64,000 bases of DNA from a virus, in the IMG/VR virus record IMGVR_UViG_3300031746_000008, positions 17,725 to 81,724 of that record, one strand, 5' to 3'. Shown in pieces: positions 1 to 64,000 of this stretch. Numbering within the stretch: the stretch's first letter is position 1; each line of letters begins with the position of its first letter. The notes under the pieces were generated by a model. The model worked only from the letters and a program-made list of their open reading frames with translations. It was not told the origin of the DNA and ran no database searches. The translations under genes and the position numbers were made by a program.

Positions 1-519
1 TTGGCAGGCTCCGGCGACTTAGACGGTGGAGCAAGTCGGCGAGTATTTGGTACATTTTTGAAATGGCTTTCTGATAGAATAGCACCAGTTTATCTTGCGG
101 CTACAGCAAATGATATTAATGGTATTCCCGTAGAATTTTTGCGAAGTGGTCGATTTGATTGTGTTTTTGCACTGGATTTACCTAATGATCTTGAAAGAAA
201 ATCAATTTTTAATATTCATATATCAAAAAGAAAACGAGAACCATCAAATTATGATATGAAATCTTTAGTAGAAAAAACAAATGGGTTTACGGGAAGTGAT
301 ATTGAAAATAGTATTGAACTAGCATTGAAAATTGCTTTTTGTCAAAAAACAGAATTATCCCAGAGTCATTTAGAAATAGCAATTGAATCTACAATTCCAT
401 TATCTAAACTTGAACCAGAAAGAATTCAGAAAACAAGAGAATGGGGACTAAAACATGCTCGTAATGCCAACAGTCCAACAGAAAGAATTGTAGATAAAAA
501 AAGAAAGGTTTCGACGTAA
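1..519 (+). CDS. AAA+ ATPase, Ycf46-like, C-terminal part (5' end outside window)
   Basis: The frame is open from the first base, so the true start and the Walker A region lie upstream. What is visible is the second half of an AAA+ module: sensor-1 ATAND (residues 34-38), the arginine-finger stretch RSGRFD (48-53), and a helical lid with the GFTGSDIE motif. The tail pattern (PLSKLEPE...WGLKHAR) fits Ycf46-type AAA ATPases. In other genomes I recall this family near DUF1257 and DUF2997 proteins, both of which occur further on here. It probably acts as an ATP-driven remodelling factor; its substrate is unknown. The stop codon directly abuts the start of an endonuclease gene. Confidence 0.75.
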   Translation: MAGSGDLDGGASRRVFGTFLKWLSDRIAPVYLAATANDINGIPVEFLRSGRFDCVFALDLPNDLERKSIFNIHISKRKREPSNYDMKSLVEKTNGFTGSDIENSIELALKIAFCQKTELSQSHLEIAIESTIPLSKLEPERIQKTREWGLKHARNANSPTERIVDKKRKVST

Positions 520-1188
520 ATGAATAGGTTCATAGATTTAACCGGACAAAGATTTGGAAAACTTATCGTGGATAAATATATAGGTAAAAACAAATGGAGA
601 CATATCAGGTGGCTATGTTCGTGTGATTGTGGGAATAAATCCGAAATAAGCGGATGTAATTTATTGTCTGGTAAAACTAAAAGCTGTGGATGTTTTGCGA
701 AACAAATTAAAACAAAACATGGATACGCCAAGAGAAATAAAAAATTAAGAGTTTACCAAATATGGTGTGATATGAAGAAAAGATGTAATAATAAAAATGC
801 TCAATTCTATAGAGACTATGGCGGCAGAAATATTAAGGTTTGTTATAGATGGGCAAATAAGAAAAATGGATTTCAGAATTTTCTAGAAGATATGGGTGAA
901 CCACCATCAACAAAACATCAAATTGACAGAATTAATAATAGTCTAGGATATTACAAAGAAAATTGTCGATGGGTTACATCCAAAGAAAATAATAGAAACA
1001 GAAGAGATAATCGTGTGTTCAAATATAATAATAAAGATCAGTGCGTTTCAGCATTGGCCGAAAAATATAATATTAAAAGATCAACATTGTCATCAAGAAT
1101 AAATAGAGATAAACTTTCAATAGAAGAAGCTTTAACAATTCCTATAAATAAACAACAGCGGAGAAAGAAAAATGCCAGAAGAAATTAA
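520..1188 (+). CDS. Zinc/HNH-type putative homing endonuclease
   Basis: Free-standing mobile endonuclease of the family that starts with a DLTGQRFGKL motif (residues 7-16), followed by a Cys cluster (CSCDCG, then KSCGC) likely to bind zinc. A YGGRNIKVCYRW block and an HNH-like block (IDRINNSLGYYKENCRW) follow. The tail resembles a small helix-turn-helix and ends in SIEEALTIPINK. It starts at the base after the AAA+ stop. Its last codons (QQRRKK) contain the GGAGA Shine-Dalgarno for the next gene, which starts inside it. Cleavage activity is inferred from the family; the natural target is probably the flanking AAA+/DUF3150 junction. Confidence 0.8.
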   Translation: MNRFIDLTGQRFGKLIVDKYIGKNKWRHIRWLCSCDCGNKSEISGCNLLSGKTKSCGCFAKQIKTKHGYAKRNKKLRVYQIWCDMKKRCNNKNAQFYRDYGGRNIKVCYRWANKKNGFQNFLEDMGEPPSTKHQIDRINNSLGYYKENCRWVTSKENNRNRRDNRVFKYNNKDQCVSALAEKYNIKRSTLSSRINRDKLSIEEALTIPINKQQRRKKNARRN

Positions 1189-2116
1189 ATTATTTGATCT
1201 TGGATGTTTAATAAATTTAAAAATCGGCTATTGGAGTGCTCGCAAAATGGTTTCACGAGCCGACTTAATAAGCGTTGGCCTTGATCCAGACGCATTGCCG
1301 AAAGATCTTGTGAACTATGGGCGCAAATTATTGGTTTCTAAAAATGAAATTCAAGCCATAAGCAAGGTCGAACAACGTGCCCGTTCATATCTTGCAAAAT
1401 ATAGTGCTCCTTTTGAAGCGGCTAATTGTTTCTTCGTTCCAAATAAAATGATTCCAGATCTAGAACACAATCTTAAATGTTTTAGAAAAGATTTTTTTGA
1501 TGTAGTAGACAGCTTTATTTCTCGTTTTAATGACCTGAAAGACGAAGTAAAGAAACAGCACCCTGAATTTTTTGAAAAATGCTTAAGACAATTCTATCCG
1601 TCAACAGCAGAATCTTTGAGGTCAAGATTTTATTTTGAGTGGCATATGTTCACAATCAGTAATATTAATTCAATACAACAAACCTCTTCTGAAGAAATTG
1701 AATTAAAAAGAGAAAAATTGCAGAAAGAAGCAAATAAGTTTGCAGAAAATTATATTCAAACTATGAGAAAAGAAGTTGTTGATTTTTGTACTTTGATGGA
1801 ATGCAGAGTTAATGGAAAAATTTATGGTGATGAAAGTGATCCAAAACAGCTTACAGGAAGAAGTTTAGCATTTTTTAGAAAATATGTAACAAAATTCCGA
1901 AACATGAATATATTCGGCGACAACGAAATTGAAAAAATGCTTATCGAATTTCAAAACAACTATTTGGATCTCGGAGTTACATCAAAAAGTTTTGATAGCG
2001 CAGCAATGAAAACGGCAGTATCACTATCCTTGTCAAGCATCCGTAAACAAGCTTCTCTTGAAGAAGGCGAGGGTTCGCAGTTTATCAATTCCCTCAAGAG
2101 AAAGGTAATTATATGA
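1172..2116 (+). CDS. DUF3150-family protein
   Basis: The N-terminal pattern (YWSARKMVSRADL near residues 20-32, then an LxxYGRKLL stretch) and the helical middle resemble DUF3150 proteins. These are found in phages and plasmids next to AAA+ ATPases, and here the gene is one endonuclease away from an AAA+ gene. No catalytic motif is visible. Most of the protein is predicted helical, with a charged coiled-coil-like segment around residues 175-200. The start ATG lies 7 bases after GGAGA inside the preceding endonuclease and overlaps it by 17 bases. A partner or adaptor of the AAA+ protein is the natural guess. Confidence 0.6.
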   Translation: MPEEIKLFDLGCLINLKIGYWSARKMVSRADLISVGLDPDALPKDLVNYGRKLLVSKNEIQAISKVEQRARSYLAKYSAPFEAANCFFVPNKMIPDLEHNLKCFRKDFFDVVDSFISRFNDLKDEVKKQHPEFFEKCLRQFYPSTAESLRSRFYFEWHMFTISNINSIQQTSSEEIELKREKLQKEANKFAENYIQTMRKEVVDFCTLMECRVNGKIYGDESDPKQLTGRSLAFFRKYVTKFRNMNIFGDNEIEKMLIEFQNNYLDLGVTSKSFDSAAMKTAVSLSLSSIRKQASLEEGEGSQFINSLKRKVII

Positions 2117-2376
2117 TAAAAAATAATGGAAAATATATATTAAATATAATTCATTATGATGACATAGGTTTAAATAAAGAAATTGAAAAAGTGGTTGGTG
2201 AAAAAAGTAATGGCTCTGGCGAATGTAATTTTAATGGTTTAATAGATTGTAGTGGAGCAAAATATATATTCTGGAATTTTGAAACGTCAAAAAAAGCAGA
2301 AGATATTGTTGATAAATTAAAGAAAAATAAAGAATTAATAAAAAAACTTCACATTAGTATTGTCAAAGGAAAATAA
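2113..2376 (+). CDS. Small hypothetical protein
   Basis: An 87-residue protein starting in an ATGA overlap with the DUF3150 gene, so the two are probably translated together. It contains no recognised domain. The C-terminal half (ETSKKAEDIVDKLKKNK) is lysine-rich and helical, and the rest looks beta-rich. Function unknown. Confidence 0.6.
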   Translation: MIKNNGKYILNIIHYDDIGLNKEIEKVVGEKSNGSGECNFNGLIDCSGAKYIFWNFETSKKAEDIVDKLKKNKELIKKLHISIVKGK

Positions 2377-2742
2377 ATGAATAAAGAAAAACATGAAACA
2401 AATTTAATAATAAAAGAAATACGAGATTTAATTTCCGTAAAATGTTTTTATATTCAATTATATGAAAATCAAGGCATAATAATTGAAGTTGCGTGGGTTT
2501 CAGGTACAAATCTTGATCTTAGTACATATCCAATTATCTATGTTCAAGATTTTAATAAATGGACAATGAAAAAATGTATCACCTTAGATCAATTAACTTA
2601 TAAATTAAACGAATTAAAATCACGTATTGGTAGTATTTGTAGATTATGCGACACTGTTGCTAAAAATAGAAGAGTAAACAAAGTAGAATTTTTTGAAAAT
2701 TTACTAGAAAGGGCAGAATATAAATGCAAACAAAAAAAATAA
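2377..2742 (+). CDS. Hypothetical protein
   Basis: A 121-residue protein starting directly after the previous stop. The N-terminal half looks like alternating strands. The C-terminal part has a Cys pair (CRLC) and basic residues. No family recognised. Its 3' end overlaps by 19 bases the start of the small gene that is interrupted by the downstream TnpB element. Confidence 0.6.
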   Translation: MNKEKHETNLIIKEIRDLISVKCFYIQLYENQGIIIEVAWVSGTNLDLSTYPIIYVQDFNKWTMKKCITLDQLTYKLNELKSRIGSICRLCDTVAKNRRVNKVEFFENLLERAEYKCKQKK

Positions 2743-2822
2743 CATATGATGAAGTTATACAACAAATTACGGAGATATGTCAACTACCCACCGATAAATC
2801 AGGTGAGCTTGCGAGAAATTAA
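2724..2822 (+). pseudogene. 5' fragment of a small gene interrupted by a TnpB element
   Basis: The frame begins MQTKKITYDEVIQQITEI and then runs into transposon sequence, stopping after 32 codons. If the transposon is removed (bases 2779-4008), base 2778 joins base 4009 in frame. The result is a continuous 90-residue reading frame that ends at 4226. The function of the intact protein is not recognised. The break is inferred from frame continuity and from an identical ATAT/ATATG motif at both edges. Confidence 0.5.
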
Positions 2823-4008
2823 TCCCGTGATTGGCGAGTTGACAATCGCCTGCCCTTCAAGGATGTTGCCACCCAGGTAGGGGAGATTTGAGCGTTGGGC
2901 TAATACGTGAGAAGCGTTAACATCTGCATCATATACTAGGCCGCTCTTTGAATAAAACCTACATCCCACTCTTTTACCTTCTCTTTTTCCGGTAACAGAA
3001 TCAATTTGAGAAGAAAATTTTGGGCAAACTCTGACCACTAACTTACCAATTAGTGCGGCTTTGTAGGTTAGAACATCCAGGGTTTCTGCAAAACCAACTT
3101 GACTACGCCGGTTTACATTATCTTTAAAATGTTTTTTTGTTTTAATGCTTTTCGCGTTTAAATTTTCAACAACAACAACATTTGCCTTAGTCTTTAATAG
3201 AACATTAACTAATTTATGTCTAAATTCTTTATTTATATTTCGTTCTTTGTGACGAAGTTTTTTCAATTGACGAGTAGCAGATTTAGCTTTAAGTCTACGC
3301 TTTAGAAAACGTATCTTTCTTAATTGTTTTTTATAGTCTTTGTCTAAAAAGATTCTGCCATCGCTTGTAGCAGCAAATCTCCGACAACCAAGATCAACAC
3401 CTAGTGCAAGTTTGGGCTCAACTAAGAGAGTGGAGACCTTAAAAGGTAAGCAAATCCAAATATCATTGTTTTCACAAAAAATGGTTGGATCACTGAAAAG
3501 ATATTTTTCCAAAAATCTGGTAAGCCTCTCATAAATACATAAAGAAACTTCCACTCGTTTTTTCAATGTTGTAATACGAAACGCTGTATTTTTATAGGAG
3601 TATAATCTTTTATCCAACGTAAGCGACAGCCTTTTCTTTTCGCAGGGTTTAGTAATTTTATGTTTATTGCTTTTAGCGGAACGATAGGCCGATAAAACAG
3701 CTTGTTCTGCCTTAATAACTAGTTGAGACTTTATTTCTGGAAATTCGTTTCGTACACGCCGGTACGCTTTATCGTGGAGATTTTTAATACCATTTTTACA
3801 ATTCAAGTATCCATTTTCATTAACACTAAAATGCAAAGGAGAAATTTCATTAAACAAAAGCCTGGAGGATTCAAGAACTTCAAATAACGCTCTTTTATCT
3901 TCCTCGTTTTTAAAAATCAATTTTGTCTTTAATGCCAACGTTTGCATACTATATTATACACCAAATATCATTTAAAAGATAAAAAATATTAAATTTTATT
4001 AAAAATAT
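2779..4008 (-). mobile_element. TnpB-only IS200/IS605-type element
   Basis: A single minus-strand tnpB without a tnpA. The left boundary (element right end) on the minus strand carries an inverted repeat CACC...GGTG and then GGGTAGTTGAC, the kind of terminus expected for peel-and-paste elements. The other boundary is set by reading frame: excision restores a 90-codon gene. Exact ends could shift by one or two bases because ATATG occurs at both edges. Without tnpA it would need a Y1 transposase from elsewhere; the tnpA at 20.2-20.6 kb is one candidate. Confidence 0.55.
2799..3947 (-). CDS. tnpB: TnpB, RNA-guided nuclease of IS200/IS605 type, zinc ribbon lost
   Basis: 382 residues. The RuvC-like active-site residues are present: Asp185 in LGVDLG, Glu261 in VVVENL and Asp342 in DADVNAS. 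The zinc ribbon between the second and third motifs, normally two CxxC pairs, has degenerated: only scattered Cys remain (CPKFSSQIDSVTG, then GCRFYSKSG). TnpB is known to use a right-end-derived RNA to cut DNA beside a short transposon-adjacent motif. Here the RNA would overlap the gene 3' end and run towards base 2779. Whether the enzyme remains active without the ribbon cannot be judged by sequence alone. Confidence 0.85.
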   Translation of the reverse strand: MQTLALKTKLIFKNEEDKRALFEVLESSRLLFNEISPLHFSVNENGYLNCKNGIKNLHDKAYRRVRNEFPEIKSQLVIKAEQAVLSAYRSAKSNKHKITKPCEKKRLSLTLDKRLYSYKNTAFRITTLKKRVEVSLCIYERLTRFLEKYLFSDPTIFCENNDIWICLPFKVSTLLVEPKLALGVDLGCRRFAATSDGRIFLDKDYKKQLRKIRFLKRRLKAKSATRQLKKLRHKERNINKEFRHKLVNVLLKTKANVVVVENLNAKSIKTKKHFKDNVNRRSQVGFAETLDVLTYKAALIGKLVVRVCPKFSSQIDSVTGKREGKRVGCRFYSKSGLVYDADVNASHVLAQRSNLPYLGGNILEGQAIVNSPITGLISRKLT

Positions 4009-4226
4009 GCAATATTCGAGGAGGTAAGATCGTCTTTCCTCCCTATATTGAAATAACAGGGTTTCCGGACGAGGTAATTATTATGAAAACAGATGGAAGA
4101 TTTTGTATAACAGAATGTATGGAGGCTTGGCCCGCAAGATTTGTGGATCTGTCAAACGGCGACGAGCACGGAACAAGCGAAAATACAATGGTAGAACCAC
4201 TTTCTCTTCAGGTTACGGACAATTAA
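4009..4226 (+). pseudogene. 3' fragment of the gene interrupted by the TnpB element
   Basis: Open in the frame that continues the fragment at 2724. It includes the stretch GGKIVFPPYIEITGFPDEV and ends QVTDN. An internal ATG at 4083 could give a 47-residue product, but its upstream in-frame codons look like genuine protein. That favours a disrupted gene over a small independent one. A strong hairpin (GGAGG...CCTCC with an inner AAGA/TCTT, bases 4020-4042) lies in this coding part. Confidence 0.5.
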
Positions 4227-4227
4227 A

Positions 4228-4578
4228 ATGAAAATTTTAAATAAATTCAAAGGATTTTCTTCTCATAGATACAATAGAGAACCCTTAGAAAAATTGTTTG
4301 CCGAATGTTGGCAAGAAGAAAACACCCAATTAGCTGTAAGAAATTGTACTTTGGATCATTTGTTTTCAGGGAATGTAGATGAACATTATGTTGAAATTCA
4401 ATCTAATGAAAATTACAAACTTGCAGCGACACTAATTCAGTGGTTAGGAAGTCCGGTCGGCCAAGGATTTTTGGCTCACGTAATAGAAAAAGCGATGAAC
4501 AAAAATATACCAATGCCAATGTTTGAGCCGGTAAGTGGTTGTTTTGGTAAAAGCTTAACTGATCCGGGACGGAGATAA
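4228..4578 (+). CDS. Hypothetical protein
   Basis: 116 residues, starting two bases after the interrupted gene. The N-terminus is basic. The middle (NYKLAATLIQWLGSPVGQGF) has a predicted amphipathic helix and a GSPVGQGFL turn; no known domain recognised. It ends where an endonuclease gene begins. Confidence 0.6.
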   Translation: MKILNKFKGFSSHRYNREPLEKLFAECWQEENTQLAVRNCTLDHLFSGNVDEHYVEIQSNENYKLAATLIQWLGSPVGQGFLAHVIEKAMNKNIPMPMFEPVSGCFGKSLTDPGRR

Positions 4579-4581
4579 TTG

Positions 4582-5223
4582 ATGGATTTAATCGGGCAAA
4601 GATTTGAAAGACTTCTCGTTATTAAACAGGACGGTAGAAATAGATCCAACCAAATACTTTGGTTATGCTTGTGTGATTGTGGAAAAGAAATAAAAGTAAC
4701 ATCCGGTGATTTAAAAAGTAAACACACAAAAAGCTGTGGATGTTTTAGTAAAGAACAAACAATATTAAGAAATAAAAATAGAACCAAGCACCAAAAATGC
4801 AAAACTAAAATTTATTATATATGGTCGAGTATGATTTCTAGATGTAACGACAAAAATCATAAAGCATACAAGAACTATGGAGGAAGAATCCCTCCAATTA
4901 CAGTTTGTAAAAGATGGTCAAATAAGAAAAACGGATTTGAAAATTTTTATAAAGACGTTGGCGATCCACCATATAAAAAATCTCTTGATAGAACAGACAA
5001 TAACAAGGGGTATTTTCCAGGTAACTGGAGATGGGCAACAAACAAACAACAACATAGAAACATGAAAACTAACATAAACATTAATGGATTGTGTTTAAAA
5101 GATCATTGCAAAAAATTTAATCTAAATTATCATACGATAATGACAAGGATAGATACATACGGATATTCTATGGAAGAAGCTTTAACAATACCAATAAGAA
5201 AATATAATAGGAGAAAAAAATAA
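4582..5223 (+). CDS. Zinc/HNH-type putative homing endonuclease
   Basis: Same family as the gene at 520: DLIGQRFERL, the Cys cluster CLCDCG/KSCGC, YGGRIPPITVCKRW, an HNH-like LDRTDNNKGYFPGNWRW, and a C-terminal YSMEEALTIPIRK. The ATG at 4582 is preferred over the TTG three bases before because family members start with M-x-DLTG. Its final codons spell NRRKK from AGGAGA at 5209-5214, an ideal Shine-Dalgarno for the ATG at 5223 that overlaps its stop codon. Confidence 0.8.
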   Translation: MDLIGQRFERLLVIKQDGRNRSNQILWLCLCDCGKEIKVTSGDLKSKHTKSCGCFSKEQTILRNKNRTKHQKCKTKIYYIWSSMISRCNDKNHKAYKNYGGRIPPITVCKRWSNKKNGFENFYKDVGDPPYKKSLDRTDNNKGYFPGNWRWATNKQQHRNMKTNININGLCLKDHCKKFNLNYHTIMTRIDTYGYSMEEALTIPIRKYNRRKK

Positions 5224-5636
5224 TGTCCCTTTATTGTCAAATTGAAACTGCTATGAAAAATCAAGAAGCTTTAATTTTTGCTTTGATGGAAACTGGCTTG
5301 TGGCAAAGGGAACAAATAGAAATTTATGATGAACCACAACATCTTTTCGGATATAGGGGAGATTTAAGACAAGATAAAGCTAATATTATTATTCGTCGTA
5401 AAAATGTGGGTCCGAGTTCTAATGATATAGGATTCCAAAGAAATGAAGATGGAACATTCAAAGCCATTATTTCAGAGTTTGATAAATCAAAATACAACCA
5501 ATCATGGATAGACAAGCTCAAGGCAAACTACGCTTTCCAAGCTATTCGTCTACAACAAGAAAAGAAAGGCAGACAAGTATCTAGAACCAAATTACCAGAC
5601 GGTAAACAGAGGGTAACAATTCATGGATATAGATAA
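5223..5636 (+). CDS. DUF1257-family (Ycf35-like) protein
   Basis: 137 residues matching the DUF1257 pattern throughout: SLYCQIETAMKNQEAL at the start, then DEPQHLFGYRGD and KANIIIRRKNVGP, followed by SNDIGF and the DGTFKAIISEFD block. The biochemical role is unknown. The family occurs in cyanobacteria, plastids (Ycf35) and phages. In my recollection it often sits with Ycf46-like AAA ATPases and DUF2997 proteins, and candidates for both are in this window. Start set by AGGAGA in the preceding endonuclease. Confidence 0.8.
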   Translation: MSLYCQIETAMKNQEALIFALMETGLWQREQIEIYDEPQHLFGYRGDLRQDKANIIIRRKNVGPSSNDIGFQRNEDGTFKAIISEFDKSKYNQSWIDKLKANYAFQAIRLQQEKKGRQVSRTKLPDGKQRVTIHGYR

Positions 5637-5647
5637 AGGAAAATGAA

Positions 5648-5839
5648 ATGCAAAAAATATTATATTTTAACAGCGAGGGATACTGTACACTAATAAGAGA
5701 TAAGGAAACAATTTTTACCATGTTCTGTGAATTGCCGGAAGATTTTATTCCTGAAGGAATACCTATTGAAGAATTTGTTTGTAATCCAAAATTTAGAATA
5801 ACAAATGGTCGTCATGTAAATAAAGGAAGTGTATGTTAA
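5648..5839 (+). CDS. Small hypothetical protein
   Basis: 63 residues, ATG preceded by AAAGGAAAATGAA. Two Cys and an acidic centre (ELPEDFIPEGIPIEEF) are visible. No family recognised. It lies between DUF1257 and a GIY-YIG endonuclease. Confidence 0.5.
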   Translation: MQKILYFNSEGYCTLIRDKETIFTMFCELPEDFIPEGIPIEEFVCNPKFRITNGRHVNKGSVC

Positions 5840-5845
5840 AATTTT

Positions 5846-6517
5846 ATGTTTATTAAAGGTTATATCTCTGGTATTTATAGAATAACCTGTTCATCAACAG
5901 GAAAATTTTATATAGGAAGTGCTATTAATCTTAAAAGACGGTTCGAGTTTCATTTATCTAGATTAAAAAACGGAAATCATATCAATACCTATTTACAAAA
6001 CTCATGGAATAAATATGGAAAAGAAAATTTTAAATTTGAAATAATTGAAATTGTTTATGATATAAAAAAATTATCAATAAAAGAACAATTGTGGTTAGAC
6101 CAAACAAAATGTTATAATTCAAATATTGGATTCAATATTTCTAAAAATACTATTACTCCAATGTTGGGCCGGAATCATACAAGAGCAACAAAAGAAAAAA
6201 TAAGCAATTCTAAAAAAGGAACAAGGCTCACCAAAGAACATAAATTAAAATTAAGTATTGCTTTAAAGGGACGACACCGACCCAGTTTAGTTAAGGAAAA
6301 AATTAGAAAAGCACAGATTGGTATCCCGAAACCACAATCAAGTCAACCAGGAAGTAAGCACGGAGCAGCTACAATAAACGAAAAAACAGCGATAGACATT
6401 ATAAGAGATCATAAAAAAGGATTGTCTTATAAGGAATTAGTTATAAAATATGGAGCCAGCTATAAAACAATTTGGTTATTGACACATAAAATAACATGGA
6501 AACATATCAAGGAATAA
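5846..6517 (+). CDS. GIY-YIG homing endonuclease with NUMOD3-type repeats
   Basis: The N-terminal GIY-YIG nuclease domain shows SGIYRI (residues 7-12), KFYIGSAINLKRR (19-31), the W-N-KYG block and an E in IKEQLWLDQ. The middle carries repeated NUMOD3-like DNA-binding motifs (MLGRNHTRATKEKIS, then ALKGRHRPS). The C-terminus looks like a helix-turn-helix (LSYKELVIKYGASYKTI) and ends WKHIKE. It sits just upstream of a truncated copy of the IMPDH gene start, which suggests the IMPDH region as its target. AAGGAATAAAATAA before the next ATG supplies that gene's ribosome site. Confidence 0.85.
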   Translation: MFIKGYISGIYRITCSSTGKFYIGSAINLKRRFEFHLSRLKNGNHINTYLQNSWNKYGKENFKFEIIEIVYDIKKLSIKEQLWLDQTKCYNSNIGFNISKNTITPMLGRNHTRATKEKISNSKKGTRLTKEHKLKLSIALKGRHRPSLVKEKIRKAQIGIPKPQSSQPGSKHGAATINEKTAIDIIRDHKKGLSYKELVIKYGASYKTIWLLTHKITWKHIKE

Positions 6518-6522
6518 AATAA

Positions 6523-6639
6523 ATGAGCGATTTAGTCCGATCATATAATTTTAAGGACGTAGCAATTTGCCAAAAAGAAAATATTTGTAATAGTAGGCTA
6601 GACGCAAAAAATAGAGGGGAAATAAGGGAATATAGGTAA
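6523..6639 (+). pseudogene. Truncated duplicate of the IMPDH-like gene 5' end
   Basis: 38 codons closely matching the first 35 or so of the gene at 7265: both share the SYxFxDxAIxQKENIC core and then SRLD. Similarity stops around codon 33, where this copy runs to TAA at the start of an endonuclease gene. The DNA copies differ at many third positions, so this is an old or imported copy. It is best read as the original 5' end cut off when the zinc/HNH gene arrived, with a replacement 5' end downstream. Confidence 0.75.
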
Positions 6640-7265
6640 TGGGCAAATTTATTGATTTAACGGGATTAAAATTTGGAAGATGGACAATTCTTAAACAAAT
6701 AAACACCAACAAAAAGAAATCTAGATGGAAATGTGAATGTAGTTGCGGAATCATAAAAAATATAGACGGATATAGTTTAAGAACAGGAGATTCAAAAAGT
6801 TGCGGATGCCTGCACAAAGATATAATGACCAAACATGGGCTTAGCAATTCTCATATTGATAAAATATGGAAATCTATGATTCAAAGGTGTACCAACCCCA
6901 AAAATCCAAGATATAAAGATTACGGAAATAGAGGCATTACGGTTTGCAAAAGGTGGTTGCCTAAAAATAACGGATTTATTAATTTTCTTAATGACATGGG
7001 ACTACCGCCAAGCAAGAAGCATCAGATAGATAGAATTGATAACAATAAAGGATATCATAAAAAGAATTGTCGATGGAGCACCAATAAAGAAAATAATTAC
7101 AACAGAAGAGATAGCCATATGTTAACATATAAAGGTAAAACACAATGTATTGCAGCCTGGGCCGAAGAATATAATCTTCCTTACGATACACTTCGGACAA
7201 GAATAAGGAGGGGTTGGAATATTGATAGAGCATTAAACGAACCCATCAGGAGAAAAATAAAATAA
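6639..7265 (+). CDS. Zinc/HNH-type putative homing endonuclease
   Basis: Family hallmarks in order: FIDLTGLKFGRW, CECSCG/KSCGC, YGNRGITVCKRW, an HNH-like IDRIDNNKGYHKKNCRW, and the tail GWNIDRALNEPIRRK. Its ATG overlaps the stop of the truncated IMPDH copy (TAATG). Its own stop overlaps the ATG of the complete IMPDH-like gene. The final Arg-Arg codons (AGGAGA, 7248-7253) double as that gene's Shine-Dalgarno. It therefore separates two versions of the same 5' coding region. Confidence 0.8.
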   Translation: MGKFIDLTGLKFGRWTILKQINTNKKKSRWKCECSCGIIKNIDGYSLRTGDSKSCGCLHKDIMTKHGLSNSHIDKIWKSMIQRCTNPKNPRYKDYGNRGITVCKRWLPKNNGFINFLNDMGLPPSKKHQIDRIDNNKGYHKKNCRWSTNKENNYNRRDSHMLTYKGKTQCIAAWAEEYNLPYDTLRTRIRRGWNIDRALNEPIRRKIK

Positions 7266-9331
7266 TGTTTAAAAAATCATATAAATTTTCTGACATAGCA
7301 ATTTATCAAAAAGAGAATATTTGCAAAAGTCGGCTTGACACAAAAATAAAAAGCGAGATAATTCGCGGAGTAATCCGTCCACTTCCCCTTTTGGCAGCGA
7401 ATATGTCAACAGTCACGAATGCGGAATTCTCGATAGGGCTTTATAGGCTTGGGGCTATGGGGGTTTTACACAGAGCTTTTCCAAATACAGATGATTATAT
7501 ATCGGAAACAAAAAAAATAACAAAGGAAATTCCCTCTGTTGCGGTTTCCATTGGAATAAAAGATTCAGATTATATATTGGTTGAAAAATTAATAAAAGCT
7601 GGATCTAACATTATTTTCGTCGATGTAGCTCATGGTTTTAATAAATATGCATTACAAATGTGCCAACATATAAAAAAATTCTATCCAACAATAAAAGTTG
7701 TCGCCGGAAATACTATTAATCCTGATATGATAGGGATGTTCAATGATTATGTAGATGCAATAAAAATCGGCATAGGTGGTGGTAATTCCTGTTCGACGGC
7801 GACAGTAGTTGGTTGTACAAAAAATCAATTTTCTGCTATCTATGATTTAAAAGAAATCTCACAAAAATATGGTATGCCAATCATTAGTGACGGGAACATT
7901 CGTTGCCCCGCCGATTTCACCAAAGCTATCGGGGCAGGAGCTAGTTGTGCTATGGCTGGTAGTATATTCGCCAGATGCCCAGAGAGTGCTTCAGAAACGA
8001 TAGAAATTGATGGGATAAAGAAGAAAATTCTGGCGGGCATGTCATGTTATAGCGACGACACAGAAATATTAACCATCAATGGATGGAAAAATTTTTCAGA
8101 AATAAAATTATCTGACGATTTAGCAACTTTAAATACAGAAACAAAATTAATGGAATTTCAAAAACCAACAAATATTTTTAATTATAATTATAACGGGGAA
8201 ATGATAAATATAAATCATAAAGCTATTGATTTATTAGTAACACCAAATCACAGAATGTATGTTGCTAAACGAGCAAGAATTAAGGATGGATATAAAGAAA
8301 AATTTAAATTCGTTAAGGCGGAACGGTGTTGTAAGGAAAATTTTAAGTATCAAAAAATATGCGGATGGAAGGGAGAATATTCCAAATTTTTTAAGATACC
8401 CGATGTTGTCTCTGGATATAAAAATAAATATAAGAAAATAGGAACAAATTTTCTGACAGAAGAATGGATTGATTTTTTTGGATTCTGGTTAGCAGAAGGG
8501 TGGGCAAATAAAAGAATATCAAAATCAAAAAAACATATCAGTTATAATCCTAATCATTTTGTGTATTCCATAAGTATTTCAAATAATAATAAAAAATTGA
8601 TAAATCATTATGTAACCTTATTAAGAAAATATAATATTGGTTCCTTTGTAAGAAAAAGGAATAAAAATTATGAACTTACAATACAAAACATGCCCCTTTG
8701 CAGTTATTTGATGAAATTTGGGAAGGCTCATGAAAAATTTATTCCGAAAAAAATTAAAAATCTACCGACTAAATTATTAGAGATTTTAATAAATTCAATA
8801 TTTCTCGGTGACGGTTGTAAAAACAGAAATTCTATAACTAGTTCTTCCACTAAATTTATAGACGATATATCAGAGATATGTATAAAATGTGGATTAACTC
8901 CAACAATTCACTTGAATCATCCAAAGGGATCTTTAGGAGAAATTAATGGGAAAAGTTTCGTTAGAAAATATGATTCATTTTCTGTTTATGTAGGTAAATA
9001 TTGGCATAACCCCACCATCCTCCCAAAACACTATAGTTTTATAGATTATAGTGGCAAAGTGTATTGCGCAGAGGTTCCTAATGGAATATTATGTGTAAGA
9101 AGAAACAATAAATATACGTGGTGTGGCAATAGTGAATATGTCCAGAATAAATGGAAGGGTGGTTTAAAACCAGGAACTTCGGCAGAGGGCAAATTAATTC
9201 ATCTTGACATAGGAGAACCAGTAGAATCACTTTTAAATAGGTATGCGGGGGCATTAAGAAGCGCGATAAGTTATGCCGGTTTTGATAACATTCAAGATTT
9301 TCAGAGGGGGTGTGAATTTCTTCTGATATAG
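7265..9331 (+). CDS. IMP dehydrogenase/GMP reductase-like enzyme with intein
   Basis: TIM-barrel purine enzyme interrupted by a 362-residue intein (residues 261-622); the spliced product would be 326 residues. Extein signatures: AANMSTVTN near the start, the phosphate and catalytic loop IGGGNSCSTATVVGC with the active-site Cys, SDGNIRCPADFTKAIGAGA, and after the intein SEYVQNKWKGG. There are no CBS domains, and the length fits GMP reductase or a minimal IMPDH, so I cannot separate the two. It supplies guanine nucleotide balance for phage DNA synthesis. Start codon follows AGGAGA in the upstream endonuclease. Confidence 0.85.
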   Translation: MFKKSYKFSDIAIYQKENICKSRLDTKIKSEIIRGVIRPLPLLAANMSTVTNAEFSIGLYRLGAMGVLHRAFPNTDDYISETKKITKEIPSVAVSIGIKDSDYILVEKLIKAGSNIIFVDVAHGFNKYALQMCQHIKKFYPTIKVVAGNTINPDMIGMFNDYVDAIKIGIGGGNSCSTATVVGCTKNQFSAIYDLKEISQKYGMPIISDGNIRCPADFTKAIGAGASCAMAGSIFARCPESASETIEIDGIKKKILAGMSCYSDDTEILTINGWKNFSEIKLSDDLATLNTETKLMEFQKPTNIFNYNYNGEMININHKAIDLLVTPNHRMYVAKRARIKDGYKEKFKFVKAERCCKENFKYQKICGWKGEYSKFFKIPDVVSGYKNKYKKIGTNFLTEEWIDFFGFWLAEGWANKRISKSKKHISYNPNHFVYSISISNNNKKLINHYVTLLRKYNIGSFVRKRNKNYELTIQNMPLCSYLMKFGKAHEKFIPKKIKNLPTKLLEILINSIFLGDGCKNRNSITSSSTKFIDDISEICIKCGLTPTIHLNHPKGSLGEINGKSFVRKYDSFSVYVGKYWHNPTILPKHYSFIDYSGKVYCAEVPNGILCVRRNNKYTWCGNSEYVQNKWKGGLKPGTSAEGKLIHLDIGEPVESLLNRYAGALRSAISYAGFDNIQDFQRGCEFLLI
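8045..9130 (+). mobile_element. Intein in the IMPDH-like protein, LAGLIDADG type
   Basis: Starts with Cys (CYSDDTEILTINGW, block A) after an LAGMS extein end. Block B is seen in VTPNHRMYV. Two LAGLIDADG-like helices occur: FFGFWLAEGW and INSIFLGDGC. The end is KVYCAEVPNG...TWCGN followed by Ser. The usual penultimate His is Gly here (CGN), a variant seen in some phage inteins. Excision would join AGMS to SEYVQNKW at a conserved part of the enzyme. Confidence 0.88.
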
Positions 9332-9340
9332 AGACTAAAT

Positions 9341-9664
9341 ATGTTAAATAAAGATACAGTATTCTGTTTTACTGGCAAAGGCCCATTCTCTCGTAACAAA
9401 ATGACAGATATAGCTATCAAGGCTGGAGCATCGGTCACAAAATCTGTCACTAATAAAACAACTATACTAGTTATAATGGATATGAATAGCCAATCTATCA
9501 AGGCAAAAAGGGCTCGTGAAAATGGCATAGATTTGATTGGCCCACAAACATTTTTTGTAATGTGTAATATAAAAAATAATACGTATACTGAGCATAAAGC
9601 TGAGTTTGAACAAAAAATTATTGCAGAACAAACCAAAAAACTATTGAGGAAAATAATTCTATGA
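9341..9664 (+). CDS. BRCT-domain protein
   Basis: 107 residues that are almost entirely one BRCT fold: FCFTGKGPFSRNKM, then IKAGASVTKSVTNKTTILV, and an I-D-L-I-G segment, as in the C-terminal domain of NAD-dependent ligases and RfcA. Stand-alone BRCT proteins bind phosphoprotein or DNA ends. One gene cluster later comes an ATP-dependent DNA ligase lacking a BRCT domain, so a role at DNA ends is plausible but unproved. Confidence 0.8.
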   Translation: MLNKDTVFCFTGKGPFSRNKMTDIAIKAGASVTKSVTNKTTILVIMDMNSQSIKAKRARENGIDLIGPQTFFVMCNIKNNTYTEHKAEFEQKIIAEQTKKLLRKIIL

Positions 9665-9900
9665 AAATTAAAAAAATAGGAAACACAACGAGGGTGTGGT
9701 TGTCCCAAAACGACACGTTTAAATGGAGTCGCAGACCTAATGCGCAATGGCCCTGTTCTACAATAAGCGACAGAAGAGTATATGTAGAATTAAATGGTGC
9801 AAACGATATCGTTAATGTAAAAATAAATGGGAGAGATGCAAAAGATCTAGATTCCCACGAATTGAGATGTTGCCTCAACGATTTGACGAAAGGAAAATAA
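9661..9900 (+). CDS. Small hypothetical protein
   Basis: 79 residues, overlapping the BRCT gene by four bases (ATGA). The N-terminal VWLSQNDTFKWSRR and AQWPCS patterns recall short uncharacterised phage proteins, but no function is known. Two Cys near the end (RCC) are the only distinctive residues. Confidence 0.6.
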   Translation: MKIKKIGNTTRVWLSQNDTFKWSRRPNAQWPCSTISDRRVYVELNGANDIVNVKINGRDAKDLDSHELRCCLNDLTKGK

Positions 9901-9902
9901 TA

Positions 9903-10160
9903 ATGCAAATACCTATTATGGAAATAAATGAAAAAGGCAATATATCAACGATTTATAATGATTTTATAGATTTATATGATCTAGGTTTAGTAACAAATAT
10001 CCGTAGAGCATCTCATATTTTGTTTAATCAAGAAAAACAATATTGGGAAATTATAAACGCACAAACAAATGAAATTGTCTCTCAAAATAAGATTAGAGAT
10101 AAGTGCGTCGAATGGGAGATAGAAAATTTTCAATGCGGGGGTAAATATTATAATGAATAA
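9903..10160 (+). CDS. Small hypothetical protein
   Basis: 85 residues; ATG at 9903 chosen because AAAGGAAAATA precedes it. The motif RRASHILFNQEKQYWEI followed by a C-E-E tail resembles short conserved proteins that I have seen beside DUF2997-like genes. Its gene overlaps the next one by eight bases. Function unknown. Confidence 0.6.
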   Translation: MQIPIMEINEKGNISTIYNDFIDLYDLGLVTNIRRASHILFNQEKQYWEIINAQTNEIVSQNKIRDKCVEWEIENFQCGGKYYNE

Positions 10161-10344
10161 TAAAAAAATTATAGTAGATATAACCAAAACAGGAGATGTG
10201 TCAATAGAAGGAAATAATTTCGTCGGACCTGAATGCGATCACTTTATAAAAGAGATAGCAGATTCAATAGGTAAAACAATTTCTTCTGCGAAGAAAAAAG
10301 AATACAATATGAAAACCAGCACTAAGCAGAAAGAGAGAAATTAA
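10153..10344 (+). CDS. DUF2997-like small protein
   Basis: 63 residues. KKIIVDITKTGDVSIEGNNF, then GPECDHFIKEIADSIG, matches the DUF2997 layout: a beta-hairpin, a conserved Gly-x-x-Cys, and a helix. A lysine-rich tail follows. The family commonly accompanies DUF1257; here the two are separated by about 4.5 kb of mobile elements, IMPDH and small genes. Role unknown. Confidence 0.55.
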   Translation: MNNKKIIVDITKTGDVSIEGNNFVGPECDHFIKEIADSIGKTISSAKKKEYNMKTSTKQKERN

Positions 10345-10535
10345 TGAACAGCATATTAAATCAATCTGCCACTAAGAAATTTATATTGGCAAAAATAGCG
10401 GCACTTAGACCAGGATTTGAAAAACAAATTACTAGAGTTAGCAAATTAGCAATTGAAAATTACGAAGCAAGACTTCGCGCTATGATAGAATCAGATATAA
10501 TGATTCACCCATCAGTAGGAAGGACATTTAAATGA
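10344..10535 (+). CDS. Small hypothetical phage protein
   Basis: 63 residues, helical, with a conserved-looking ending HPSVGRTFK that I associate with short phage proteins. It is linked to both neighbours by start/stop overlaps (ATGA), so it is probably co-translated with the DUF2997-like protein. No function can be assigned. Confidence 0.55.
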   Translation: MNSILNQSATKKFILAKIAALRPGFEKQITRVSKLAIENYEARLRAMIESDIMIHPSVGRTFK

Positions 10536-10558
10536 AATTAGGACAGGAGAATAAAATA

Positions 10559-11674
10559 ATGATTAAAAATTTTCCCACACTTTATTCAAAAAACAATGAT
10601 GGTTCAATCCAACAATGGAATATATCTGTAAAAGATAATATAATTATTAAAAAATATGGTAAAATAAATGGCAAAATCCAGGAAACAAAAGATGAAATAA
10701 ATGCAGGGAAAAACATCGGAAAGGTCAATGAAACTTCCCCAGAAGAACAAACTTTGTCTGAAGCACAATCCCAATGGGAGAAAAAATTAAAATCAGGATA
10801 CTGTCAAACAGAGGCGGAAGCGAGACAAGGAAAAGTGGATACAGCGTGGATTTCGGGCGGTGCAGAGCCTATGTTGGCCCATAAATTTAGAGACCATGAA
10901 TCAAAGATAACATATCCGGCGTATTCTCAACCAAAATTGGATGGACATAGATGTATAGCTATAATATATAGGGGAAAGTGTGAGTTGTGGAGTAGAACGC
11001 GCAAACCAATAACTAGCGTCCCGCACATTATTAAAGCCATGGAAGAAACCTTTCCAAAGCAGCCTATAGTTTGTGATGGAGAGCTTTATAATCATTTATA
11101 TAAAAATAAATTTGAAGAAATAACTTCTTTAATAAGATCTCAGTCTCCAAAAGAAAATCATACCGTAGTAGAGTATCATGTTTACGATTTAGTATCTAAC
11201 ACTTTAACTTTTAAAGAGAGAACAGAAAAAATCCAAAAAATAAAATTCGCCAGCGATAAAATAGTGAAGGTAGAGACCAGAAAAGTTAATAATGTTGAAG
11301 AATTGATGGAATATTTTACCAAAGATCTAGAAACTGGATATGAAGGTTCTATGGTAAGGAACTCGAAAAGTCTTTATAAACACGGAAGATCCTACGATTT
11401 ACAAAAAATTAAATCATTCTCCGACGATGAATTCGAAATCATAGGTGTAAAAAATGGGAAAGGGAGAATGGTAGATTGTGCAATTTTTATATGTAGGACG
11501 AAAACGGGTAATGAATTTTCCTGCAAAATGGAAGGGTCTTTGGGAAATCTTAAAAAATATCTAATTAATCCAGAAATAGTTATTGGAAAACAAATAACTG
11601 TCAAATTTCAAAATCTAACCTCTGATGGATTACCACGATTCCCTGTCGGAGTTCGTGTTGAAGAAGATATTTAA
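10559..11674 (+). CDS. ATP-dependent DNA ligase with N-terminal WGR-like domain
   Basis: Nucleotidyltransferase motif I is QPKLDGHR with the adenylated Lys at residue 126 from this start. Motif III lies near CDGELYNH, motif IV is EGSMVRN and motif V is LQKIKSF, and an OB-fold C-terminus follows (KQITVKFQNLTSDGLPRFP). The first 80 residues resemble the WGR domain (IQQWNISV...IIKKYGKINGK). The ATG at 10559 follows AGGAGA; an in-frame ATG 27 bases upstream is less well placed. It seals nicks in phage DNA. Confidence 0.9.
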   Translation: MIKNFPTLYSKNNDGSIQQWNISVKDNIIIKKYGKINGKIQETKDEINAGKNIGKVNETSPEEQTLSEAQSQWEKKLKSGYCQTEAEARQGKVDTAWISGGAEPMLAHKFRDHESKITYPAYSQPKLDGHRCIAIIYRGKCELWSRTRKPITSVPHIIKAMEETFPKQPIVCDGELYNHLYKNKFEEITSLIRSQSPKENHTVVEYHVYDLVSNTLTFKERTEKIQKIKFASDKIVKVETRKVNNVEELMEYFTKDLETGYEGSMVRNSKSLYKHGRSYDLQKIKSFSDDEFEIIGVKNGKGRMVDCAIFICRTKTGNEFSCKMEGSLGNLKKYLINPEIVIGKQITVKFQNLTSDGLPRFPVGVRVEEDI

Positions 11675-11693
11675 AAGGAAGGATATATCGTGA

Positions 11694-12353
11694 ATGAAAT
11701 TTGTTGATTTAACAGGATTAAAATTTAGTAGATTAACAGTTATGAAAAGAATTGGTTATGCAAAAGATGGACACATAACATGGTCTTGTTTGTGTGAATG
11801 CGGCAAGGAAATAATTGTTCCTGGAAATAGTCTTAGGAGCGGGAATACAAAGAGTTGTGGATGTCTATATAAAGAAAAAATAAAAAATGGATTAAATTTA
11901 AAGCATGGTCTTGCAAGAAATAAAAAATCAAAAATATATAAAACATGGCAAGATATGAAATCTAGATGTTTTAATAAAAATAATAAAGATTATAAAAATT
12001 ATGGAGAACGAGGAATAACTGTTTGTGAAAGATGGTTAAACAAGAAAACTGGGTTTGAAAATTTTCTTGAAGATATTGGCGAAATACCAAAAGGATTAAC
12101 GTTAGACAGAATAGATAATAATGGAAATTATGATTTTAACAATTGGAAACTGTCTTCTAGAAAAGAGCAACGTAGAAATCAACGTTGGAATAGACCAATA
12201 ACATTTAATAATAAAACACAATTTTTAATAGATTGGGCGAAAGAATATAATATTAATCCAAATACATTATGGATCAGATTATATAGGCTTGGGTGGTCAA
12301 TAGAAAAGGCATTAACAACACCAGTTAAAAAATATAGAAAAAAAATAAAATGA
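11694..12353 (+). CDS. Zinc/HNH-type putative homing endonuclease
   Basis: FVDLTGLKFSRL, CLCECG/KSCGC, YGERGITVCERW, LDRIDNNGNYDFNNW and the C-terminal GWSIEKALTTPVKK are all in family order. AAGGAAGGA lies 12 bases before the ATG. It sits between DNA ligase and a small coiled-coil gene and overlaps the latter by four bases (ATGA). Confidence 0.8.
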   Translation: MKFVDLTGLKFSRLTVMKRIGYAKDGHITWSCLCECGKEIIVPGNSLRSGNTKSCGCLYKEKIKNGLNLKHGLARNKKSKIYKTWQDMKSRCFNKNNKDYKNYGERGITVCERWLNKKTGFENFLEDIGEIPKGLTLDRIDNNGNYDFNNWKLSSRKEQRRNQRWNRPITFNNKTQFLIDWAKEYNINPNTLWIRLYRLGWSIEKALTTPVKKYRKKIK

Positions 12354-12571
12354 AAAGACAGATTAAAAAATTAAATACATTTAATAGAAAATTACAAAAA
12401 TTGGCCAAAGACATAAACGAAGAAACAAAAAGATTAACAAAAATTACAAATATAAATATCAAAGTTTTTGAGGATGACCCTGATGAATTAGATGACATAG
12501 ATCTTCTCTGGGATAATTTAGATACATTGTGTGAAGATGTTATAAGATATACTGTGTGCAATCCTTTATGA
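12350..12571 (+). CDS. Small helical hypothetical protein
   Basis: 73 residues: a basic amphipathic N-terminal helix (KKLNTFNRKLQKLAKDINEE) followed by an acidic half (EDDPDELDDIDLLWDNLD). The first half resembles the small protein at 25089 (lysine-rich helix beginning after a few residues). Start overlaps the endonuclease stop and the end overlaps the kinase start. Function unknown. Confidence 0.5.
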   Translation: MKRQIKKLNTFNRKLQKLAKDINEETKRLTKITNINIKVFEDDPDELDDIDLLWDNLDTLCEDVIRYTVCNPL

Positions 12572-13086
12572 AAAAATTAAAACAAGAAAATAAAAAAGAT
12601 CAGAAAAAACACCACAAGAAAATACTGGCGGTTTTAATCGGACCTCCTGGTTCTGGAAAGTCATATTATTGCGCACACACATTATATAATTACTATAGAG
12701 TCTCACAAGATGAACAAAAGAAGGGGCATTACAAAAAGTTCCTAGAAACATTGTTGTCTGGCCAAGATTTGATTGTAATTGACCGTATGAATTTTAACGT
12801 TGTTCAACGTTTACAATACGTCTTACCGGCACAAAAACTTAAATATAAAATAATGTATTATTTTTTTACTTGCCCGGACAATATCCTACTTCAAAGAATG
12901 AGAGATAGGAAGGGGCATCCTACAGTTAAAAGTAATGATTATAATAAGCATAAAGAATTAATAGAATTTTTCAAGAATAATTATGAAGAACCTGGAAGTC
13001 TTGAAGACTTTGATATGACAGAAGTGAAAACCGGAGAAGAAAACAATATAAAGAATTGGAAAACCATAGATGAGAAAACTAGCTAA
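12568..13086 (+). CDS. P-loop polynucleotide-kinase-like protein
   Basis: Walker A GPPGSGKSYY, a short Walker-B-like DLIVIDRMNF, and a lid region with RMRDRKGHPTVK fit the AAA_33/polynucleotide-kinase clan. A 5'-OH polynucleotide kinase role is suggested by the overlapping next gene, a metallophosphatase fused to an Rnl1-type RNA ligase. Bacterial Pnkp carries kinase, phosphatase and ligase in one chain. The ATG at 12568 (in an ATGA overlap) is preferred to a GTG 12 bases earlier. Confidence 0.7.
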   Translation: MKKLKQENKKDQKKHHKKILAVLIGPPGSGKSYYCAHTLYNYYRVSQDEQKKGHYKKFLETLLSGQDLIVIDRMNFNVVQRLQYVLPAQKLKYKIMYYFFTCPDNILLQRMRDRKGHPTVKSNDYNKHKELIEFFKNNYEEPGSLEDFDMTEVKTGEENNIKNWKTIDEKTS

Positions 13087-14953
13087 AACAATAGATTTGT
13101 CAGATATTAAAGATAAAAGATTTATTATAGTGGGAGATCTCCATGGATGTTTTGACCAATTAACAGAACTTTTGAAAAAATGTAATTACAATAAAGAAAA
13201 AGATATTATTATTGCAACTGGAGATCTCGTGGATCGTGGACCTAATTCTGTAGATGTATTAAAATTTTTTCTGCCAGATAATCCACACCAAGACCATCAT
13301 ATTTATTCCGTTTTAGGAAATCACGATTGGAAATTCTATCGCTGGTTAATTGGTAATAAGATTATTGTAGGAAAATCACTGCAAAGAACAATAGACGAAC
13401 TCCAAAATAAGTGTGTGACAGATTTAGAAAAGGGCGCTATGATCTTATATTTACAAGCCCTTCCGCACATAATACGTTTACCAGATTTAAATAACAAACC
13501 CTGTTACGTAGTTCACGCCGGAGTCGATACCAAATTTCCAATTGATAAGCAATCTTTTGAAACATGCATTTATATTAGAGGGATAGACCCTAAAAATTAT
13601 TTTAACGAGAGTGCTGGATTATGGTTTGATACATTAGATGGTTCCTATTATATTTTGTCGGGTCACATAAAATCAGAGAAAGTCAACCCCGTACCGTGGA
13701 ATTTTGCTTTAGACGGAGGTTGTTGCGCTGGTAAAGTGCTAAGAGCGATGGTGATCGAAAATAATCAATATTCAATCATAGAAGTTGAAGGATATAAAAT
13801 GGATGAAAAAATACCAGAGACTTTTAGAGTTATAGAAGGAAATAGTGGAGAAAAATTAATAACTCCAGAATTTGGTGTGGGTAATGAATCTTGGAAAAAT
13901 TATCAATTAAGATGGTTAAGATCTTTGCACGTTGATTCTGAAGACAAGGTAATAAGTTGTGGTTTTCCGAAATTTTTTAACATAAACGAAGGAGCGGACG
14001 AATTCAAGATCACAGAACAAGATCTTTTAAATAAAAAAGATTTAATAACAACTCTAAAGTATGATGGTTCGTTACTTGTTAGGTATGTCCAAAATCAAGT
14101 TGTAAAATTTAGAACGAGAGGTTCCTTGACGGTGGGCCTTGATAATAAATATGAAATAGATGAATTTATAAAAAAATACCCTGTATTAAACGATCCAGAG
14201 TTTTGTTCAAATCTTTCATTGTTGTTGGAATGGTGTAGCCCGGCTAACCAAATAGTTATAAAATATAGTGAACCAGATATAATTTTAGTGGGCGCGGTTT
14301 GGTATAATAAAAACCTGCCCTGGTATGATAACGAATTCAAATTATTAACAATAAAAGAACTATCAGACATATCTTCTTTGTCTGGCATTAAATTGGTAGA
14401 TAATTTTAAATTGAATAATCAAAAAGAAGTAATTAATCTTATAGAAAAATTAAAAACAGAAAAAGAAATTGAAGGATACGTAATAAGATTGAATAATGAA
14501 CAAGAATTGGTAAAAATAAAAAGCGACCACTATTTCATATTACATAGCCTCAAATCAAAACTTGATTCTTGTGCTATAGTTGACTTATTCTTATCGTGGG
14601 AAAGACCATCATTTGAAGAATTCAAAAATAAATTCATTGCAGCTTACGACTTTGAAATTTGGACGACCATATTGCCAGCGGCCTCTTCTATAATTGATGC
14701 TTCTAAAATAGCAGATAGTGTGTATAATCATATAGTAAATTTAGTAGAAGAAAATAGAAAATTGTCAAGAAAAGATTTTGCATTGTTGATGAAGCAAAAA
14801 TATTCTGGAGAAAAATTGGCCGCTTGTTTTTCGTTGTTGGACAATAAACCCATAAAATCAAATTTATTTAAAACCATTATCCTGCAAAATATTAAAGATT
14901 ATAATTTTTCTATGTTTAAAAAAGAAAAAATAAACGACAATGAAGAAGAATAA
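13070..14953 (+). CDS. Calcineurin-like phosphatase fused to Rnl1-type RNA ligase
   Basis: N-terminal metallophosphatase: GDLHGCFD (22-29), GDLVDRG (51-57), GNHD (83-86) and a late His in SGHI (197-200). From about residue 270 comes an RNA ligase: FPKFFN (299-304), motif I LKYDGSLL with the adenylated Lys330, RTRGS (349-352), the LLEWCSPANQIV block, motif IV EGYVIRL (468-474) and motif V VKIKSDHY (481-488). This matches Rnl1-family ligases (PF09511). Together with the overlapping kinase gene it could heal and seal cleaved RNA, for example tRNA cut by host defence nucleases. Confidence 0.85.
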   Translation: MRKLAKTIDLSDIKDKRFIIVGDLHGCFDQLTELLKKCNYNKEKDIIIATGDLVDRGPNSVDVLKFFLPDNPHQDHHIYSVLGNHDWKFYRWLIGNKIIVGKSLQRTIDELQNKCVTDLEKGAMILYLQALPHIIRLPDLNNKPCYVVHAGVDTKFPIDKQSFETCIYIRGIDPKNYFNESAGLWFDTLDGSYYILSGHIKSEKVNPVPWNFALDGGCCAGKVLRAMVIENNQYSIIEVEGYKMDEKIPETFRVIEGNSGEKLITPEFGVGNESWKNYQLRWLRSLHVDSEDKVISCGFPKFFNINEGADEFKITEQDLLNKKDLITTLKYDGSLLVRYVQNQVVKFRTRGSLTVGLDNKYEIDEFIKKYPVLNDPEFCSNLSLLLEWCSPANQIVIKYSEPDIILVGAVWYNKNLPWYDNEFKLLTIKELSDISSLSGIKLVDNFKLNNQKEVINLIEKLKTEKEIEGYVIRLNNEQELVKIKSDHYFILHSLKSKLDSCAIVDLFLSWERPSFEEFKNKFIAAYDFEIWTTILPAASSIIDASKIADSVYNHIVNLVEENRKLSRKDFALLMKQKYSGEKLAACFSLLDNKPIKSNLFKTIILQNIKDYNFSMFKKEKINDNEEE

Positions 14954-15722
14954 AATTTCCTGTATTTATAAAATAATATGTAAAAATAATAATAAATTTT
15001 ATATAGGAAGTAGTATAAATATCAATATAAGATTAAATCAACACATAAGATTATTAAAACGAAATAAACATAAAAATAAATATTTACAAAAATCTTGGAA
15101 TAAATACGGTGAGAAAAATTTCCGATTTGAGATTATGGAAACTGTTCACGACATAAATCAATTACTAACAAGAGAGAAGTGGTGGATTGATACCACCGAT
15201 TGTTGTAATAGAAAAATCGGTTTTAATATATCTATTAATCCTATCGCTCCAAATACAGGAAGATTCATTGATTTAACTGGGCAAAATTTTGGAAGATTAA
15301 CCCCAATTAAACACATAGGTAAAAATGAGTGGGGTCATTCGCAATGGCTGTGTAGGTGTAGTTGTGGTAAAGAAAAAATAATTCTTGGAAACAGTCTTCG
15401 CAGAGGATTAACAAAAAGTTGTGGGTGTCTTCACAACGAGGGAAATAATTTTAAACATGGCCATTCTCAAAAAGATAAAATTTCAAGAACATATCAAAGA
15501 TGGCAAAATATAATAGATAGATGTAGTAATCCAAATAATGCATCTTATGAAAATTATAATAAAATAAAAATTAAAATATGTTATGAATGGTCAAATAAAG
15601 AAAATGGATTTAAAAATTTTTTAAAAGATATGGGTGAATGCCCAGGTAAAGAATATTCAATTTATAAAATTAATAATAATCTTGGATACTATAAAGAAAA
15701 TTGTAGGTGGGTTAAAAAATAA
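14940..15722 (+). CDS. GIY-YIG + zinc/HNH fusion endonuclease, C-terminally truncated
   Basis: Residues 1-95 form a GIY-YIG domain (CIYKIICKNNNKFYIGSS, KWWIDTT). From about residue 110 the zinc/HNH family begins (FIDLTGQNFGRL, CRCSCG/KSCGC) and ends abruptly at LGYYKENCRWVKK, lacking the usual KEQxxNRR and HTH tail. The YGGRG block is also altered (YNKIKIKICYEW). The gene is probably decaying. It starts inside the last codons of the RNA ligase gene, overlapping by 14 bases. Confidence 0.75.
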   Translation: MKKNKISCIYKIICKNNNKFYIGSSININIRLNQHIRLLKRNKHKNKYLQKSWNKYGEKNFRFEIMETVHDINQLLTREKWWIDTTDCCNRKIGFNISINPIAPNTGRFIDLTGQNFGRLTPIKHIGKNEWGHSQWLCRCSCGKEKIILGNSLRRGLTKSCGCLHNEGNNFKHGHSQKDKISRTYQRWQNIIDRCSNPNNASYENYNKIKIKICYEWSNKENGFKNFLKDMGECPGKEYSIYKINNNLGYYKENCRWVKK

Positions 15723-15756
15723 AATAAAAATGTAGGAAAAATTATAGGAATGGCCG

Positions 15757-16002
15757 ATGAAGAATAGAAAAACCTTAATAAAATTAAAAAAATTTATTTT
15801 AGAAATAAAAAATCTATCTAACACAGAATTATTAGAAGAATACAGAAAAAGCAACAGCGACATAGATTATAATATAGAATCAGGGATGTCTAACAATATA
15901 GAATATGATCGCAATTCAATCATACAGATGTGTATATTACATAGAATGGGGGATAATAAATCAATTAAACCAGATTTTTTCAAAAAAGATGAAGAAAAAT
16001 AA
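15757..16002 (+). CDS. Small hypothetical protein
   Basis: 81 residues, highly charged and helical, ending with an acidic KKDEEK. No family recognised. The start is uncertain: a short ATG..TAG frame overlaps it. A GIY-YIG gene begins inside its last codons. Confidence 0.45.
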   Translation: MKNRKTLIKLKKFILEIKNLSNTELLEEYRKSNSDIDYNIESGMSNNIEYDRNSIIQMCILHRMGDNKSIKPDFFKKDEEK

Positions 16003-16615
16003 AGTTTCTTGTATTTATAAAATAACGTGTTTGAATAATAATAAATTCTATATAGGAAGTACTATTGATATAAATAAAAGATTAATGAATCATGTTAGTT
16101 TCTTGAAACACAATAAACATCCCAACAAATATTTACAAAATTGTTGGAATAAATACGGGGAGAAAAATTTTAAATTTGAGATAATTGAAACTATTAACGA
16201 TACAAATCAACTATTACTAAAAGAAAAGTGCTGGTTAGATAATACTAATTGTTGTAACGGCAAAATAGGTTTTAATATTGCAACAAATCCATTTGCGTTG
16301 ATGGCGGGTAGGAAGCATTCATTAAAGACAAGACAAATAATGAGTTTAACTCGCAAGAGTGAAAAATTCTTACAAAATATGACAAAACAAAATATAATAA
16401 AAAATATATTGACTAATCTTAGAGTATTAGTAAAAGAAAATAAAAGTTTGTATGAAATATCAAAAACTATTAAAATATCTGATCCTACTTTAAGAAAGTG
16501 GCTAAAAATATTAGACCCTAATCTTTATTTATTATTCCAAATTAATGGAAAAAATAAAAAGAGTATGAATGGATTTAAAACCGGCCATTACTATTTCAAA
16601 CATGGAACAAAATAA
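15989..16615 (+). CDS. GIY-YIG homing endonuclease
   Basis: GIY-YIG domain CIYKITCLNNNKFYIGST with the conserved WNKYGEKNFKFE and the E of LLLKEKCWLD. A NUMOD3-like segment (MAGRKHSLKTRQIMS) and a helix-turn-helix-like tail (LYEISKTIKISDPTLRKWL) follow. The ATG at 15989 is preferred because the first residues MKKNKVSCIYKI then match the fusion gene at 14940. It overlaps the preceding small gene by 14 bases, the same offset as the other copy. Confidence 0.85.
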   Translation: MKKNKVSCIYKITCLNNNKFYIGSTIDINKRLMNHVSFLKHNKHPNKYLQNCWNKYGEKNFKFEIIETINDTNQLLLKEKCWLDNTNCCNGKIGFNIATNPFALMAGRKHSLKTRQIMSLTRKSEKFLQNMTKQNIIKNILTNLRVLVKENKSLYEISKTIKISDPTLRKWLKILDPNLYLLFQINGKNKKSMNGFKTGHYYFKHGTK

Positions 16616-16691
16616 GCCCAAACTCACCACCTAAAGTATACCCAAATTGATTTTTACAGACCTCAAGCCGATTTTAAAAGGAGAAAACCCC

Positions 16692-16856
16692 ATGAATATA
16701 GATGACATTGTCCACGTAGACACAGACAACGAGGAATGGGGAAGAGTGGTCTCGGACGGGGTGGTTTTGGAAGTTTTTGAATCCGATGCTTTGGTTAATA
16801 TTATTGATATTCGAGCCAACATTTTAGTGCCCCTGACAGATATTGTAGAGAAATAA
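16692..16856 (+). CDS. Small hypothetical protein
   Basis: 54 residues. ATG at 16692 preceded by AAAAGGAGAAAACCCC, a strong ribosome site, so the longer frame from 16647 is not used. The sequence (DDIVHVDTDNEEWGRVV, then DALVNIIDIRANILV) looks like a small beta-barrel or KOW-like fold, but no family is certain. Confidence 0.55.
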   Translation: MNIDDIVHVDTDNEEWGRVVSDGVVLEVFESDALVNIIDIRANILVPLTDIVEK

Positions 16857-17158
16857 AGTAATATTTTAAAAATAAAAGTAAAAACAACATTTAAAAATCT
16901 GACGAAGAAAATAGTGTGGTGTGTTGTCTAAAAAATTTTCATCTATAAACCATTGTCAATTATAAAGTTAACGAATTTCAAAATTTTCTATGAAACAAAG
17001 GCGCGAAAACAAACTATATAGAGTATAGTTTTTATCTCTTATTCTCTTGTAAGATTTACTAAAAAGTAATCTCATCACAAATCTAAAAAAGACTGCATGA
17101 CAAGAACTATAAATTAATTACCAATGTTTGTGTCGTGCAAGCCTTTAGGAATAGTTAA
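16857..17158 (+). other. AT-rich non-coding region with inverted repeats
   Basis: About 300 bases without a credible gene, one of the longest such stretches in the window. It contains a perfect 8-bp inverted repeat (17011-17031), a 5-bp one (TTACT/AGTAA, 17056-17069), and a spaced 9-base inverted repeat TGCATGACA (17094-17102) / TGTCGTGCA (17131-17139) with one mismatch. The motif AAAATTTTC occurs twice. It lies upstream of the BrxL-like AAA+ gene. Candidates are an origin, a regulatory region or a transcription unit boundary; the sequence does not decide. Confidence 0.5.
17011..17031 (+). repeat. Perfect inverted repeat, possible weak terminator or operator
   Basis: AAACTATA-TAGAG-TATAGTTT is followed by more T residues. 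The stem is pure A/T except for one C-G pair, so it would be a weak terminator; a dimeric protein site or origin element is equally possible. Confidence 0.4.
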
Positions 17159-17470
17159 ATGATATGTTATATTTGTAAAAAAGAAATAACTATAGATTCT
17201 AGGATGGCAAAGGTAATAAATATAAAACAAATACAACACGATGGAACGAATGCGAGACTAGAGTACGAGAGTGGTCAGGAAGAACTATACATACACTTTA
17301 ATTGCTTAAGAATAGGAATCCCACCAACAATCTCTTGTCCCGCTAAAGACCCTAATCGTGAAAATTCTATAGTAGGTTTTCGTATAATACACAATACAAA
17401 GAAAATTTTACCTGGTGATGAATCAGAGAATACGGAATCATTAGTTAGAAACAATCTTTTAAATTTTTGA
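17159..17470 (+). CDS. Small zinc-finger-like hypothetical protein
   Basis: 103 residues opening with CYICKKEI (CxxC at residues 3-6) and a later HFNC around residues 47-50, giving a possible CxxC...HxxC zinc site. No further domain recognised. It immediately precedes the BrxL-like gene, with AAAGGAAA between them, so both may be one transcription unit. Confidence 0.6.
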   Translation: MICYICKKEITIDSRMAKVINIKQIQHDGTNARLEYESGQEELYIHFNCLRIGIPPTISCPAKDPNRENSIVGFRIIHNTKKILPGDESENTESLVRNNLLNF

Positions 17471-17485
17471 AAGGAAACACATTAA

Positions 17486-18886
17486 ATGAATGATTTGCTA
17501 AAAGTGTTTCCAAAAGGCAGTATTATCAAAAAATCTTTATCTAATAATTTTGGAAAAATACCTAAATATTGTAGTGATTATCTTATATCTCAACTTGTAG
17601 ATCCGGAAAATCCGGAAACCGGACTTTTAAAAATATATCAAATTTTAGATGAGCATTATGTTGAATCAAATAAAAAGGAACTAATCAAAAGCAAAATTAA
17701 AGAAATCGGTCGTTATTCTTTCTTGGGCAATTTACAGGCGAGGCTTGAAGAGGGGAAAAATGAATATTTCGCTACAATTAATGTTTTAGAAAACTCTAAC
17801 GTAAGAATTCACGAATCTGTATTGGAAAATTTTGGCGAAACATTATTAACAACCGGATGTTTCGGCTCGATGGTTGTAGCCTATGATCCAGACTATCTTG
17901 TTAAAAAGAAAAACTATCCGTTTGTCGTGATAGAATTTGTGCCTTTACAAATTACAAAAATAAATTTGCAATCATGGATAAATAATAGAAATAATTTTTC
18001 ATTTGAAGAATGGCTAAATTTAATAATTAATTCAATTGGATTTGATCCATCTAATTTGTCTTTTGATGAAAAAATGATCTATATTTATCGGTTAATGCCA
18101 TTTGTTGAACCAAATTTAAATCTAATAGAATTAGGTGGTGTAGAAACAGGGAAAACATTTTTTTATAGAAGTCTTAGTAATTATAGTTTTGTTTTATCTG
18201 GGTCTCAAACGACGGTCGCAAGTTTATTTTATAATAAGCTACGAAGAAAAGTAGGATTACTTGGCCAAAAAGATGTCGTCGCCTTTGACGAGATTGCACA
18301 TTCTAAATTTTCTCAACAAGATTTAACAGACATATTAAAAGATTATATGGGGAACGGGAGATTCGGGAGAGATAATTTTGATTTTTCTTCTGGGTGTTCA
18401 CTGGTGTTTCTCGGTAACATTGATTGTGATAGACAAACAAAAACAGTAAAGGGCTATTATCAACATTTATTTAAGCCTTTGCCCCCTAGTTTAAATTCGG
18501 ATCGTGCATTTTTGGATAGAATTCATGGGTATATAGGTGGCTGGGGTGCTGCACAAATATCGGAATCGTTAATGTCTAAAGGAGAGGGGTTTGTAGCAGA
18601 CTATTTAGCTGAAATTTTCCACAAACTTAGAAATAAAGACTACTCGCACGTCATTTCTTCTCGCGTTATTTTCGATAAAATTGGTATGCGGAATCAGATT
18701 GCGGTAACAAAAATGGTTTCCGCTATGATTAAAATATTATTTCCATTTTCTATTAATGACGATGAATTAAAACTGGTTATGGACAAGGCAATAGAATTAA
18801 GACAGAGAGTTGTCGATCAATTGACCATTATCAATTCTGGAGAATTTAAAGGAAATAAAATAGAATATAAAATAAAAGGAGAATGA
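17486..18886 (+). CDS. BrxL-like AAA+ protein without Lon protease domain
   Basis: Strong resemblance to BrxL of BREX systems: the N-terminal DEHYVES...KIKEIGRY pattern, then PFVEPNLNLIELGGVETGKT with Walker A at 217-224, SGSQTTVASLFYN, Walker B VVAFDE (264-269), the DYMGNGRFGR stretch, sensor VFLGNID (307-313), and SDRAFLDRIHGYIGGW with Arg345 as a likely arginine finger. BrxL normally continues into a Lon-type protease domain; this protein ends at 466 residues, right after the helical AAA+ lid. BrxL assembles into MCM-like rings on DNA, so DNA binding is likely. No other BREX gene is present. Confidence 0.85.
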   Translation: MNDLLKVFPKGSIIKKSLSNNFGKIPKYCSDYLISQLVDPENPETGLLKIYQILDEHYVESNKKELIKSKIKEIGRYSFLGNLQARLEEGKNEYFATINVLENSNVRIHESVLENFGETLLTTGCFGSMVVAYDPDYLVKKKNYPFVVIEFVPLQITKINLQSWINNRNNFSFEEWLNLIINSIGFDPSNLSFDEKMIYIYRLMPFVEPNLNLIELGGVETGKTFFYRSLSNYSFVLSGSQTTVASLFYNKLRRKVGLLGQKDVVAFDEIAHSKFSQQDLTDILKDYMGNGRFGRDNFDFSSGCSLVFLGNIDCDRQTKTVKGYYQHLFKPLPPSLNSDRAFLDRIHGYIGGWGAAQISESLMSKGEGFVADYLAEIFHKLRNKDYSHVISSRVIFDKIGMRNQIAVTKMVSAMIKILFPFSINDDELKLVMDKAIELRQRVVDQLTIINSGEFKGNKIEYKIKGE

Positions 18887-18887
18887 T

Positions 18888-19136
18888 GTGAAGGGAAATT
18901 TTTATATACAAAAGACGATAGAAGGATTACAAACAGAAAAACCCAGGAAGAATATTGGATACATTTCCTGTAATGATAAAAAATTAAATTGTTTTCTTGA
19001 AGACAATTCTTTTATGTTGAAAATGGATGTTTTAGACATTATGATATCTGCGGACGGAATTTTGTTTAAAGGAATAGAAGATTTGAATGGGCGAAAATTA
19101 TATCAAGAATTATGGTTTATACCCAGAGGAAAATAA
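18888..19136 (+). CDS. Small hypothetical protein
   Basis: 82 residues with a GTG start right after GGAGAATGAT. Predicted mostly beta (YISCNDKKLNCFLED, DVLDIMISADGILF). No family recognised. It is directly followed by the NUMOD4 remnant (TAATG overlap). Confidence 0.55.
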   Translation: MKGNFYIQKTIEGLQTEKPRKNIGYISCNDKKLNCFLEDNSFMLKMDVLDIMISADGILFKGIEDLNGRKLYQELWFIPRGK

Positions 19137-19222
19137 TGGAAGAAATTTGGAAATCAATTATTAATTATGAAGGATTATATCAAGTATCTAATTGTGGGAT
19201 ACTGACATACTCTCTATGCTAA
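19136..19222 (+). pseudogene. NUMOD4-HNH endonuclease 5' remnant cut by IS605
   Basis: 28 codons beginning EEIWKSIINYEGLYQVSN, the canonical NUMOD4 start of HNH homing endonucleases, then running into the transposon. If the IS is removed (19202-20724) the frame continues CGIVISCKKNGGVIS, exactly what NUMOD4 needs next, before stopping at TAG at 20766-20768. The gene was therefore already truncated beside the methyltransferase before or after the IS landed. Confidence 0.7.
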
Positions 19223-19330
19223 AGCGATAGAGGTTCTGGGGTTAATCGCATTAAAACCATTGCCCCTTGAGCAATATCAGAGTTGCTCTCTATTAAATCC
19301 CTGTCTTTAATCGAACGAACACACATTGAT
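19186..19330 (-). ncRNA. Predicted TnpB guide RNA (reRNA/omega RNA), approximate
   Basis: Placed by analogy: TnpB elements make an RNA from the tnpB 3' end through the right-end hairpin, with about 16-20 bases of flanking DNA as guide. The guide here would be the complement of the bases left of 19202, which lie in the NUMOD4 endonuclease remnant. Only the right-end hairpin is directly visible; ends are estimates. Confidence 0.3.
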
Positions 19331-20241
19331 GCTTTTGCTATATTGAATGCGGCATTGGCATCTGCGTGGTCATTGTGGCCACAGCCACACAAGAAATTTT
19401 TTTTATTTCTATTTTCTTTTTTTATCAGTCCACATCTACTACAGGTTTGACTTGTATAATGGGGATCAACATAAAAAACTTTAACACCAAGCAACTTGGC
19501 CTTATATTTTATAAAAGTTTCTAATTGATAAAATGGCCAATTGGATTTGATATTATTAAATACTCTCCCTTGATTTTTATTTGTTTTATTTAATTTTTCT
19601 AATTTTATTGCATAGTTTTTCTCCTTTGCTATATTTATTATTTTTCTACTAATCTTATGGTTAATGTCTTTAATAATTCTACTTTCTTTATTTTTTAGTT
19701 TTTTAATGAAATTATATTTTTTAAGTTTTTGAGCACCACTTCTAATGTTTTTGTATTTGTTTCTTATATGTTGTGCTCTTTTACCCATTTTTAATATTTT
19801 ATGATCTATTGCGCAAACTGCAATGTGTCCGGTTGCATTTCTATCAATACCGATATATCCAATTTCTTTTATTGGGGTCTCATCCAAAACCGTACAAGAA
19901 ATATATGCATAGACATTATCTAATTCTATTTGATTTATTTTTTCTACTTGCTTATTAAAACAAAGATTCAGTTTCAAAGAAGATATATAAATATTATTAT
20001 TTAAAAATTTGATGCCCTGCCCAGGTATTGTTAATTTAACAGATTTTATATTTTTGCATTTTTTATTTCTTGAATATTTCCTTAAGATTTGATTTGATAT
20101 TACGGATTTAAGTCCAAAACATTTAACATCTTTACTAGATAATGTCCTTGTTCTTATTGCAAATTCAGCAATTCTTTTTGCAATAGATAATTCCTTTAAA
20201 AGATTCTTATTGTGTTTTATTTTATAAGTTAACTTAGACAT
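19219..20241 (-). CDS. tnpB: TnpB, RNA-guided nuclease of IS605
   Basis: 340 residues from the ATG that overlaps tnpA. RuvC residues Asp133 (GIDRNATG), Glu215 (KLEKLN) and Asp294 (HADANAAF) are all present, as is a zinc ribbon with Cys267/Cys270 (CSRC) and Cys285/Cys287 (CGC). The protein looks intact and probably functional. An upstream in-frame extension of 17 codons exists but lies wholly inside tnpA and is less likely. Confidence 0.92.
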   Translation of the reverse strand: MSKLTYKIKHNKNLLKELSIAKRIAEFAIRTRTLSSKDVKCFGLKSVISNQILRKYSRNKKCKNIKSVKLTIPGQGIKFLNNNIYISSLKLNLCFNKQVEKINQIELDNVYAYISCTVLDETPIKEIGYIGIDRNATGHIAVCAIDHKILKMGKRAQHIRNKYKNIRSGAQKLKKYNFIKKLKNKESRIIKDINHKISRKIINIAKEKNYAIKLEKLNKTNKNQGRVFNNIKSNWPFYQLETFIKYKAKLLGVKVFYVDPHYTSQTCSRCGLIKKENRNKKNFLCGCGHNDHADANAAFNIAKASMCVRSIKDRDLIESNSDIAQGAMVLMRLTPEPLSL

Positions 20242-20647
20242 TTTTTTGATCTTGGATATATTTTTTAACAGTTTCCAAAGAAACGCATCCAACAGAAGAA
20301 ATAAATCTTGATTTAGTCCACAAAGTAGGTAGTTTTGATTTTAATTCCGGGAATTCATTCCTTAACATATTTGATGTACATCCTTTTATTTTTGATATTA
20401 TAGTATATATTCCTCTTTTGGGATTAACTTCTATTAATAAATGTACGTGATCTGTCATTATTTCTAATTCTATAATATTGTATTTATATTCTTCTTGTTT
20501 TAAGTAGATTATTTCTTTTAATCTATCAGCGATTTTATCTAATAATATACTTCTTCTATATTTAGGACAAAAAATAACGTGATATTGACAAGAATAAATT
20601 AATCCATTGTCTTTATTGTATATTTTATTAGGGTTATTAATTATCAT
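20234..20647 (-). CDS. tnpA: TnpA, Y1 HUH transposase of IS605
   Basis: 137 residues, full family length. HUH motif DHVHLL (His67, His69) and the catalytic Tyr130 in KKYIQDQK are present, along with CQYHVIFCPKYRR at the start and TLWTKSRF. It would cut and rejoin single-stranded DNA at the left and right ends during phage replication. Because the enzyme appears complete, the element may still move, and it might also mobilise the tnpA-less copy at 2.8-4.0 kb if ends are compatible. Confidence 0.93.
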   Translation of the reverse strand: MIINNPNKIYNKDNGLIYSCQYHVIFCPKYRRSILLDKIADRLKEIIYLKQEEYKYNIIELEIMTDHVHLLIEVNPKRGIYTIISKIKGCTSNMLRNEFPELKSKLPTLWTKSRFISSVGCVSLETVKKYIQDQKNV

Positions 20648-20756
20648 ATATCAACCCGCGACACATACCCGATCTATTATACACAAAATTCATCCAGAAT
20701 TCTAAAGAATTTCGGCTTTCTTTTGTAATTTCTTGTAAAAAGAACGGAGGTGTAAT

Positions 20757-21464
20757 ATCCGCTACGTAGGGGGAAAAGTTAGGATAGCCAAACAATTAAC
20801 AGATTTCCTTAAATCGGTTCGTAAACCTGGACAAATATATGCCGAGCCATTTGTCGGAGGGGGTGCTATTGTTTCCTTGATGGACGGAACAAGAATAGCT
20901 TCTGATATTTGTTCTTATTTAATAGCATTTTATAAAGAACTTCAACAATCAAATTTATTTCCTCTAAAAACATTGTCAGAAGAAAGATATAACGAATTAA
21001 AACAATTGTATAAAAATGGTATATGTAACGCAGAGATAGGATTTGGTCTTTATTTTTGTTCGTTCGCAGGAAAATTCAAAGGAGGCTATGCAAGGAGCCC
21101 AAAAGATGGATATGATTTTTCTAAGGGGGCATATAATAGCGCTCTAAGACTTAAACTAGGAATAAAAGATGTTCAATTTTATAGTTTAGACTACAGAGAA
21201 TTATTTAAAATACTTCCACAAAGATGTCTTATTTATTGTGATATTCCATACATTAATACCACAGAATATAGATTCAAGTTTGATCACGAATCCTATTGGA
21301 AGTTCATTAGAGAACAATCCAATAATCATGATATATATACATCAAGTTACGTTGCACCAGAAGATTTCAATTGTGTGTTTGAAATTAAAAGAAAAACTTG
21401 TTTAAACGTAAAGGGCGGGGGAAAAGAAGATAGAACGGAGAAACTTTTTAAATATAAAGGATAA
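20757..21464 (+). CDS. D12-class adenine DNA methyltransferase, non-canonical or lost start
   Basis: The frame is open from 20739 and encodes RYVGGKVRIAKQL, then YAEPFVGGGAIVSL (SAM-binding motif I), and motif IV as YCDIPYINTTEY (DIPY in place of DPPY). The C-terminus has the usual SSYVAPEDF. No ATG, GTG or TTG precedes the conserved RYVGGK in frame. ATC at 20757 is correctly spaced (6 bases) from GGAGG and stands where Met is expected. The first ordinary start, TTG at 20877, would delete both SAM motifs. A rare AUC start, an error or a dead gene are all possible. No partner restriction enzyme is nearby. Confidence 0.7.
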   Translation: MRYVGGKVRIAKQLTDFLKSVRKPGQIYAEPFVGGGAIVSLMDGTRIASDICSYLIAFYKELQQSNLFPLKTLSEERYNELKQLYKNGICNAEIGFGLYFCSFAGKFKGGYARSPKDGYDFSKGAYNSALRLKLGIKDVQFYSLDYRELFKILPQRCLIYCDIPYINTTEYRFKFDHESYWKFIREQSNNHDIYTSSYVAPEDFNCVFEIKRKTCLNVKGGGKEDRTEKLFKYKG

Positions 21465-21536
21465 TAGATGTAATCTTGTCAACCTATAATTGGTACACTG
21501 GAGTAGATGAACCAATAACTTTTAAAGGAAAATAAA

Positions 21537-22103
21537 ATGAATATAATATCTCTTGATCTAGAAACAACCGGGCTAGACCCAAATAAACACAATGTTATAT
21601 CTATTGGTGCAGTTAATCTAATAGACGACGATGAATTTTATAGGGAAATATATTATAAAGATTTATTTGTATCCACAAAAACTCAAGCGTTTTTAAAAAT
21701 TGATTTTAGTAAAATTGAAAATGTTCAACGATCAGAACCGTTTATTGCAATTTGTGATTTTAATACTTGGTTAATAAGACAATATAATTATAAACCAATT
21801 ATAGTTATGGGTTTAAATGTTGGATCTTTTGATTTACAATTTATTAGAAAATTATCGCAGTCGGTAAATTCACCAGGAACAATGGAATTATTTGATTATC
21901 GTTCACTTGATTTAAATTCTGTAATGATGTATATGTCTCAATTTTCAAAATTATCTTTTGTAGAATTCAAAAAAGAAAAAACAATACAGGCTACCGAAAA
22001 ATTTAAAACAGATCAACCATTTCTACACAAATTTGGTTCGCACCATGCTTTATTTGATGCATGGTTTAACGTTCATTTGTGGGAGGTTTTAAAAAATGAA
22101 TAA
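21537..22103 (+). CDS. DEDDh 3'-5' exonuclease (DnaQ-like)
   Basis: Exo I SLDLETTGLD (Asp, Glu), Exo II LNVGSFDLQF (Asp), and Exo III HHALFDAW (His and Asp) complete a DEDDh active site in 188 residues. The separate polymerase alpha subunit in this genome lacks a built-in DEDD domain, so this could act as its proofreading partner or as a repair exonuclease. AAAGGAAAATAAA precedes the ATG. Confidence 0.9.
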   Translation: MNIISLDLETTGLDPNKHNVISIGAVNLIDDDEFYREIYYKDLFVSTKTQAFLKIDFSKIENVQRSEPFIAICDFNTWLIRQYNYKPIIVMGLNVGSFDLQFIRKLSQSVNSPGTMELFDYRSLDLNSVMMYMSQFSKLSFVEFKKEKTIQATEKFKTDQPFLHKFGSHHALFDAWFNVHLWEVLKNE

Positions 22104-22374
22104 TATATGTTTTGAATGTGGAAATCGTCCCGGCTTAGAATGTCCAGGAAGAAAAGAAGGTGAACACACTCGATGTCAGATATGTTTTAATCATTTTATG
22201 ATCAAGGAAAATGTTCGAAATGCTCAACATATATTACAATTATTATATGATACTCTTTCGGATTATAGAGGAAAAGACACCTGTATTCAAAAATGCAAAG
22301 AAATTATTGATTCTTGTAAGAATACAAATACGGATTATTTATTTCATGATTTTTTACAAAAGCTTGTTAAATGA
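22096..22374 (+). CDS. Small zinc-binding hypothetical protein
   Basis: 92 residues. CFECGNRPGLECPGRKEGEH then CQICF gives several CxxC pairs at the N-terminus, a likely zinc ribbon; the rest is helical with further Cys. Overlaps the exonuclease by eight bases. No function known. Confidence 0.6.
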   Translation: MNNICFECGNRPGLECPGRKEGEHTRCQICFNHFMIKENVRNAQHILQLLYDTLSDYRGKDTCIQKCKEIIDSCKNTNTDYLFHDFLQKLVK

Positions 22375-22434
22375 AAACTAAGGATTTGATGTTAATGTTG
22401 AAGACGAAATTGATGAAGACTGAAGGGAAAAAAT

Positions 22435-22686
22435 ATGAGAAGGTCATCTGGAAAATATTCTGAAGGACAAATGGTAAGAATGAAAATAAATCCACAACAT
22501 ATGTGTCAAGTTGTTGGAAGGGATGGATATGGTTATACAATTAGATGCCCAATTAAAAATAGTCTTACACCAAATATATCCGCCAATGCCTCTTTTTTTG
22601 GCGGCGATACAGTACCAAATAATATGATTTTTCAAGATATATATGTTCAAGAATTTGAAATAGAACTCGCCAAGGAGAATAATTGA
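22435..22686 (+). CDS. Small hypothetical protein
   Basis: 83 residues; GAAGGGAAAAAAT precedes the ATG. KYSEGQMVRMK followed by CQVVGRDGYGYTIRCP looks like a short beta-barrel of KOW/SH3 type. It is immediately upstream of thyX. No family certain. Confidence 0.55.
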   Translation: MRRSSGKYSEGQMVRMKINPQHMCQVVGRDGYGYTIRCPIKNSLTPNISANASFFGGDTVPNNMIFQDIYVQEFEIELAKENN

Positions 22687-22687
22687 A

Positions 22688-24412
22688 ATGAATGATTTTA
22701 TAATTAAACCAAAAGTAAAATTAATTGGAAAAAGCATAATAAATATAGATGGTCTAACGGCATTCTTAGAAGATTCAAATATGTGTTGGCCAGAATTTCA
22801 AAGAAAACTTGACTCGAATATTGATCTCGGCGACGACGATGGAAACTGGCTAATAGAGTTCGGCGGAAGAAATTGCTACCAATCATGGCCTAAAAAAGGA
22901 GAAGAATTAAAAGGTAGAACACACGATGAACACCTTAAACATTTAATAGATGTAGGACATGAAAGTTGTTTAGAACATGCGACTTTTAATTTCCAAATTT
23001 GGAATGTGTCAAGATCATTAACTCACGAACTCGTAAGAACTAGAATTGGGGTTGCATATTGTTTATCTGGAGATACTATAATTAATGGCGGAATTAAAAG
23101 TAACGGAAAATGGAGTAACAGAGGAGAAAAAAGAACTATAAAACAAATATATGAATGGACATTGAATGGTCTAAAAAGAGGGAATGTTAAAAAAATTAAA
23201 GTAAGATGTTTTGATGGAGAGCAATTTGTTCAAGCAAATATAAAATCTGTTCAAAAATCTGGTATTAAAAATACATATACGATGATTCTTGAAAACGGTA
23301 AACAAATATGTTGTTCTAAAGATCATAAATTTTTAGTAAAAACAAAGTTTGCAAATGTATGGAAATCTCTACAAAATATTAAAAAAAATGATTTAATCGC
23401 AACAAATGGAATTGTTTCCCACAAATCTAAAGAATGGTTATATGAACAATATTATATTAAAAATTTATTGCCAAAAGAAATTGCGAATATATGTAGAGTT
23501 AGTAGGCAGACTATAATGAATTGGATTAAATATTTTAATATACAAAAGTCTATTCGACCGCCAATAACAGAGTTAACAAGAAAAAAATTAAGTGATAGAA
23601 AAAGCAAAAATAATAGCCCAGCGTGGAAAGGAAATCTGGCAGGGATAGAAGCTGGAAGAGCAAGAGCAAGAAGATGGTATAAAAGTAGGCCGTGTGAAAA
23701 ATGTCGTTCTATAAATAATATTGTAAGACATCATATTGATAGAAATACGTTAAATAATGATATTAACAATATTATATTTTTATGTAGTTCCTGCCATAGA
23801 AAACTTCATAATGATGAAGATGGACACCCTAATTGTCTAACAATAAAATGGACAAAAGTAATAGATATTAAATATTGTTGTAAACAAATGACTTACGATT
23901 TAGAAATTGATCATCCTGCACATAATTTTGTTGCTAATGGATTCGTAACTCATAACTCACAATTATCACAGAGATATGTAGATTCCTCTAATGTCTCTTT
24001 TATTATTCCGGGAGCTATTTGCGAACTAGGAATTAAAAAACCAGAAATTCTAGAGAAATGGAAAGAATTTTGCTTAAAATCAAGAAATTTCTATGAAGAA
24101 TTAACAATAGAACTTTCAGAATTATATAAAAACATTGAAAATAAAACAGAAAAAAGAAAAAAAGCTAGGCAAGCAGCGAGAAGTGTCCTACCAGGATGCA
24201 CAGAAACGAAAATCATGACAACTTTAAACGGAAGATCCGTTAGATATTTTATGAGTCTAAGAGGAGGAGAAGGTGTAGAACCTGAAATAAGATCTTTGAG
24301 TGTTGAAATGTTCAAAATAATGCAACAAGAATTTCCTCTTATTGTGTACAAAATGGAACTTTTTAAACTCCAGGATGGAAGCGAGGGGGTGCGTAGAATT
24401 TTAAATGAATAA
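22688..24412 (+). CDS. thyX: Flavin-dependent thymidylate synthase ThyX with intein
   Basis: Extein features: GGRNCYQSW, the GHESCLEHATFNF block with the conserved His, and the ThyX signature RTRIGVAY + SQLSQRY, which the intein splits exactly. LPGCTETKIMTTLNGRS and the RxxF...RGG segment follow. The spliced enzyme would be 275 residues, normal for ThyX. It converts dUMP to dTMP with FAD and methylene-folate. ATG follows CAAGGAGAATTGAA. The 3' end overlaps an endonuclease gene by eight bases. Confidence 0.93.
   Translation: MNDFIIKPKVKLIGKSIINIDGLTAFLEDSNMCWPEFQRKLDSNIDLGDDDGNWLIEFGGRNCYQSWPKKGEELKGRTHDEHLKHLIDVGHESCLEHATFNFQIWNVSRSLTHELVRTRIGVAYCLSGDTIINGGIKSNGKWSNRGEKRTIKQIYEWTLNGLKRGNVKKIKVRCFDGEQFVQANIKSVQKSGIKNTYTMILENGKQICCSKDHKFLVKTKFANVWKSLQNIKKNDLIATNGIVSHKSKEWLYEQYYIKNLLPKEIANICRVSRQTIMNWIKYFNIQKSIRPPITELTRKKLSDRKSKNNSPAWKGNLAGIEAGRARARRWYKSRPCEKCRSINNIVRHHIDRNTLNNDINNIIFLCSSCHRKLHNDEDGHPNCLTIKWTKVIDIKYCCKQMTYDLEIDHPAHNFVANGFVTHNSQLSQRYVDSSNVSFIIPGAICELGIKKPEILEKWKEFCLKSRNFYEELTIELSELYKNIENKTEKRKKARQAARSVLPGCTETKIMTTLNGRSVRYFMSLRGGEGVEPEIRSLSVEMFKIMQQEFPLIVYKMELFKLQDGSEGVRRILNE
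23060..23956 (+). mobile_element. Intein in ThyX with HNH endonuclease
   Basis: 299 residues (125-423). Block A is CLSGDTIING; block B is CCSKDHKFLV; the end YDLEIDHPAHNFVANG...THN is followed by Ser. Between them are a helix-turn-helix (LPKEIANICRVSRQTIMNW), the SPAWKGN motif and an HNH nuclease with paired cysteines (CEKC, then HHIDRN, CSSCHRK). Splicing and homing functions both look intact. Confidence 0.92.
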
Positions 24413-25067
24413 AATTAAAGATTTAATTGGTAAAAAATTCGGAAGATTAACTGTCATTAAAGAATATGGTAAAAACAAATTAGGTCGAATCCTATACGAG
24501 TGCTTGTGTGATTGTGGTATTATTAAAATAATTCCTCGTTATAGCCTTGTGACAGGGAATACAAAAAGTTGTGGATGTTTGATGATAGAAAAAATAAAAT
24601 TGGCTCAAACAAAACATAATCATACCAAAAATAACAAAGCATCAAAAACATATGAAGCATATCATCACATGATACAAAGATGCACAAATCCAAATGATAA
24701 ATCATATAAAAACTATGGAGGAAGAACACAGCCAATCACTGTTTGTAGAAGATGGTCAAATAAGAAAAATGGATTTCAAAACTTTTTAAAAGACATGGGA
24801 GAATGTTCTCCTGGATTAACACTTGAAAGAATAAATAACAATTTAGGGTATTATAAATCAAATTGCAGATGGGCAACACGAAAAGAACAGAATAGAAATA
24901 AAAGAAATAATATTGTTATTCCATTGAATGGAAAATTATTGTGTTTAAAAGACTATTGTAAAATAAAAAATTTAAACTACAATGCGATTATAATAAGAAT
25001 AAATACTCTTAAATGGCCCCTAGAAAAAGCTTTAACAACATCAATCAAGAAAAGAAAAAAAAATTAA
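24405..25067 (+). CDS. Zinc/HNH-type putative homing endonuclease
   Basis: DLIGKKFGRL, CLCDCG/KSCGC, YGGRTQPITVCRRW, an HNH-like block (LERINNNLGYYKSNCRW) and the WPLEKALTTSIKK tail in family order. It starts within the last codons of thyX, a gene that also carries an intein, so two unrelated mobile endonucleases share this target. Confidence 0.8.
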   Translation: MNKIKDLIGKKFGRLTVIKEYGKNKLGRILYECLCDCGIIKIIPRYSLVTGNTKSCGCLMIEKIKLAQTKHNHTKNNKASKTYEAYHHMIQRCTNPNDKSYKNYGGRTQPITVCRRWSNKKNGFQNFLKDMGECSPGLTLERINNNLGYYKSNCRWATRKEQNRNKRNNIVIPLNGKLLCLKDYCKIKNLNYNAIIIRINTLKWPLEKALTTSIKKRKKN

Positions 25068-25088
25068 ATAATTTTAAGGAAAAATAAT

Positions 25089-25292
25089 ATGCAAAAGGAA
25101 TTCTTTAAATGCAGTAGAAAAAAAATTAAAAAATTAGTAAAAGATTTAAAAGAAGATACTGAAATGTTGGATTTATCAAAAATACAATTAATTGATAAGA
25201 TACGAAAATTGATAGAAACAAATAAAAGATTGAGAAGAAAGATAAAGTTATTTAATAATGATTTTAGATTCAGTAAATATAGTATGAATTAA
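25089..25292 (+). CDS. Small lysine-rich helical protein
   Basis: 67 residues, almost entirely helical and basic (KKIKKLVKDLKEDTEML). AAGGAAAAATA precedes the ATG. Weakly similar in layout to the small protein at 12350, which also follows a zinc/HNH endonuclease. Function unknown. Confidence 0.5.
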   Translation: MQKEFFKCSRKKIKKLVKDLKEDTEMLDLSKIQLIDKIRKLIETNKRLRRKIKLFNNDFRFSKYSMN

Positions 25293-25311
25293 AGATATAC
25301 TTTATTATAAT

Positions 25312-25340
25312 TAGACACAAACCGAATGTGTATGTATAAT
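25312..25340 (+). promoter_or_regulatory. Sigma70-like promoter
   Basis: TAGACA, 17 bases, then TATAAT, ending at 25340. It lies in the gap before the clpP-like gene and faces it. Confidence 0.55.
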
Positions 25341-25484
25341 ATAGCACGACAAGAAATTGCGGTTAAAGGTAAGGCTGGATGAATAAAATGATGCCCATTA
25401 AAAATAATGCCGCGAATCTCCCCGATTCACACATCTTATCCTTGTCTAGCAAGCCTAAAAAATTTCATTTTTTAAATGATTCTT

Positions 25485-25494
25485 GTGGTATAAT
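25485..25494 (+). promoter_or_regulatory. Extended -10 promoter candidate
   Basis: TGTGGTATAAT is an extended -10 without a clear -35, about 65 bases before the clpP-like start. A very similar TGTGTATAAT occurs at 30350-30359. Confidence 0.4.
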
Positions 25495-25557
25495 TAATTA
25501 TGAAACATTGGCAATATACCCCTATGTACATTTTTTTTTTCAATTCCGAGAAATTAA

Positions 25558-26187
25558 ATGAAAAATAAAAAAGAAGAGCCCGAATGCGATTGCGAAGTTT
25601 GCCAAGCAGAAAATGATTTAAATAACGATCTAGAAGAAATGTTAATAAAGACCCGTCGCATCCTTCTCACAGGAGAAATTACAGATCAAAAAGCAGACTA
25701 TATTTGCCAGAGATTACAGGCATACGCTTTTAATAAATTACCAGTATATATTTATATTAATAGTGCCGGTGGAGAATTGGGTGGTGGTTATGCAATTATA
25801 GATACTATGGAACTTAGTCCATTTCCTATATATACCATTGTGCGCGGAACCTCGGCAAGTATGGCGGCTACGATAACAGCTTACGGAACCAAGGGGTGTC
25901 GTTTCATTACTAAAAATAGTACGATGTTTCTTCATAATATTAATGTTGCACTTCCTGAGAATGAAATTCTTTCACAAAAAACAGCTATAGAACATTTGAC
26001 GAAATATTCGGAAGATAAAACGAAAGATCTTGTTTCCAGACTTAAAATTAATAGGAAAAAATTTAATGAATTGTTAAATAAAACAACTTGGTTAATGCCG
26101 GAAGAAGCTATTAAGATTGGGATTGTAGATGGAATTTGGACAAAGGAAATGGAAGATAAGTTAAATATTAATTCTTTAAAGGAATAA
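25558..26187 (+). CDS. ClpP-like serine protease
   Basis: 209 residues of the ClpP/crotonase fold: ILLTGEITDQKAD, then VYIYINSAGGELGGGYAI, the catalytic Ser in GTSASMAA, His in TMFLHN, and the C-terminal EEAIKIGIVDGI. It could be a virion-maturation protease, as ClpP-like enzymes are in some phages, or a regulatory protease; no capsid gene is visible here. The N-terminal Cys/acidic stretch (ECDCEVCQ) is unusual for ClpP. Confidence 0.85.
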   Translation: MKNKKEEPECDCEVCQAENDLNNDLEEMLIKTRRILLTGEITDQKADYICQRLQAYAFNKLPVYIYINSAGGELGGGYAIIDTMELSPFPIYTIVRGTSASMAATITAYGTKGCRFITKNSTMFLHNINVALPENEILSQKTAIEHLTKYSEDKTKDLVSRLKINRKKFNELLNKTTWLMPEEAIKIGIVDGIWTKEMEDKLNINSLKE

Positions 26188-26189
26188 TA

Positions 26190-26714
26190 ATGGTTAAAAG
26201 AAGAATAACCAGTGGATATTTTGATTTTTATTACAAACAAAAATATAACTTATTAAAAAAAATAGCAAATGATTTGTTTAAAAAATTTGGAAAAGGATAT
26301 GATGAAAATTATCTCAACGATTTTCTTTCAATTGCAAGAACAGAACTTTTATATTCTATGATTCATTTTAATATAACTTTAGGTGCTTTTAATACTTTTC
26401 TTTATCATCGTGTAAGTGGGTCTATAAGACATTTTATAGATTCAAACATAAAACAAGCAACGAGATACGAAACAGAATTAAGAAAAGAGTTTATTAATGC
26501 TGAATATAACGAGCCAGTCGGATCGGGACTTATTATTGAAGAAATGTTTGATTCTTTAAAAGAAGAAGAAGCGGAAGTTCTGAGACTGAGATATCTAAGT
26601 AATATGACTCTTTTAGAAATTACAGAAAAAACGGGATTTTCAACTTATTCTATATTGAATTTGCAAAAAAAAGCAACCGAAAAATTAATATTAAAGTTTG
26701 GTGATAAAATTTAA
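26190..26714 (+). CDS. Sigma-70 family RNA polymerase sigma factor
   Basis: Region 2-like N-terminal helices (YLNDFLSIARTELL, FNTFLYHRVSGSIRHFI), then region 4: LKEEEAEVLRLRYLSNMT followed by the helix-turn-helix LLEITEKTGFSTYSI. 174 residues, the size of small ECF-like or sporulation-type phage sigma factors. It would redirect host RNA polymerase to late or middle phage promoters. Two bases after the clpP-like stop, so co-transcribed. Confidence 0.8.
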   Translation: MVKRRITSGYFDFYYKQKYNLLKKIANDLFKKFGKGYDENYLNDFLSIARTELLYSMIHFNITLGAFNTFLYHRVSGSIRHFIDSNIKQATRYETELRKEFINAEYNEPVGSGLIIEEMFDSLKEEEAEVLRLRYLSNMTLLEITEKTGFSTYSILNLQKKATEKLILKFGDKI

Positions 26715-27596
26715 ATGAGCAAGTTTATTGATTTAACGGAACAAAAATTTAATAGATTATTAGTAATAAAAAGGGAGGAAAACGATAGATTTGGAAAGAC
26801 AAGGTGGTTGTGCAGATGTGATTGTGGAAATGAAAAGATAATTAATGGCAATAGTCTTGTGTCCGGAAGCAGCAAAAGTTGTGGTTGTCTAAACACAGAG
26901 AAAATACAACTTCGAAACATTAAAAATAAACATGGGGAAACTCATGGATGCTCTGGAACAAAAACATATAGGGCTTGGGGTAGTATGATTCAAAGATGTA
27001 CCAATTCAAAACACATAGGATATAAAAATTACGGAGGACGAGATAAGCCAATAACGGTTTGCGATAGATGGAATCCCAAAAAGGGCGGATCGTTTGAAAA
27101 CTTTTTAAAAGATATTGGTGAAATACCCAAAGGGCTAACATTCGATAGAATAGATAACAATGGAGATTATTCTCTTGACAACTGGAGATTAGCAACAAGA
27201 AGCGTGCAGGCTAAAAATAGAAGGACAAATATAAAAATTGATAGACTGTGTTTAAAAGATTATTGCAAAATTAAAAATTTAAACTATAGTACAATTCGTG
27301 GCAGAATTCGTAATGGTATGTCTTTAGAAAAGGCATTAAATATTCCAATTAGAAAAAGAAATAAACTGCGAATAGATTTGAAAGGTAATTTGATTATGCA
27401 AGATGATCTTAAATCAATTTCAGAAGAATTAGACAAGTTCGATGCGCAAAAGGCCGAGGCGTTTGTTAAAAAAGTTGGTCCTCCTGGCAAAGAGTGGTGT
27501 GTTGTGAGTGAAAGAACAGGGAAGAAATTAGCATGTTACCCAACTAAAAAAGAGGCCGAAGATAGGCTCGAATTTATTAAGAGGTTCGCCAAGTGA
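26715..27596 (+). CDS. Zinc/HNH putative homing endonuclease read through into a second small domain
   Basis: Residues 1-217 are the endonuclease family (FIDLTEQKFNRL, CRCDCG/KSCGC, YGGRDKPITVCDRW, FDRIDNNGDYSLDNW, ALNIPIRKR). With no stop codon, the frame continues into about 76 residues ending EWCVVSERTGKKLACYPTKK...FIKRFAK, a motif known from short phage proteins. An ATG at 27396 preceded by GAAAGG could start that part separately. Either a stop codon was lost or two proteins are made from one frame. Confidence 0.7.
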   Translation: MSKFIDLTEQKFNRLLVIKREENDRFGKTRWLCRCDCGNEKIINGNSLVSGSSKSCGCLNTEKIQLRNIKNKHGETHGCSGTKTYRAWGSMIQRCTNSKHIGYKNYGGRDKPITVCDRWNPKKGGSFENFLKDIGEIPKGLTFDRIDNNGDYSLDNWRLATRSVQAKNRRTNIKIDRLCLKDYCKIKNLNYSTIRGRIRNGMSLEKALNIPIRKRNKLRIDLKGNLIMQDDLKSISEELDKFDAQKAEAFVKKVGPPGKEWCVVSERTGKKLACYPTKKEAEDRLEFIKRFAK

Positions 27597-27738
27597 TAGA
27601 AGAATTTTTTAATAATATTACGGAGATTTGGCGGGATACGAGGAATTGTGTCAGATCTCTAGTTTAGGGATAATAAAAGGAGTTACAGGTGGATTTGGAA
27701 ATACGTGCAATAAAATTTTAAAATCTAGAAACATGTAA
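27593..27738 (+). pseudogene. Frameshifted NUMOD4-HNH endonuclease remnant
   Basis: One frame reads EIWRD; the next frame continues YEELCQISSLGIIKG and then NKILKSRNM before stopping. Together they match NUMOD4 (EIWK-x-x-YEGLYQIS-x-LG), broken by a single frameshift and missing the HNH half. The segment lies between the fused endonuclease gene and a lipoprotein gene. Confidence 0.6.
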
Positions 27739-27778
27739 AATTAAGTGTATAAAACAAAGGAAAGAAAAGGAGAAATTT

Positions 27779-28261
27779 ATGGTAAAAATGATTAAATTGG
27801 CTCTGGTGTCACAAATGTTTTTGTATGGCGGTTGTGCGATGTTGAGTTCCCCCCAAAATGCGGCGAAACTTAGTAATCCTTCACTTCACTTTGAAAGGAA
27901 TAGTCGCGGTGTTACATTTGATGCAGGAAGTGAATTTAATGGTAAACTTAAGGGTAAATATGATGCAACAACTGGATCGTTTGATATTGATACGGAGGTT
28001 AATTCTAGCCCGTCTCCAGTTATAGCCGCAGAATCAGAAAGAGCACAGGCGATGTTCCAGTTCTATCAAGTTCAAGCAGAAGCCCATAAAGCAGATATGC
28101 AGGCGTTTGCCAGCATCATTAATAATGCTATTTCAGCTATTCCAGGTGTTCTTGGTGGAATAAATAATCAGCCATCACCGCCATCCTCTACCCCTTCTTT
28201 GAAAGAAATATTGGATCTACTTAAAGAAATTAAAGCTTTAAATTCAAAGCCGACGCCGTAA
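27779..28261 (+). CDS. Putative lipoprotein
   Basis: 160 residues. Signal peptide IKLALVSQMFLYGGC with a lipobox and Cys19, then a beta-rich part (DAGSEFNGKLKGKYD), a helical segment (SERAQAMFQFYQVQAEAHK) and a Pro-rich linker near the end. Probably anchored in the host membrane. AAAAGGAGAAATTT precedes the start. Function unknown; its neighbour is a membrane-anchored protease. Confidence 0.7.
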   Translation: MVKMIKLALVSQMFLYGGCAMLSSPQNAAKLSNPSLHFERNSRGVTFDAGSEFNGKLKGKYDATTGSFDIDTEVNSSPSPVIAAESERAQAMFQFYQVQAEAHKADMQAFASIINNAISAIPGVLGGINNQPSPPSSTPSLKEILDLLKEIKALNSKPTP

Positions 28262-28280
28262 AATATAATGGAGACATAAT

Positions 28281-29015
28281 ATGAAAAAAAGTTTTCTTCA
28301 AAACAATAAAAAATTATTAACGTCGTATTTTGTATGTCTTGTGATGGTGTGTGTGACAGTATTTTTTCTCACAAGTACCCCTATTAAATCGACTCAAAAA
28401 ATGAACGATTCGGTAGTAAAAATAGAAACTGAGTTTGGATATGGTTCTGGGGTTATCATAGGTAAAGAAAAACAGGAAGAAAAATTTCTTTATTATGTCT
28501 TGACGGCCTTCCATCTAATAAATGGCCAGATACCTGAAGAAGACAAATTATCTTCACAAGAAATTCCATTTTTGTTAACTTCTTATAATGATAAAGAGGA
28601 GGTTGTAGGAGTTAATAATGGAACATTTTTTTCTAGTGACGAAAAATTAGATGTGATGGTAATTACTTTTTTGTCTACGCGAGATTTTGCTGTAACAAAA
28701 ATTTCTACGAATTATGAATTAATAAAAGAAGTTTATTCTTGTACTTGTCAATTATCGGAATTTCCATCTGTGACTAAAGGAATAATTTCAAGATTAGCGG
28801 GGCACTTTATAATTAGTGATGCTCAAATATCTCCAGGCTCAAGTGGCGGCGGATTATTTGTGAAATATGGTGACGAATATTGTTTAATCGGAGTTGCAGT
28901 ACAGGTAGCGATAAGAGGGGAGTATATCTTTTTCCATTGTTCTTATTATGTTTCTTCGAAATCATTTATCAGATTCTTAAAAGATAACAAGATTCCAATT
29001 GTGGTTCAGAATTAA
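28281..29015 (+). CDS. Membrane-anchored trypsin-like serine protease
   Basis: An N-terminal transmembrane helix (residues 13-33, TSYFVCLVMVCVTVFFLTS) is followed by an S1-type fold: His in LTAFH, Asp in KLDVMVI, and catalytic Ser in PGSSGGGLF. It would face the periplasm or outside. With the lipoprotein just upstream it suggests modification of the host envelope or superinfection control; that is inference. Confidence 0.85.
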   Translation: MKKSFLQNNKKLLTSYFVCLVMVCVTVFFLTSTPIKSTQKMNDSVVKIETEFGYGSGVIIGKEKQEEKFLYYVLTAFHLINGQIPEEDKLSSQEIPFLLTSYNDKEEVVGVNNGTFFSSDEKLDVMVITFLSTRDFAVTKISTNYELIKEVYSCTCQLSEFPSVTKGIISRLAGHFIISDAQISPGSSGGGLFVKYGDEYCLIGVAVQVAIRGEYIFFHCSYYVSSKSFIRFLKDNKIPIVVQN

Positions 29016-29022
29016 TAAAAAT

Positions 29023-29787
29023 ATGAATAAGCAGTGGTCAAGAGAAGACGAGATTTGGTTAATAAATAATTATAAATTAATGAAAATCCATGAATTATCT
29101 AAATATCTTGGAAGAACAATTCCTTCTATCAACAACAAACTAATCAAATTGAATTGTGCTAAGTCAATTGATAAAAAACATTGGACACAAAAAGATATAA
29201 ATTATTTAACAGATAATTATAAAAAAATATCTATAAAAACAATAGCCCAAACTTTGCATAGATCTAAAAAACAGGTATATTGTAAACTTTATGCTATTAA
29301 ACATTGTATAGGCAATGGTCGTAAAAGGGGTGGAGAAGAAGAAAATCAAAAACTTCTTATTTTATATAATGAAAATAAAAATTTAAATGAAATAAAAGAA
29401 ATACTTGGACTATCAATTAACTCTATAAGAACAAAATTAAGAAAATATCATATATCTTCATATAAAGAACGTAGTACAAAACTACGTTTTAGGTCAAAAA
29501 ATTTCTATTCATCTATCAAACAAGCAATGCAAAATGGGACTGTTGGATCAGAATGCTGTTTATGTAGATATAATTTGTGTATAGATTTGCACCACATAGA
29601 CGGGAACAGAGAAAACAACACCAAAGAAAATATTTCTTCTCTTTGTCCAAATCATCACAGAGAAATAGAAAGAGGAATGCATAAAGACAAAAAATTATAT
29701 TGTGTCTGGTGGAAAATTAATTCAGACGGTTCTCTTGGTGAAAAATTTGATAATAATTTAAATTCGAGATCATGTATAATTCAATAG
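29023..29787 (+). CDS. HNH homing endonuclease with Myb/SANT-like repeats
   Basis: The N-terminal half has two tandem helix-turn-helix modules of SANT/Myb type (WSREDEIWLINNY, then WTQKDINYLTDNY) and a third HTH-like segment. The C-terminal half is an HNH nuclease (CCLCRYNLCIDLHHIDGN, then CPNHHREIERG). Start at 29023 gives MNKQWSRED, preferred to the longer frame. Sits between the protease and dCMP deaminase genes. Confidence 0.8.
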   Translation: MNKQWSREDEIWLINNYKLMKIHELSKYLGRTIPSINNKLIKLNCAKSIDKKHWTQKDINYLTDNYKKISIKTIAQTLHRSKKQVYCKLYAIKHCIGNGRKRGGEEENQKLLILYNENKNLNEIKEILGLSINSIRTKLRKYHISSYKERSTKLRFRSKNFYSSIKQAMQNGTVGSECCLCRYNLCIDLHHIDGNRENNTKENISSLCPNHHREIERGMHKDKKLYCVWWKINSDGSLGEKFDNNLNSRSCIIQ

Positions 29788-29807
29788 TAGATTAAAAGGA
29801 GAATTAA

Positions 29808-30338
29808 TTGGACAGGATTTGTTGGGATGATTATTTTATGGGATTAACCCTATTTATTAGCAGGAAAAGTAAAGATAGTTCAACACGCCACGGTTGCCTT
29901 TTAGTAGATAAAAACAATAAAGCTGTCTCTTGGGGGTACAACGGAACACCTAGATCGTGCAAAGAGGAATTGCTTTCGCATTTGGCTCCAGACAAATATT
30001 TTGTCTATATCCACGGAGAATCCAATGCTCTACTCAACGCAAATTCTAGTGTAGAAGGATGCAAGGCATATATTTCTGGACATCCATGTGTTAGATGTTT
30101 ATGTTTATTGATGCAAGCCGGAATTAAAGAAATAATTTATGGTCCCGTAAAATCTAAAAATCCAGAAAGTCCGCATTTTAAAGAATCTGAAAATAAAATA
30201 ATTAAAAATTTATTAGATGGATATGATATTAAATTGAAAGAGTGGGAACCTCAAAATTTGAATTTATTAATTGAGGAATTCAAATCAATTATTAATATAT
30301 TAGAAGAAAATTATAAAACAATTGATATTCCATTTTAA
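29808..30338 (+). CDS. Deoxycytidylate deaminase
   Basis: Zinc-dependent deaminase: HGESNALLN (His/Glu of HxE) and HPCVRCLC (PCxxC). The N-terminus WDDYFMGLTLFIS matches dCMP deaminases, which turn dCMP into dUMP and feed ThyX. TTG start with AAAAGGAGAATTAA in front. At 176 residues it is a full-length family member. Confidence 0.88.
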   Translation: MDRICWDDYFMGLTLFISRKSKDSSTRHGCLLVDKNNKAVSWGYNGTPRSCKEELLSHLAPDKYFVYIHGESNALLNANSSVEGCKAYISGHPCVRCLCLLMQAGIKEIIYGPVKSKNPESPHFKESENKIIKNLLDGYDIKLKEWEPQNLNLLIEEFKSIINILEENYKTIDIPF

Positions 30339-30349
30339 AAATCCAAACT

Positions 30350-30359
30350 TGTGTATAAT
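30350..30359 (+). promoter_or_regulatory. Extended -10 promoter candidate before the nrdJ unit
   Basis: TGTGTATAAT ends 28 bases before the TTG start at 30387, in a short gap with AACAGGAGA as ribosome site. No good -35 hexamer. Confidence 0.4.
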
Positions 30360-30386
30360 CCCTAACAAGAAACAGGAGATCAAATT

Positions 30387-30692
30387 TTGAAAACAGCAGA
30401 AATTCATTTATTATATTTTAAACAGGGCGATGACTTACAAGCGTGTCTAGAGGGGGCGGATTATAATATTGTTCAAGGACTAGAAAATCATTCAGAAATG
30501 CTCAAATACTGTGGTCGTCATTTAGATAAAATTAGAAATCTTATTAAAAATAAATATTTTAAAGAAATTAAAAATATAAAAATAGATGCAGATTGTCATT
30601 TCATATCCATCGAAGGTCCAGACGATTTTATTGATGAATTAGTTGAAAAAGAACTCGCGGAAATTCACGAATACGAAGAAAGTATTGATTAG
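30387..30692 (+). CDS. Small hypothetical protein
   Basis: 101 residues with a TTG start after AACAGGAGA. Acidic, mixed alpha/beta, ending LAEIHEYEESID. It overlaps the ribonucleotide reductase start by one base and may be co-translated. No domain recognised. Confidence 0.6.
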   Translation: MKTAEIHLLYFKQGDDLQACLEGADYNIVQGLENHSEMLKYCGRHLDKIRNLIKNKYFKEIKNIKIDADCHFISIEGPDDFIDELVEKELAEIHEYEESID

Positions 30693-33600
30693 TGGAAAAT
30701 ACTCTCCCAATTTACGAACCTTCAGGATTCGCTCTTCAGATATTTAAAGATCGTTATGCGATAAGTCAAGACGAGGGATTCCAGGAAGCGTGTCGTCGTG
30801 TAGCTAACTTTATGGCAAGTGCAGAAGATGGAGAAAAAATAAAAGAATTTGAAAAAAAATTCTATGAAATATTGAGTCAGAATAGATTAGTTCCTGGCGG
30901 AAGAATATTCCGTGGGGCAGGACGAAAAAAATCTGCTATGCTTAATTGTTTCGTAGTAAAATGTGGTGACAGTAGAGAAGAATGGGCACAATTACTATAT
31001 GATATAACAGTAATTACAAGTCTTGGTGGTGGCGTTGGATGCAATTTTAGCTCAGTAAGACCAAGAGGAACACCAATAAAAGGCAGTGGTGGAACCGCTA
31101 CTGGGGCTGTAAGTTTGATGAAAATGGTAGATGGTATATGTAATGAATTAAGAGAAGGCGGCGGGAGAAGATGTCTCCCAAAGGGATCGCTAATACATAC
31201 TTATAACGGACTAATCAAAATTGAAAATATTAAAATTGGAGATATTGTACAAACGGGATTAAACAAATACGATAAAGTTATTGCATCTGAACGCACCGGA
31301 AATCAAGAAATAGTTTTAATTGATACACAAATGGGTATATTTAAATCTTCTTTAAATCATAGATGGGCTACTCTAAAAAATTTAACTGGTAAAGTAGAAT
31401 GGAAGCTTGCCAAAGATTTAATTTATGGGGACAGAATTTTATTTATTCCAGAAGAAATACAAGGGCATAAAACAAAATTGCCCGAATATAATTATATTAA
31501 ACCAAAAATGTCCACAACATGCAAGGATATTACAATACCGACCCTGGATACAGAAATTGCATGGCTTTTTGGATATTTGCATGGGAATGGATGTGTAGAA
31601 ATCTTAAACGAAGGAAACAAGGGCACTGTTTCATTTTCTTGTCCATATGATATTCCTGAAATACACAATAGAATTGTTAAAAATATAAAAAGATTCGGAG
31701 ATAATTTACATATAAATGATTACTTTCAAACGAAAGAAAAATGTAGTAAGCCTCGTGTTTGTTCAAAACAACTTGCAGAATACTTATCTCAATTTAAATT
31801 ACCCCACCAAACAATGAACGTGCCTGATTTTATTTTACAAGGATTGCCAGAAATTAGAAAGGCATACTTGGCGGGGTTATTAGATGCAGATGGATATCTT
31901 GGAAAAACAAAAAAGAAAACTTTGCCCAAAATAGCATCATCCGTCTATCCAGATTTTTTAAGACAAATAAGAGCCGTTCTTTCTTCTCTTGGTATAGTCT
32001 CTAAAACTAGACTTGATAGGGAAGCCACAGGAGAATGGAAAGACATGTATTCTGTTGCAGCATTTTCTTATTTTGGAATAGAAAAAATTAAAAATGATAT
32101 ATCTCCATATTCTTTAAAATATGCCAGAGATGGCATCCAAGAAAGAAAAAAGGAACAATTTTCATTAACAGTACCAAGAAAAATGTTACGAGAATATAAT
32201 AACAGAGGGAATTTTAGTCCTGCGTATTGGACAGATCTTAAGAATTCGGAAAAAGCAAAAATGGAGTGTAGTTGGAAAAAATTTATTTTGACAGAAGGAG
32301 ACAGAGATTTTCTTCCTATTAAAGTTTTAAGCATAACAAGACAAAATGAAAAAGAAGAAACATATGATATCCAGATTGAACATGATGCGAAATTTATATC
32401 CGAGGGATTATTGGTACATAATTCCGCGCTAATGTTTTGTTTAAGATACGATCATGGAGATATTGAAGAATTTTTACGTGTCAAATTAGACGAGAAGGAA
32501 TTAAATAATGCTAATATTAGCGTATTAATAGACGATAAATTTTTAGACTTAGTAGAAAAAGATAAAGATATAATATTGGAATGGGCAGGAAAAGAAATAA
32601 AAACTGTTAAAGCAAAATGGTTATATGACAAGATAATAGAAAATTCTTTGTCGTGCGGGGATCCTGGAATTTTATCTATAGGTAATGCAGATAAATATAA
32701 CAATATATGGTGGGTTGCTCCTATGTCATCCACTAACCCTTGTGGTGAACAATGGTTGCCGGTATATGATGCATGTACACTGGGATCAATAAATTTATCT
32801 GTCCATGTAACAAGTAACGATGAAATAAATTGGGACTTATTAGATGATACAATTCGTATGGGAGTAAGATTTCTAGATAATGTTTTAGACAAAAATGAAT
32901 ATCCCCTCGAAATAATTAAAAAAACATGTCAAAATCACAGAAGAATTGGGCTTGGAATTTTAGGCTTACATGATATGTTCCTTAAAATGGGAATAAAATA
33001 TAGTTCAGAAGAGGCATTGAAAATAACAGATAAAATTATGCTCTTTATAAAAAAGAAAGCTTATGAAGCAAGTGTTTTTTTGGGGGTGGAAAAGGGATCA
33101 TTCCCCCTTCTTGATAGGAAAAAATTCTTAGAAAGTGGATTTTGTAAAGAATGTTTGACTATATCTACAAGAAAAAAAATATTATCTTATGGGATTAGAA
33201 ATTGCGCGATATTATCTATACAACCAACTGGGACAACAAGTATAGTGGCTGGTTGTAGTTCTGGTATAGAGCCTTTATTCTCTCCGGTTTATCGCAGGAA
33301 TTTTAATAAACATAAAGATATTCATTCAAAACTTACAAATAAATCAACAGAAATTGTTATTCATCCACTATTAAAAGAATTTATAGAAAAGGGAAAAGAT
33401 TATTCTCATTTTGAGGGTGCTCACGAAATATCCCCAGAGCAACACTGTAAAATACAATCAATATGCCAGAAACATATAGACGGAGCCATCTCGAAAACTA
33501 TAAATTTGCCCAAAGATACAACAAAAAATCAATTATCAAATTTAATTAAAAAGTATATGTATGATCTCAAAGGAATAAGTATTTTCCGAGATGGAAGCAA

Positions 33601-33721
33601 GGGCGAAAGTCCACTAATGCCTCTTCCAACAAAAGAAGCAGAAAAATATTTAAAAGAAATCACAACAAAGGTAGAATCTACTGACAATAGTTGTCTTAAT
33701 GGGAAATGCTCATTAGAATAA
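30692..33721 (+). CDS. nrdJ: Adenosylcobalamin-dependent (class II) ribonucleotide reductase with intein
   Basis: GTG start. Extein landmarks: LVPGGRIFRGAG, then LNCFVV (first active-site Cys), ITSLGGGVGCNFS, STNPCGEQW with ACTLGSINL, IQPTGTTSIVAG, and a C-terminal redox pair in CLNGKCSLE. A NrdJ-type enzyme fits the 592-residue spliced length and the absence of a small-subunit gene. The intein occupies residues 161-577. It reduces ribonucleotides using a B12 cofactor from the host. Confidence 0.9.
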   Translation: MENTLPIYEPSGFALQIFKDRYAISQDEGFQEACRRVANFMASAEDGEKIKEFEKKFYEILSQNRLVPGGRIFRGAGRKKSAMLNCFVVKCGDSREEWAQLLYDITVITSLGGGVGCNFSSVRPRGTPIKGSGGTATGAVSLMKMVDGICNELREGGGRRCLPKGSLIHTYNGLIKIENIKIGDIVQTGLNKYDKVIASERTGNQEIVLIDTQMGIFKSSLNHRWATLKNLTGKVEWKLAKDLIYGDRILFIPEEIQGHKTKLPEYNYIKPKMSTTCKDITIPTLDTEIAWLFGYLHGNGCVEILNEGNKGTVSFSCPYDIPEIHNRIVKNIKRFGDNLHINDYFQTKEKCSKPRVCSKQLAEYLSQFKLPHQTMNVPDFILQGLPEIRKAYLAGLLDADGYLGKTKKKTLPKIASSVYPDFLRQIRAVLSSLGIVSKTRLDREATGEWKDMYSVAAFSYFGIEKIKNDISPYSLKYARDGIQERKKEQFSLTVPRKMLREYNNRGNFSPAYWTDLKNSEKAKMECSWKKFILTEGDRDFLPIKVLSITRQNEKEETYDIQIEHDAKFISEGLLVHNSALMFCLRYDHGDIEEFLRVKLDEKELNNANISVLIDDKFLDLVEKDKDIILEWAGKEIKTVKAKWLYDKIIENSLSCGDPGILSIGNADKYNNIWWVAPMSSTNPCGEQWLPVYDACTLGSINLSVHVTSNDEINWDLLDDTIRMGVRFLDNVLDKNEYPLEIIKKTCQNHRRIGLGILGLHDMFLKMGIKYSSEEALKITDKIMLFIKKKAYEASVFLGVEKGSFPLLDRKKFLESGFCKECLTISTRKKILSYGIRNCAILSIQPTGTTSIVAGCSSGIEPLFSPVYRRNFNKHKDIHSKLTNKSTEIVIHPLLKEFIEKGKDYSHFEGAHEISPEQHCKIQSICQKHIDGAISKTINLPKDTTKNQLSNLIKKYMYDLKGISIFRDGSKGESPLMPLPTKEAEKYLKEITTKVESTDNSCLNGKCSLE
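31172..32422 (+). mobile_element. Intein in NrdJ, LAGLIDADG type
   Basis: 417 residues from CLPKGSLIHTYNG to LLVHN, followed by Ser. Block B SSLNHRWATL; the homing domain has AWLFGYLHGNG and YLAGLLDADGYLG; block G is YDIQIEHDAKFISEG. It interrupts the conserved GGGRR/SALMFCL junction of the reductase, a site reported for other NrdJ/NrdA inteins. Confidence 0.92.
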
Positions 33722-33725
33722 GGGT

Positions 33726-34913
33726 GTGAATTTAGTGAATGATGAAAGAAAAAATCTCCAAGAAGCTGTAGATTCAGTAAAGAAATATGGTTCTATTGCG
33801 GCAGCGGCAAAAGTTTTGAAAATACCTAGAAAAACTTTGTCAGGAAGATACAACAAGGCACTGGATAAAGGATATGTTTCTGGAACCCCCATGCTTTCAA
33901 CAGAACAGGAAATAGGATTAGATTCAAAATTAAAAACGGTGGTTAGAGAAAAAAGAGATCTTCAGAAAAAATACGAAGAACTTCTAAAACTTTTTGAGTA
34001 CCAGTCTGGACAAATTAATACAATAGAATTGTTTAGTAAAAATATAGATTTAATTCAACACGAAAAAATTAAAATAGTTTCTGAAGGAAAGCCCTCCGAA
34101 TCAACAGCTATTATTTTATGCTCCGATTTACACTATGAAGAAACCGTTGATCCTAGAACGGTAGACGGTTTAAATGAATATAATATAACAATAGCAAAAG
34201 AGAGATTCCATAAAGTGTTTCAGAATGGATTAAAATTAATAGAAATGTGCAGAAGTAAATCAAATATTAAAAAACTTGTCTTGTGGCTAGGGGGAGACTT
34301 GATATCGGGTTATATTCATGAGGAGCTTGTGGAAAACAACGCCATGAGTCCAATAGAGGCAAGTATAGATGTTTATAAACTATGTGTTTCAGCAATAGAT
34401 TTTCTGATAGAAGCCGGAGATTTCAACGAGATAGTAATAGTAACAAGCGTAGGCAACCACTCTCGTACTACAGAAAAAATTAGAATATCCACCTGCGTGG
34501 AAAACAATTACGAATGGCTAATATACAATTTCTTGTCAAGCCACTACGAAAAATCAGATATAATTAAGTTTAAACTATCTAGAGGATATTTTAATTATTT
34601 AGATATATATGACTATACCGTAAGATTTCATCACGGAAACTTCATAAGATACTCTGGTGGCGTGGGGGGTATTAGTATACCCATTAATAAGGCAATAGCC
34701 CAATGGAACCAGGGTAAATATGCTGATCTAGATGTCTTTGGGCATTGGCACCAAAGATTGTCAAGCAAGAATTTTATAGTAAATGGATCAATAATTGGGT
34801 ATGGGCCTTATAGTCTTAGTATAAAGGCCGCGTTTGAAAAGCCCCAACAATCATTCTTTTTGGTACATCCGATATGGGGCAAAACCGTAGAAGCTCCTAT
34901 TTTTGTGGATTAA
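33726..34913 (+). CDS. HTH + metallophosphoesterase (DNA-repair-exonuclease-like)
   Basis: An N-terminal helix-turn-helix (GSIAAAAKVLKIPRKTLSGR) and a coiled-coil linker lead to a calcineurin-like nuclease: CSDLHYEE, LGGDLISG, VGNHSRTTE, FHHGN and GHWHQR (the terminal metal ligands). About 395 residues. Phages often carry such SbcD-like proteins. GTG start after AATAAGG. Confidence 0.8.
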   Translation: MNLVNDERKNLQEAVDSVKKYGSIAAAAKVLKIPRKTLSGRYNKALDKGYVSGTPMLSTEQEIGLDSKLKTVVREKRDLQKKYEELLKLFEYQSGQINTIELFSKNIDLIQHEKIKIVSEGKPSESTAIILCSDLHYEETVDPRTVDGLNEYNITIAKERFHKVFQNGLKLIEMCRSKSNIKKLVLWLGGDLISGYIHEELVENNAMSPIEASIDVYKLCVSAIDFLIEAGDFNEIVIVTSVGNHSRTTEKIRISTCVENNYEWLIYNFLSSHYEKSDIIKFKLSRGYFNYLDIYDYTVRFHHGNFIRYSGGVGGISIPINKAIAQWNQGKYADLDVFGHWHQRLSSKNFIVNGSIIGYGPYSLSIKAAFEKPQQSFFLVHPIWGKTVEAPIFVD

Positions 34914-34917
34914 AATT

Positions 34918-34977
34918 ATGCGCAAACTTATTGATTTAACCGGACAAGTGTTTGGAAAACTAGAAGTTGTAATATGA
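34918..34977 (+). pseudogene. N-terminal stub of a zinc/HNH endonuclease
   Basis: 19 codons, MRKLIDLTGQVFGKLEVVI then TGA, clearly the first residues of the zinc/HNH family. Nothing of the rest follows. It is the leftover of a deleted copy. Confidence 0.75.
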
Positions 34978-35060
34978 TGAGATGTACAAAAATATACAAC
35001 TTCCAATTAAAAATACAAATCCATTGTGGAAATATTTAAATGCATAATAAAGGAAAATAA

Positions 35061-36089
35061 ATGAAAAAGAAAAATTTAACAAAGAAAACAAAAATAACAA
35101 ACAAAGATGGAGTAGAAACTATTGCTATTGACACAAAAGAAGAATTAAAGAATGTTGCAAATTCATTACAGCTTGTAAAACTTAAGTGTGATATTATAAC
35201 TAATAAATTTCTTTGCCACAAAGAACAAGAAGTAGTAGAAGCAATACTTGAAATGGCAGAAGAATTTAAGAAAGATAAGAAAGAAGATATAAAATCCGAT
35301 AATTCTTTTGAAGCACTTGGCGAACTTGTTGAAGAATATGTTAAAGATAAATTTTTTAGTGCCGAAATTTTAGAGAGTATAGTTTTCATTTTTCAAACAT
35401 GTTCTGCCATTGCTATTGCCGATTCGTTTAATAATGATGCCCTTAAACAAGTATATGACGATGATCAAAATTTTACAATTGCTCTTGGAATTACTGTTCT
35501 TGCAGAAGGTATCTATAGTGGAGCAAAAAGAATATTAACAGGAGACGACGAAGAAGAGGAACCAGAAGAAGATTTAACAGGCCAAAAATTTGGTAATTTG
35601 ACAGTTCTTCGAAAAGCAACTGAAGAAGAGGTTGCCGAGGCAGAAGCGAATGGGGCTTTGGATGAATGTTGTTGTGAAAACGAAGAAAATGATTCAGAAA
35701 TAGAAGAGGAAGAGGAGATAGATGAGTACGATCTTATTCATAACGACAGATATATGGGGAGAAACAGTATAGTCACTCGCAGAGCTACAGAAGAAGACGT
35801 TAAAAAATTAGGTAAACATGGTGTTAAATTGGGATATCCATTAGAGTGGAGATCAACTATAGAAGAAGATATAGAGGAAGCTAAAGCAAATGGAACTTTT
35901 GAAAAAAGAATGATTAAAACTTATAAGGCTTACGAAGACACGCTCGGAAGATATGAAGATCCAGACCACGCCGAATACAAAGACTATGGAGGGAAAGGGG
36001 TCGGGTTAGCCACCGACTGCGACTGGAAAGAGCCAAAGGGTAAAGGTTTTGAAAATTTTCTAAAACACAATGGACTAGAACCAGAATAA
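35061..36089 (+). CDS. Unknown helical protein with acidic endonuclease-derived C-terminal domain
   Basis: Residues 1-165 are an unrecognised helical protein. After an acidic linker (GDDEEEEPEE) comes DLTGQKFGNLTVL (171-183), the zinc/HNH family signature. The tail (286-342) aligns with the same family: TYKAYEDTLGRYEDPDHAEY, DYGGKGVG, then KGKGFENFLKHNGLEPE. The middle is replaced by glutamate-rich, partly repeated sequence (ATEEEVAEAEANG; RRATEEDV; EEAKANG). The CDCG and KSCGC cysteines and the HNH block are gone, and basic residues have become acidic. It is not a nuclease any more and might mimic DNA or bind a partner. Confidence 0.7.
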   Translation: MKKKNLTKKTKITNKDGVETIAIDTKEELKNVANSLQLVKLKCDIITNKFLCHKEQEVVEAILEMAEEFKKDKKEDIKSDNSFEALGELVEEYVKDKFFSAEILESIVFIFQTCSAIAIADSFNNDALKQVYDDDQNFTIALGITVLAEGIYSGAKRILTGDDEEEEPEEDLTGQKFGNLTVLRKATEEEVAEAEANGALDECCCENEENDSEIEEEEEIDEYDLIHNDRYMGRNSIVTRRATEEDVKKLGKHGVKLGYPLEWRSTIEEDIEEAKANGTFEKRMIKTYKAYEDTLGRYEDPDHAEYKDYGGKGVGLATDCDWKEPKGKGFENFLKHNGLEPE

Positions 36090-36090
36090 A

Positions 36091-36816
36091 ATGTTTGACA
36101 TAATTTCTTATTGCTCAGCAAGTTATTTTTCAAAACTAGAAAAAACACTTAAAAATTGGAACGACCAATCTTCCGTAGAAAATATTTTTATCTACACAAA
36201 CGAAATAGATCAATCTGATCTTAACAAGTATAAAAATTTAAATAGAGTAAAATTTATTGAAATATTTGATGATGATTCGACATGTTTTGGTATAAATTGC
36301 GCAAGAAAGGCTGAATCATTAAAATATTTTATTAATAATAATAAATTTGAAAATATTCTTCTTTTAGATATTGATTGCTTAATTGTGAAGGATCTTAATA
36401 ATTTATTCAAAGAAAATGCAAATATTTTTGTTACAATTTATCCGGAAGTCAAGGAAAAATATAGAACAAATAATATAAGCGCAGGGTTCGTAGCACTTAA
36501 AAATTGTGATCAAATAAAAGATTTTATAAACCAGTGGGTAGAAAGACAAAAAAGTTTACATAGCGCTCCGTCGAGAGACCAGAGAGCACTTTCGGAATTG
36601 ATTACAGATTTATACAAAAATAAAAACGATATCTATAAAATCAAACTTTTAAACGGAAATGTGTTCAACTCACATCCATGTTCTGGTAGCAAAGGATATA
36701 TAGAGGAGTGGTTACATAGAATTAGAATCAACAAGCCATATATTTTACACTTTGCTTCGGGTTCAATAGATTCACAAGATATAATAGATAAAGCAATAAT
36801 AGCAGGTGGAGAATAA
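36091..36816 (+). CDS. Glycosyltransferase-like protein (GT-A fold)
   Basis: 241 residues with a nucleotide-sugar-transferase core: ENILLLDIDCLIV (DxD motif), later ISAGFVALKN and a final W/H-rich region (RINKPYILHFASGS) typical of GT8/GT77-type enzymes. Might modify phage DNA, a surface glycan or a host component; no substrate can be named. Confidence 0.65.
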   Translation: MFDIISYCSASYFSKLEKTLKNWNDQSSVENIFIYTNEIDQSDLNKYKNLNRVKFIEIFDDDSTCFGINCARKAESLKYFINNNKFENILLLDIDCLIVKDLNNLFKENANIFVTIYPEVKEKYRTNNISAGFVALKNCDQIKDFINQWVERQKSLHSAPSRDQRALSELITDLYKNKNDIYKIKLLNGNVFNSHPCSGSKGYIEEWLHRIRINKPYILHFASGSIDSQDIIDKAIIAGGE

Positions 36817-36817
36817 A

Positions 36818-37207
36818 ATGAACAATAATTCAATAGAATTTATGATAATAAAAGATAATAAACATTTTAATAAAATGGGTGTCATAGGTTCAAGAACTTT
36901 TAGTAATTATAAATATATGAAAGAGATTCTTGATAGTTTTCCTTTTTCTAAAATTGTAAGTGGAGGCGCGAAAGGCGCAGATAGTCTCGCAAGAAGATAC
37001 GCAGAAGAAAAAAATATTCCTATAACAGAAATTTTACCAGATTGGAATCAATATGGAAAAAGCGCCGGGTTCAAAAGAAATAAATCAATAATAGATCAAT
37101 CAGACGCCATCATAGCTTTTTGGGACGGTAATTCCAAAGGAACGGCGCATAGTGTTCGTCTTGCTAAAGAAGTCGGGAAAAACGTTTACGTATTTTGGAA
37201 GGAGTAA
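36818..37207 (+). CDS. SLOG-family (YspA/DUF2493-like) nucleotide-binding protein
   Basis: GVIGSRTFSNYKYM, then VSGGAKGADSLARRYA, a middle AxFW and DGNSKGTAHSVRLA fit the YspA branch of SLOG domains, related to DprA. Such proteins bind nucleotide-derived ligands and sometimes act in defence or counter-defence. ATG at 36818 chosen from the GGTGGAGAATAAA ribosome site. Confidence 0.8.
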   Translation: MNNNSIEFMIIKDNKHFNKMGVIGSRTFSNYKYMKEILDSFPFSKIVSGGAKGADSLARRYAEEKNIPITEILPDWNQYGKSAGFKRNKSIIDQSDAIIAFWDGNSKGTAHSVRLAKEVGKNVYVFWKE

Positions 37208-37208
37208 A

Positions 37209-37382
37209 ATGAAAAAAATTATATGCGCATCAATTTTATTTTGGTTAATTATACTTGGATTAATAATTTTTGGAACTGGTTGCGACATAGATTTTGTGAC
37301 AGATACAGTATATGTTCCATCTCCAATATATTATATCGAAGAACCATGTTGTAATGATTATATTGAGATTTGGACCTATTAA
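37209..37382 (+). CDS. Small putative lipoprotein
   Basis: 57 residues: signal/transmembrane helix IICASILFWLIILGLIIFGTGC with a lipobox ending at Cys25, then a short acidic, Cys-containing tail. GGAGTAAAATG gives the start. Confidence 0.6.
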   Translation: MKKIICASILFWLIILGLIIFGTGCDIDFVTDTVYVPSPIYYIEEPCCNDYIEIWTY

Positions 37383-38305
37383 TGGCCGATATTAAATTAC
37401 AATTTGCTTGGTCCGAAAGTCGCGTAAAACTTCTTAGAGAATGCGCTTATAAATATTTTCTTAATTATTACGAAAGTTGGGAAGGTTGGCACAAAAACGC
37501 TCCACAAAGAAAACAACAGGCATATTTATTAAAGCAATTAACGAACAAACACATGTGGCCCGGAAGTATTGTGCATGAAGTAATAGAACACGTAATCAAA
37601 ACTTACAAGTTAACTGGAAATTGGTTATCTTTGCAAGATGCAAAAAATCTAGGATTAAATAAATTACGATCTGGGTGGGTTTCTTCTACGAAAAAAGAAT
37701 GGAAAAATAATCCAAAATCAACAAATTTGTTTGAACATTATTATAAAGATGGGTTGTCAAAAGAAGAAACAGATAAGTGTAAAAAAATAGTTTTAGATTC
37801 TATTCGTGGTTTTTATATATCTAAAATGGCTGAAATTATACAAACTCTTAAAAAAGAGGATTGGATCGCTTTAGAAGATTTTCAAAAATTTGAAATGGAC
37901 GACAAAAGCGAGGTTTCAGTAAAAATAGACTGTGGTTTTAAATATCAAGAAAAAGTTTATTTAATTGACTGGAAAACCGGCAAGGTAAACGATAATGTTA
38001 TAGATCAACTCATAACGTATAGTATGTATGCCCTTAAAAAAGGATTCGCCAAAAAATTATCAGATATAGTTATAGTGCCGGTTTATCTTATGCACATGGC
38101 AGAAGTCGGGGAATTAGAATTAACTATAAACAAACAACAACTTCTTGGTCACGCATCAGTAATTAAAAATGAATCAGTAATATTAAATCAAGCCCATAAC
38201 AATAGGGACAATGAAAAATATTTTGAAATGACAGAAAATACCAAGAAGTGTGTTTATTGTAACTTCAAAGAAATTTGTCCAAACGGAAAGCAATATGGTC
38301 ATTAA
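37382..38305 (+). CDS. PD-(D/E)XK nuclease, RecB/Cas4-like with likely Fe-S site
   Basis: Nuclease core SIVHEVIEHVI (conserved His) and LIDWKTGKVND (DxK motif). One early Cys (LLRECAYKYF) and three late Cys in CVYCNFKEIC can form a 4Fe-4S site as in Cas4/AddB. ATG at 37382 chosen because the upstream MDLL extension overlaps the lipoprotein. Likely DNA-end processing. Confidence 0.8.
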   Translation: MADIKLQFAWSESRVKLLRECAYKYFLNYYESWEGWHKNAPQRKQQAYLLKQLTNKHMWPGSIVHEVIEHVIKTYKLTGNWLSLQDAKNLGLNKLRSGWVSSTKKEWKNNPKSTNLFEHYYKDGLSKEETDKCKKIVLDSIRGFYISKMAEIIQTLKKEDWIALEDFQKFEMDDKSEVSVKIDCGFKYQEKVYLIDWKTGKVNDNVIDQLITYSMYALKKGFAKKLSDIVIVPVYLMHMAEVGELELTINKQQLLGHASVIKNESVILNQAHNNRDNEKYFEMTENTKKCVYCNFKEICPNGKQYGH

Positions 38306-38993
38306 AGGTTGTATATCTGGAATCTACAAAATAATGTGTTTACCAACGGGAAAAATCTACGTAGGAAGTTCTGTAAACATAAATAATAGATGGGGCGAAC
38401 ATAGGCACCGATTAAGAAAAAATATACATAGTAATACTTATTTACAAAACGCCTGGAATAAATATAGAGAGCAAAATTTTAAATTTGAAATAATCGAAAT
38501 AATAAAACCCGATTTATTAACAGAAAATGAATTAAAATGGTTTAAGAAAACTAATTGTTGTAATCCCGAATATGGTTTTAATATTGGTAAAAATCCAGAT
38601 AGAACTATGTTAGGAAGATTGCATAGTAAGGAATCTAGATTAAAAATGAGTAATGCCCACAAGGGAAAAATTTTTACAGACGAACATAGAAAAAATATAT
38701 CGAAGATTCGTTTTGGTAAAAAACACTCAGAAGAAACAAAACAAAAAATAGGTATAGCACACAAAGGTAAAATAGTCTCTATAAAAACAATAGAAAATAT
38801 GAAAAGGGCAAAGAAAGGGCTATATAAAGGATCAAAAAATCCTAATTCCAAATTAAACGACAATAAGATAATACAAATTAGAAAATTGCATTCGGAAGGA
38901 AAATCGAACATAGAAATTGCAAAAATCTTTAATATTTCACGGTCTAGTATTTCCCTTATAATTAATAATAAAATCTGGAAACATATAAAATGA
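38295..38993 (+). CDS. GIY-YIG homing endonuclease with NUMOD3 repeats
   Basis: SGIYKIMCLPTGKIYVGSS and the W-x-KYREQNFKFE block form the nuclease; MLGRLHSKESRLKMS, FGKKHSEETKQKI and related stretches are NUMOD3-type DNA-binding repeats; the C-terminus is a helix-turn-helix (SNIEIAKIFNISRSSISL) ending WKHIK. It starts within the end of the nuclease gene, overlapping by 11 bases. Confidence 0.85.
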   Translation: MVIKGCISGIYKIMCLPTGKIYVGSSVNINNRWGEHRHRLRKNIHSNTYLQNAWNKYREQNFKFEIIEIIKPDLLTENELKWFKKTNCCNPEYGFNIGKNPDRTMLGRLHSKESRLKMSNAHKGKIFTDEHRKNISKIRFGKKHSEETKQKIGIAHKGKIVSIKTIENMKRAKKGLYKGSKNPNSKLNDNKIIQIRKLHSEGKSNIEIAKIFNISRSSISLIINNKIWKHIK

Positions 38994-39036
38994 ACGTAAT
39001 TCTTTTAAAAAATGTGTCCTGGGGCAAATAGATAAT

Positions 39037-39216
39037 ATGTTATGGCGCATAGTTTTGCCTTATGCAGTATTTGGTGTAATAGTTAAAAACGATATTGTAG
39101 TAGATTCTGCCCCAATTGGTAAATGGATGATTGGAAAAACTTTAAACTTTATTCAACTGTGGGTAGCAAATAAAAATGGAACCATACTATATACAAAAAA
39201 GAAAGATACACTATGA
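39037..39216 (+). CDS. Small conserved hypothetical protein
   Basis: 59 residues (MLWRIVLPYAVFGVIV, then APIGKWMIGKTLNF), of a pattern that I recall in short phage and bacterial proteins; function unknown. It overlaps the RNase H start by four bases (ATGA). No clear ribosome site. Confidence 0.55.
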   Translation: MLWRIVLPYAVFGVIVKNDIVVDSAPIGKWMIGKTLNFIQLWVANKNGTILYTKKKDTL

Positions 39217-39635
39217 AAGAAGTTATACTTCGCACGGATGGCGGAATTCGTGAATTTAAAATGGCTTGTGCTTGGATTGCATTCAATCCAGAAGATGTTA
39301 AGGAAATTGTTTTTCAAGGTTCTAAAAAATGTGGAAAAAAAGGCACAAGTAATATAGCCGAGTACCGGGGGTTGATCGCCGGTTTGACACATGCTCTTAA
39401 AGAAAAAATTGAAATAATTCATATAATAGTTGATAGTCAATTGATTGTAAAACAGATTACAAAGGCAGCAAAAACAAATAACGAAGAATTGATTAAGCAT
39501 AGGGATAAAGTTTTAGAATTATTAGAGCAATTTAAAGAATTCTCAATAAAATGGGAATCTAGAGAAAACAATAAGTTAGCTGATGAGTTAGTGAATAAAA
39601 TCTTTGGTGGTAAGAAAAAAAATGTTAAGAAATAA
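39213..39635 (+). CDS. Ribonuclease HI-like protein
   Basis: 140 residues: the acidic residues of the RNase H fold are in LRTDGG, NIAEYRGL, and VDSQLIV, with NKLADELVN near the end. Removes RNA primers or RNA-DNA hybrids during replication. Normal family length. Confidence 0.85.
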   Translation: MKEVILRTDGGIREFKMACAWIAFNPEDVKEIVFQGSKKCGKKGTSNIAEYRGLIAGLTHALKEKIEIIHIIVDSQLIVKQITKAAKTNNEELIKHRDKVLELLEQFKEFSIKWESRENNKLADELVNKIFGGKKKNVKK

Positions 39636-40176
39636 ACTTATGGTTGGCACCGGAATCCTGACATTGGCCCTAATGGGCTTAGTAATCTATATCCTACTCT
39701 TTCTCACAACATCGTGTGTCTCGCCAGGGGCCGCTAAACTGGAAGCTAGGGTTGGTGTCGTTGAAGACAATTTTAATCAACTTGAGTCTGTTGTTGATAA
39801 TAATATTGAAGAAGTCGGCACGCTGAAAAACCAATTAGTAGAAGTAAGTAATACTGTAAATAATTCAGGAGTAATTAAATATTCTGGTGCAGGATACGTT
39901 GTTCTTGGCACTTCTTTAATGGCTATTATTTTTCTTTTGGCCATCGGTATATTTCTCAAATATTATCTTAAAGCTAAGAATAGTACGAATATGTTAAATT
40001 TAGTAACCAAGGCGGTTAAAAATGTTGACCCAGAAACCCAAAGAAGAGTTAAGGGTGCTATTGAATCTCAAACATCTAATGGCGGACCTTTGACGGAGAA
40101 GCATAAAAATCTTTTGGCAAAATTCACTAAAGCCAACGGAACTTTCGTCGAAAAAGTAATTAAATCCATAGTATAA
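39622..40176 (+). CDS. Membrane protein with lipobox-like N-terminus and second transmembrane helix
   Basis: From ATG 39622: transmembrane/signal segment (LTLALMGLVIYILLFLTTSC), a coiled-coil stretch (ARVGVVEDNFNQLESVV), and a second hydrophobic helix (YVVLGTSLMAIIFLLAIGI). The topology, a membrane helix, an outer coiled coil and another helix, recalls holin- or spanin-like proteins but is not diagnostic. The gene overlaps RNase H by 14 bases. Confidence 0.6.
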   Translation: MLRNKLMVGTGILTLALMGLVIYILLFLTTSCVSPGAAKLEARVGVVEDNFNQLESVVDNNIEEVGTLKNQLVEVSNTVNNSGVIKYSGAGYVVLGTSLMAIIFLLAIGIFLKYYLKAKNSTNMLNLVTKAVKNVDPETQRRVKGAIESQTSNGGPLTEKHKNLLAKFTKANGTFVEKVIKSIV

Positions 40177-40182
40177 TACGTT

Positions 40183-40359
40183 ATGATGCCAGACCCTAAG
40201 TGTCCGGACTGTAAAGGAACGGGAGAGATCCTTTTGTTTGTTAGAACAGTAAAATGTTTTTGTCTCAACAGAATTATTGATGACGACCCACTGGAATTAA
40301 AAAAATTGTTTGATGAAAGATTAAAAGAAAATAATGATATTAACTGGCCAATAATTTAA
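40183..40359 (+). CDS. Tiny zinc-ribbon-like protein
   Basis: 58 residues: CPDCKGTGEI and CFCLN give two Cys pairs, as in DnaJ-type zinc modules. The ribosome site is weak. Confidence 0.5.
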   Translation: MMPDPKCPDCKGTGEILLFVRTVKCFCLNRIIDDDPLELKKLFDERLKENNDINWPII

Positions 40360-40370
40360 AGGATTTTAAA

Positions 40371-40586
40371 ATGGGGAAAGGTTCTCTTAGGCGAAAATGT
40401 CAAGTATCAAAAGAAATAGAAGATGCTAATTGGGAATCTGTGTTCGGTAAGAAGAAGTTGAATGTGATGTCTGAAGAAGAGCGGGATGCGTTGGCCCTGG
40501 AGAATGATGACTTCCGAGAATCAGAAGATGATATTGATGGACTTGACGAAATAGACAAAATGATAAAAGAAGGCGAAAATAATTAA
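40371..40586 (+). CDS. Small acidic hypothetical protein
   Basis: 71 residues with a basic start (GKGSLRRKCQ) and an acidic tail (DDFRESEDDIDGLDEID). AAAGGATTTTAAA precedes ATG. Its TAA overlaps the following GIY-YIG start. Confidence 0.55.
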   Translation: MGKGSLRRKCQVSKEIEDANWESVFGKKKLNVMSEEERDALALENDDFRESEDDIDGLDEIDKMIKEGENN

Positions 40587-41263
40587 TGTTTATTAAGGGT
40601 CATATATCTGGAGTCTATAAAATAATTTGTTTACCAACAGGAAAAATTTATATAGGAAGTTCTGTAAATATATTTGATAGATGGACCATACATAAAAGCG
40701 GATTAAGAAATAATAAACATTATAATCCACATTTGCAAAAAGCTTGGAATAAATACAAGGAAAATAATTTTAATTTTGAAATAATAGAAAAAGTAGACAA
40801 TAATTTTTTAACAGAAAAAGAAAATTTCTGGATAGAAAAATTCAATAGTCGTAATAATAAATATGGTTTTAATATTGCTAAACCAGGAGATATCAGACAT
40901 AGAACTAATCCTGGTATGACAGGACGATCACATAGTGAAAAATCTAAATTAAAAATGAGTTTAGCTCGGATTGGTAGGGTTGGATATAAACATACACAAG
41001 AAGATAAAATAAGATTAAGCTTAGCCTTAAAAGGAAAGAAAAGATCTAAAATAGCTATAAAAAATATGACAAAAGCACAAAAATTAGTAGACAGAAGGGG
41101 ATCAAAAAATCCAAAAGCAAAACTGGTAGATAAAAATATTCCAGAAATTAGAAAAATGAAAAAAGAAGGTCGGTCAACAAAAGAAATAGCAAATAAGTAT
41201 AATGTTAGCATAGATGCGATTTATGATATTATAAACGGTAGAAAATGGAGACATATACCATGA
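40586..41263 (+). CDS. GIY-YIG homing endonuclease with NUMOD3 repeats
   Basis: Closely similar to the gene at 38295: SGVYKIICLPTGKIYIGSS, NUMOD3-like MTGRSHSEKSKLKMS, and a C-terminal HTH (STKEIANKYNVSIDAIYD) ending WRHIP. Its TGG AGA codons near the end form the ribosome site of the following gene, which starts in its last codon. Confidence 0.85.
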   Translation: MFIKGHISGVYKIICLPTGKIYIGSSVNIFDRWTIHKSGLRNNKHYNPHLQKAWNKYKENNFNFEIIEKVDNNFLTEKENFWIEKFNSRNNKYGFNIAKPGDIRHRTNPGMTGRSHSEKSKLKMSLARIGRVGYKHTQEDKIRLSLALKGKKRSKIAIKNMTKAQKLVDRRGSKNPKAKLVDKNIPEIRKMKKEGRSTKEIANKYNVSIDAIYDIINGRKWRHIP

Positions 41264-41622
41264 AAAAAATTGTTTTAAATTATATTGAAGAGACAGATAT
41301 CAAAGAAAGAACGCCTCTTGGAATTTCTGACAAGGGAAATGTGGTCGCAACTTGCTCCATATGTAAGAGGGATTTAATGATTTTTCAATTAACAAAAACA
41401 AACGAAGAACTTGTAGGAGAAAATAAAAATCCTATCACCACAAGAATAGCTGTTTATTGCGAAAATTGTAAAAATATAAATAGGGTTATCTCAATCAAAG
41501 GACAATTTTATCCAGGAGCAGCAAATGATAATATTAAATTTGAAGTAGATGAAAATATTCAACATGGCGGTGGATTAAGTCCTGATTGCGATGTAATTTT
41601 TAAAGTCAATAGGAGAAAATAA
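41260..41622 (+). CDS. Zinc-ribbon hypothetical protein
   Basis: 120 residues. CSICKRDL and CENCKN form two CxxC pairs about 40 residues apart, a probable zinc ribbon. Start at 41260 (ATGA overlap) follows GGAG in the upstream endonuclease. Function unknown. Confidence 0.6.
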   Translation: MKKIVLNYIEETDIKERTPLGISDKGNVVATCSICKRDLMIFQLTKTNEELVGENKNPITTRIAVYCENCKNINRVISIKGQFYPGAANDNIKFEVDENIQHGGGLSPDCDVIFKVNRRK

Positions 41623-41939
41623 TGCACGACATAAAATACATAGATAAAAATGGTACTCCACATATTGCTAAATCCGAAACCGAAGCAACATTGTCTTCAA
41701 ATAAAGATGTTTTTGCTTATACGATTGGTGATATGAATTTTGTATTGATTTCAAACGATGGCGATTTATTTAATCCGTTTGATTCTTCTGCCAATAGGAA
41801 TAAGAAAGATTTGGAGAAGGGTGATTTATTCTACAATCTTAGAAAATGTAATAAAACGTGTTTTGATTATTATACCATGTTCTTAAAGACAAAAAATAGA
41901 ACACATTTAACGTTAGCCCAAAGAAATTATTTAAATTAA
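41622..41939 (+). CDS. Hypothetical protein
   Basis: 105 residues, TAATG overlap with the preceding gene and AGGAGAAAA before it. The N-terminal half appears beta-rich (VFAYTIGDMNFVLISNDGD). No family recognised. Confidence 0.6.
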   Translation: MHDIKYIDKNGTPHIAKSETEATLSSNKDVFAYTIGDMNFVLISNDGDLFNPFDSSANRNKKDLEKGDLFYNLRKCNKTCFDYYTMFLKTKNRTHLTLAQRNYLN

Positions 41940-41954
41940 AATAAAGGAAATAAA

Positions 41955-42317
41955 ATGAAACACATAGATAAAAAATTGTCTGACGATTTTTCAAAATTTC
42001 TCGATCAAAAACTATTTTATAAAAACGACAAACCCTTAAAACAAACCAAAAATAAGTTAGATCTTTTTAATAGATGTACGACATTATTTGAAGAATTTAT
42101 AAATACGTATATTGTTTCAGATTTGTCTCTCTACGAACAATCAGAATCAACATCTTCACCTATTGTTCCAAAAGATAACAAACCAAAAAACGCTAATGTT
42201 ATAAGTATAAAAATAAAAAACCCAATAGATGGGGGGAAAGGAACTACTATTATGACGGCATCAGAATCCATGAAGGCTGATAGTGAAAGGTACTCCGGAG
42301 TAAAAAAGAATGAATAA
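41955..42317 (+). CDS. Hypothetical protein
   Basis: 120 residues; AAAGGAAATAAA precedes the ATG. Two helical N-terminal segments are followed by a Ser/Thr/Pro-rich linker and IKIKNPIDGGKGTTIMTAS. No domain recognised. Overlaps the next gene by eight bases. Confidence 0.6.
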   Translation: MKHIDKKLSDDFSKFLDQKLFYKNDKPLKQTKNKLDLFNRCTTLFEEFINTYIVSDLSLYEQSESTSSPIVPKDNKPKNANVISIKIKNPIDGGKGTTIMTASESMKADSERYSGVKKNE

Positions 42318-42717
42318 TGAAGAATTGATAAGTTTTACGGTTCCAACGAATTGCAGCAAGTATTATGTTGCAACTTTATCCAATAATAAAGAAGTCTTTC
42401 AAGATGAAAGAAAAGATGGACCTCATTCGTGGTTGCGTCTCAAGCAATTTTTACAATTAAATGCAGACTTAAAAATTATAGACTTTAAACTTATCGAAGG
42501 AAATAAAAGTTTTGATATGCCAAAATTACAAAGAGGTTATTGTTTTGGGAAGAAAATGGTAAAAATTTTTATGGGAAATACAGAAGTACAAGGAACTTGT
42601 GTCGGGTATTTTGATGGTATAAATGCGACCCTCTTCTGGGTTTCAGAGGACGGCGAAAATGTCGGGAAAGAAATTAGAAGCAAAGACAAGTGTGGATTCT
42701 TTCTTATCGAGAATTAA
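42310..42717 (+). CDS. Hypothetical protein
   Basis: 135 residues with mainly beta character. Phrases such as GPHSWLRLKQFLQ and TCVGYFDGINATLFWV do not match a family that I know. It ends where the next gene begins. Confidence 0.6.
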   Translation: MNNEELISFTVPTNCSKYYVATLSNNKEVFQDERKDGPHSWLRLKQFLQLNADLKIIDFKLIEGNKSFDMPKLQRGYCFGKKMVKIFMGNTEVQGTCVGYFDGINATLFWVSEDGENVGKEIRSKDKCGFFLIEN

Positions 42718-43167
42718 ATGGAAAAGTCATTCGATTCACCAACAACCCCAGGTCTTCCTATAGATTTTCGTAATTACGTCGTAGAATTAGTGTGTTTAAA
42801 TATGGATAAGAAACTCGGTCCTCGATTCTGGAAATCCAATAATTATTGGGCCAAAAAATATCCGAGAGAAATTAAAGGCATAAGCAACTTAAGTAAATTA
42901 ACAGATTTTAATAATCCTTTAATTCAAAAATTATTAATTGGTATTATTAAAGATGGTTGGATTAAATCTCTTTCGGCTAAAAAGACTTTAAATACAATAA
43001 TTAAAAAATTAGATATATTATATAAAAAAGAAATAGAGAAAAGAAAAGATGAAAAAATAGTTATAAGTATCTTTTCTCCAGAAGAAAATGCAAGATATGT
43101 AGATACTGGGACAAAAAATAAATTGTCAATTTTAAAGGATATTGAAAATAGTGGCAAAGAAATCTAA
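42718..43167 (+). CDS. Hypothetical protein
   Basis: 149 residues, helical (KLGPRFWKSNNYWAKKY, then a lysine-rich KKLDILYKKEIEKRKDEK). Its end overlaps the recA-like gene by 26 bases, so it may be co-translated with it. A small partner of recombination is possible but speculative. Confidence 0.55.
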   Translation: MEKSFDSPTTPGLPIDFRNYVVELVCLNMDKKLGPRFWKSNNYWAKKYPREIKGISNLSKLTDFNNPLIQKLLIGIIKDGWIKSLSAKKTLNTIIKKLDILYKKEIEKRKDEKIVISIFSPEENARYVDTGTKNKLSILKDIENSGKEI

Positions 43168-44197
43168 AGAAAAGGTTGTTGATGAAAGTTTTGATAAATT
43201 TCTTGAAAGAACTTATGGAGAGGGAATTATTAGGACGGCAGATAAAGTAATAGACCGAAAGAGAGATGTTTTAAAAACAGCATCAATTTCCCTGGACATT
43301 AGTTTAAATGGAGGAATTCCCGATGGCGCTACTTGTCTTATTAGCGGAAAGAGCAAGGTTGGCAAAACTTCAATTTGTTTAGAAATCTTAAAGAATGCCA
43401 TAGACGACAATAGACCCGCATTTTATTTTGATATCGAGCGCAGAGCATCTGCGAGTCTTATTGGAACCATCCAAGGGCTAGATACTAGTAAACTTCAAAT
43501 AATTAAATCCACTCTCGATCACAATTTAAGCGCCGAGGAATGGTTAAGAGTAATCGAATCTACAATAAAGGAAAATAAAAAAGCAGTCATGGTTATAGAC
43601 AGCATAGCAGCACTTTCCACGATGGCGGAGCAGGCGGAAATGATTGGAGACAATAGGGATATGGCTGGAGTTCCGAAGCTCTTGGCGGGATTTTTTAGAA
43701 AAGTACAACCCGTAGCAGACGACAATGACGTAATATTATTATTTATTTCCCAACTTCAAACGAATCGGGAAGTTAATGGTAAAAAATTTATTGAGAAAGG
43801 GGGTCTCGCAATATCTTACGCTTGTAGCGTATGGTTAAATGCAAACTGGGCTAAACAATGGGACAAAGATCCAGACACAAATGCTCCAGCAGGACATGAT
43901 GTGATGGTAACAGTGGTGTGTTCTGCATTAGGTAAACCTTTTCTTCCTTGTGCTGTTCCCTTGCGATTTGGTGAAGGTGTTGATAGAATAAAAGATATCT
44001 TAATTAACGCAGAAAATCTTGGTCTCATAGAAAAGAGCGGTAGTTGGTATATAATCTCCAGCATCTTAGATAAAGACAATAATCCTCTTAAGTTGCAGGG
44101 ACTTGAGAAAGTTCGTGAATATTTTAAAAATAATCCTCAATACATAGAAAAATTTGATAAAGAAATTCGTGAAATATTATTGCCAGGAATAAAATAA
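43142..44197 (+). CDS. RecA/UvsX-like recombinase
   Basis: 351 residues. Walker A GKSKVGKT (69-76), Walker B VMVIDSIAAL, LLFISQLQTNREV near the DNA-binding loops, and the preceding DGATCLISG. TTG at 43142 or GTG at 43151 could start it. It promotes strand exchange in recombination-dependent replication. Its 3' end abuts an endonuclease gene. Confidence 0.88.
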   Translation: MKIVAKKSKEKVVDESFDKFLERTYGEGIIRTADKVIDRKRDVLKTASISLDISLNGGIPDGATCLISGKSKVGKTSICLEILKNAIDDNRPAFYFDIERRASASLIGTIQGLDTSKLQIIKSTLDHNLSAEEWLRVIESTIKENKKAVMVIDSIAALSTMAEQAEMIGDNRDMAGVPKLLAGFFRKVQPVADDNDVILLFISQLQTNREVNGKKFIEKGGLAISYACSVWLNANWAKQWDKDPDTNAPAGHDVMVTVVCSALGKPFLPCAVPLRFGEGVDRIKDILINAENLGLIEKSGSWYIISSILDKDNNPLKLQGLEKVREYFKNNPQYIEKFDKEIREILLPGIK

Positions 44198-45036
44198 TGA
44201 GAAGATTCATTGATCTGATAGGACAAAAATTTAATGAATTGATACCGATTAGATATATGGGCAACAATAAATGGGGAAATGCTTTATGGTTGTGTCGATG
44301 TGATTGTGGTAAAGAAAAGATAATATTAGGATCAGATATCAAAAGAGGTCGTAGTAAAAATTGTGGATGTTCAAAATTAAAACATTGCCACGCTAGAAGT
44401 AAAAAAATATCAAAAACATACAAATCGTGGGATGGTATGATCCAAAGATGTACCAATCCAAAAAATGCAAGTTATGAAAATTATGGTGGCCGTGGTATAA
44501 CTATCTGCGATCGCTGGTTGGAATCAAATGGCAAAGGATTTATTAATTTTCTTGCGGACATGGGAGAAAGACCAGAAGGTAAATCTCTTGACAGAAGAGA
44601 TAATAATAAATTAATATGTGGATATTCACCAGGAAATTGCAAATGGTCAACAAAGAAAGAACAAGCAAATAATAGGAGAAGTAATCTTGATAAAAAATCC
44701 TTGCTTATCCGAAAATATAAATGTATATTAATGAGCGTTTTAAATAATTTAAAATCAAAAAGAATTAATTTTTCTAAACATCTTCCATATGGCTCTAGAG
44801 AACTCTGCGAACATTTAAATAATATACTAAAAGTACAAAACAATTGTTGTCCAATGTGCAATAAATCTTACAATGATATTAAATTTGATATAGATCATAT
44901 TATCCCAACTTCGTCAGCGAAAACTAAAGAAGACCTATTAAAACTTTTCGATTTAAATAATCTATCTTTGTTATGTTTTTATTGTAATAGATATGTTAAA
45001 AGAAATAAAATAAAAGGAAAAATAAATGAAAAATAA
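44197..45036 (+). CDS. Zinc/HNH endonuclease fused to a second HNH domain
   Basis: The first 170 residues follow the family (FIDLIGQKFNEL, CRCDCG/KNCGC, YGGRGITICDRW, LDRRDNNKLICGY). A classical HNH domain replaces the usual HTH tail: CCPMCNKSYNDIKFDIDHII and CFYCNRYVKRNK. Two nuclease modules in one chain are unusual. Its last codons (KGK, AAAGGA) give the ribosome site of the following lipoprotein gene. Confidence 0.75.
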   Translation: MRRFIDLIGQKFNELIPIRYMGNNKWGNALWLCRCDCGKEKIILGSDIKRGRSKNCGCSKLKHCHARSKKISKTYKSWDGMIQRCTNPKNASYENYGGRGITICDRWLESNGKGFINFLADMGERPEGKSLDRRDNNKLICGYSPGNCKWSTKKEQANNRRSNLDKKSLLIRKYKCILMSVLNNLKSKRINFSKHLPYGSRELCEHLNNILKVQNNCCPMCNKSYNDIKFDIDHIIPTSSAKTKEDLLKLFDLNNLSLLCFYCNRYVKRNKIKGKINEK

Positions 45037-45226
45037 ATTAACATTAATAATTTTAATAACATCTGTATTATTCGGATGCGAAATTAGGCCAGGAATTTAT
45101 GTCGAGCCTCGTCCCGTTGTGGTAGTTCACGAGGAACCTCCAACAGAAGTTGTAATAATTCAAGGCCATCCCGTAAGACGTGTTATCGTTGCTCCTCGTC
45201 CAATTATTATTCATAGACACAGATAG
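45026..45226 (+). CDS. Small putative lipoprotein
   Basis: 66 residues: signal LTLIILITSVLFGC with lipobox Cys18, then a Pro/Val-rich extended segment (PRPVVVVHEEPPTEVV) and a His/Arg end. Probably anchored in the host envelope. Confidence 0.65.
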   Translation: MKNKLTLIILITSVLFGCEIRPGIYVEPRPVVVVHEEPPTEVVIIQGHPVRRVIVAPRPIIIHRHR

Positions 45227-45232
45227 TGTTTA

Positions 45233-45589
45233 ATGTTAATTCAACTTTTAAATGGAGCAGAAGAGAAAATAAATTTAAAAAAATACTTATTAAGAGAGAC
45301 ATACCAAAAATCAAAATTTCAAACAAGAGTTAAGGAACAATTAAAGAAAGAATACCCCTCTGATAATATTTATGAAGAGGTATATATCAAGGGTGAAAAG
45401 TTCTATCTTGATTTTTTTATTCCTTCTCGTGGGCTTGTGGTAGAGGTTCAAGGAAGACAGCACGAACTTCATATTAAATTTTTCCATAAAACAAAAATAG
45501 ATTTTAACAATCAAAAAAATCGTGATGAGCGTAAAATAGCATGGTGTTTGCTTAATCACTTGAAATTGATTGAAGTATATGACAAATAA
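45233..45589 (+). CDS. PD-(D/E)XK nuclease of DUF559/Vsr type
   Basis: 118 residues: EEVYIKGEKFYLDFFIP with the catalytic Asp, then VVEVQGRQH and the C-terminal KNRDERK motif of DUF559-like restriction-fold nucleases. A small DNA end- or mismatch-processing enzyme is likely. Adjacent to recombination genes. Confidence 0.7.
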   Translation: MLIQLLNGAEEKINLKKYLLRETYQKSKFQTRVKEQLKKEYPSDNIYEEVYIKGEKFYLDFFIPSRGLVVEVQGRQHELHIKFFHKTKIDFNNQKNRDERKIAWCLLNHLKLIEVYDK

Positions 45590-45998
45590 TTTTGACGAAG
45601 AATATAAAAAATACAGTGACGATCTTACGGCATGGGAAAAATCTTTGTGTCTTTCCTTTAAAGAATCTAATAGATCAGAGATTGAAAAGATACTCGAATT
45701 ATCAATAGAAGAAATTAGATTAGAAACAACAATGAGACTTTGTGAATATTCATTCATGCTTTCACAATATTTAATTTTTCTTCAAAAAAAGAGCAACGAA
45801 GCAGAAGGATATTTAAAATGGTCCAAGAATGTTACGAACAAACTTTTTAATGAAGATAAAGCTAAGTGCGGCAGAATTCAACAGAAGGTGGATCTAAGAT
45901 TGTCGAGAATAATTTATTTGTCTCGCCGAATTGAGTTTTATGCACAAAATATGCAAAATATAATTCGTCAACGTAATTTGGAGATAAAAAATGGATAG
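45579..45998 (+). CDS. Hypothetical helical protein (possible recombination mediator)
   Basis: 139 residues, wholly helical (KILELSIEEIRLETTMRLCE, then KVDLRLSRIIYLSRRIEF). The size and position near a UvsX-type recombinase would suit a UvsY-like mediator, but I see no direct sequence match. It overlaps the nuclease by 11 bases. Confidence 0.5.
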   Translation: MTNNFDEEYKKYSDDLTAWEKSLCLSFKESNRSEIEKILELSIEEIRLETTMRLCEYSFMLSQYLIFLQKKSNEAEGYLKWSKNVTNKLFNEDKAKCGRIQQKVDLRLSRIIYLSRRIEFYAQNMQNIIRQRNLEIKNG

Positions 45999-46563
45999 TC
46001 CCATACAACTTATTAAAAATGGAATCATCGCTAATAATTGGTCTTTAGTTTGCCAGGGGTATGAGGAGATCACTGGAGAATTAATTAAAGCAAATGAAAT
46101 AATTGAATCACCCAATGAATTAATAGAAGAGATAGAACAAATAATTAACAAACACAAAAAAATAATTACACCGAATCCAGATGGACAAACATATGAAAGA
46201 AATCCCCCAGAACCAAAAAATCGCCGTCAAGACCCACCACCAATTAAAAAAACAGTTACAGTTGGCCCCTTTGTTAGCTTGGACGAAAATGGCAATATGG
46301 TTCCCACCAAAAAAGGATATTATGGTAATGATACGAAACCAATAACAGATGACAACATTCCATTAGAAGAAATAAATAAAAACAAAGAAAAAGCAGCAAT
46401 AACCAAAGAGAGAAAAACAAAAAGAAGTCCTTCCAAGAAATATGATGTAAAATGTTCACAGTGTGAGCAAAATTTTGAATCAGATAGACAAGAAAGCAAA
46501 GATTTTGGGCAAAAATGTCCAAAGTGCCTGCAAGATACAATTAATGGAAAAATAATTGAATAA
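45991..46563 (+). CDS. Hypothetical protein with C-terminal zinc ribbon
   Basis: 190 residues: a helical N-terminus, a Pro/charged linker with RNPPEPKNRRQDPPP, and at the end CSQCEQNF with CPKCLQD, a zinc ribbon. Overlaps the previous gene by eight bases. No known function. Confidence 0.55.
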   Translation: MDSPIQLIKNGIIANNWSLVCQGYEEITGELIKANEIIESPNELIEEIEQIINKHKKIITPNPDGQTYERNPPEPKNRRQDPPPIKKTVTVGPFVSLDENGNMVPTKKGYYGNDTKPITDDNIPLEEINKNKEKAAITKERKTKRSPSKKYDVKCSQCEQNFESDRQESKDFGQKCPKCLQDTINGKIIE

Positions 46564-46577
46564 TTATAAGATATAAT

Positions 46578-47066
46578 ATGTTAAATAAAGAAAAACGTAA
46601 ACTTTACATGAAAGAATATAACAAAAGATATAGATTGAAGAATAAAGATAGAGATAAAGAAAAATATAGACTCTATATGAAAGAATATCATTTTAAAAAT
46701 AAGGATAGGCGCAACGAAAGACATAAACTTTATATGAGAAAATATCGAGCCGAAAACAGGGATCTTTATAACACCTATATGAGAAGTTTATATGCAAAAC
46801 ATCCAGAATATAGCCGATTACGAAGATTAAAAAGAAAAGAGTTACTTGCTAATATTAAAAAAGATAGTGGATGTATGGTGTGCGGTGAAAATGATCCAAG
46901 ATGTTTAGATTTTCATCACAAAGATTATAAAACAAAGAAATTTACTATAGGCAATTCTAAAGGACGGGATTTATTACAAACAATGAAAGAGGTCGAGAAA
47001 TGTATTGTCTTATGTTCAAATTGTCATAGAAAATTAGAACAAAAAGAAAGTGATACGGGTATCTAA
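46578..47066 (+). CDS. HNH endonuclease with repeated YMKEY N-terminal motif
   Basis: The N-terminal 80 residues repeat K(L/Y)YM(K/R)(E/K)Y four times, separated by basic residues and NKDR-like linkers, a possible DNA-binding array. The C-terminus is an HNH nuclease (CMVCGENDPRCLDFHHKD and CSNCHRKL). It lies between two replication-region genes and ends in a TAATG overlap with the helicase gene. Confidence 0.75.
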   Translation: MLNKEKRKLYMKEYNKRYRLKNKDRDKEKYRLYMKEYHFKNKDRRNERHKLYMRKYRAENRDLYNTYMRSLYAKHPEYSRLRRLKRKELLANIKKDSGCMVCGENDPRCLDFHHKDYKTKKFTIGNSKGRDLLQTMKEVEKCIVLCSNCHRKLEQKESDTGI

Positions 47067-48490
47067 TGGATAAACAAACAAATATTTTGAATGATTCGGG
47101 ATGTGAACGATCTGTTTTATCTGCTATCCTAAATCATGGGTCAGATCTCCTTATAGATATTGAAGAAATTTTAGATACAAAAGATTTTTATTGGTCGATT
47201 AATAGAACAATATTTTCTATTATTAAACATCTTGTTCACGAAAAGAGTTTAGATAAATTTGATGGACCAACAATAGTAGCTAATGCAAAAATATTTAACT
47301 ATAATAAATTTGATGGGAATTCAAAAGAATCAGAATATCTGGAAGCATTATTTGCAAATACTCCAACATATAACAATGCCAAGTCTATAGCTTTGCAGAT
47401 ATATAAACTATCTTTGGCGAGACAGGCAATAAAGTGTGTGGACAATATTTCTGAGGATTTGAAGGGGATCAATGGTCAAGAGAAGATTGATGAGATTATA
47501 GGGAAGTTGGAAGATCCGGTATTTGAGTTTACGTCGAAATTAAATAAAGACAATAAAAACATGGTTCATATTTGCGATAATTTTGAACAAACACTTAATG
47601 CAGTATCAGAGAAGCCGAAGGGCATTTGTGGTCTTCCAACAGGGTTCAATAATTACGACAACTGTATTGGCGGTGGGCTTCGCAGGGCAACGGTTAACGT
47701 CGTTGGATCACGCGCAAAAGGAGGAAAGTCCTTTCTGTGTCTCAATATTGCTAAAAATTTAGCCGAATTGGGTATTCCCATATTATATCTTGATACTGAA
47801 TTGTCTCAACAGATTCAAATGAATAGATTTATTTCGTTAATTTCTGGCGTCGAATGCTTAAGAATAGAGACGGGGCAATTCGCTACAACGAAAGAAGAAA
47901 AAGAAGCTGTTTGGTCATGTAAAGAAATTGTAAAAAATTTACCAATTACTCACTGTTCAATAGCTGGTTTGTCAATCGAATCTATTTTATCCCTATGCAG
48001 AAGATGGATTATTAAAGAAGTTGGGTTTGAAGATAACGGTTTCACAAAGCCCTCACTAATTATTTTGGATTATATTAAATTGATGGATACTTCCGATATG
48101 AAATCAAACATGATGGAGACTCAAATTCTTGGGTTCATGATGACAGCCCTTCATAATTTCGCATTAAAATTTAATATTCCTATATTTAGTACAGTACAAT
48201 TAAATAGAGAGGGGGTTTCCCGCGAAGGCTCGGAATTTATTTCTGCATCAGATAGAATTCTTTGGCTGTGCTCGTCCTTCTCTATATTGAAGAATAAAAG
48301 TCAAGAAGAATTAATAGAGGACGGCCCATCGAATGGTATGAAAAAAATTATAGTCTGCGACTCCCGCTTTGGGCCGGGCATGGACAAGGGGGATTACATA
48401 AACATCAAAATGGATCTCAGTAGATCGAAATTAACCGAAGGGAAAATGTTAAGCCAGAGTACTTCGCAATTTTTAAATGAGAAAATATAA
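47066..48490 (+). CDS. DnaB-type replicative helicase
   Basis: 474 residues: N-terminal DnaB domain (CERSVLSAILNHG), then the RecA-like core: GLPTGFNNYDNCIGGG, Walker A GSRAKGGKSF, Walker B PSLIILDYIKLM, and STVQLNREG followed by a segment DRILWLCSS. It unwinds the phage replication fork together with the primase downstream. Confidence 0.9.
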   Translation: MDKQTNILNDSGCERSVLSAILNHGSDLLIDIEEILDTKDFYWSINRTIFSIIKHLVHEKSLDKFDGPTIVANAKIFNYNKFDGNSKESEYLEALFANTPTYNNAKSIALQIYKLSLARQAIKCVDNISEDLKGINGQEKIDEIIGKLEDPVFEFTSKLNKDNKNMVHICDNFEQTLNAVSEKPKGICGLPTGFNNYDNCIGGGLRRATVNVVGSRAKGGKSFLCLNIAKNLAELGIPILYLDTELSQQIQMNRFISLISGVECLRIETGQFATTKEEKEAVWSCKEIVKNLPITHCSIAGLSIESILSLCRRWIIKEVGFEDNGFTKPSLIILDYIKLMDTSDMKSNMMETQILGFMMTALHNFALKFNIPIFSTVQLNREGVSREGSEFISASDRILWLCSSFSILKNKSQEELIEDGPSNGMKKIIVCDSRFGPGMDKGDYINIKMDLSRSKLTEGKMLSQSTSQFLNEKI

Positions 48491-49338
48491 TGAATAAATC
48501 TACCAAACAGCTATCCGGTATTTATAAAATTATATGTCTTGCTAATAATAAATTTTACATAGGGAGCAGTGAGAATATTGATAAGAGATTGAAAAATCAT
48601 ATAAGGTTATTAAAAAATAATAAACATTTTAATCCACATTTGCAAAATGCATGGTACAAATATAAAGAAGAAAATTTTAGATTTGAAATAGTTGAAACAG
48701 TCCACGATATAAAACAATTACTAATAAGAGAAAAGTGGTGGATTGATAAGACAAATTGTTGCAATAGAAAAATAGGATTTAATATATCCTCCAGCCCCCA
48801 GGCTTCAGGTAGGATAAGACTTATAGATCTAACCGGCAAAATATTTGGAAGACTTACAGTTAAGGAAAGAGCAGAGAACTCTAGGGGCGGACAGCCCAGA
48901 TGGTTGTGTAAATGTAATTGTGGGAATGAAAGAATAATTGAGGGCGGCCACCTTAGAGAAAATATTATCAAAAGCTGTGGATGCTTACGCAGGGAAGGCA
49001 ATAATTTAAAACATGGTCATAATAGAAAGAATAAAAAATCAAAAACATTCGTAGCCTGGAAATCTATGTTGTCTAGATGCAATAATAAAAATAACAAGAA
49101 ATATAAAATTTATGGCAATCGCGGGGTTACTATTTGTGACAGGTGGCTAGAGCCAAAAGGACAAGGATTTTTAAATTTTTTAAAAGATGTTGGAGAAATA
49201 CCAAAAGGAAAATCTTTGTGTAGAATAGATACCAATAAATTAATAAACGGCTATTCGCTAGAAAATTGTCAACTATTGACAACAAAAGAGCAATCAAACA
49301 GAAGAAGAAAAAAAGCAAAAAGATATGAAAAACTTTAA
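48490..49338 (+). CDS. GIY-YIG + zinc/HNH fusion endonuclease (full length)
   Basis: Residues 1-100 are GIY-YIG (SGIYKIICLANNKFYIGSS, EKWWID). From about residue 115 the zinc/HNH module begins: LIDLTGKIFGRL, CKCNCG/KSCGC, YGNRGVTICDRW, LCRIDTNKLINGY and EQSNRRR. The usual C-terminal HTH is absent, so DNA recognition may be supplied by the zinc part. Overlaps the helicase stop and the primase start, separating these two genes. Confidence 0.82.
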   Translation: MNKSTKQLSGIYKIICLANNKFYIGSSENIDKRLKNHIRLLKNNKHFNPHLQNAWYKYKEENFRFEIVETVHDIKQLLIREKWWIDKTNCCNRKIGFNISSSPQASGRIRLIDLTGKIFGRLTVKERAENSRGGQPRWLCKCNCGNERIIEGGHLRENIIKSCGCLRREGNNLKHGHNRKNKKSKTFVAWKSMLSRCNNKNNKKYKIYGNRGVTICDRWLEPKGQGFLNFLKDVGEIPKGKSLCRIDTNKLINGYSLENCQLLTTKEQSNRRRKKAKRYEKL

Positions 49339-50461
49339 TACCAATGAAATTTCATATATCCAAGACAGGGCCTGTGAGAGAATTGCGGAAATTTTAGACG
49401 CTATTGGAATTGAATATACGGAAAGATCAGATTATTTTCAAGGTCGCTGTCCGTGTCACAATGGAGATAACGAAAGAAGTTGGTGGTGGGCGACCCGCAC
49501 GAGTCATTGGGAGTGTGCTACAAAACAGTGTCATAGAAATTCAATTTCCGGTAATTCTAATAGTGTGTTCGGGCTGATTCGCGGGACAATGACAAATAAA
49601 TTAAATCGCCCATTTTCGTTCGTGGAGTCGGTATCTTTTGCGGCCACGGTTTTAAATCTGTCAAATCTTAAAATGAATGAAGAGACGGCTGAAAATATTG
49701 AAATTTTTAAAATCATTAAACAATATAAAAAAAAGAAAAAAATAGAGAAGAATGGATTCCCATTATTATCAGAAGTTCTTCCATTATTAAGGAAAGACAC
49801 CAAATATTATCCGTCTCGTGGTATATCACAAGATATTATAAATAAATATTATATCTCATCATGCAATAAAAGGGGTAAATTATTTTTTGAGAGGGCGTTC
49901 TTTCCAATTTTAGATGATTCTGGAAAATATGTTGTGGGATTTTCTGGGAGAAGTATTTGGGATAAATGTGAGTTATGTAAATTGTATCATAATCCAGCAA
50001 CTGAGTGTCCACCAAAGGAACAAGCATTGTTTTCTAGCAAGTGGCTTCACTCGAAGGGCTTGAAAAAAGAATTATATCTGTATAATTACAATTTCAGTAA
50101 ATATAATATTTCGAAAACAGGAACAGCAATTATTGTAGAATCTCCTGGAAATGTTTGGAAGCTTGAAGAAAATGGAATTAAAAACAGTGTAGCTTTAATG
50201 GGATGCTCTCTCTCTAAACACCAGAGATTATTGCTACAAAAATCTGGTGCCCTTACGTTAATTTTAGCAATGGACAACGACAAGGCGGGGAAAAATGCTA
50301 CCGAAAAATTGTCGGAGGAATTAAATTATTATTTCCGAATCATTAATATAGATCTAAACGAAACAAACGATGTTGCCGAACTTAATAATGACGAGATACA
50401 AAACAAGATAGGAAAAATTTTACAAACCAATTCCAAAGAATTTTTATTAAAGGACAATTAA
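49325..50461 (+). CDS. DnaG-like primase
   Basis: 378 residues: an N-terminal zinc-binding region (RCPCHNGDN, CATKQCH), the Toprim domain with VESPGNVWKLEENGIK and LILAMDNDKAGKN. It synthesises RNA primers for lagging-strand replication with the DnaB-type helicase. The C-terminal helicase-binding domain is short. Confidence 0.88.
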   Translation: MKNFNTNEISYIQDRACERIAEILDAIGIEYTERSDYFQGRCPCHNGDNERSWWWATRTSHWECATKQCHRNSISGNSNSVFGLIRGTMTNKLNRPFSFVESVSFAATVLNLSNLKMNEETAENIEIFKIIKQYKKKKKIEKNGFPLLSEVLPLLRKDTKYYPSRGISQDIINKYYISSCNKRGKLFFERAFFPILDDSGKYVVGFSGRSIWDKCELCKLYHNPATECPPKEQALFSSKWLHSKGLKKELYLYNYNFSKYNISKTGTAIIVESPGNVWKLEENGIKNSVALMGCSLSKHQRLLLQKSGALTLILAMDNDKAGKNATEKLSEELNYYFRIINIDLNETNDVAELNNDEIQNKIGKILQTNSKEFLLKDN

Positions 50462-50551
50462 ATGAAAAAATGCAAGGATTATGGTGGAACAATAGTGCGA
50501 TTAATGTCGCCGTATAAATGGGAATCGTGCGGAATTCCATTCACCTATTGA
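50462..50551 (+). CDS. Tiny open reading frame, uncertain
   Basis: 29 codons (MKKCKDYGGTIVRLM...), with AAAGGACAATTAA before the ATG. It contains two Cys. May be the start of a lost gene. The following 65 bases have no feature beyond the ribosome site GAGGAGG. Confidence 0.3.
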   Translation: MKKCKDYGGTIVRLMSPYKWESCGIPFTY

Positions 50552-50616
50552 GGAAAGCTTATTTTAGGTATCAAACAACGTTTCAATTGTAAGAAAACAA
50601 TAGAGGAGGACACATA

Positions 50617-51399
50617 ATGGGAAAATCCCTCATAATAGCTCTGTCAGGCAAAAAGCGCTCCGGAAAGAACACGGCGGCGAATTTTATAGCCGCTTCTTTT
50701 TTAAAGAGAAGTCGTGATATAGTAGACTTTAAAATTAATAAATTGGGATTAATAGAAGCTAGAAAAAATAATCATTACTTTACGGTTGAAGAAAACGAAT
50801 TTAATAAAATATTTGAAGATACAGATATTAAACTATATAGTTTTGCCGATTATTTGAAACAATTTTGTATGAATATTTTTTCATTAACTAATAACCAAGT
50901 TTATGGAGAAGAAAAAGAAAAAAATAGTTTAACAAATATAAAGCTATATGATTTAATTGATATGTCGTTGTCTCTATTGTATAAATTTACTAATGATGAA
51001 AAATTTATAAAGTGTAATATTTTAGATAATAATGAATATTTGACTTCAAGACAGATCTTGCAGATATTTGGAACAGAAATATGCAGAAAAATTGATCCTA
51101 ATTGTTGGGTTAACGGAACTATATCTATAATCAAAAAGGACAATAAAAAAATAGCCATAATTATGGATTGCAGATTTCCAAACGAAATAGAAGCAATTAA
51201 TACCATTGGTGGCAAGACAATAAGATTATTGAGGAGTGTGGCGGGAAAAGACGAGCACGTCTCGGAAACAGTTCTCGACAACTATCCAAGAGACAAATTT
51301 AATTTGATTATTGATAATAGGAATATGTCTGTGGATGAACAATGTGCCTTTTTAGAACCGCACATCGAAAAATGGTTAAACGAATTTCATGGTAAATAA
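50617..51399 (+). CDS. Deoxynucleoside monophosphate kinase (T4 gp1-like)
   Basis: 260 residues: P-loop ALSGKKRSGKNTAA, then SFADYLKQF, TSRQILQIFGTEICR, and DCRFPNEIEAI followed by IRLLR and HVSET, the full pattern of phage dNMP kinases that phosphorylate dTMP, dGMP and modified dCMP. GAGGAGGACACATA precedes the ATG. Confidence 0.85.
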   Translation: MGKSLIIALSGKKRSGKNTAANFIAASFLKRSRDIVDFKINKLGLIEARKNNHYFTVEENEFNKIFEDTDIKLYSFADYLKQFCMNIFSLTNNQVYGEEKEKNSLTNIKLYDLIDMSLSLLYKFTNDEKFIKCNILDNNEYLTSRQILQIFGTEICRKIDPNCWVNGTISIIKKDNKKIAIIMDCRFPNEIEAINTIGGKTIRLLRSVAGKDEHVSETVLDNYPRDKFNLIIDNRNMSVDEQCAFLEPHIEKWLNEFHGK

Positions 51400-52278
51400 A
51401 TGTTAGTCAATAAATTTAGCTCAAGTCTTATTGATACCTATAAATTTTGTCCCTTCAAATATTGGTTGCAATACGTAATTGGGTTAGAATCTTCTGGTTC
51501 AGGCAAAGCCGCTACCATCGGGACTATCGTACATCAAGCCCTAGAGTTGGCCGCTAGACTAAAAAAGAGGGGCAAAGTCAATGTAGATCCAGAATGGTTG
51601 TTTGAACGATCATGGGACGAAAACCCACATCCAGATTTAAGAAAATTTACAAGCAAAGGGTTATCAGCGGATTATAAAAAAGCCAAAGCCTCATTTTTTA
51701 AAGTTGTTGAAGACGATTATTATAATCCATACAAACTTAATGTAATAGATGCGGAAAAATGGTTTTCCTTAGAGCTTCCTGGGCAAGAATGGGAAGTTAA
51801 AAAAGATGGCGAGACGAAGCAATTATGTGTGCGAGGCTACATAGATTTGATTCACGAACTAGATAAAGATACGATTGAGATTGTTGATTATAAGACGGGT
51901 TCGAGAAATAGTCCGTTTGATAAAAACACTATGGATTTTTACAATTTAACTAAAAAATTACAGGCAAAGATTTATTTTATGGCGGCTAAAATATTATTCC
52001 CACAATATAAAAATTGCGTTGTCACTTTTTATTATACGTCGGATGGTGGGCCAACTACCATAGGTCTATCAAACGGGGATGTCCCCAGCATATTATCTGA
52101 ACTATACGATATTTTTAAAACGATAAAAAGTGACAGTTTAATTCGCCGCAACAGGTCTTGGAAATGTAAACTTTGTAATTTCTCTAAAAATGATGTTTGT
52201 AGTATAATATGGAGCGACCTAAATACTATGGGCGAAGAATATGTAAAAATAAAATACAAGGGGACTAAAATTGATTGA
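51400..52278 (+). CDS. PD-(D/E)XK nuclease, RecB/AddB-like with likely Fe-S site
   Basis: 292 residues: KFCPFKYWL (first Cys), TIGTIVHQALELAA (conserved His), the active site VRGYIDLIHEL and IEIVDYKTGS, and CKLCNFSKNDVC at the end. The four Cys suit a 4Fe-4S cluster as in the AddB/Cas4 family. This is the second such gene after 37382. Confidence 0.8.
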   Translation: MLVNKFSSSLIDTYKFCPFKYWLQYVIGLESSGSGKAATIGTIVHQALELAARLKKRGKVNVDPEWLFERSWDENPHPDLRKFTSKGLSADYKKAKASFFKVVEDDYYNPYKLNVIDAEKWFSLELPGQEWEVKKDGETKQLCVRGYIDLIHELDKDTIEIVDYKTGSRNSPFDKNTMDFYNLTKKLQAKIYFMAAKILFPQYKNCVVTFYYTSDGGPTTIGLSNGDVPSILSELYDIFKTIKSDSLIRRNRSWKCKLCNFSKNDVCSIIWSDLNTMGEEYVKIKYKGTKID

Positions 52279-53236
52279 ATTATCTGGCATTTATAAAATA
52301 ACATGTCTTTTTAATAAAAAGATTTATATAGGAAGTAGTGCTAATACTAAAAGAAGATTGAAAGAGCACGTAAGATTATTGAAAAGAAACAAACATATTA
52401 ATATACATTTACAAGATGCATGGAATAAATATGGCGAACAGAACTTTAGATACGAGATTATTGAAAAAATGCATGATATAAAACAATTACCAATCAGAGA
52501 AAAATGGTGGTTGGACACTACTCAGTGTTATAAAAGAGAGGTGGGTTTTAATATTTCTCGTGACCCACAAGGTTTAAATGGGACACATGGGTTCATTGAT
52601 TTAACAGGACAAAAATTTGGAAGATTAACTGTTTTAAAACAAAACGGCAAGGACAAATGGGGTGGTTCATTATGGTTGTGTTTATGTGAATGCGGAAAAC
52701 AAAAAACAATAAAAAGTAATCTTCTTAGAAGGGGATGTACAAGAAGTTGTGGATGCCTACAGTATGAAACCAGGGGGGATAATGGGAAATCAAATATTAA
52801 GCATGGATTAAGCAAAACAATCGAATATAATAGATGGAAACAAATGAACGAAAGATGTAGTAATGAAAATCATCCTCAATATAAAGATTATGGCAGACGC
52901 AATATAAAAGTATGTTATAGATGGTCAAAGAAAAATCCAAAAGGATTTGAAAATTTTTTCGAAGATATTGGCGAAATACCAAAAGGATTAACATTAGATA
53001 GAATAGAGAATAATAGATTTTATTCCAAGAAAAATTGTCGATTAATTTCAATGAAAGAACAAGCAAGAAATAAAAGAAACAATCTATATATTGTTGTAAA
53101 GGGTAAAAAACAATTGCTGGTAGAAGTAGCAGAAGAATACAATATTCCATATATGGCATTATGGAAAAGATTATATCTTTATAATTGGTCAATTAAAAAA
53201 GCATTAACCACGCCAATTAGACGAAGAAAAAAATAA
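52271..53236 (+). CDS. GIY-YIG + zinc/HNH fusion endonuclease (full length)
   Basis: TTG start. GIY-YIG (SGIYKITCLFNKKIYIGSS, REKWWLD) is followed from about residue 112 by FIDLTGQKFGRL, CLCECG/RSCGC, a YGRRNIKVCYRW block, LDRIENNRFYSKKNCR and the full C-terminal HTH (WSIKKALTTPIRRRKK). It is the most complete of the three fusions. It lies between the nuclease and DNA polymerase genes and overlaps both. Confidence 0.85.
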   Translation: MIELSGIYKITCLFNKKIYIGSSANTKRRLKEHVRLLKRNKHINIHLQDAWNKYGEQNFRYEIIEKMHDIKQLPIREKWWLDTTQCYKREVGFNISRDPQGLNGTHGFIDLTGQKFGRLTVLKQNGKDKWGGSLWLCLCECGKQKTIKSNLLRRGCTRSCGCLQYETRGDNGKSNIKHGLSKTIEYNRWKQMNERCSNENHPQYKDYGRRNIKVCYRWSKKNPKGFENFFEDIGEIPKGLTLDRIENNRFYSKKNCRLISMKEQARNKRNNLYIVVKGKKQLLVEVAEEYNIPYMALWKRLYLYNWSIKKALTTPIRRRKK

Positions 53237-55605
53237 TGTGCAATAAAAATTGTTATGTAGGTTTACACAACCATAGTTTTCAAAGTCTTCTAGATGGATT
53301 GCCTAGTCCATTGCAAATAGTGCAAAGAGCTAAAGAGATAGGGTCTCCGGCGATAGCTCTCACGGATCACGGAAACATAGCCGGAATGGTTGATTTTCAA
53401 AAGGCTTGTAAGAAATATGATATTAAATCTATCCAGGGAGTAGAATTATATATCTGCGAACATGATCCATCCATAAGAACCAATGAAAATAGACATCATA
53501 ACCATCTTACTGTTTTAGCTAAAAATCAAGATGGCATAAAAGATTTAATGTCACTTATTAGCGAAACCAATAGACCAGATTGGTTCTATAGACGCCCCAG
53601 AATAGATTTAATAAATTTAGCAAATTTCACAAAAAATAAGAATTTAATATGCTTGTCAGGATGCCTAGTCGGTAATTTGTCAAAATCACTTTTTTCAGAT
53701 TTTAAAACAGCTTGTCTATTTGGAGCGGACACCAATAAACTAGCAGAATGTAGAAAACTATTAAAACCAAACTGGAAAGATGAGAGCCTAGAGATAATAG
53801 AAAAACATATTAAAATATTCGGTGAGGAAAATTATTTCTTAGAAATCCAGTCCGAGGGGATGATAATTCAGGATGTGGTGGTGGAATGTTTACGAGAAAT
53901 AGCAAAAAACACCGGCATTAAATCTGTTAGTACGTTAGACGCACATTATGCTCGCAAAGAAGATGCAGAAGACCATAGAATATTATTGTATTCGCAAATG
54001 CACACGTCTGCCTCAGAACAAGAAGCTATTATCCAACAAGGAGGCGATACAATGGCTTTTTTCTATCTTGATCATTTTTATATATTTGATTATAAAGAAA
54101 TGTGCAATAAATATACAAAAGAAGAAATTGAAACAACTTTAGAAATAGCAGATATGATAGAGCCATATTCTTTAAATAGAAAACCATGTTTGCCGAAGTA
54201 TAAAACCCCAAATAAAGTTTCTTCCGATGACCACCTGAAAGAATTGTGTGTTCAAGGAGCAAAAGAAAAATTAACTAATTTTCCAATAGAAAAAAAGAAA
54301 ATTCACTGGAATCGTCTTCTTGAAGAATTGTCTGTTATTAAAGAAGCCAAACTCGCAGACTACTTTTTAATAGTCTCTGACGCATGTAGGTTTGTAGATG
54401 ATAATAAAGCACCAAGGGGGAAAGGAAGAGGGTCAGGGGCGGGGTCTCTCGTCAATTACTTGTTGGGTATCACTGGCATAGACCCCATAGAATACGGATT
54501 ATACTTTGCTCGGTTTTATAATCGTGGGCGAAACATACCATCCCACTTCGATGTCGGGCAAGTAACTTTTATGGAATGGTTATCAGATAATTCTAACGAT
54601 ATAACTCAAGAAAAAATTGATGATTCCAGAAATACGATTAAAAATTTGATTATTCAATATAATTTAAAATATAAAAGCATAAGTAATAAAAAATTGCTTA
54701 AAGAAGAAGCTGATTGGATAGATATTAATAACCCCAAAATGTGGTTATATATATTAGATGCGTTTAAAAATAATCAAACTATGTGTTCGTCTTCAGAAGA
54801 TCAGGTTTTAGGATTAGAATTTCTAAACCCAAATAATTCACATATTATAGATTCATTAAGAATGCATTGTAAATTAGATTCAAATAAACCCGTTAAAACT
54901 AATCAGGGTCATATCTCTCTCCCAGACATTGACTTAGACTTGTCTGTGGTCTTTCGTGAGAAAGTCATTGAATATTTAACAAATAAATATGGTCAGGACA
55001 AGGTGTGCGCGATGGTAACTTTTGGCAGGCTTCAAGGAAAGGCTGCTCTTAAAGAAGTATTTAGAGCACAGCCGGATTTAGTAAAACATTTGATGAAAGT
55101 TAGGGCATTAAAAGAAGGTAAAAACGCAGACGAAATTTCTATAACTCCATTTGATTTATGTAATGAAATTACTGGTTTAATGCCAGACGAAGCTTCGATT
55201 ATAGATGATTTACAAAAAATGCGAGAAGAAACAGAAAATCATGACTACGGAATTTTAAACTGGAGCATTGATAATATAGATAAAATTAAAGAATATTATC
55301 AATGGTTTAAACCTTTATTTGACCAAGCAATAAGATTAGAGGGTACAAAAAAATCACAGAGTCGTCACGCAGCAGGTCTCGTTATAGCAGACGTTCCAAT
55401 TAGCGAACTGGTGCCACTTGTTTATGATCCCAAAAATAAAACGAGAATTGTTGGTCTGGAAATGGGAAGTGCCGAATTAATGGGTTGTTGTAAGTTCGAC
55501 CTATTGGGAGTAGTCGCTCTTGATAAGATCTGGTTGGCCCAAGATTTAATTAATCAAACTAATAATAAAATAGAAATACAAGAGAGCGTTGAGGTTTACG
55601 AATAA
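53236..55605 (+). CDS. DNA polymerase III alpha subunit, N-terminal half (PHP + palm)
   Basis: 789 residues. PHP domain: GLHNHSFQSLLDG, IALTDHGN, then LTVLAKN. The polymerase core has GKGRGSGAGSLVNYLLG and DPIEYGLYFARFYNRG. Catalytic Asp are in LPDIDLDLS and in KFDLLGV near the end. The protein stops shortly after that third Asp, before the fingers, beta-clamp-binding and OB regions that complete DnaE. About 120 extra residues lie between the FARF block and LPDIDLD. The rest may be encoded elsewhere, outside this window. Confidence 0.85.
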   Translation: MCNKNCYVGLHNHSFQSLLDGLPSPLQIVQRAKEIGSPAIALTDHGNIAGMVDFQKACKKYDIKSIQGVELYICEHDPSIRTNENRHHNHLTVLAKNQDGIKDLMSLISETNRPDWFYRRPRIDLINLANFTKNKNLICLSGCLVGNLSKSLFSDFKTACLFGADTNKLAECRKLLKPNWKDESLEIIEKHIKIFGEENYFLEIQSEGMIIQDVVVECLREIAKNTGIKSVSTLDAHYARKEDAEDHRILLYSQMHTSASEQEAIIQQGGDTMAFFYLDHFYIFDYKEMCNKYTKEEIETTLEIADMIEPYSLNRKPCLPKYKTPNKVSSDDHLKELCVQGAKEKLTNFPIEKKKIHWNRLLEELSVIKEAKLADYFLIVSDACRFVDDNKAPRGKGRGSGAGSLVNYLLGITGIDPIEYGLYFARFYNRGRNIPSHFDVGQVTFMEWLSDNSNDITQEKIDDSRNTIKNLIIQYNLKYKSISNKKLLKEEADWIDINNPKMWLYILDAFKNNQTMCSSSEDQVLGLEFLNPNNSHIIDSLRMHCKLDSNKPVKTNQGHISLPDIDLDLSVVFREKVIEYLTNKYGQDKVCAMVTFGRLQGKAALKEVFRAQPDLVKHLMKVRALKEGKNADEISITPFDLCNEITGLMPDEASIIDDLQKMREETENHDYGILNWSIDNIDKIKEYYQWFKPLFDQAIRLEGTKKSQSRHAAGLVIADVPISELVPLVYDPKNKTRIVGLEMGSAELMGCCKFDLLGVVALDKIWLAQDLINQTNNKIEIQESVEVYE

Positions 55606-55607
55606 TA

Positions 55608-56099
55608 ATGTATATAAAATCAATACAATTTGATAGCAACAATAATCATAATGATTTTGAAATTAACATAGAAGCAATAGACTATACAAACATATATTTT
55701 ATAAGAATGTATGCATCACAACAAGAAAAATTTGTTAAATTTATCAAAGATAACTCTAATTTTATTGAAAACGAAATAGATGAATCTCACTGGATATGTA
55801 AAATTTTAAAAGAAAATATTTATAAAATCGAACCCAAACAAAATCTACTAATTGAAGAAACTGTTCAGTTCGGAGGTAGCGGTACACAATATACTGGAAC
55901 ATTTGTCGATAATTTTAGGCAAGGGTTTTATGGCGAACAATATTTTGTTCCGTTGGGCGAATATGATTATGGAAATTCCTATAACGATTTTGAATTTATT
56001 AAAAACATTGAAAAAACAAAAAAGGAAATAGCCAGAGGTTTAACAATACCACAAAAGTTTATTAAAAAAGAGTTGAAAAGAAGAAAAATTATATTATGA
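55608..56099 (+). CDS. Hypothetical protein
   Basis: 163 residues; mixed alpha/beta with a Gly/aromatic-rich middle (VQFGGSGTQYTGTFVDNF) and basic tail (KKELKRRK). It follows the polymerase fragment by two bases but shows no polymerase motif, so it is not the missing half. Confidence 0.55.
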   Translation: MYIKSIQFDSNNNHNDFEINIEAIDYTNIYFIRMYASQQEKFVKFIKDNSNFIENEIDESHWICKILKENIYKIEPKQNLLIEETVQFGGSGTQYTGTFVDNFRQGFYGEQYFVPLGEYDYGNSYNDFEFIKNIEKTKKEIARGLTIPQKFIKKELKRRKIIL

Positions 56100-56557
56100 A
56101 TAGATACTTATATCTCGCGATAGCTCCTCCTGCGTCTAAGAAAACAACAACATGTAGAAAAATAGCGGAAAGAGAAAAAAATATTATAGTTCTTTCGGTG
56201 GATGATTTTAGGCTAGGATTTTATAAAGAACAATATAATGAATCAAAAGAAGAACATCTAAAACAAATTATAGCTTGTACTATTTTTTCCCTGTCTAAAA
56301 ATTCAAATCTTAGTATAATACTTGATGAAAGTAAATGGTTAATTAACAAGAAAAATAGAGAATATTGGATTGACTTTGGTAAAAAACTTGGATTTAAAGT
56401 TATAGCTCTTAGTTTTAATAAATCTCTAGAATTTTGTTTAAAAAATAATGAACAAAGAAAAGAAAACAAGGTTCCGGAAAATGCTCTTGTGAATCTTTAT
56501 AAGCAAATGGAAAAACCGGAGATGTCGGAAGGGTTCGATGATATAATTTATGAATAA
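56096..56557 (+). CDS. Kinase-like P-loop protein with degenerate Walker A
   Basis: 153 residues with the layout of small polynucleotide/AAA_33 kinases: a lid with NNEQRKENKVP and a final EGFDDIIYE. The P-loop reads APPASKKTT where GxxxxGK(S/T) is expected: all three Gly positions differ while a Lys-Thr pair remains. Either nucleotide binding is unusual or the enzyme is inactive. A different, canonical kinase is present at 12568. Confidence 0.7.
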   Translation: MNRYLYLAIAPPASKKTTTCRKIAEREKNIIVLSVDDFRLGFYKEQYNESKEEHLKQIIACTIFSLSKNSNLSIILDESKWLINKKNREYWIDFGKKLGFKVIALSFNKSLEFCLKNNEQRKENKVPENALVNLYKQMEKPEMSEGFDDIIYE

Positions 56558-56924
56558 AATGCAACAAATGGTTAAAGATTTTCATAAAAAATATAATCAT
56601 AATATTGGTTATTCCCCATCTATATTACAGCCAGAACTATTAAAATTTAGACTGGATTTTTTACAAGAAGAATTGAATGAAATTATTTGCGCGTCAAAAA
56701 ACAGTGATTTAATTGGTATGTGTGATGGAATAGGTGATTTGTTGTATGTAACTTTTGGTATGTGTGTTTGTATGGGAATAGACATAGAACCCATATTTGA
56801 AGAAATACATCGCTCTAATATGAGTAAAGATTCACCCATTGGTCCAACCAACAAACCAATAAAAGGTGAAAATTTTAGTTTACCAAACATAGTAAAAGAA
56901 ATAGATAAACAAAGGAACAAATAA
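56550..56924 (+). CDS. MazG-like nucleotide pyrophosphohydrolase
   Basis: 124 residues: FLQEELNEII (ExxE), CDGIGDLLYVTFG (ExxD-like second motif) and EEIHRSNMSK make up the all-alpha NTP-PPase fold. In phages MazG-like proteins lower (p)ppGpp or cleanse nucleotide pools. The gene overlaps both neighbours. Confidence 0.8.
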   Translation: MNKMQQMVKDFHKKYNHNIGYSPSILQPELLKFRLDFLQEELNEIICASKNSDLIGMCDGIGDLLYVTFGMCVCMGIDIEPIFEEIHRSNMSKDSPIGPTNKPIKGENFSLPNIVKEIDKQRNK

Positions 56925-57331
56925 TGAAAAAGCAATATAATTCGTGTGGATGCGAATCAAACGTTTGTTGTCCGCACCAAGATAGCACAGAGGGTTTGTG
57001 TAATGGGTGTCGAAAAATTCCCGAAAAATGTATTTGTAAAATAAATAAAAAATGGAAATGGATTTGTATTTGCTGTGAAAAAGAAATACCAATTTATACA
57101 GATGGATATGCGGGAAATGATGAAGAAGGAGTATTGCCGAACCTAGAAGGTGGAACGATCGAAATTCATTTTGGGTTTGGAAGCAAATTTGATCAAATAG
57201 AAGATATGATAAGGCATATCGACACAAGAATTCAGTGTGGTATTTGCGACGAATGTTTTGAAAAAAAGCAAAGTTTGACTAGAAATATTTGGATTAAGAA
57301 AAATGTCAGATTTATACCTAAACCAAACTAA
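56924..57331 (+). CDS. Cys-rich zinc-binding hypothetical protein
   Basis: 135 residues with about a dozen Cys, most in pairs (CGCESNVCC, CNGC, CICCEKE, CGICDECF). Several zinc sites are likely. The middle half looks beta-rich and ends with a basic tail. Overlaps the next gene by 29 bases. Function unknown. Confidence 0.55.
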   Translation: MKKQYNSCGCESNVCCPHQDSTEGLCNGCRKIPEKCICKINKKWKWICICCEKEIPIYTDGYAGNDEEGVLPNLEGGTIEIHFGFGSKFDQIEDMIRHIDTRIQCGICDECFEKKQSLTRNIWIKKNVRFIPKPN

Positions 57332-58091
57332 CTTTGATTGGTCTTGTACCAATAAAGAATTTATAATATTTGTCCCGAACTTTGGTAGAAAACATCTATT
57401 AATTCCTACACTCAAAAGATTTAAAACAGCTATTTCAAATGACAGATGGATGTGGTTAGTTGTAAACGACGGCATAAACGAAGATCTTTCTGATTTAGAA
57501 CAATATAATCTCAAATGGTTTACTTTTGAACGCGAACCCGTTGAAAGAAACGGATGTATGATAAGAAATTTTATTATTAAGCGTTGCCTATCAACTTGGT
57601 TGTGTACAAAAGATCCAGAAATAATATTAGATAATGATATTGTGTCAAGAGCAATAGACTTAGAGGATGTTATATATAGACCTATCGGTATGATCGAATT
57701 ACAAGAATGGGAAACGCAAAAGATTATTGACAATCCATTTATAAATTTGGGTGAATTAAATATTCTAAGACAGTGGAAAGTAACACCCCATAACTACCAA
57801 GCATTCCATAATATGGTATGTATTAGAACAAAGCGATTACAGGATATGAAAGGGTATGAGGAAGATTTTAAGACAGGGTACGGGTGGGAAGATGTCAATA
57901 TGCTCGATAGATTAAAAAAATCCGGCGTTAAATTTATTGTAGATTCAGATATGACTACTTATCATATACATCATCCAATAATAAGAAAATTTCATAAAAC
58001 AATAGAGATTAATAGAGGGGTTTATGAAAATATGAAAACAAACTTGCGGGTAATTGCAAATGATGATACCGAATGGGGAAGGGGAGTTTGA
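57303..58091 (+). CDS. GT2-family glycosyltransferase (paralogue 1)
   Basis: Shares the order of motifs with the genes at 60678 and 62138: FDWS...N, VPNFGRKH, VVNDG, FTFEREPVERNG, KDPEIILDND and a C-terminal GYEEDFKTGYGWEDVNML. The last motif is the ED-type acceptor site of galactosyl- and GalNAc-transferases. It begins the surface-chemistry locus. Confidence 0.8.
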   Translation: MSDLYLNQTNFDWSCTNKEFIIFVPNFGRKHLLIPTLKRFKTAISNDRWMWLVVNDGINEDLSDLEQYNLKWFTFEREPVERNGCMIRNFIIKRCLSTWLCTKDPEIILDNDIVSRAIDLEDVIYRPIGMIELQEWETQKIIDNPFINLGELNILRQWKVTPHNYQAFHNMVCIRTKRLQDMKGYEEDFKTGYGWEDVNMLDRLKKSGVKFIVDSDMTTYHIHHPIIRKFHKTIEINRGVYENMKTNLRVIANDDTEWGRGV

Positions 58092-58092
58092 T

Positions 58093-58665
58093 ATGGTAGC
58101 TCCTTTGTTTGGATCTTCGCCAGATGTTGTAAAAAATGCTATAGCAAATTTAAAAGAAGCGTATGAGGTATGCAATGAAATTGGTTTATTTACATGGCTT
58201 CATTGCGGTACGTGTTTAGGTTATTATAGAGACAAAGATTTCATATCTCATGACGATGACATTGACCTTGGAGCCAATATCTCTGATTTGAGTGAATTAA
58301 AACAACAAGAACTTATAGACAAGATGAAAGGCAGGGGCTTTCAACTCGCCCATATTCTTGGAAATAGGAACGACGGTTTAGAAATTTCTTTTATCAGAAA
58401 CGAAGTTAAAATTGAATGGTTTTTTTTCTTCGAAGGGGTAAATTGTCTCTGGCACGGAGTCTGGAATCCTGGAATATTATATTATTGTTATTCCAAAGAT
58501 CTTTTTGACGAATTTGAAAAAGTCGAATTTAAGGGCGTAAAAGTTAATGTAGTAAAACAAATAGAAAAATATCTTGAGGAACAATATGGGGAATGGAAAA
58601 TCCCAGTAACTCAATGGCATTGTGCGAGAAATCCGAAGTGCTTAAGGAACAAACCGCTCCTGTAG
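58093..58665 (+). CDS. LicD-family phosphotransferase
   Basis: 190 residues. WLHCGTCLGYYRDKDFISHD then DDIDLG is the LicD signature, a nucleotidyltransferase-like fold that attaches phosphocholine or related phospho-alcohols to glycans. GGGGAGTTTGAT sets the start at 58093. The next gene activates such alcohols, so the two form a pathway. Confidence 0.85.
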   Translation: MVAPLFGSSPDVVKNAIANLKEAYEVCNEIGLFTWLHCGTCLGYYRDKDFISHDDDIDLGANISDLSELKQQELIDKMKGRGFQLAHILGNRNDGLEISFIRNEVKIEWFFFFEGVNCLWHGVWNPGILYYCYSKDLFDEFEKVEFKGVKVNVVKQIEKYLEEQYGEWKIPVTQWHCARNPKCLRNKPLL

Positions 58666-59792
58666 TAGTCTATGCGTATGTTTGTGGAGACATAGTTCAT
58701 TATGGACATGTGCTTCATTTAAAAAATGCTAAAGCTTTGGGAGACATATTGGTTGTTGGGGTTTTAACAGACGAAGCAATAATGGAGAGAAAGAATCCTC
58801 CGATTATGTCAATGGACGAAAGAGTTAGGGTAATAGAATCCATAAAATATGTCGATTTGGTAGTTTGCCAAGACACATACTCTCCTGTTAACAACATATT
58901 ACATATAAAACCAGATGTTGTCGCAGAAAGTGAATCTCATGACGAAGAGCTTAGACATGTTGTTAAATCCAGTATTCCATCTACCACAAGGATCGTTACA
59001 TTACCATATTACAAGGGCGTCTCTTCTACAGAAATAAAAAAGAGGGTTAAAAATGTAAATCATGTTATTAATATGCTCAATCCATGGTATTACCCACTAG
59101 AAATAGGCGGGGAAACAGTTGTTCCAGGCATTGGAACTTCTCGATCTCCACAAGAATTATCCGTAAGAAACAAATACAGGGAGAACTTACTGGTTGACCA
59201 AGTAGTAGATAAATATGACTTCAAAGGTAAAAGCATATTAGACGTTGGATCTAATGTTTCTTATTGGGGTTCTAGATACGTAAGATATGGTGCAAAAAGT
59301 TTAACCGCACTAGAAGGAAGAAATAAATATATTCTTCAGGGTCTCCTATATTGGAGTTCTAATCAGTTCTTACCAGAAGACAATTATGAATTTGTTAATT
59401 GTGACATTCTTGATCCTGTCTTTTGGCAAAAAACTATGTCGGAAAGAAAGTTTAATTTTGTGATTTGCGCAGGAATTTTACATCACATAGAAGATCACGA
59501 TTTTCTTATTGATAAACTCATCGAGTCTAGCACAGAAGCGGTTTTAATAGATACTAAGATTGGTACAAATGTATTCAAACCTAGAACAGATATATTTTTT
59601 GGCAACATTGATACACATCTAAATCTAAAACTACCGGATATAAATCATATTATCAAGAAATTCGAAAACAGCGGATTTAAAGCCCACCAACTAACACCAT
59701 CTTCGTCATGCTCTTCTGTTATGAGAGCAGAGGACGATTATTGTAATGGAAAAAGGGCTGCGGTTTTATTTATAAGGGAAAAACATGCTTAG
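58593..59792 (+). CDS. Cytidylyltransferase (CCT/ECT-like) fused to SAM methyltransferase
   Basis: Residues 25-155: VVYAYVCGDIVHYGHVLHLK (HxGH), then DERVRVIESIKYVD and KGVSSTEIKKR, a CTP:phospho-alcohol cytidylyltransferase of choline/ethanolamine type. Residues about 195-390: a class I methyltransferase (KSILDVGSNVSYWG, CDILDPVF, ICAGILHH). It overlaps licD by 73 bases. Such a fusion could activate phosphoethanolamine or phosphocholine and methylate either the alcohol or the sugar; the substrate is inferred. Confidence 0.8.
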   Translation: MENPSNSMALCEKSEVLKEQTAPVVVYAYVCGDIVHYGHVLHLKNAKALGDILVVGVLTDEAIMERKNPPIMSMDERVRVIESIKYVDLVVCQDTYSPVNNILHIKPDVVAESESHDEELRHVVKSSIPSTTRIVTLPYYKGVSSTEIKKRVKNVNHVINMLNPWYYPLEIGGETVVPGIGTSRSPQELSVRNKYRENLLVDQVVDKYDFKGKSILDVGSNVSYWGSRYVRYGAKSLTALEGRNKYILQGLLYWSSNQFLPEDNYEFVNCDILDPVFWQKTMSERKFNFVICAGILHHIEDHDFLIDKLIESSTEAVLIDTKIGTNVFKPRTDIFFGNIDTHLNLKLPDINHIIKKFENSGFKAHQLTPSSSCSSVMRAEDDYCNGKRAAVLFIREKHA

Positions 59793-60681
59793 TAGAGAAG
59801 AAAAAAGAAAAAGAAGAGAAGCTGGTGACATCTCACAGGAAAATCCTAAAATATTACCTTTGCCAGAACCATTGCTTCCACCGCAACCATTACAACCACC
59901 ATTACCCCCACAGGAACTTGTTAAATTGCGTGGGTCATTAGACGATGTTACACTTATAATTAAAGCTTTTGAAAGACCGTTGTGTTTAGATAGACTTATT
60001 AAAAGTATTGATCAATTTTACCCAAATATTAAAATTATTGTTGCTGATGATAGTAGAGAAATATTCTCAATTTCAAGAAAAAACTTTTCTCGTATCGTGT
60101 TACCATTTAATACTGGAATTTCTTATGGAAAAAATCGGGCATTATTTGCGGTCAAAACTCCGTATGTTGTTGTCTTGGACGATGATTTTATTTTTACAGA
60201 AAAAACACAACTGGAAATATGGTTAGATATATTAGAAAGTTCAAGTATAGATTTGGTTGGAGGGGATGTGCAAGGATTTCCCCATTACGAGGCTTGTCTT
60301 AACGAGGAAGAATTTAAAAATGGAATAGTACATTTCGAGAAAAAGAACAAGGGAAATGAGTATGGATGTCCATTATTTGATATAACCCTGTCGTTTTGGA
60401 TGGGCAAAACAGAGGCAATTAAAAAGTTCGGTGCGTGGGACGATGAATTTAAAGTGGTTGAACATAGCGTATTCTTTTTAAGAGCTTTTAACAAAATAAA
60501 AATTGCTTATTGCGATAGAGTTAAAGTAGATCATTCCCATACTAGAAAAAATTCATCTGAAAATTATGAAAAACTTAAAAATGAAAAAGCAAATTATTTT
60601 TTCAATTTAATACTAGAAAAATTTAATTTACAAAAATTTATCGGACCCACCGGAAATACGCTTTCTAGGAAAACAAAATGA
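59785..60681 (+). CDS. GT2-family glycosyltransferase with proline-rich start
   Basis: 298 residues. The first 45 residues are charged, then a proline-rich stretch (PLPEPLLPPQPLQPPLPPQE). The enzyme: VTLIIKAFERP, IIVADDSRE, GISYGKNRALF, YVVVLDDDF (DxD) and FGAWDDEF. Similar to polypeptide or beta-1,4-GalNAc transferases. Different subfamily from the three paralogues around it. Confidence 0.8.
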   Translation: MLSREEKRKRREAGDISQENPKILPLPEPLLPPQPLQPPLPPQELVKLRGSLDDVTLIIKAFERPLCLDRLIKSIDQFYPNIKIIVADDSREIFSISRKNFSRIVLPFNTGISYGKNRALFAVKTPYVVVLDDDFIFTEKTQLEIWLDILESSSIDLVGGDVQGFPHYEACLNEEEFKNGIVHFEKKNKGNEYGCPLFDITLSFWMGKTEAIKKFGAWDDEFKVVEHSVFFLRAFNKIKIAYCDRVKVDHSHTRKNSSENYEKLKNEKANYFFNLILEKFNLQKFIGPTGNTLSRKTK

Positions 60682-61445
60682 TTAAATCTTCTGATTTTGA
60701 CTGGGATATAACAAGAAAAGATTTAGTTATATTAATACCCAATTTTAAAAGGGCGGATTACATACAAAAAACAATAAACAATTTAATTAAAACATCTATC
60801 CCAAGAGACAAGTGGGTCGTTTTAGTTATTAATGATGGGTTCCATGAATCATTTGAAGATTTGCAAGACAAGAATGTCTACTATTTTACGTTTGAAAGAT
60901 CCCCCCTTGTCGAACGTAATGGTGCTTTTATACGTAATATAGCCATAAAACGTTGCCAATGCAATTTATTGGCGCAGAAAGATCCAGAGGTTTTGTTTAC
61001 AGGAGATTTTATTGCGGGATGCTTTAATAATTCAAGTGTTTTATATAGATGTGGAGGAATAGCGCATTTAACAAAGCAAGACCAAAAACATAAGTTTTTC
61101 AATGGAGTCATAAATGAAAAGGAATTGGCACAAATATCTGTAAAATTTCCTATATTAGAAAATCAATACGTATATTTCCATTACGGCCATTGCGTATCAA
61201 TAAACTATTTTAGAAAGATAAACGGCTATGATGAAGATTTTACGTCGTATGGCCCAGAAGATCACGATATGTATGACAGATTATTGGGATGCGGACTTCA
61301 ACCATTCTTCGATAAACAATGTAGCCCAATTCATTTATATCACGGGGTTCCAAATACCAGCCACGAAGAAATGAAAAATGTATATAAACAAAAACAAAAA
61401 GAGGGTATAATAAGAAATATTGGGATAAACTGGGGAGAGGGATAA
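60678..61445 (+). CDS. GT2-family glycosyltransferase (paralogue 2)
   Basis: Shares IPNFKRADYI, VINDG, FTFERSPLVERNG, QKDPEVLF, and GYDEDFTSYGPEDHDMYD with paralogues 1 and 3, and is closest to 62138. Starts in an ATGA overlap with the preceding gene. Confidence 0.82.
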   Translation: MIKSSDFDWDITRKDLVILIPNFKRADYIQKTINNLIKTSIPRDKWVVLVINDGFHESFEDLQDKNVYYFTFERSPLVERNGAFIRNIAIKRCQCNLLAQKDPEVLFTGDFIAGCFNNSSVLYRCGGIAHLTKQDQKHKFFNGVINEKELAQISVKFPILENQYVYFHYGHCVSINYFRKINGYDEDFTSYGPEDHDMYDRLLGCGLQPFFDKQCSPIHLYHGVPNTSHEEMKNVYKQKQKEGIIRNIGINWGEG

Positions 61446-62141
61446 GTGAATAAGAAAGAGAATATCGGTGTGAAAGTAATGAAAAATGAAATTTATAAAG
61501 ATATTTATAAATATGAAAATTTATATGAAGCATCCAATTTTGGTAATATAAATTCTATAAATTGCAAAGGAAAATCCACAGAAGAAATAAAACAAATAAT
61601 ATGTGCAATAAATAAAAAAGAATCAAGATATTCAGTTATTAAAAGATTCAATATTAGTCAATCATTTTATTTTAATTTGCGGAATAATTCACAAAAATAT
61701 TTAAATAAAAAGAGAGTATTAAAACAACACATAGGTAATCATGGATATTTGTATGTAACATTATGTAAAAATAAAAAACATAAAAAATTTCTAGTCCATA
61801 GGTTGGTTCTTGAAGCCTTTATTGGTCCCTGTCCACCGGGAATGGAGGCTCGTCATTTAGACGGGAATAAATTAAATAATAATATAAATAATTTAGAATG
61901 GACTACCCGATCTATAAATGCCAAAGATAGAGTAAAACATGGAACAAATAAGATACATTTATTTAAATCTGATTGCCGTGGTAGCAAAAATGGAATGTCT
62001 AAATTTAATGACAACGATATTTTAAAAATTAGAGAAATGCATGAAAAGGGTATAACTGGGTATAGAATAGCCAAAATTTTTGATGTTAGCAATTCGTGTA
62101 TATATAAAATCCTAAATAAACAAAGTTGGAATCATATATGA
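61446..62141 (+). CDS. NUMOD4-HNH homing endonuclease
   Basis: EIYKDIYKYENLYEASNFGNI is a NUMOD4 start, followed by an HNH domain (KFLVHRLVLEAFIG, ARHLDGNKLNNNINNLEW). A C-terminal HTH (GITGYRIAKIFDVSNSCIY) ends WNHI. GTG start after GGAGAGGGATAA; an ATG at 61482 is an alternative. It separates two closely related glycosyltransferase paralogues. Confidence 0.85.
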   Translation: MNKKENIGVKVMKNEIYKDIYKYENLYEASNFGNINSINCKGKSTEEIKQIICAINKKESRYSVIKRFNISQSFYFNLRNNSQKYLNKKRVLKQHIGNHGYLYVTLCKNKKHKKFLVHRLVLEAFIGPCPPGMEARHLDGNKLNNNINNLEWTTRSINAKDRVKHGTNKIHLFKSDCRGSKNGMSKFNDNDILKIREMHEKGITGYRIAKIFDVSNSCIYKILNKQSWNHI

Positions 62142-62929
62142 TTAATTTCGATTGGTCTCAAACAAATGTGGAACTATTATTTTTAATACCCAACTTTAAA
62201 AGATCCATTTATATTAGAAAAACTCTAAACAATCTAATAGAAACCGATATTCCAAAAAATAAATGGTTAATATTGATTATAAACGATGGAATCCACGAAG
62301 ATTTTTCTGATCTTGCCGATAAGAATGTAACCTACTTTACGCTAGAGAGAAACCCCCCGGTTGAACGAGGCGGTGGATTTATTCGCAATATAGCAATTAA
62401 ATATTCTCAATCAAAAATGATCGCACAGAGAGATCCTGAGATTCTTTTTACTGGAGATTTCATTAAAAGATCTTTTGATCATCAAGATGTTTTATATCGT
62501 TGTGGCGAATGCTCATATTCTTGCACAAAAAATGATACAGATTTATATTTTAATAATCAAATAGACATAAACGAATTACAAAGAAGAACCCCTGGACACC
62601 CAATTACAGAAGAGTACGTGTGTTGGCATTGGGGCCATAGCGCTCCTACGGAATGTTTTAGACAACTTGGTGGTTATGACGAAGATTTTAAAAGCTACGG
62701 CTTCGAAGACGCCGACATGTGGAACAGATTAATGAAAAGTGGATTAAAACAATATTTTGATAAAAATTGTCGCCCAATTCATCTGCATCACCCAAAACCA
62801 GATGTTTATGGCAACGATAAAGAAAAATATGAAGAAATGAAGATTTTATATAATAAAAAACGAGAGACGGGTATAATAAGGAATGTTGGGGTGTTGTGGG
62901 GTGAGGGCGATCCGGATTATTGTCCCTAA
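62138..62929 (+). CDS. GT2-family glycosyltransferase (paralogue 3)
   Basis: IPNFKRSIYI, IINDG, TYFTLERNPPVER, QRDPEILF and GYDEDFKSYGFEDADMW: nearly the same plan as 60678. ATG at 62138 overlaps the endonuclease stop. Likely adds a sugar to the same or a similar glycan. Confidence 0.82.
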   Translation: MINFDWSQTNVELLFLIPNFKRSIYIRKTLNNLIETDIPKNKWLILIINDGIHEDFSDLADKNVTYFTLERNPPVERGGGFIRNIAIKYSQSKMIAQRDPEILFTGDFIKRSFDHQDVLYRCGECSYSCTKNDTDLYFNNQIDINELQRRTPGHPITEEYVCWHWGHSAPTECFRQLGGYDEDFKSYGFEDADMWNRLMKSGLKQYFDKNCRPIHLHHPKPDVYGNDKEKYEEMKILYNKKRETGIIRNVGVLWGEGDPDYCP

Positions 62930-62952
62930 AAATAAAAAATTGGAATTTTCAA

Positions 62953-63141
62953 ATGACTAATGATTCACCAAATTTATATAATGAAATGGCTTTCGGAAGA
63001 GGGCAAAAAGATTTTCTTGATGGCAAGGGTTTAATTGCAAATCCCTATCCCAAAACACAAGAATCTGACTTCTGCGACTGGAGAATAGGATGGCAAATTG
63101 CTATGTGGGAAGATAAAATTAAAAAAAGAGATGAATCATAA
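62953..63141 (+). CDS. Small RMF/CrpP-like protein
   Basis: 62 residues: EMAFGRGQKDFLDGKGLIAN, then PYPKT and WRIGWQIAMWEDK. The G-x(8)-G then NPY and GW spacing resembles ribosome modulation factor and CrpP-type proteins. ATG at 62953 preferred; an upstream TTG would extend it by 11 residues. A ribosome or nucleotide-related role is only a guess. Confidence 0.45.
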   Translation: MTNDSPNLYNEMAFGRGQKDFLDGKGLIANPYPKTQESDFCDWRIGWQIAMWEDKIKKRDES

Positions 63142-63791
63142 TGAAACCATTGGATTTGAGTAATAAAAAATTTAATAGATTAACTCCAATAAAAATATGT
63201 GGTAAAACCAAGGATAATAAATATGTTTGGTCTTGTAAATGTGATTGTGGCAATTTTGTAAGTGTAATAGGAAAAAATATTAAAAATGGTAATACAAAAA
63301 GTTGTGGTTGTCTAAGAAAAGAACAGTGTTATTCAAACGGCAAGATTTATAGCACAACACATGGCCTCACCAAAACAAAAATTTATAAAATATGGGATGG
63401 TATGATTCAAAGATGCACGAATTTTAATTGTGAAGCATATAAAAATTATGGTAAACGTGAAATTATTGTTTGTGAACGATGGTTAAAGTTCGAAAATTTT
63501 TATAAAGATGTGGGAGATCCCCCAAAGGGGTTAACCCTAGATAGAATTGACAATAACAAAGGATATTTTCCCGATAATTGGAGGTGGGCCACAAGAAAAG
63601 AACAAGCGAACAACAGAAGAAATAATCATATAATTCCATATAATGATAAAAAATATAATATTACAGAATTAGCAAGAAAACACAATATTAGTCCAGAAAT
63701 ATTAAGGTACAGATTAAATCGTGGTCAATCCACAGAAGATGCCTTAACAAAACCTGTTAGAAAATATAAAAAGAGACAAAATAATGAATAA
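63141..63791 (+). CDS. Zinc/HNH-type putative homing endonuclease
   Basis: LDLSNKKFNRL, CKCDCG/KSCGC, YGKREIIVCERW, LDRIDNNKGYFPDNW, then ITELARKHNISPEILR and EDALTKPVRK. It overlaps the small gene upstream (TAATG) and the sulfotransferase-like gene downstream by eight bases. Confidence 0.8.
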   Translation: MKPLDLSNKKFNRLTPIKICGKTKDNKYVWSCKCDCGNFVSVIGKNIKNGNTKSCGCLRKEQCYSNGKIYSTTHGLTKTKIYKIWDGMIQRCTNFNCEAYKNYGKREIIVCERWLKFENFYKDVGDPPKGLTLDRIDNNKGYFPDNWRWATRKEQANNRRNNHIIPYNDKKYNITELARKHNISPEILRYRLNRGQSTEDALTKPVRKYKKRQNNE

Positions 63792-64000
63792 CCTAATAAT
63801 TTTAGGAACGGGGCGCTCCGGTACTTCAATGGTTGCGGGGGTAATCGCAACTGCTGACCGAAAGTATAATCTTGGCGGAAAATCGCACACCCCAGATAAA
63901 TTTAATGAAAAAGGATACTTTGAAACAGGAATAGTTAATGGTTTAAACGACGATATTTTATGGTCATGTCCAAAAACAGAAACAATAAAAAGCCGTGTAA
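63784..64000 (+). CDS. Sulfotransferase-like protein (3' end outside window)
   Basis: The first 72 residues show IILGTGRSGTSMVAGVI, the PAPS-binding P-loop of sulfotransferases, followed by FNEKGYFET, typical of the family. It continues past the window. Modification of glycans with sulfate would suit the neighbouring glycosyltransferase genes. Start ATG lies eight bases before the endonuclease stop. Confidence 0.7.
   Translation, partial: MNNLIILGTGRSGTSMVAGVIATADRKYNLGGKSHTPDKFNEKGYFETGIVNGLNDDILWSCPKTETIKSRV

Follow-up and report, generated by a model that had tools for sequence, protein, structure and literature searches.

An acidic, HNH-less relative of DLTGQ-type homing endonucleases as candidate cargo of a phage homing-endonuclease slot

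A gene of 342 codons in a viral genome encodes a chimeric protein whose C-terminal half is, as judged from its sequence, derived from the DLTGQ/HNH homing endonucleases resident in the same phages. By the same comparison, the HNH block is gone from this half, as is one half of the zinc ribbon, and acidic helices and a Glu-rich linker have been added. We regard it as somewhat probable, at slightly better than an even chance, that the protein is a nuclease-dead chimera that is carried as cargo in a homing-endonuclease slot. The DNA analyzed, hereafter the window, is a stretch of 64,000 nucleotides (positions 17,725 to 81,724 of IMG/VR virus record IMGVR_UViG_3300031746_000008, an 82-kb record labelled G000), and the chimeric gene occupies window positions 35061-36089 on the plus strand.

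Organization of the chimeric gene

The frame of the chimera is unbroken over all 342 codons in three records, i.e., the window's own and the two IMG/VR contigs 3300032053_005343 (G001) and 3300031873_000356 (G002), the copies being 3-4 nt apart with one or two amino-acid changes and no frameshift. A plausible AAAGGA-like ribosome-binding site lies upstream of the gene, and the codon-position bias is strong in every segment, GC1 being well above GC3. Neither an Rfam RNA nor a terminator was found at the locus. The protein starts with a mostly helical, family-less N-terminal region (residues 1-165; 35061..35555, plus strand), for which six helices are predicted at low confidence. Residues 171-205 (35571..35674, plus strand) comprise the strand DLTGQKFGNLTVL (residues 171-183) and the first half of the zinc ribbon, followed by a Glu-rich insert and three similar acidic helices (35617..35896, plus strand), which occupy the position of the ribbon's second half. 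Finally, the acidic core at about residues 275-342 (35883..36086, plus strand) contains the core helix of the family, the YGG, the W and the FENFL helix and stops short of the HNH block.

The first-pass annotation, made from the sequence alone, had described the endonuclease-like part as fused to a phage protein. This could not be substantiated, as residues 1-165 have no above-threshold match in Pfam, NCBIfam, PHROGs, PADLOC or phage genomes and are encoded by no contig beyond the three records in the searched collections; that they were a pre-existing phage protein is an assumption. A weak match to phrog_14432 covers residues 77-142 (E 0.036), and a match of the chimera to the Pfam family NgoPII (E 0.005) was discarded since it lies below the curated cut-off. 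A membrane protein was also considered and rejected, the best 19-residue window reaching 1.64 on the Kyte-Doolittle scale at unfavourable insertion energies; a soluble helical region is likelier. Peptide-pattern scans of IMG/VR with parts of the protein or the whole of it, together with scans of GTDB genomes, returned no diverged ortholog but the two near-identical copies only, and tblastn searches of phages and plasmids yielded ordinary HNH proteins over the core and nothing over the middle part. In related phages, identified by way of their DnaB and DNA polymerase, the N-terminal region of the chimera was not found; with no positive control of its own this negative search shows little, though the same records clearly matched the neighbouring glycosyltransferase. 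As the searched collections contain no diverged ortholog, selection on the chimera is not measurable.

Kinship with the DLTGQ/HNH homing endonucleases

A profile HMM was built from 29 DLTGQ/HNH homing-endonuclease paralogs of the same phages, with the chimera left out. The chimera matches this profile with an E-value of 9.3e-11 (Z=10000), residues 171-194 contributing 8.8 bits and residues 275-341 contributing 35.3 bits, and the PHROG family phrog_374 (HNH endonuclease) matches residues 166-335 (E 1.4e-7). At the level of sequence, the likeness of the C-terminal part to the DLTGQ/HNH family is real and far above chance, and the membership of an acidic, HNH-less C-terminal part in this family, as proposed in the first-pass annotation, is borne out by both profiles. 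Its statement that the HNH block is missing was equally correct: the block (DRIDNN...NCRW) and the catalytic residues are absent, the gene stops directly after the FENFL helix at 36089, and the ATG of the glycosyltransferase gene follows 2 nt on at 36091. Moreover, the helical repeat region that is found C-terminal of the HNH block in the paralogs is missing.

A complete zinc ribbon of the family has the form CxCxCG...SCGC. In the chimera, the first ribbon Cys is replaced by D201, the SCGC knuckle aligns with DVKK, the His of the KHG motif is absent and the Cys of the RC motif is replaced by Y298. Half of the ribbon cysteines are gone and a complete zinc ribbon is not present. The zinc cysteines had been described as missing, which holds for the first ribbon Cys, the SCGC knuckle and the RC Cys but not for C203, C205 and C320, which are retained.

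The divergence is distributed unevenly. In the DLTGQ strand the similarity between the chimera and the paralogs (0.58) is the same as among the paralogs, whereas in the core it is 0.39 vs 0.54, with 14 of the 24 conserved core columns kept. In the family tree, the chimera has by far the longest branch (3.99; median 0.74), and its residue make-up differs from that of the paralogs. Within the core, identity to the paralogs drops more in conserved columns (from 0.92 to 0.63) than in variable ones (from 0.31 to 0.25). The conserved columns have thus not been kept in preference, a finding that speaks against full constraint on the family fold.

Predicted structure and charge

The structured domain on which the earlier reading had depended was predicted only in part. 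AlphaFold2, run on the chimera with 26 paralogs in the alignment, gave a mean pLDDT of 46.9; the best-modelled blocks lie within about residues 265-309 and 320-342 (pLDDT ~63-79), and outside the core the prediction is unreliable, the acidic linker having a pLDDT below 50 and the N-terminal region being mostly helical at low confidence. The model of the paralog family (pLDDT 85) contains a zinc-ribbon-like sheet, the core helix, the FxNFL helix and a hairpin-helix at the HNH block. Compared with it, the predicted chimera keeps the two helices and lacks the hairpin. Fold searches with both models against solved structures gave no significant match, and the family profile matches I-HmuI (PDB 1u3e) weakly over the HNH block (E 0.28).

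The charge was compared with that of 26 paralogs across the alignment between DLTGQ and the C-terminal end of the core. Here the chimera has a net charge of -21, whereas the paralogs average +14.0 (sd 3.4, range 8 to 21, n=26); for the core alone, the values are -2 and +7.1 (sd 2.7, range 2 to 13), respectively. The whole protein has a net charge of -35 and a pI of 4.6. Residues 161-226, with a net charge of -26, hold the bulk of the acidity, which stems chiefly from the Glu-rich insert, the acidic helices and neutral-to-acidic changes. Many acidic residues stand where the paralogs have Asn, Ser or Thr and not Lys or Arg, and K176, K275, K286, R297, K307 and K312, at basic positions common to most paralogs, are still basic. 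A wholesale conversion of basic to acidic residues, as had been suggested, is therefore not supported, the conserved basic positions being mostly basic still, and the term "charge-inverted" fits the region as a whole but not its individual residues, in view of the core charge and the conserved basic residues.

The three acidic helices, at about residues 188-198, 244-254 and 267-278 (r1 to r3), resemble each other beyond shuffled sequences in the pairs r1/r2 and r1/r3; the similarity of r2 and r3 is not above that of shuffles. No repeat beyond GAA-rich stretches underlies these helices at the DNA level. A second strongly acidic protein is encoded in G000 (L031:3195-4124; 309 aa, net charge -31), directly upstream of an HNH gene, and has no sequence kinship to the chimera.

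Alternative explanations

Truncated HNH genes are common in phages, amounting to 56 of 268 in lactococcal Skunavirus (PMC12724721), which makes a non-functional relic the main rival. Here, an endonuclease would have inserted in or beside an accessory gene, become truncated and fused in frame, and the product would be drifting, its acidity being due to GAA-type codon expansion and chance. The long branch, the failure to keep conserved core columns preferentially and the mostly low confidence of the structural model all agree with such decay. However, the frame has stayed unbroken in three records, the ribosome-binding site is present and the bias of GC1 over GC3 is strong in all segments. Furthermore, when neutral evolution with AT-biased mutation was simulated in a simple way, 3.9% of the runs gave a core charge of -2 or lower and 0.3% the observed fraction of Asp and Glu, a result that mildly favors a directional charge change. 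We consider the relic possible but rather doubtful.

The first-pass annotation had pointed to a DNA mimic or anti-nuclease protein, i.e., an acidic pseudo-endonuclease that would imitate DNA or the surface of a partner and thereby block a homing endonuclease or a host nuclease. The protein is strongly acidic, its endonuclease-derived part has moved from about +14 to -21, and at least 15 related endonucleases in the same genomes are possible targets. However, the negative charge is concentrated in the probably disordered Glu-rich linker and the core is near neutral; in addition, neither a fold match nor a match to PADLOC or any named protein family was obtained, and a mimic is unlikely.

As a further candidate, a catalytically dead regulator would bind a DNA site through its endonuclease part, acting as a repressor or competing for homing sites. 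It could draw on the precedents of CapR (PMC10448857) and of autorepression by endonucleases of phage T4 such as I-TevI (PMC2988022), and K275, R297, K307 and K312 are retained. The broken zinc ribbon, the missing C-terminal helical repeat region of the paralogs and the strongly negative net charge speak against DNA binding and leave this explanation quite improbable. An acidic antagonist, a pseudo-endonuclease with the shape of the core kept and the charge opposite that blocks homing endonucleases of the same or of co-infecting phages, is very improbable.

The slot and the scar of a neighbouring endonuclease

The chimera lies between an exonuclease and a glycosyltransferase gene, and this slot differs between related phages. 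It is empty in G007, with 2-3 nt between the genes, holds one intact HNH gene in G010 and an intact HNH gene directly upstream of the chimera in G002, the only relative with the two genes side by side, and it contains a scar plus the chimera in the window and in G001. These alignments mark the chimera as an accessory gene in a slot for homing endonucleases. Of the exonuclease gene on its upstream side (window 33726-34913 vs L002:3091-4242), two quite different types occur: the window and G007 share one, G002 and G010 the other.

The scar consists of two parts. A stub of 19 codons, MRKLIDLTGQVFGKLEVVI followed by a stop (34918..34977, plus strand), is the 5' end of a DLTGQ-family HNH gene that was cut at a recombination or deletion junction. 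The second part (34972..35043, plus strand) has no open frame with a start and stems from the 3' end of the adjacent HNH gene, which in G002 ends in YDEMYKNIQLPIKNTNPLWKYLNA and a stop; its DNA is near-identical to the 3' end of the intact G002 gene (L002:4235-4987). Alignment with G001 and G002 places the junction at about 34971, where 18-19 codons of the 5' end of a different HNH gene are joined to the last G002-type codons. This junction is common to the window and G001, whereas in G002 an intact DLTGQ/HNH gene of 250 aa stands at the place of the stub, which makes the stub a scar left by an adjacent endonuclease, separate from the chimera, with which it had been grouped.

The window and G002 share a block of about 1.6 kb that is ~99.6% identical within diverged flanks. 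They differ at five positions over 34972-36500 (~99.7% identity), at six in 36501-36750 and at 34 in the next 250. On the upstream side of 34972, the exonuclease genes of the two belong to different types and the ribonucleotide reductase (RNR) alleles are diverged. Such a near-identical block between diverged flanks suggests that the chimera probably moved as homing or recombination cargo, and judging from the alignment it appears to have been spread by recombination. Like the cargo of HEG islands, it adjoins a homing-endonuclease gene and lies within the exchanged segment. Ordinary phage recombination without an endonuclease cut could have exchanged the tract as well and would leave the same pattern.

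All copies lie in a single recombination tract and are 3-4 nt apart, so their near-identity reflects recent exchange and is not readable as purifying selection. For the same reason, dN/dS values of 0.08-0.48 (NG86) are uninformative and were set aside. Frameshifts in relatives had been named as a sign of relaxed selection, and none occurs in the two relatives, but copies this close within a tract say little on selection. As a whole, the evidence on selection is compatible with exaptation and with decay alike.

DLTGQ/HNH genes are unusually dense in G000 and its relatives G001 and G002, occurring at about 15 sites of the 82-kb record and in part fused to GIY-YIG domains. A GIY-YIG/HNH gene of G002 (L038:2994-3689) is interrupted by a TAA stop, and the G001 copy is intact. 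Furthermore, the RNR gene (window 30692-33721) carries an intein with a LAGLIDADG endonuclease, and the G002 allele (L002:149-3076) has an intein too, apparently inserted at a different site; a ThyX-type thymidylate synthase (window 22688-24412) contains an intein (Intein_splicing, 144-423) with HNH matches inside, and a protein similar to IMP dehydrogenase/GMP reductase (window 7265-9331) shows, in its second half, a LAGLIDADG match that may mark a further intein. A SLOG-domain protein (window 36806-37207) weakly matches the PADLOC model ShosA (E 4e-7).

For the favoured reading, cargo in a homing-endonuclease slot, the following course may be envisaged. By its sequence, the C-terminal half comes from a DLTGQ/HNH endonuclease that was stripped of its HNH block and of one half of its zinc ribbon and acquired the acidic helices and the Glu-rich linker. 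The resulting gene may then have spread through co-conversion or recombination, with the neighbouring endonuclease as the driving force on at least one occasion; that endonuclease would later have been destroyed in the lineage of the window. Tentatively, the protein might be made and act via protein-protein contacts of its helical N-terminal region and its acidic tail and not via DNA cutting.

Comparison with known systems

Ocr, ArdA and DMP19 are acidic DNA-mimic proteins. The chimera shares with them the strong negative net charge of a phage-encoded protein, but it has no match to them in sequence or fold, and its charge resides mainly in a low-confidence linker and not on a compact folded surface. 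Another comparison is with the DLTGQ-type HNH homing endonucleases, i.e., phrog_374 and relatives, with which it has in common the DLTGQ strand, the CxC of the ribbon, the Y-G-G, the W and the FxNFL positions of the core. They differ in possessing the HNH block, the SCGC knuckle, the KHG His, the RC Cys and the C-terminal helical repeat, and the chimera differs from them in its extra helical N-terminal region and in its charge (-21 vs ~+14).

Parts of homing endonucleases are known to be reused without the nuclease, as in CapR of PLE satellites (PMC10448857). CapR is likewise composed of such parts; however, it is a non-nuclease relative of the T5orf172 homing endonucleases and acts as a repressor with an intact zinc-finger DNA-binding domain, whereas the chimera has a broken ribbon, is acidic and comes from another endonuclease family. 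Moreover, it is established that free-standing phage endonucleases drive co-conversion of adjoining DNA and that the defunct endonuclease I-TevIII of phage T4 is mobilized by another one, MobE (PMC2988022). I-TevIII resembles the chimera as an endonuclease gene that was inactivated by deletion and whose spread can depend on another endonuclease; in contrast, it is intron-encoded and has no new domain fused, and mobilization of the chimera by its neighbour is inferred. Endonuclease genes also border exchanged segments and carry cargo in HEG islands (PMC10448857), and the endonuclease SegB amplifies anti-defence genes (PMC13096335). As in HEG islands, nuclease genes stand at the boundary of an exchanged segment beside genes of the RNR region, but here a single flanking endonuclease is found (in G002) and the cargo is itself endonuclease-derived.

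Nuclease-dead proteins derived from endonucleases are already known as a kind, and the acidic chimera is a new variant. Were it no more than a drifting relic, it would count as an ordinary by-product of the turnover of endonucleases. If it is made and selected, it would represent a second route, beside CapR, from homing endonucleases to new phage proteins, one on which the DNA-binding character has been reversed. In its four states, i.e., empty, endonuclease, endonuclease plus chimera, and scar plus chimera, the slot would provide a concrete case of cargo that moves with an endonuclease and outlives it.
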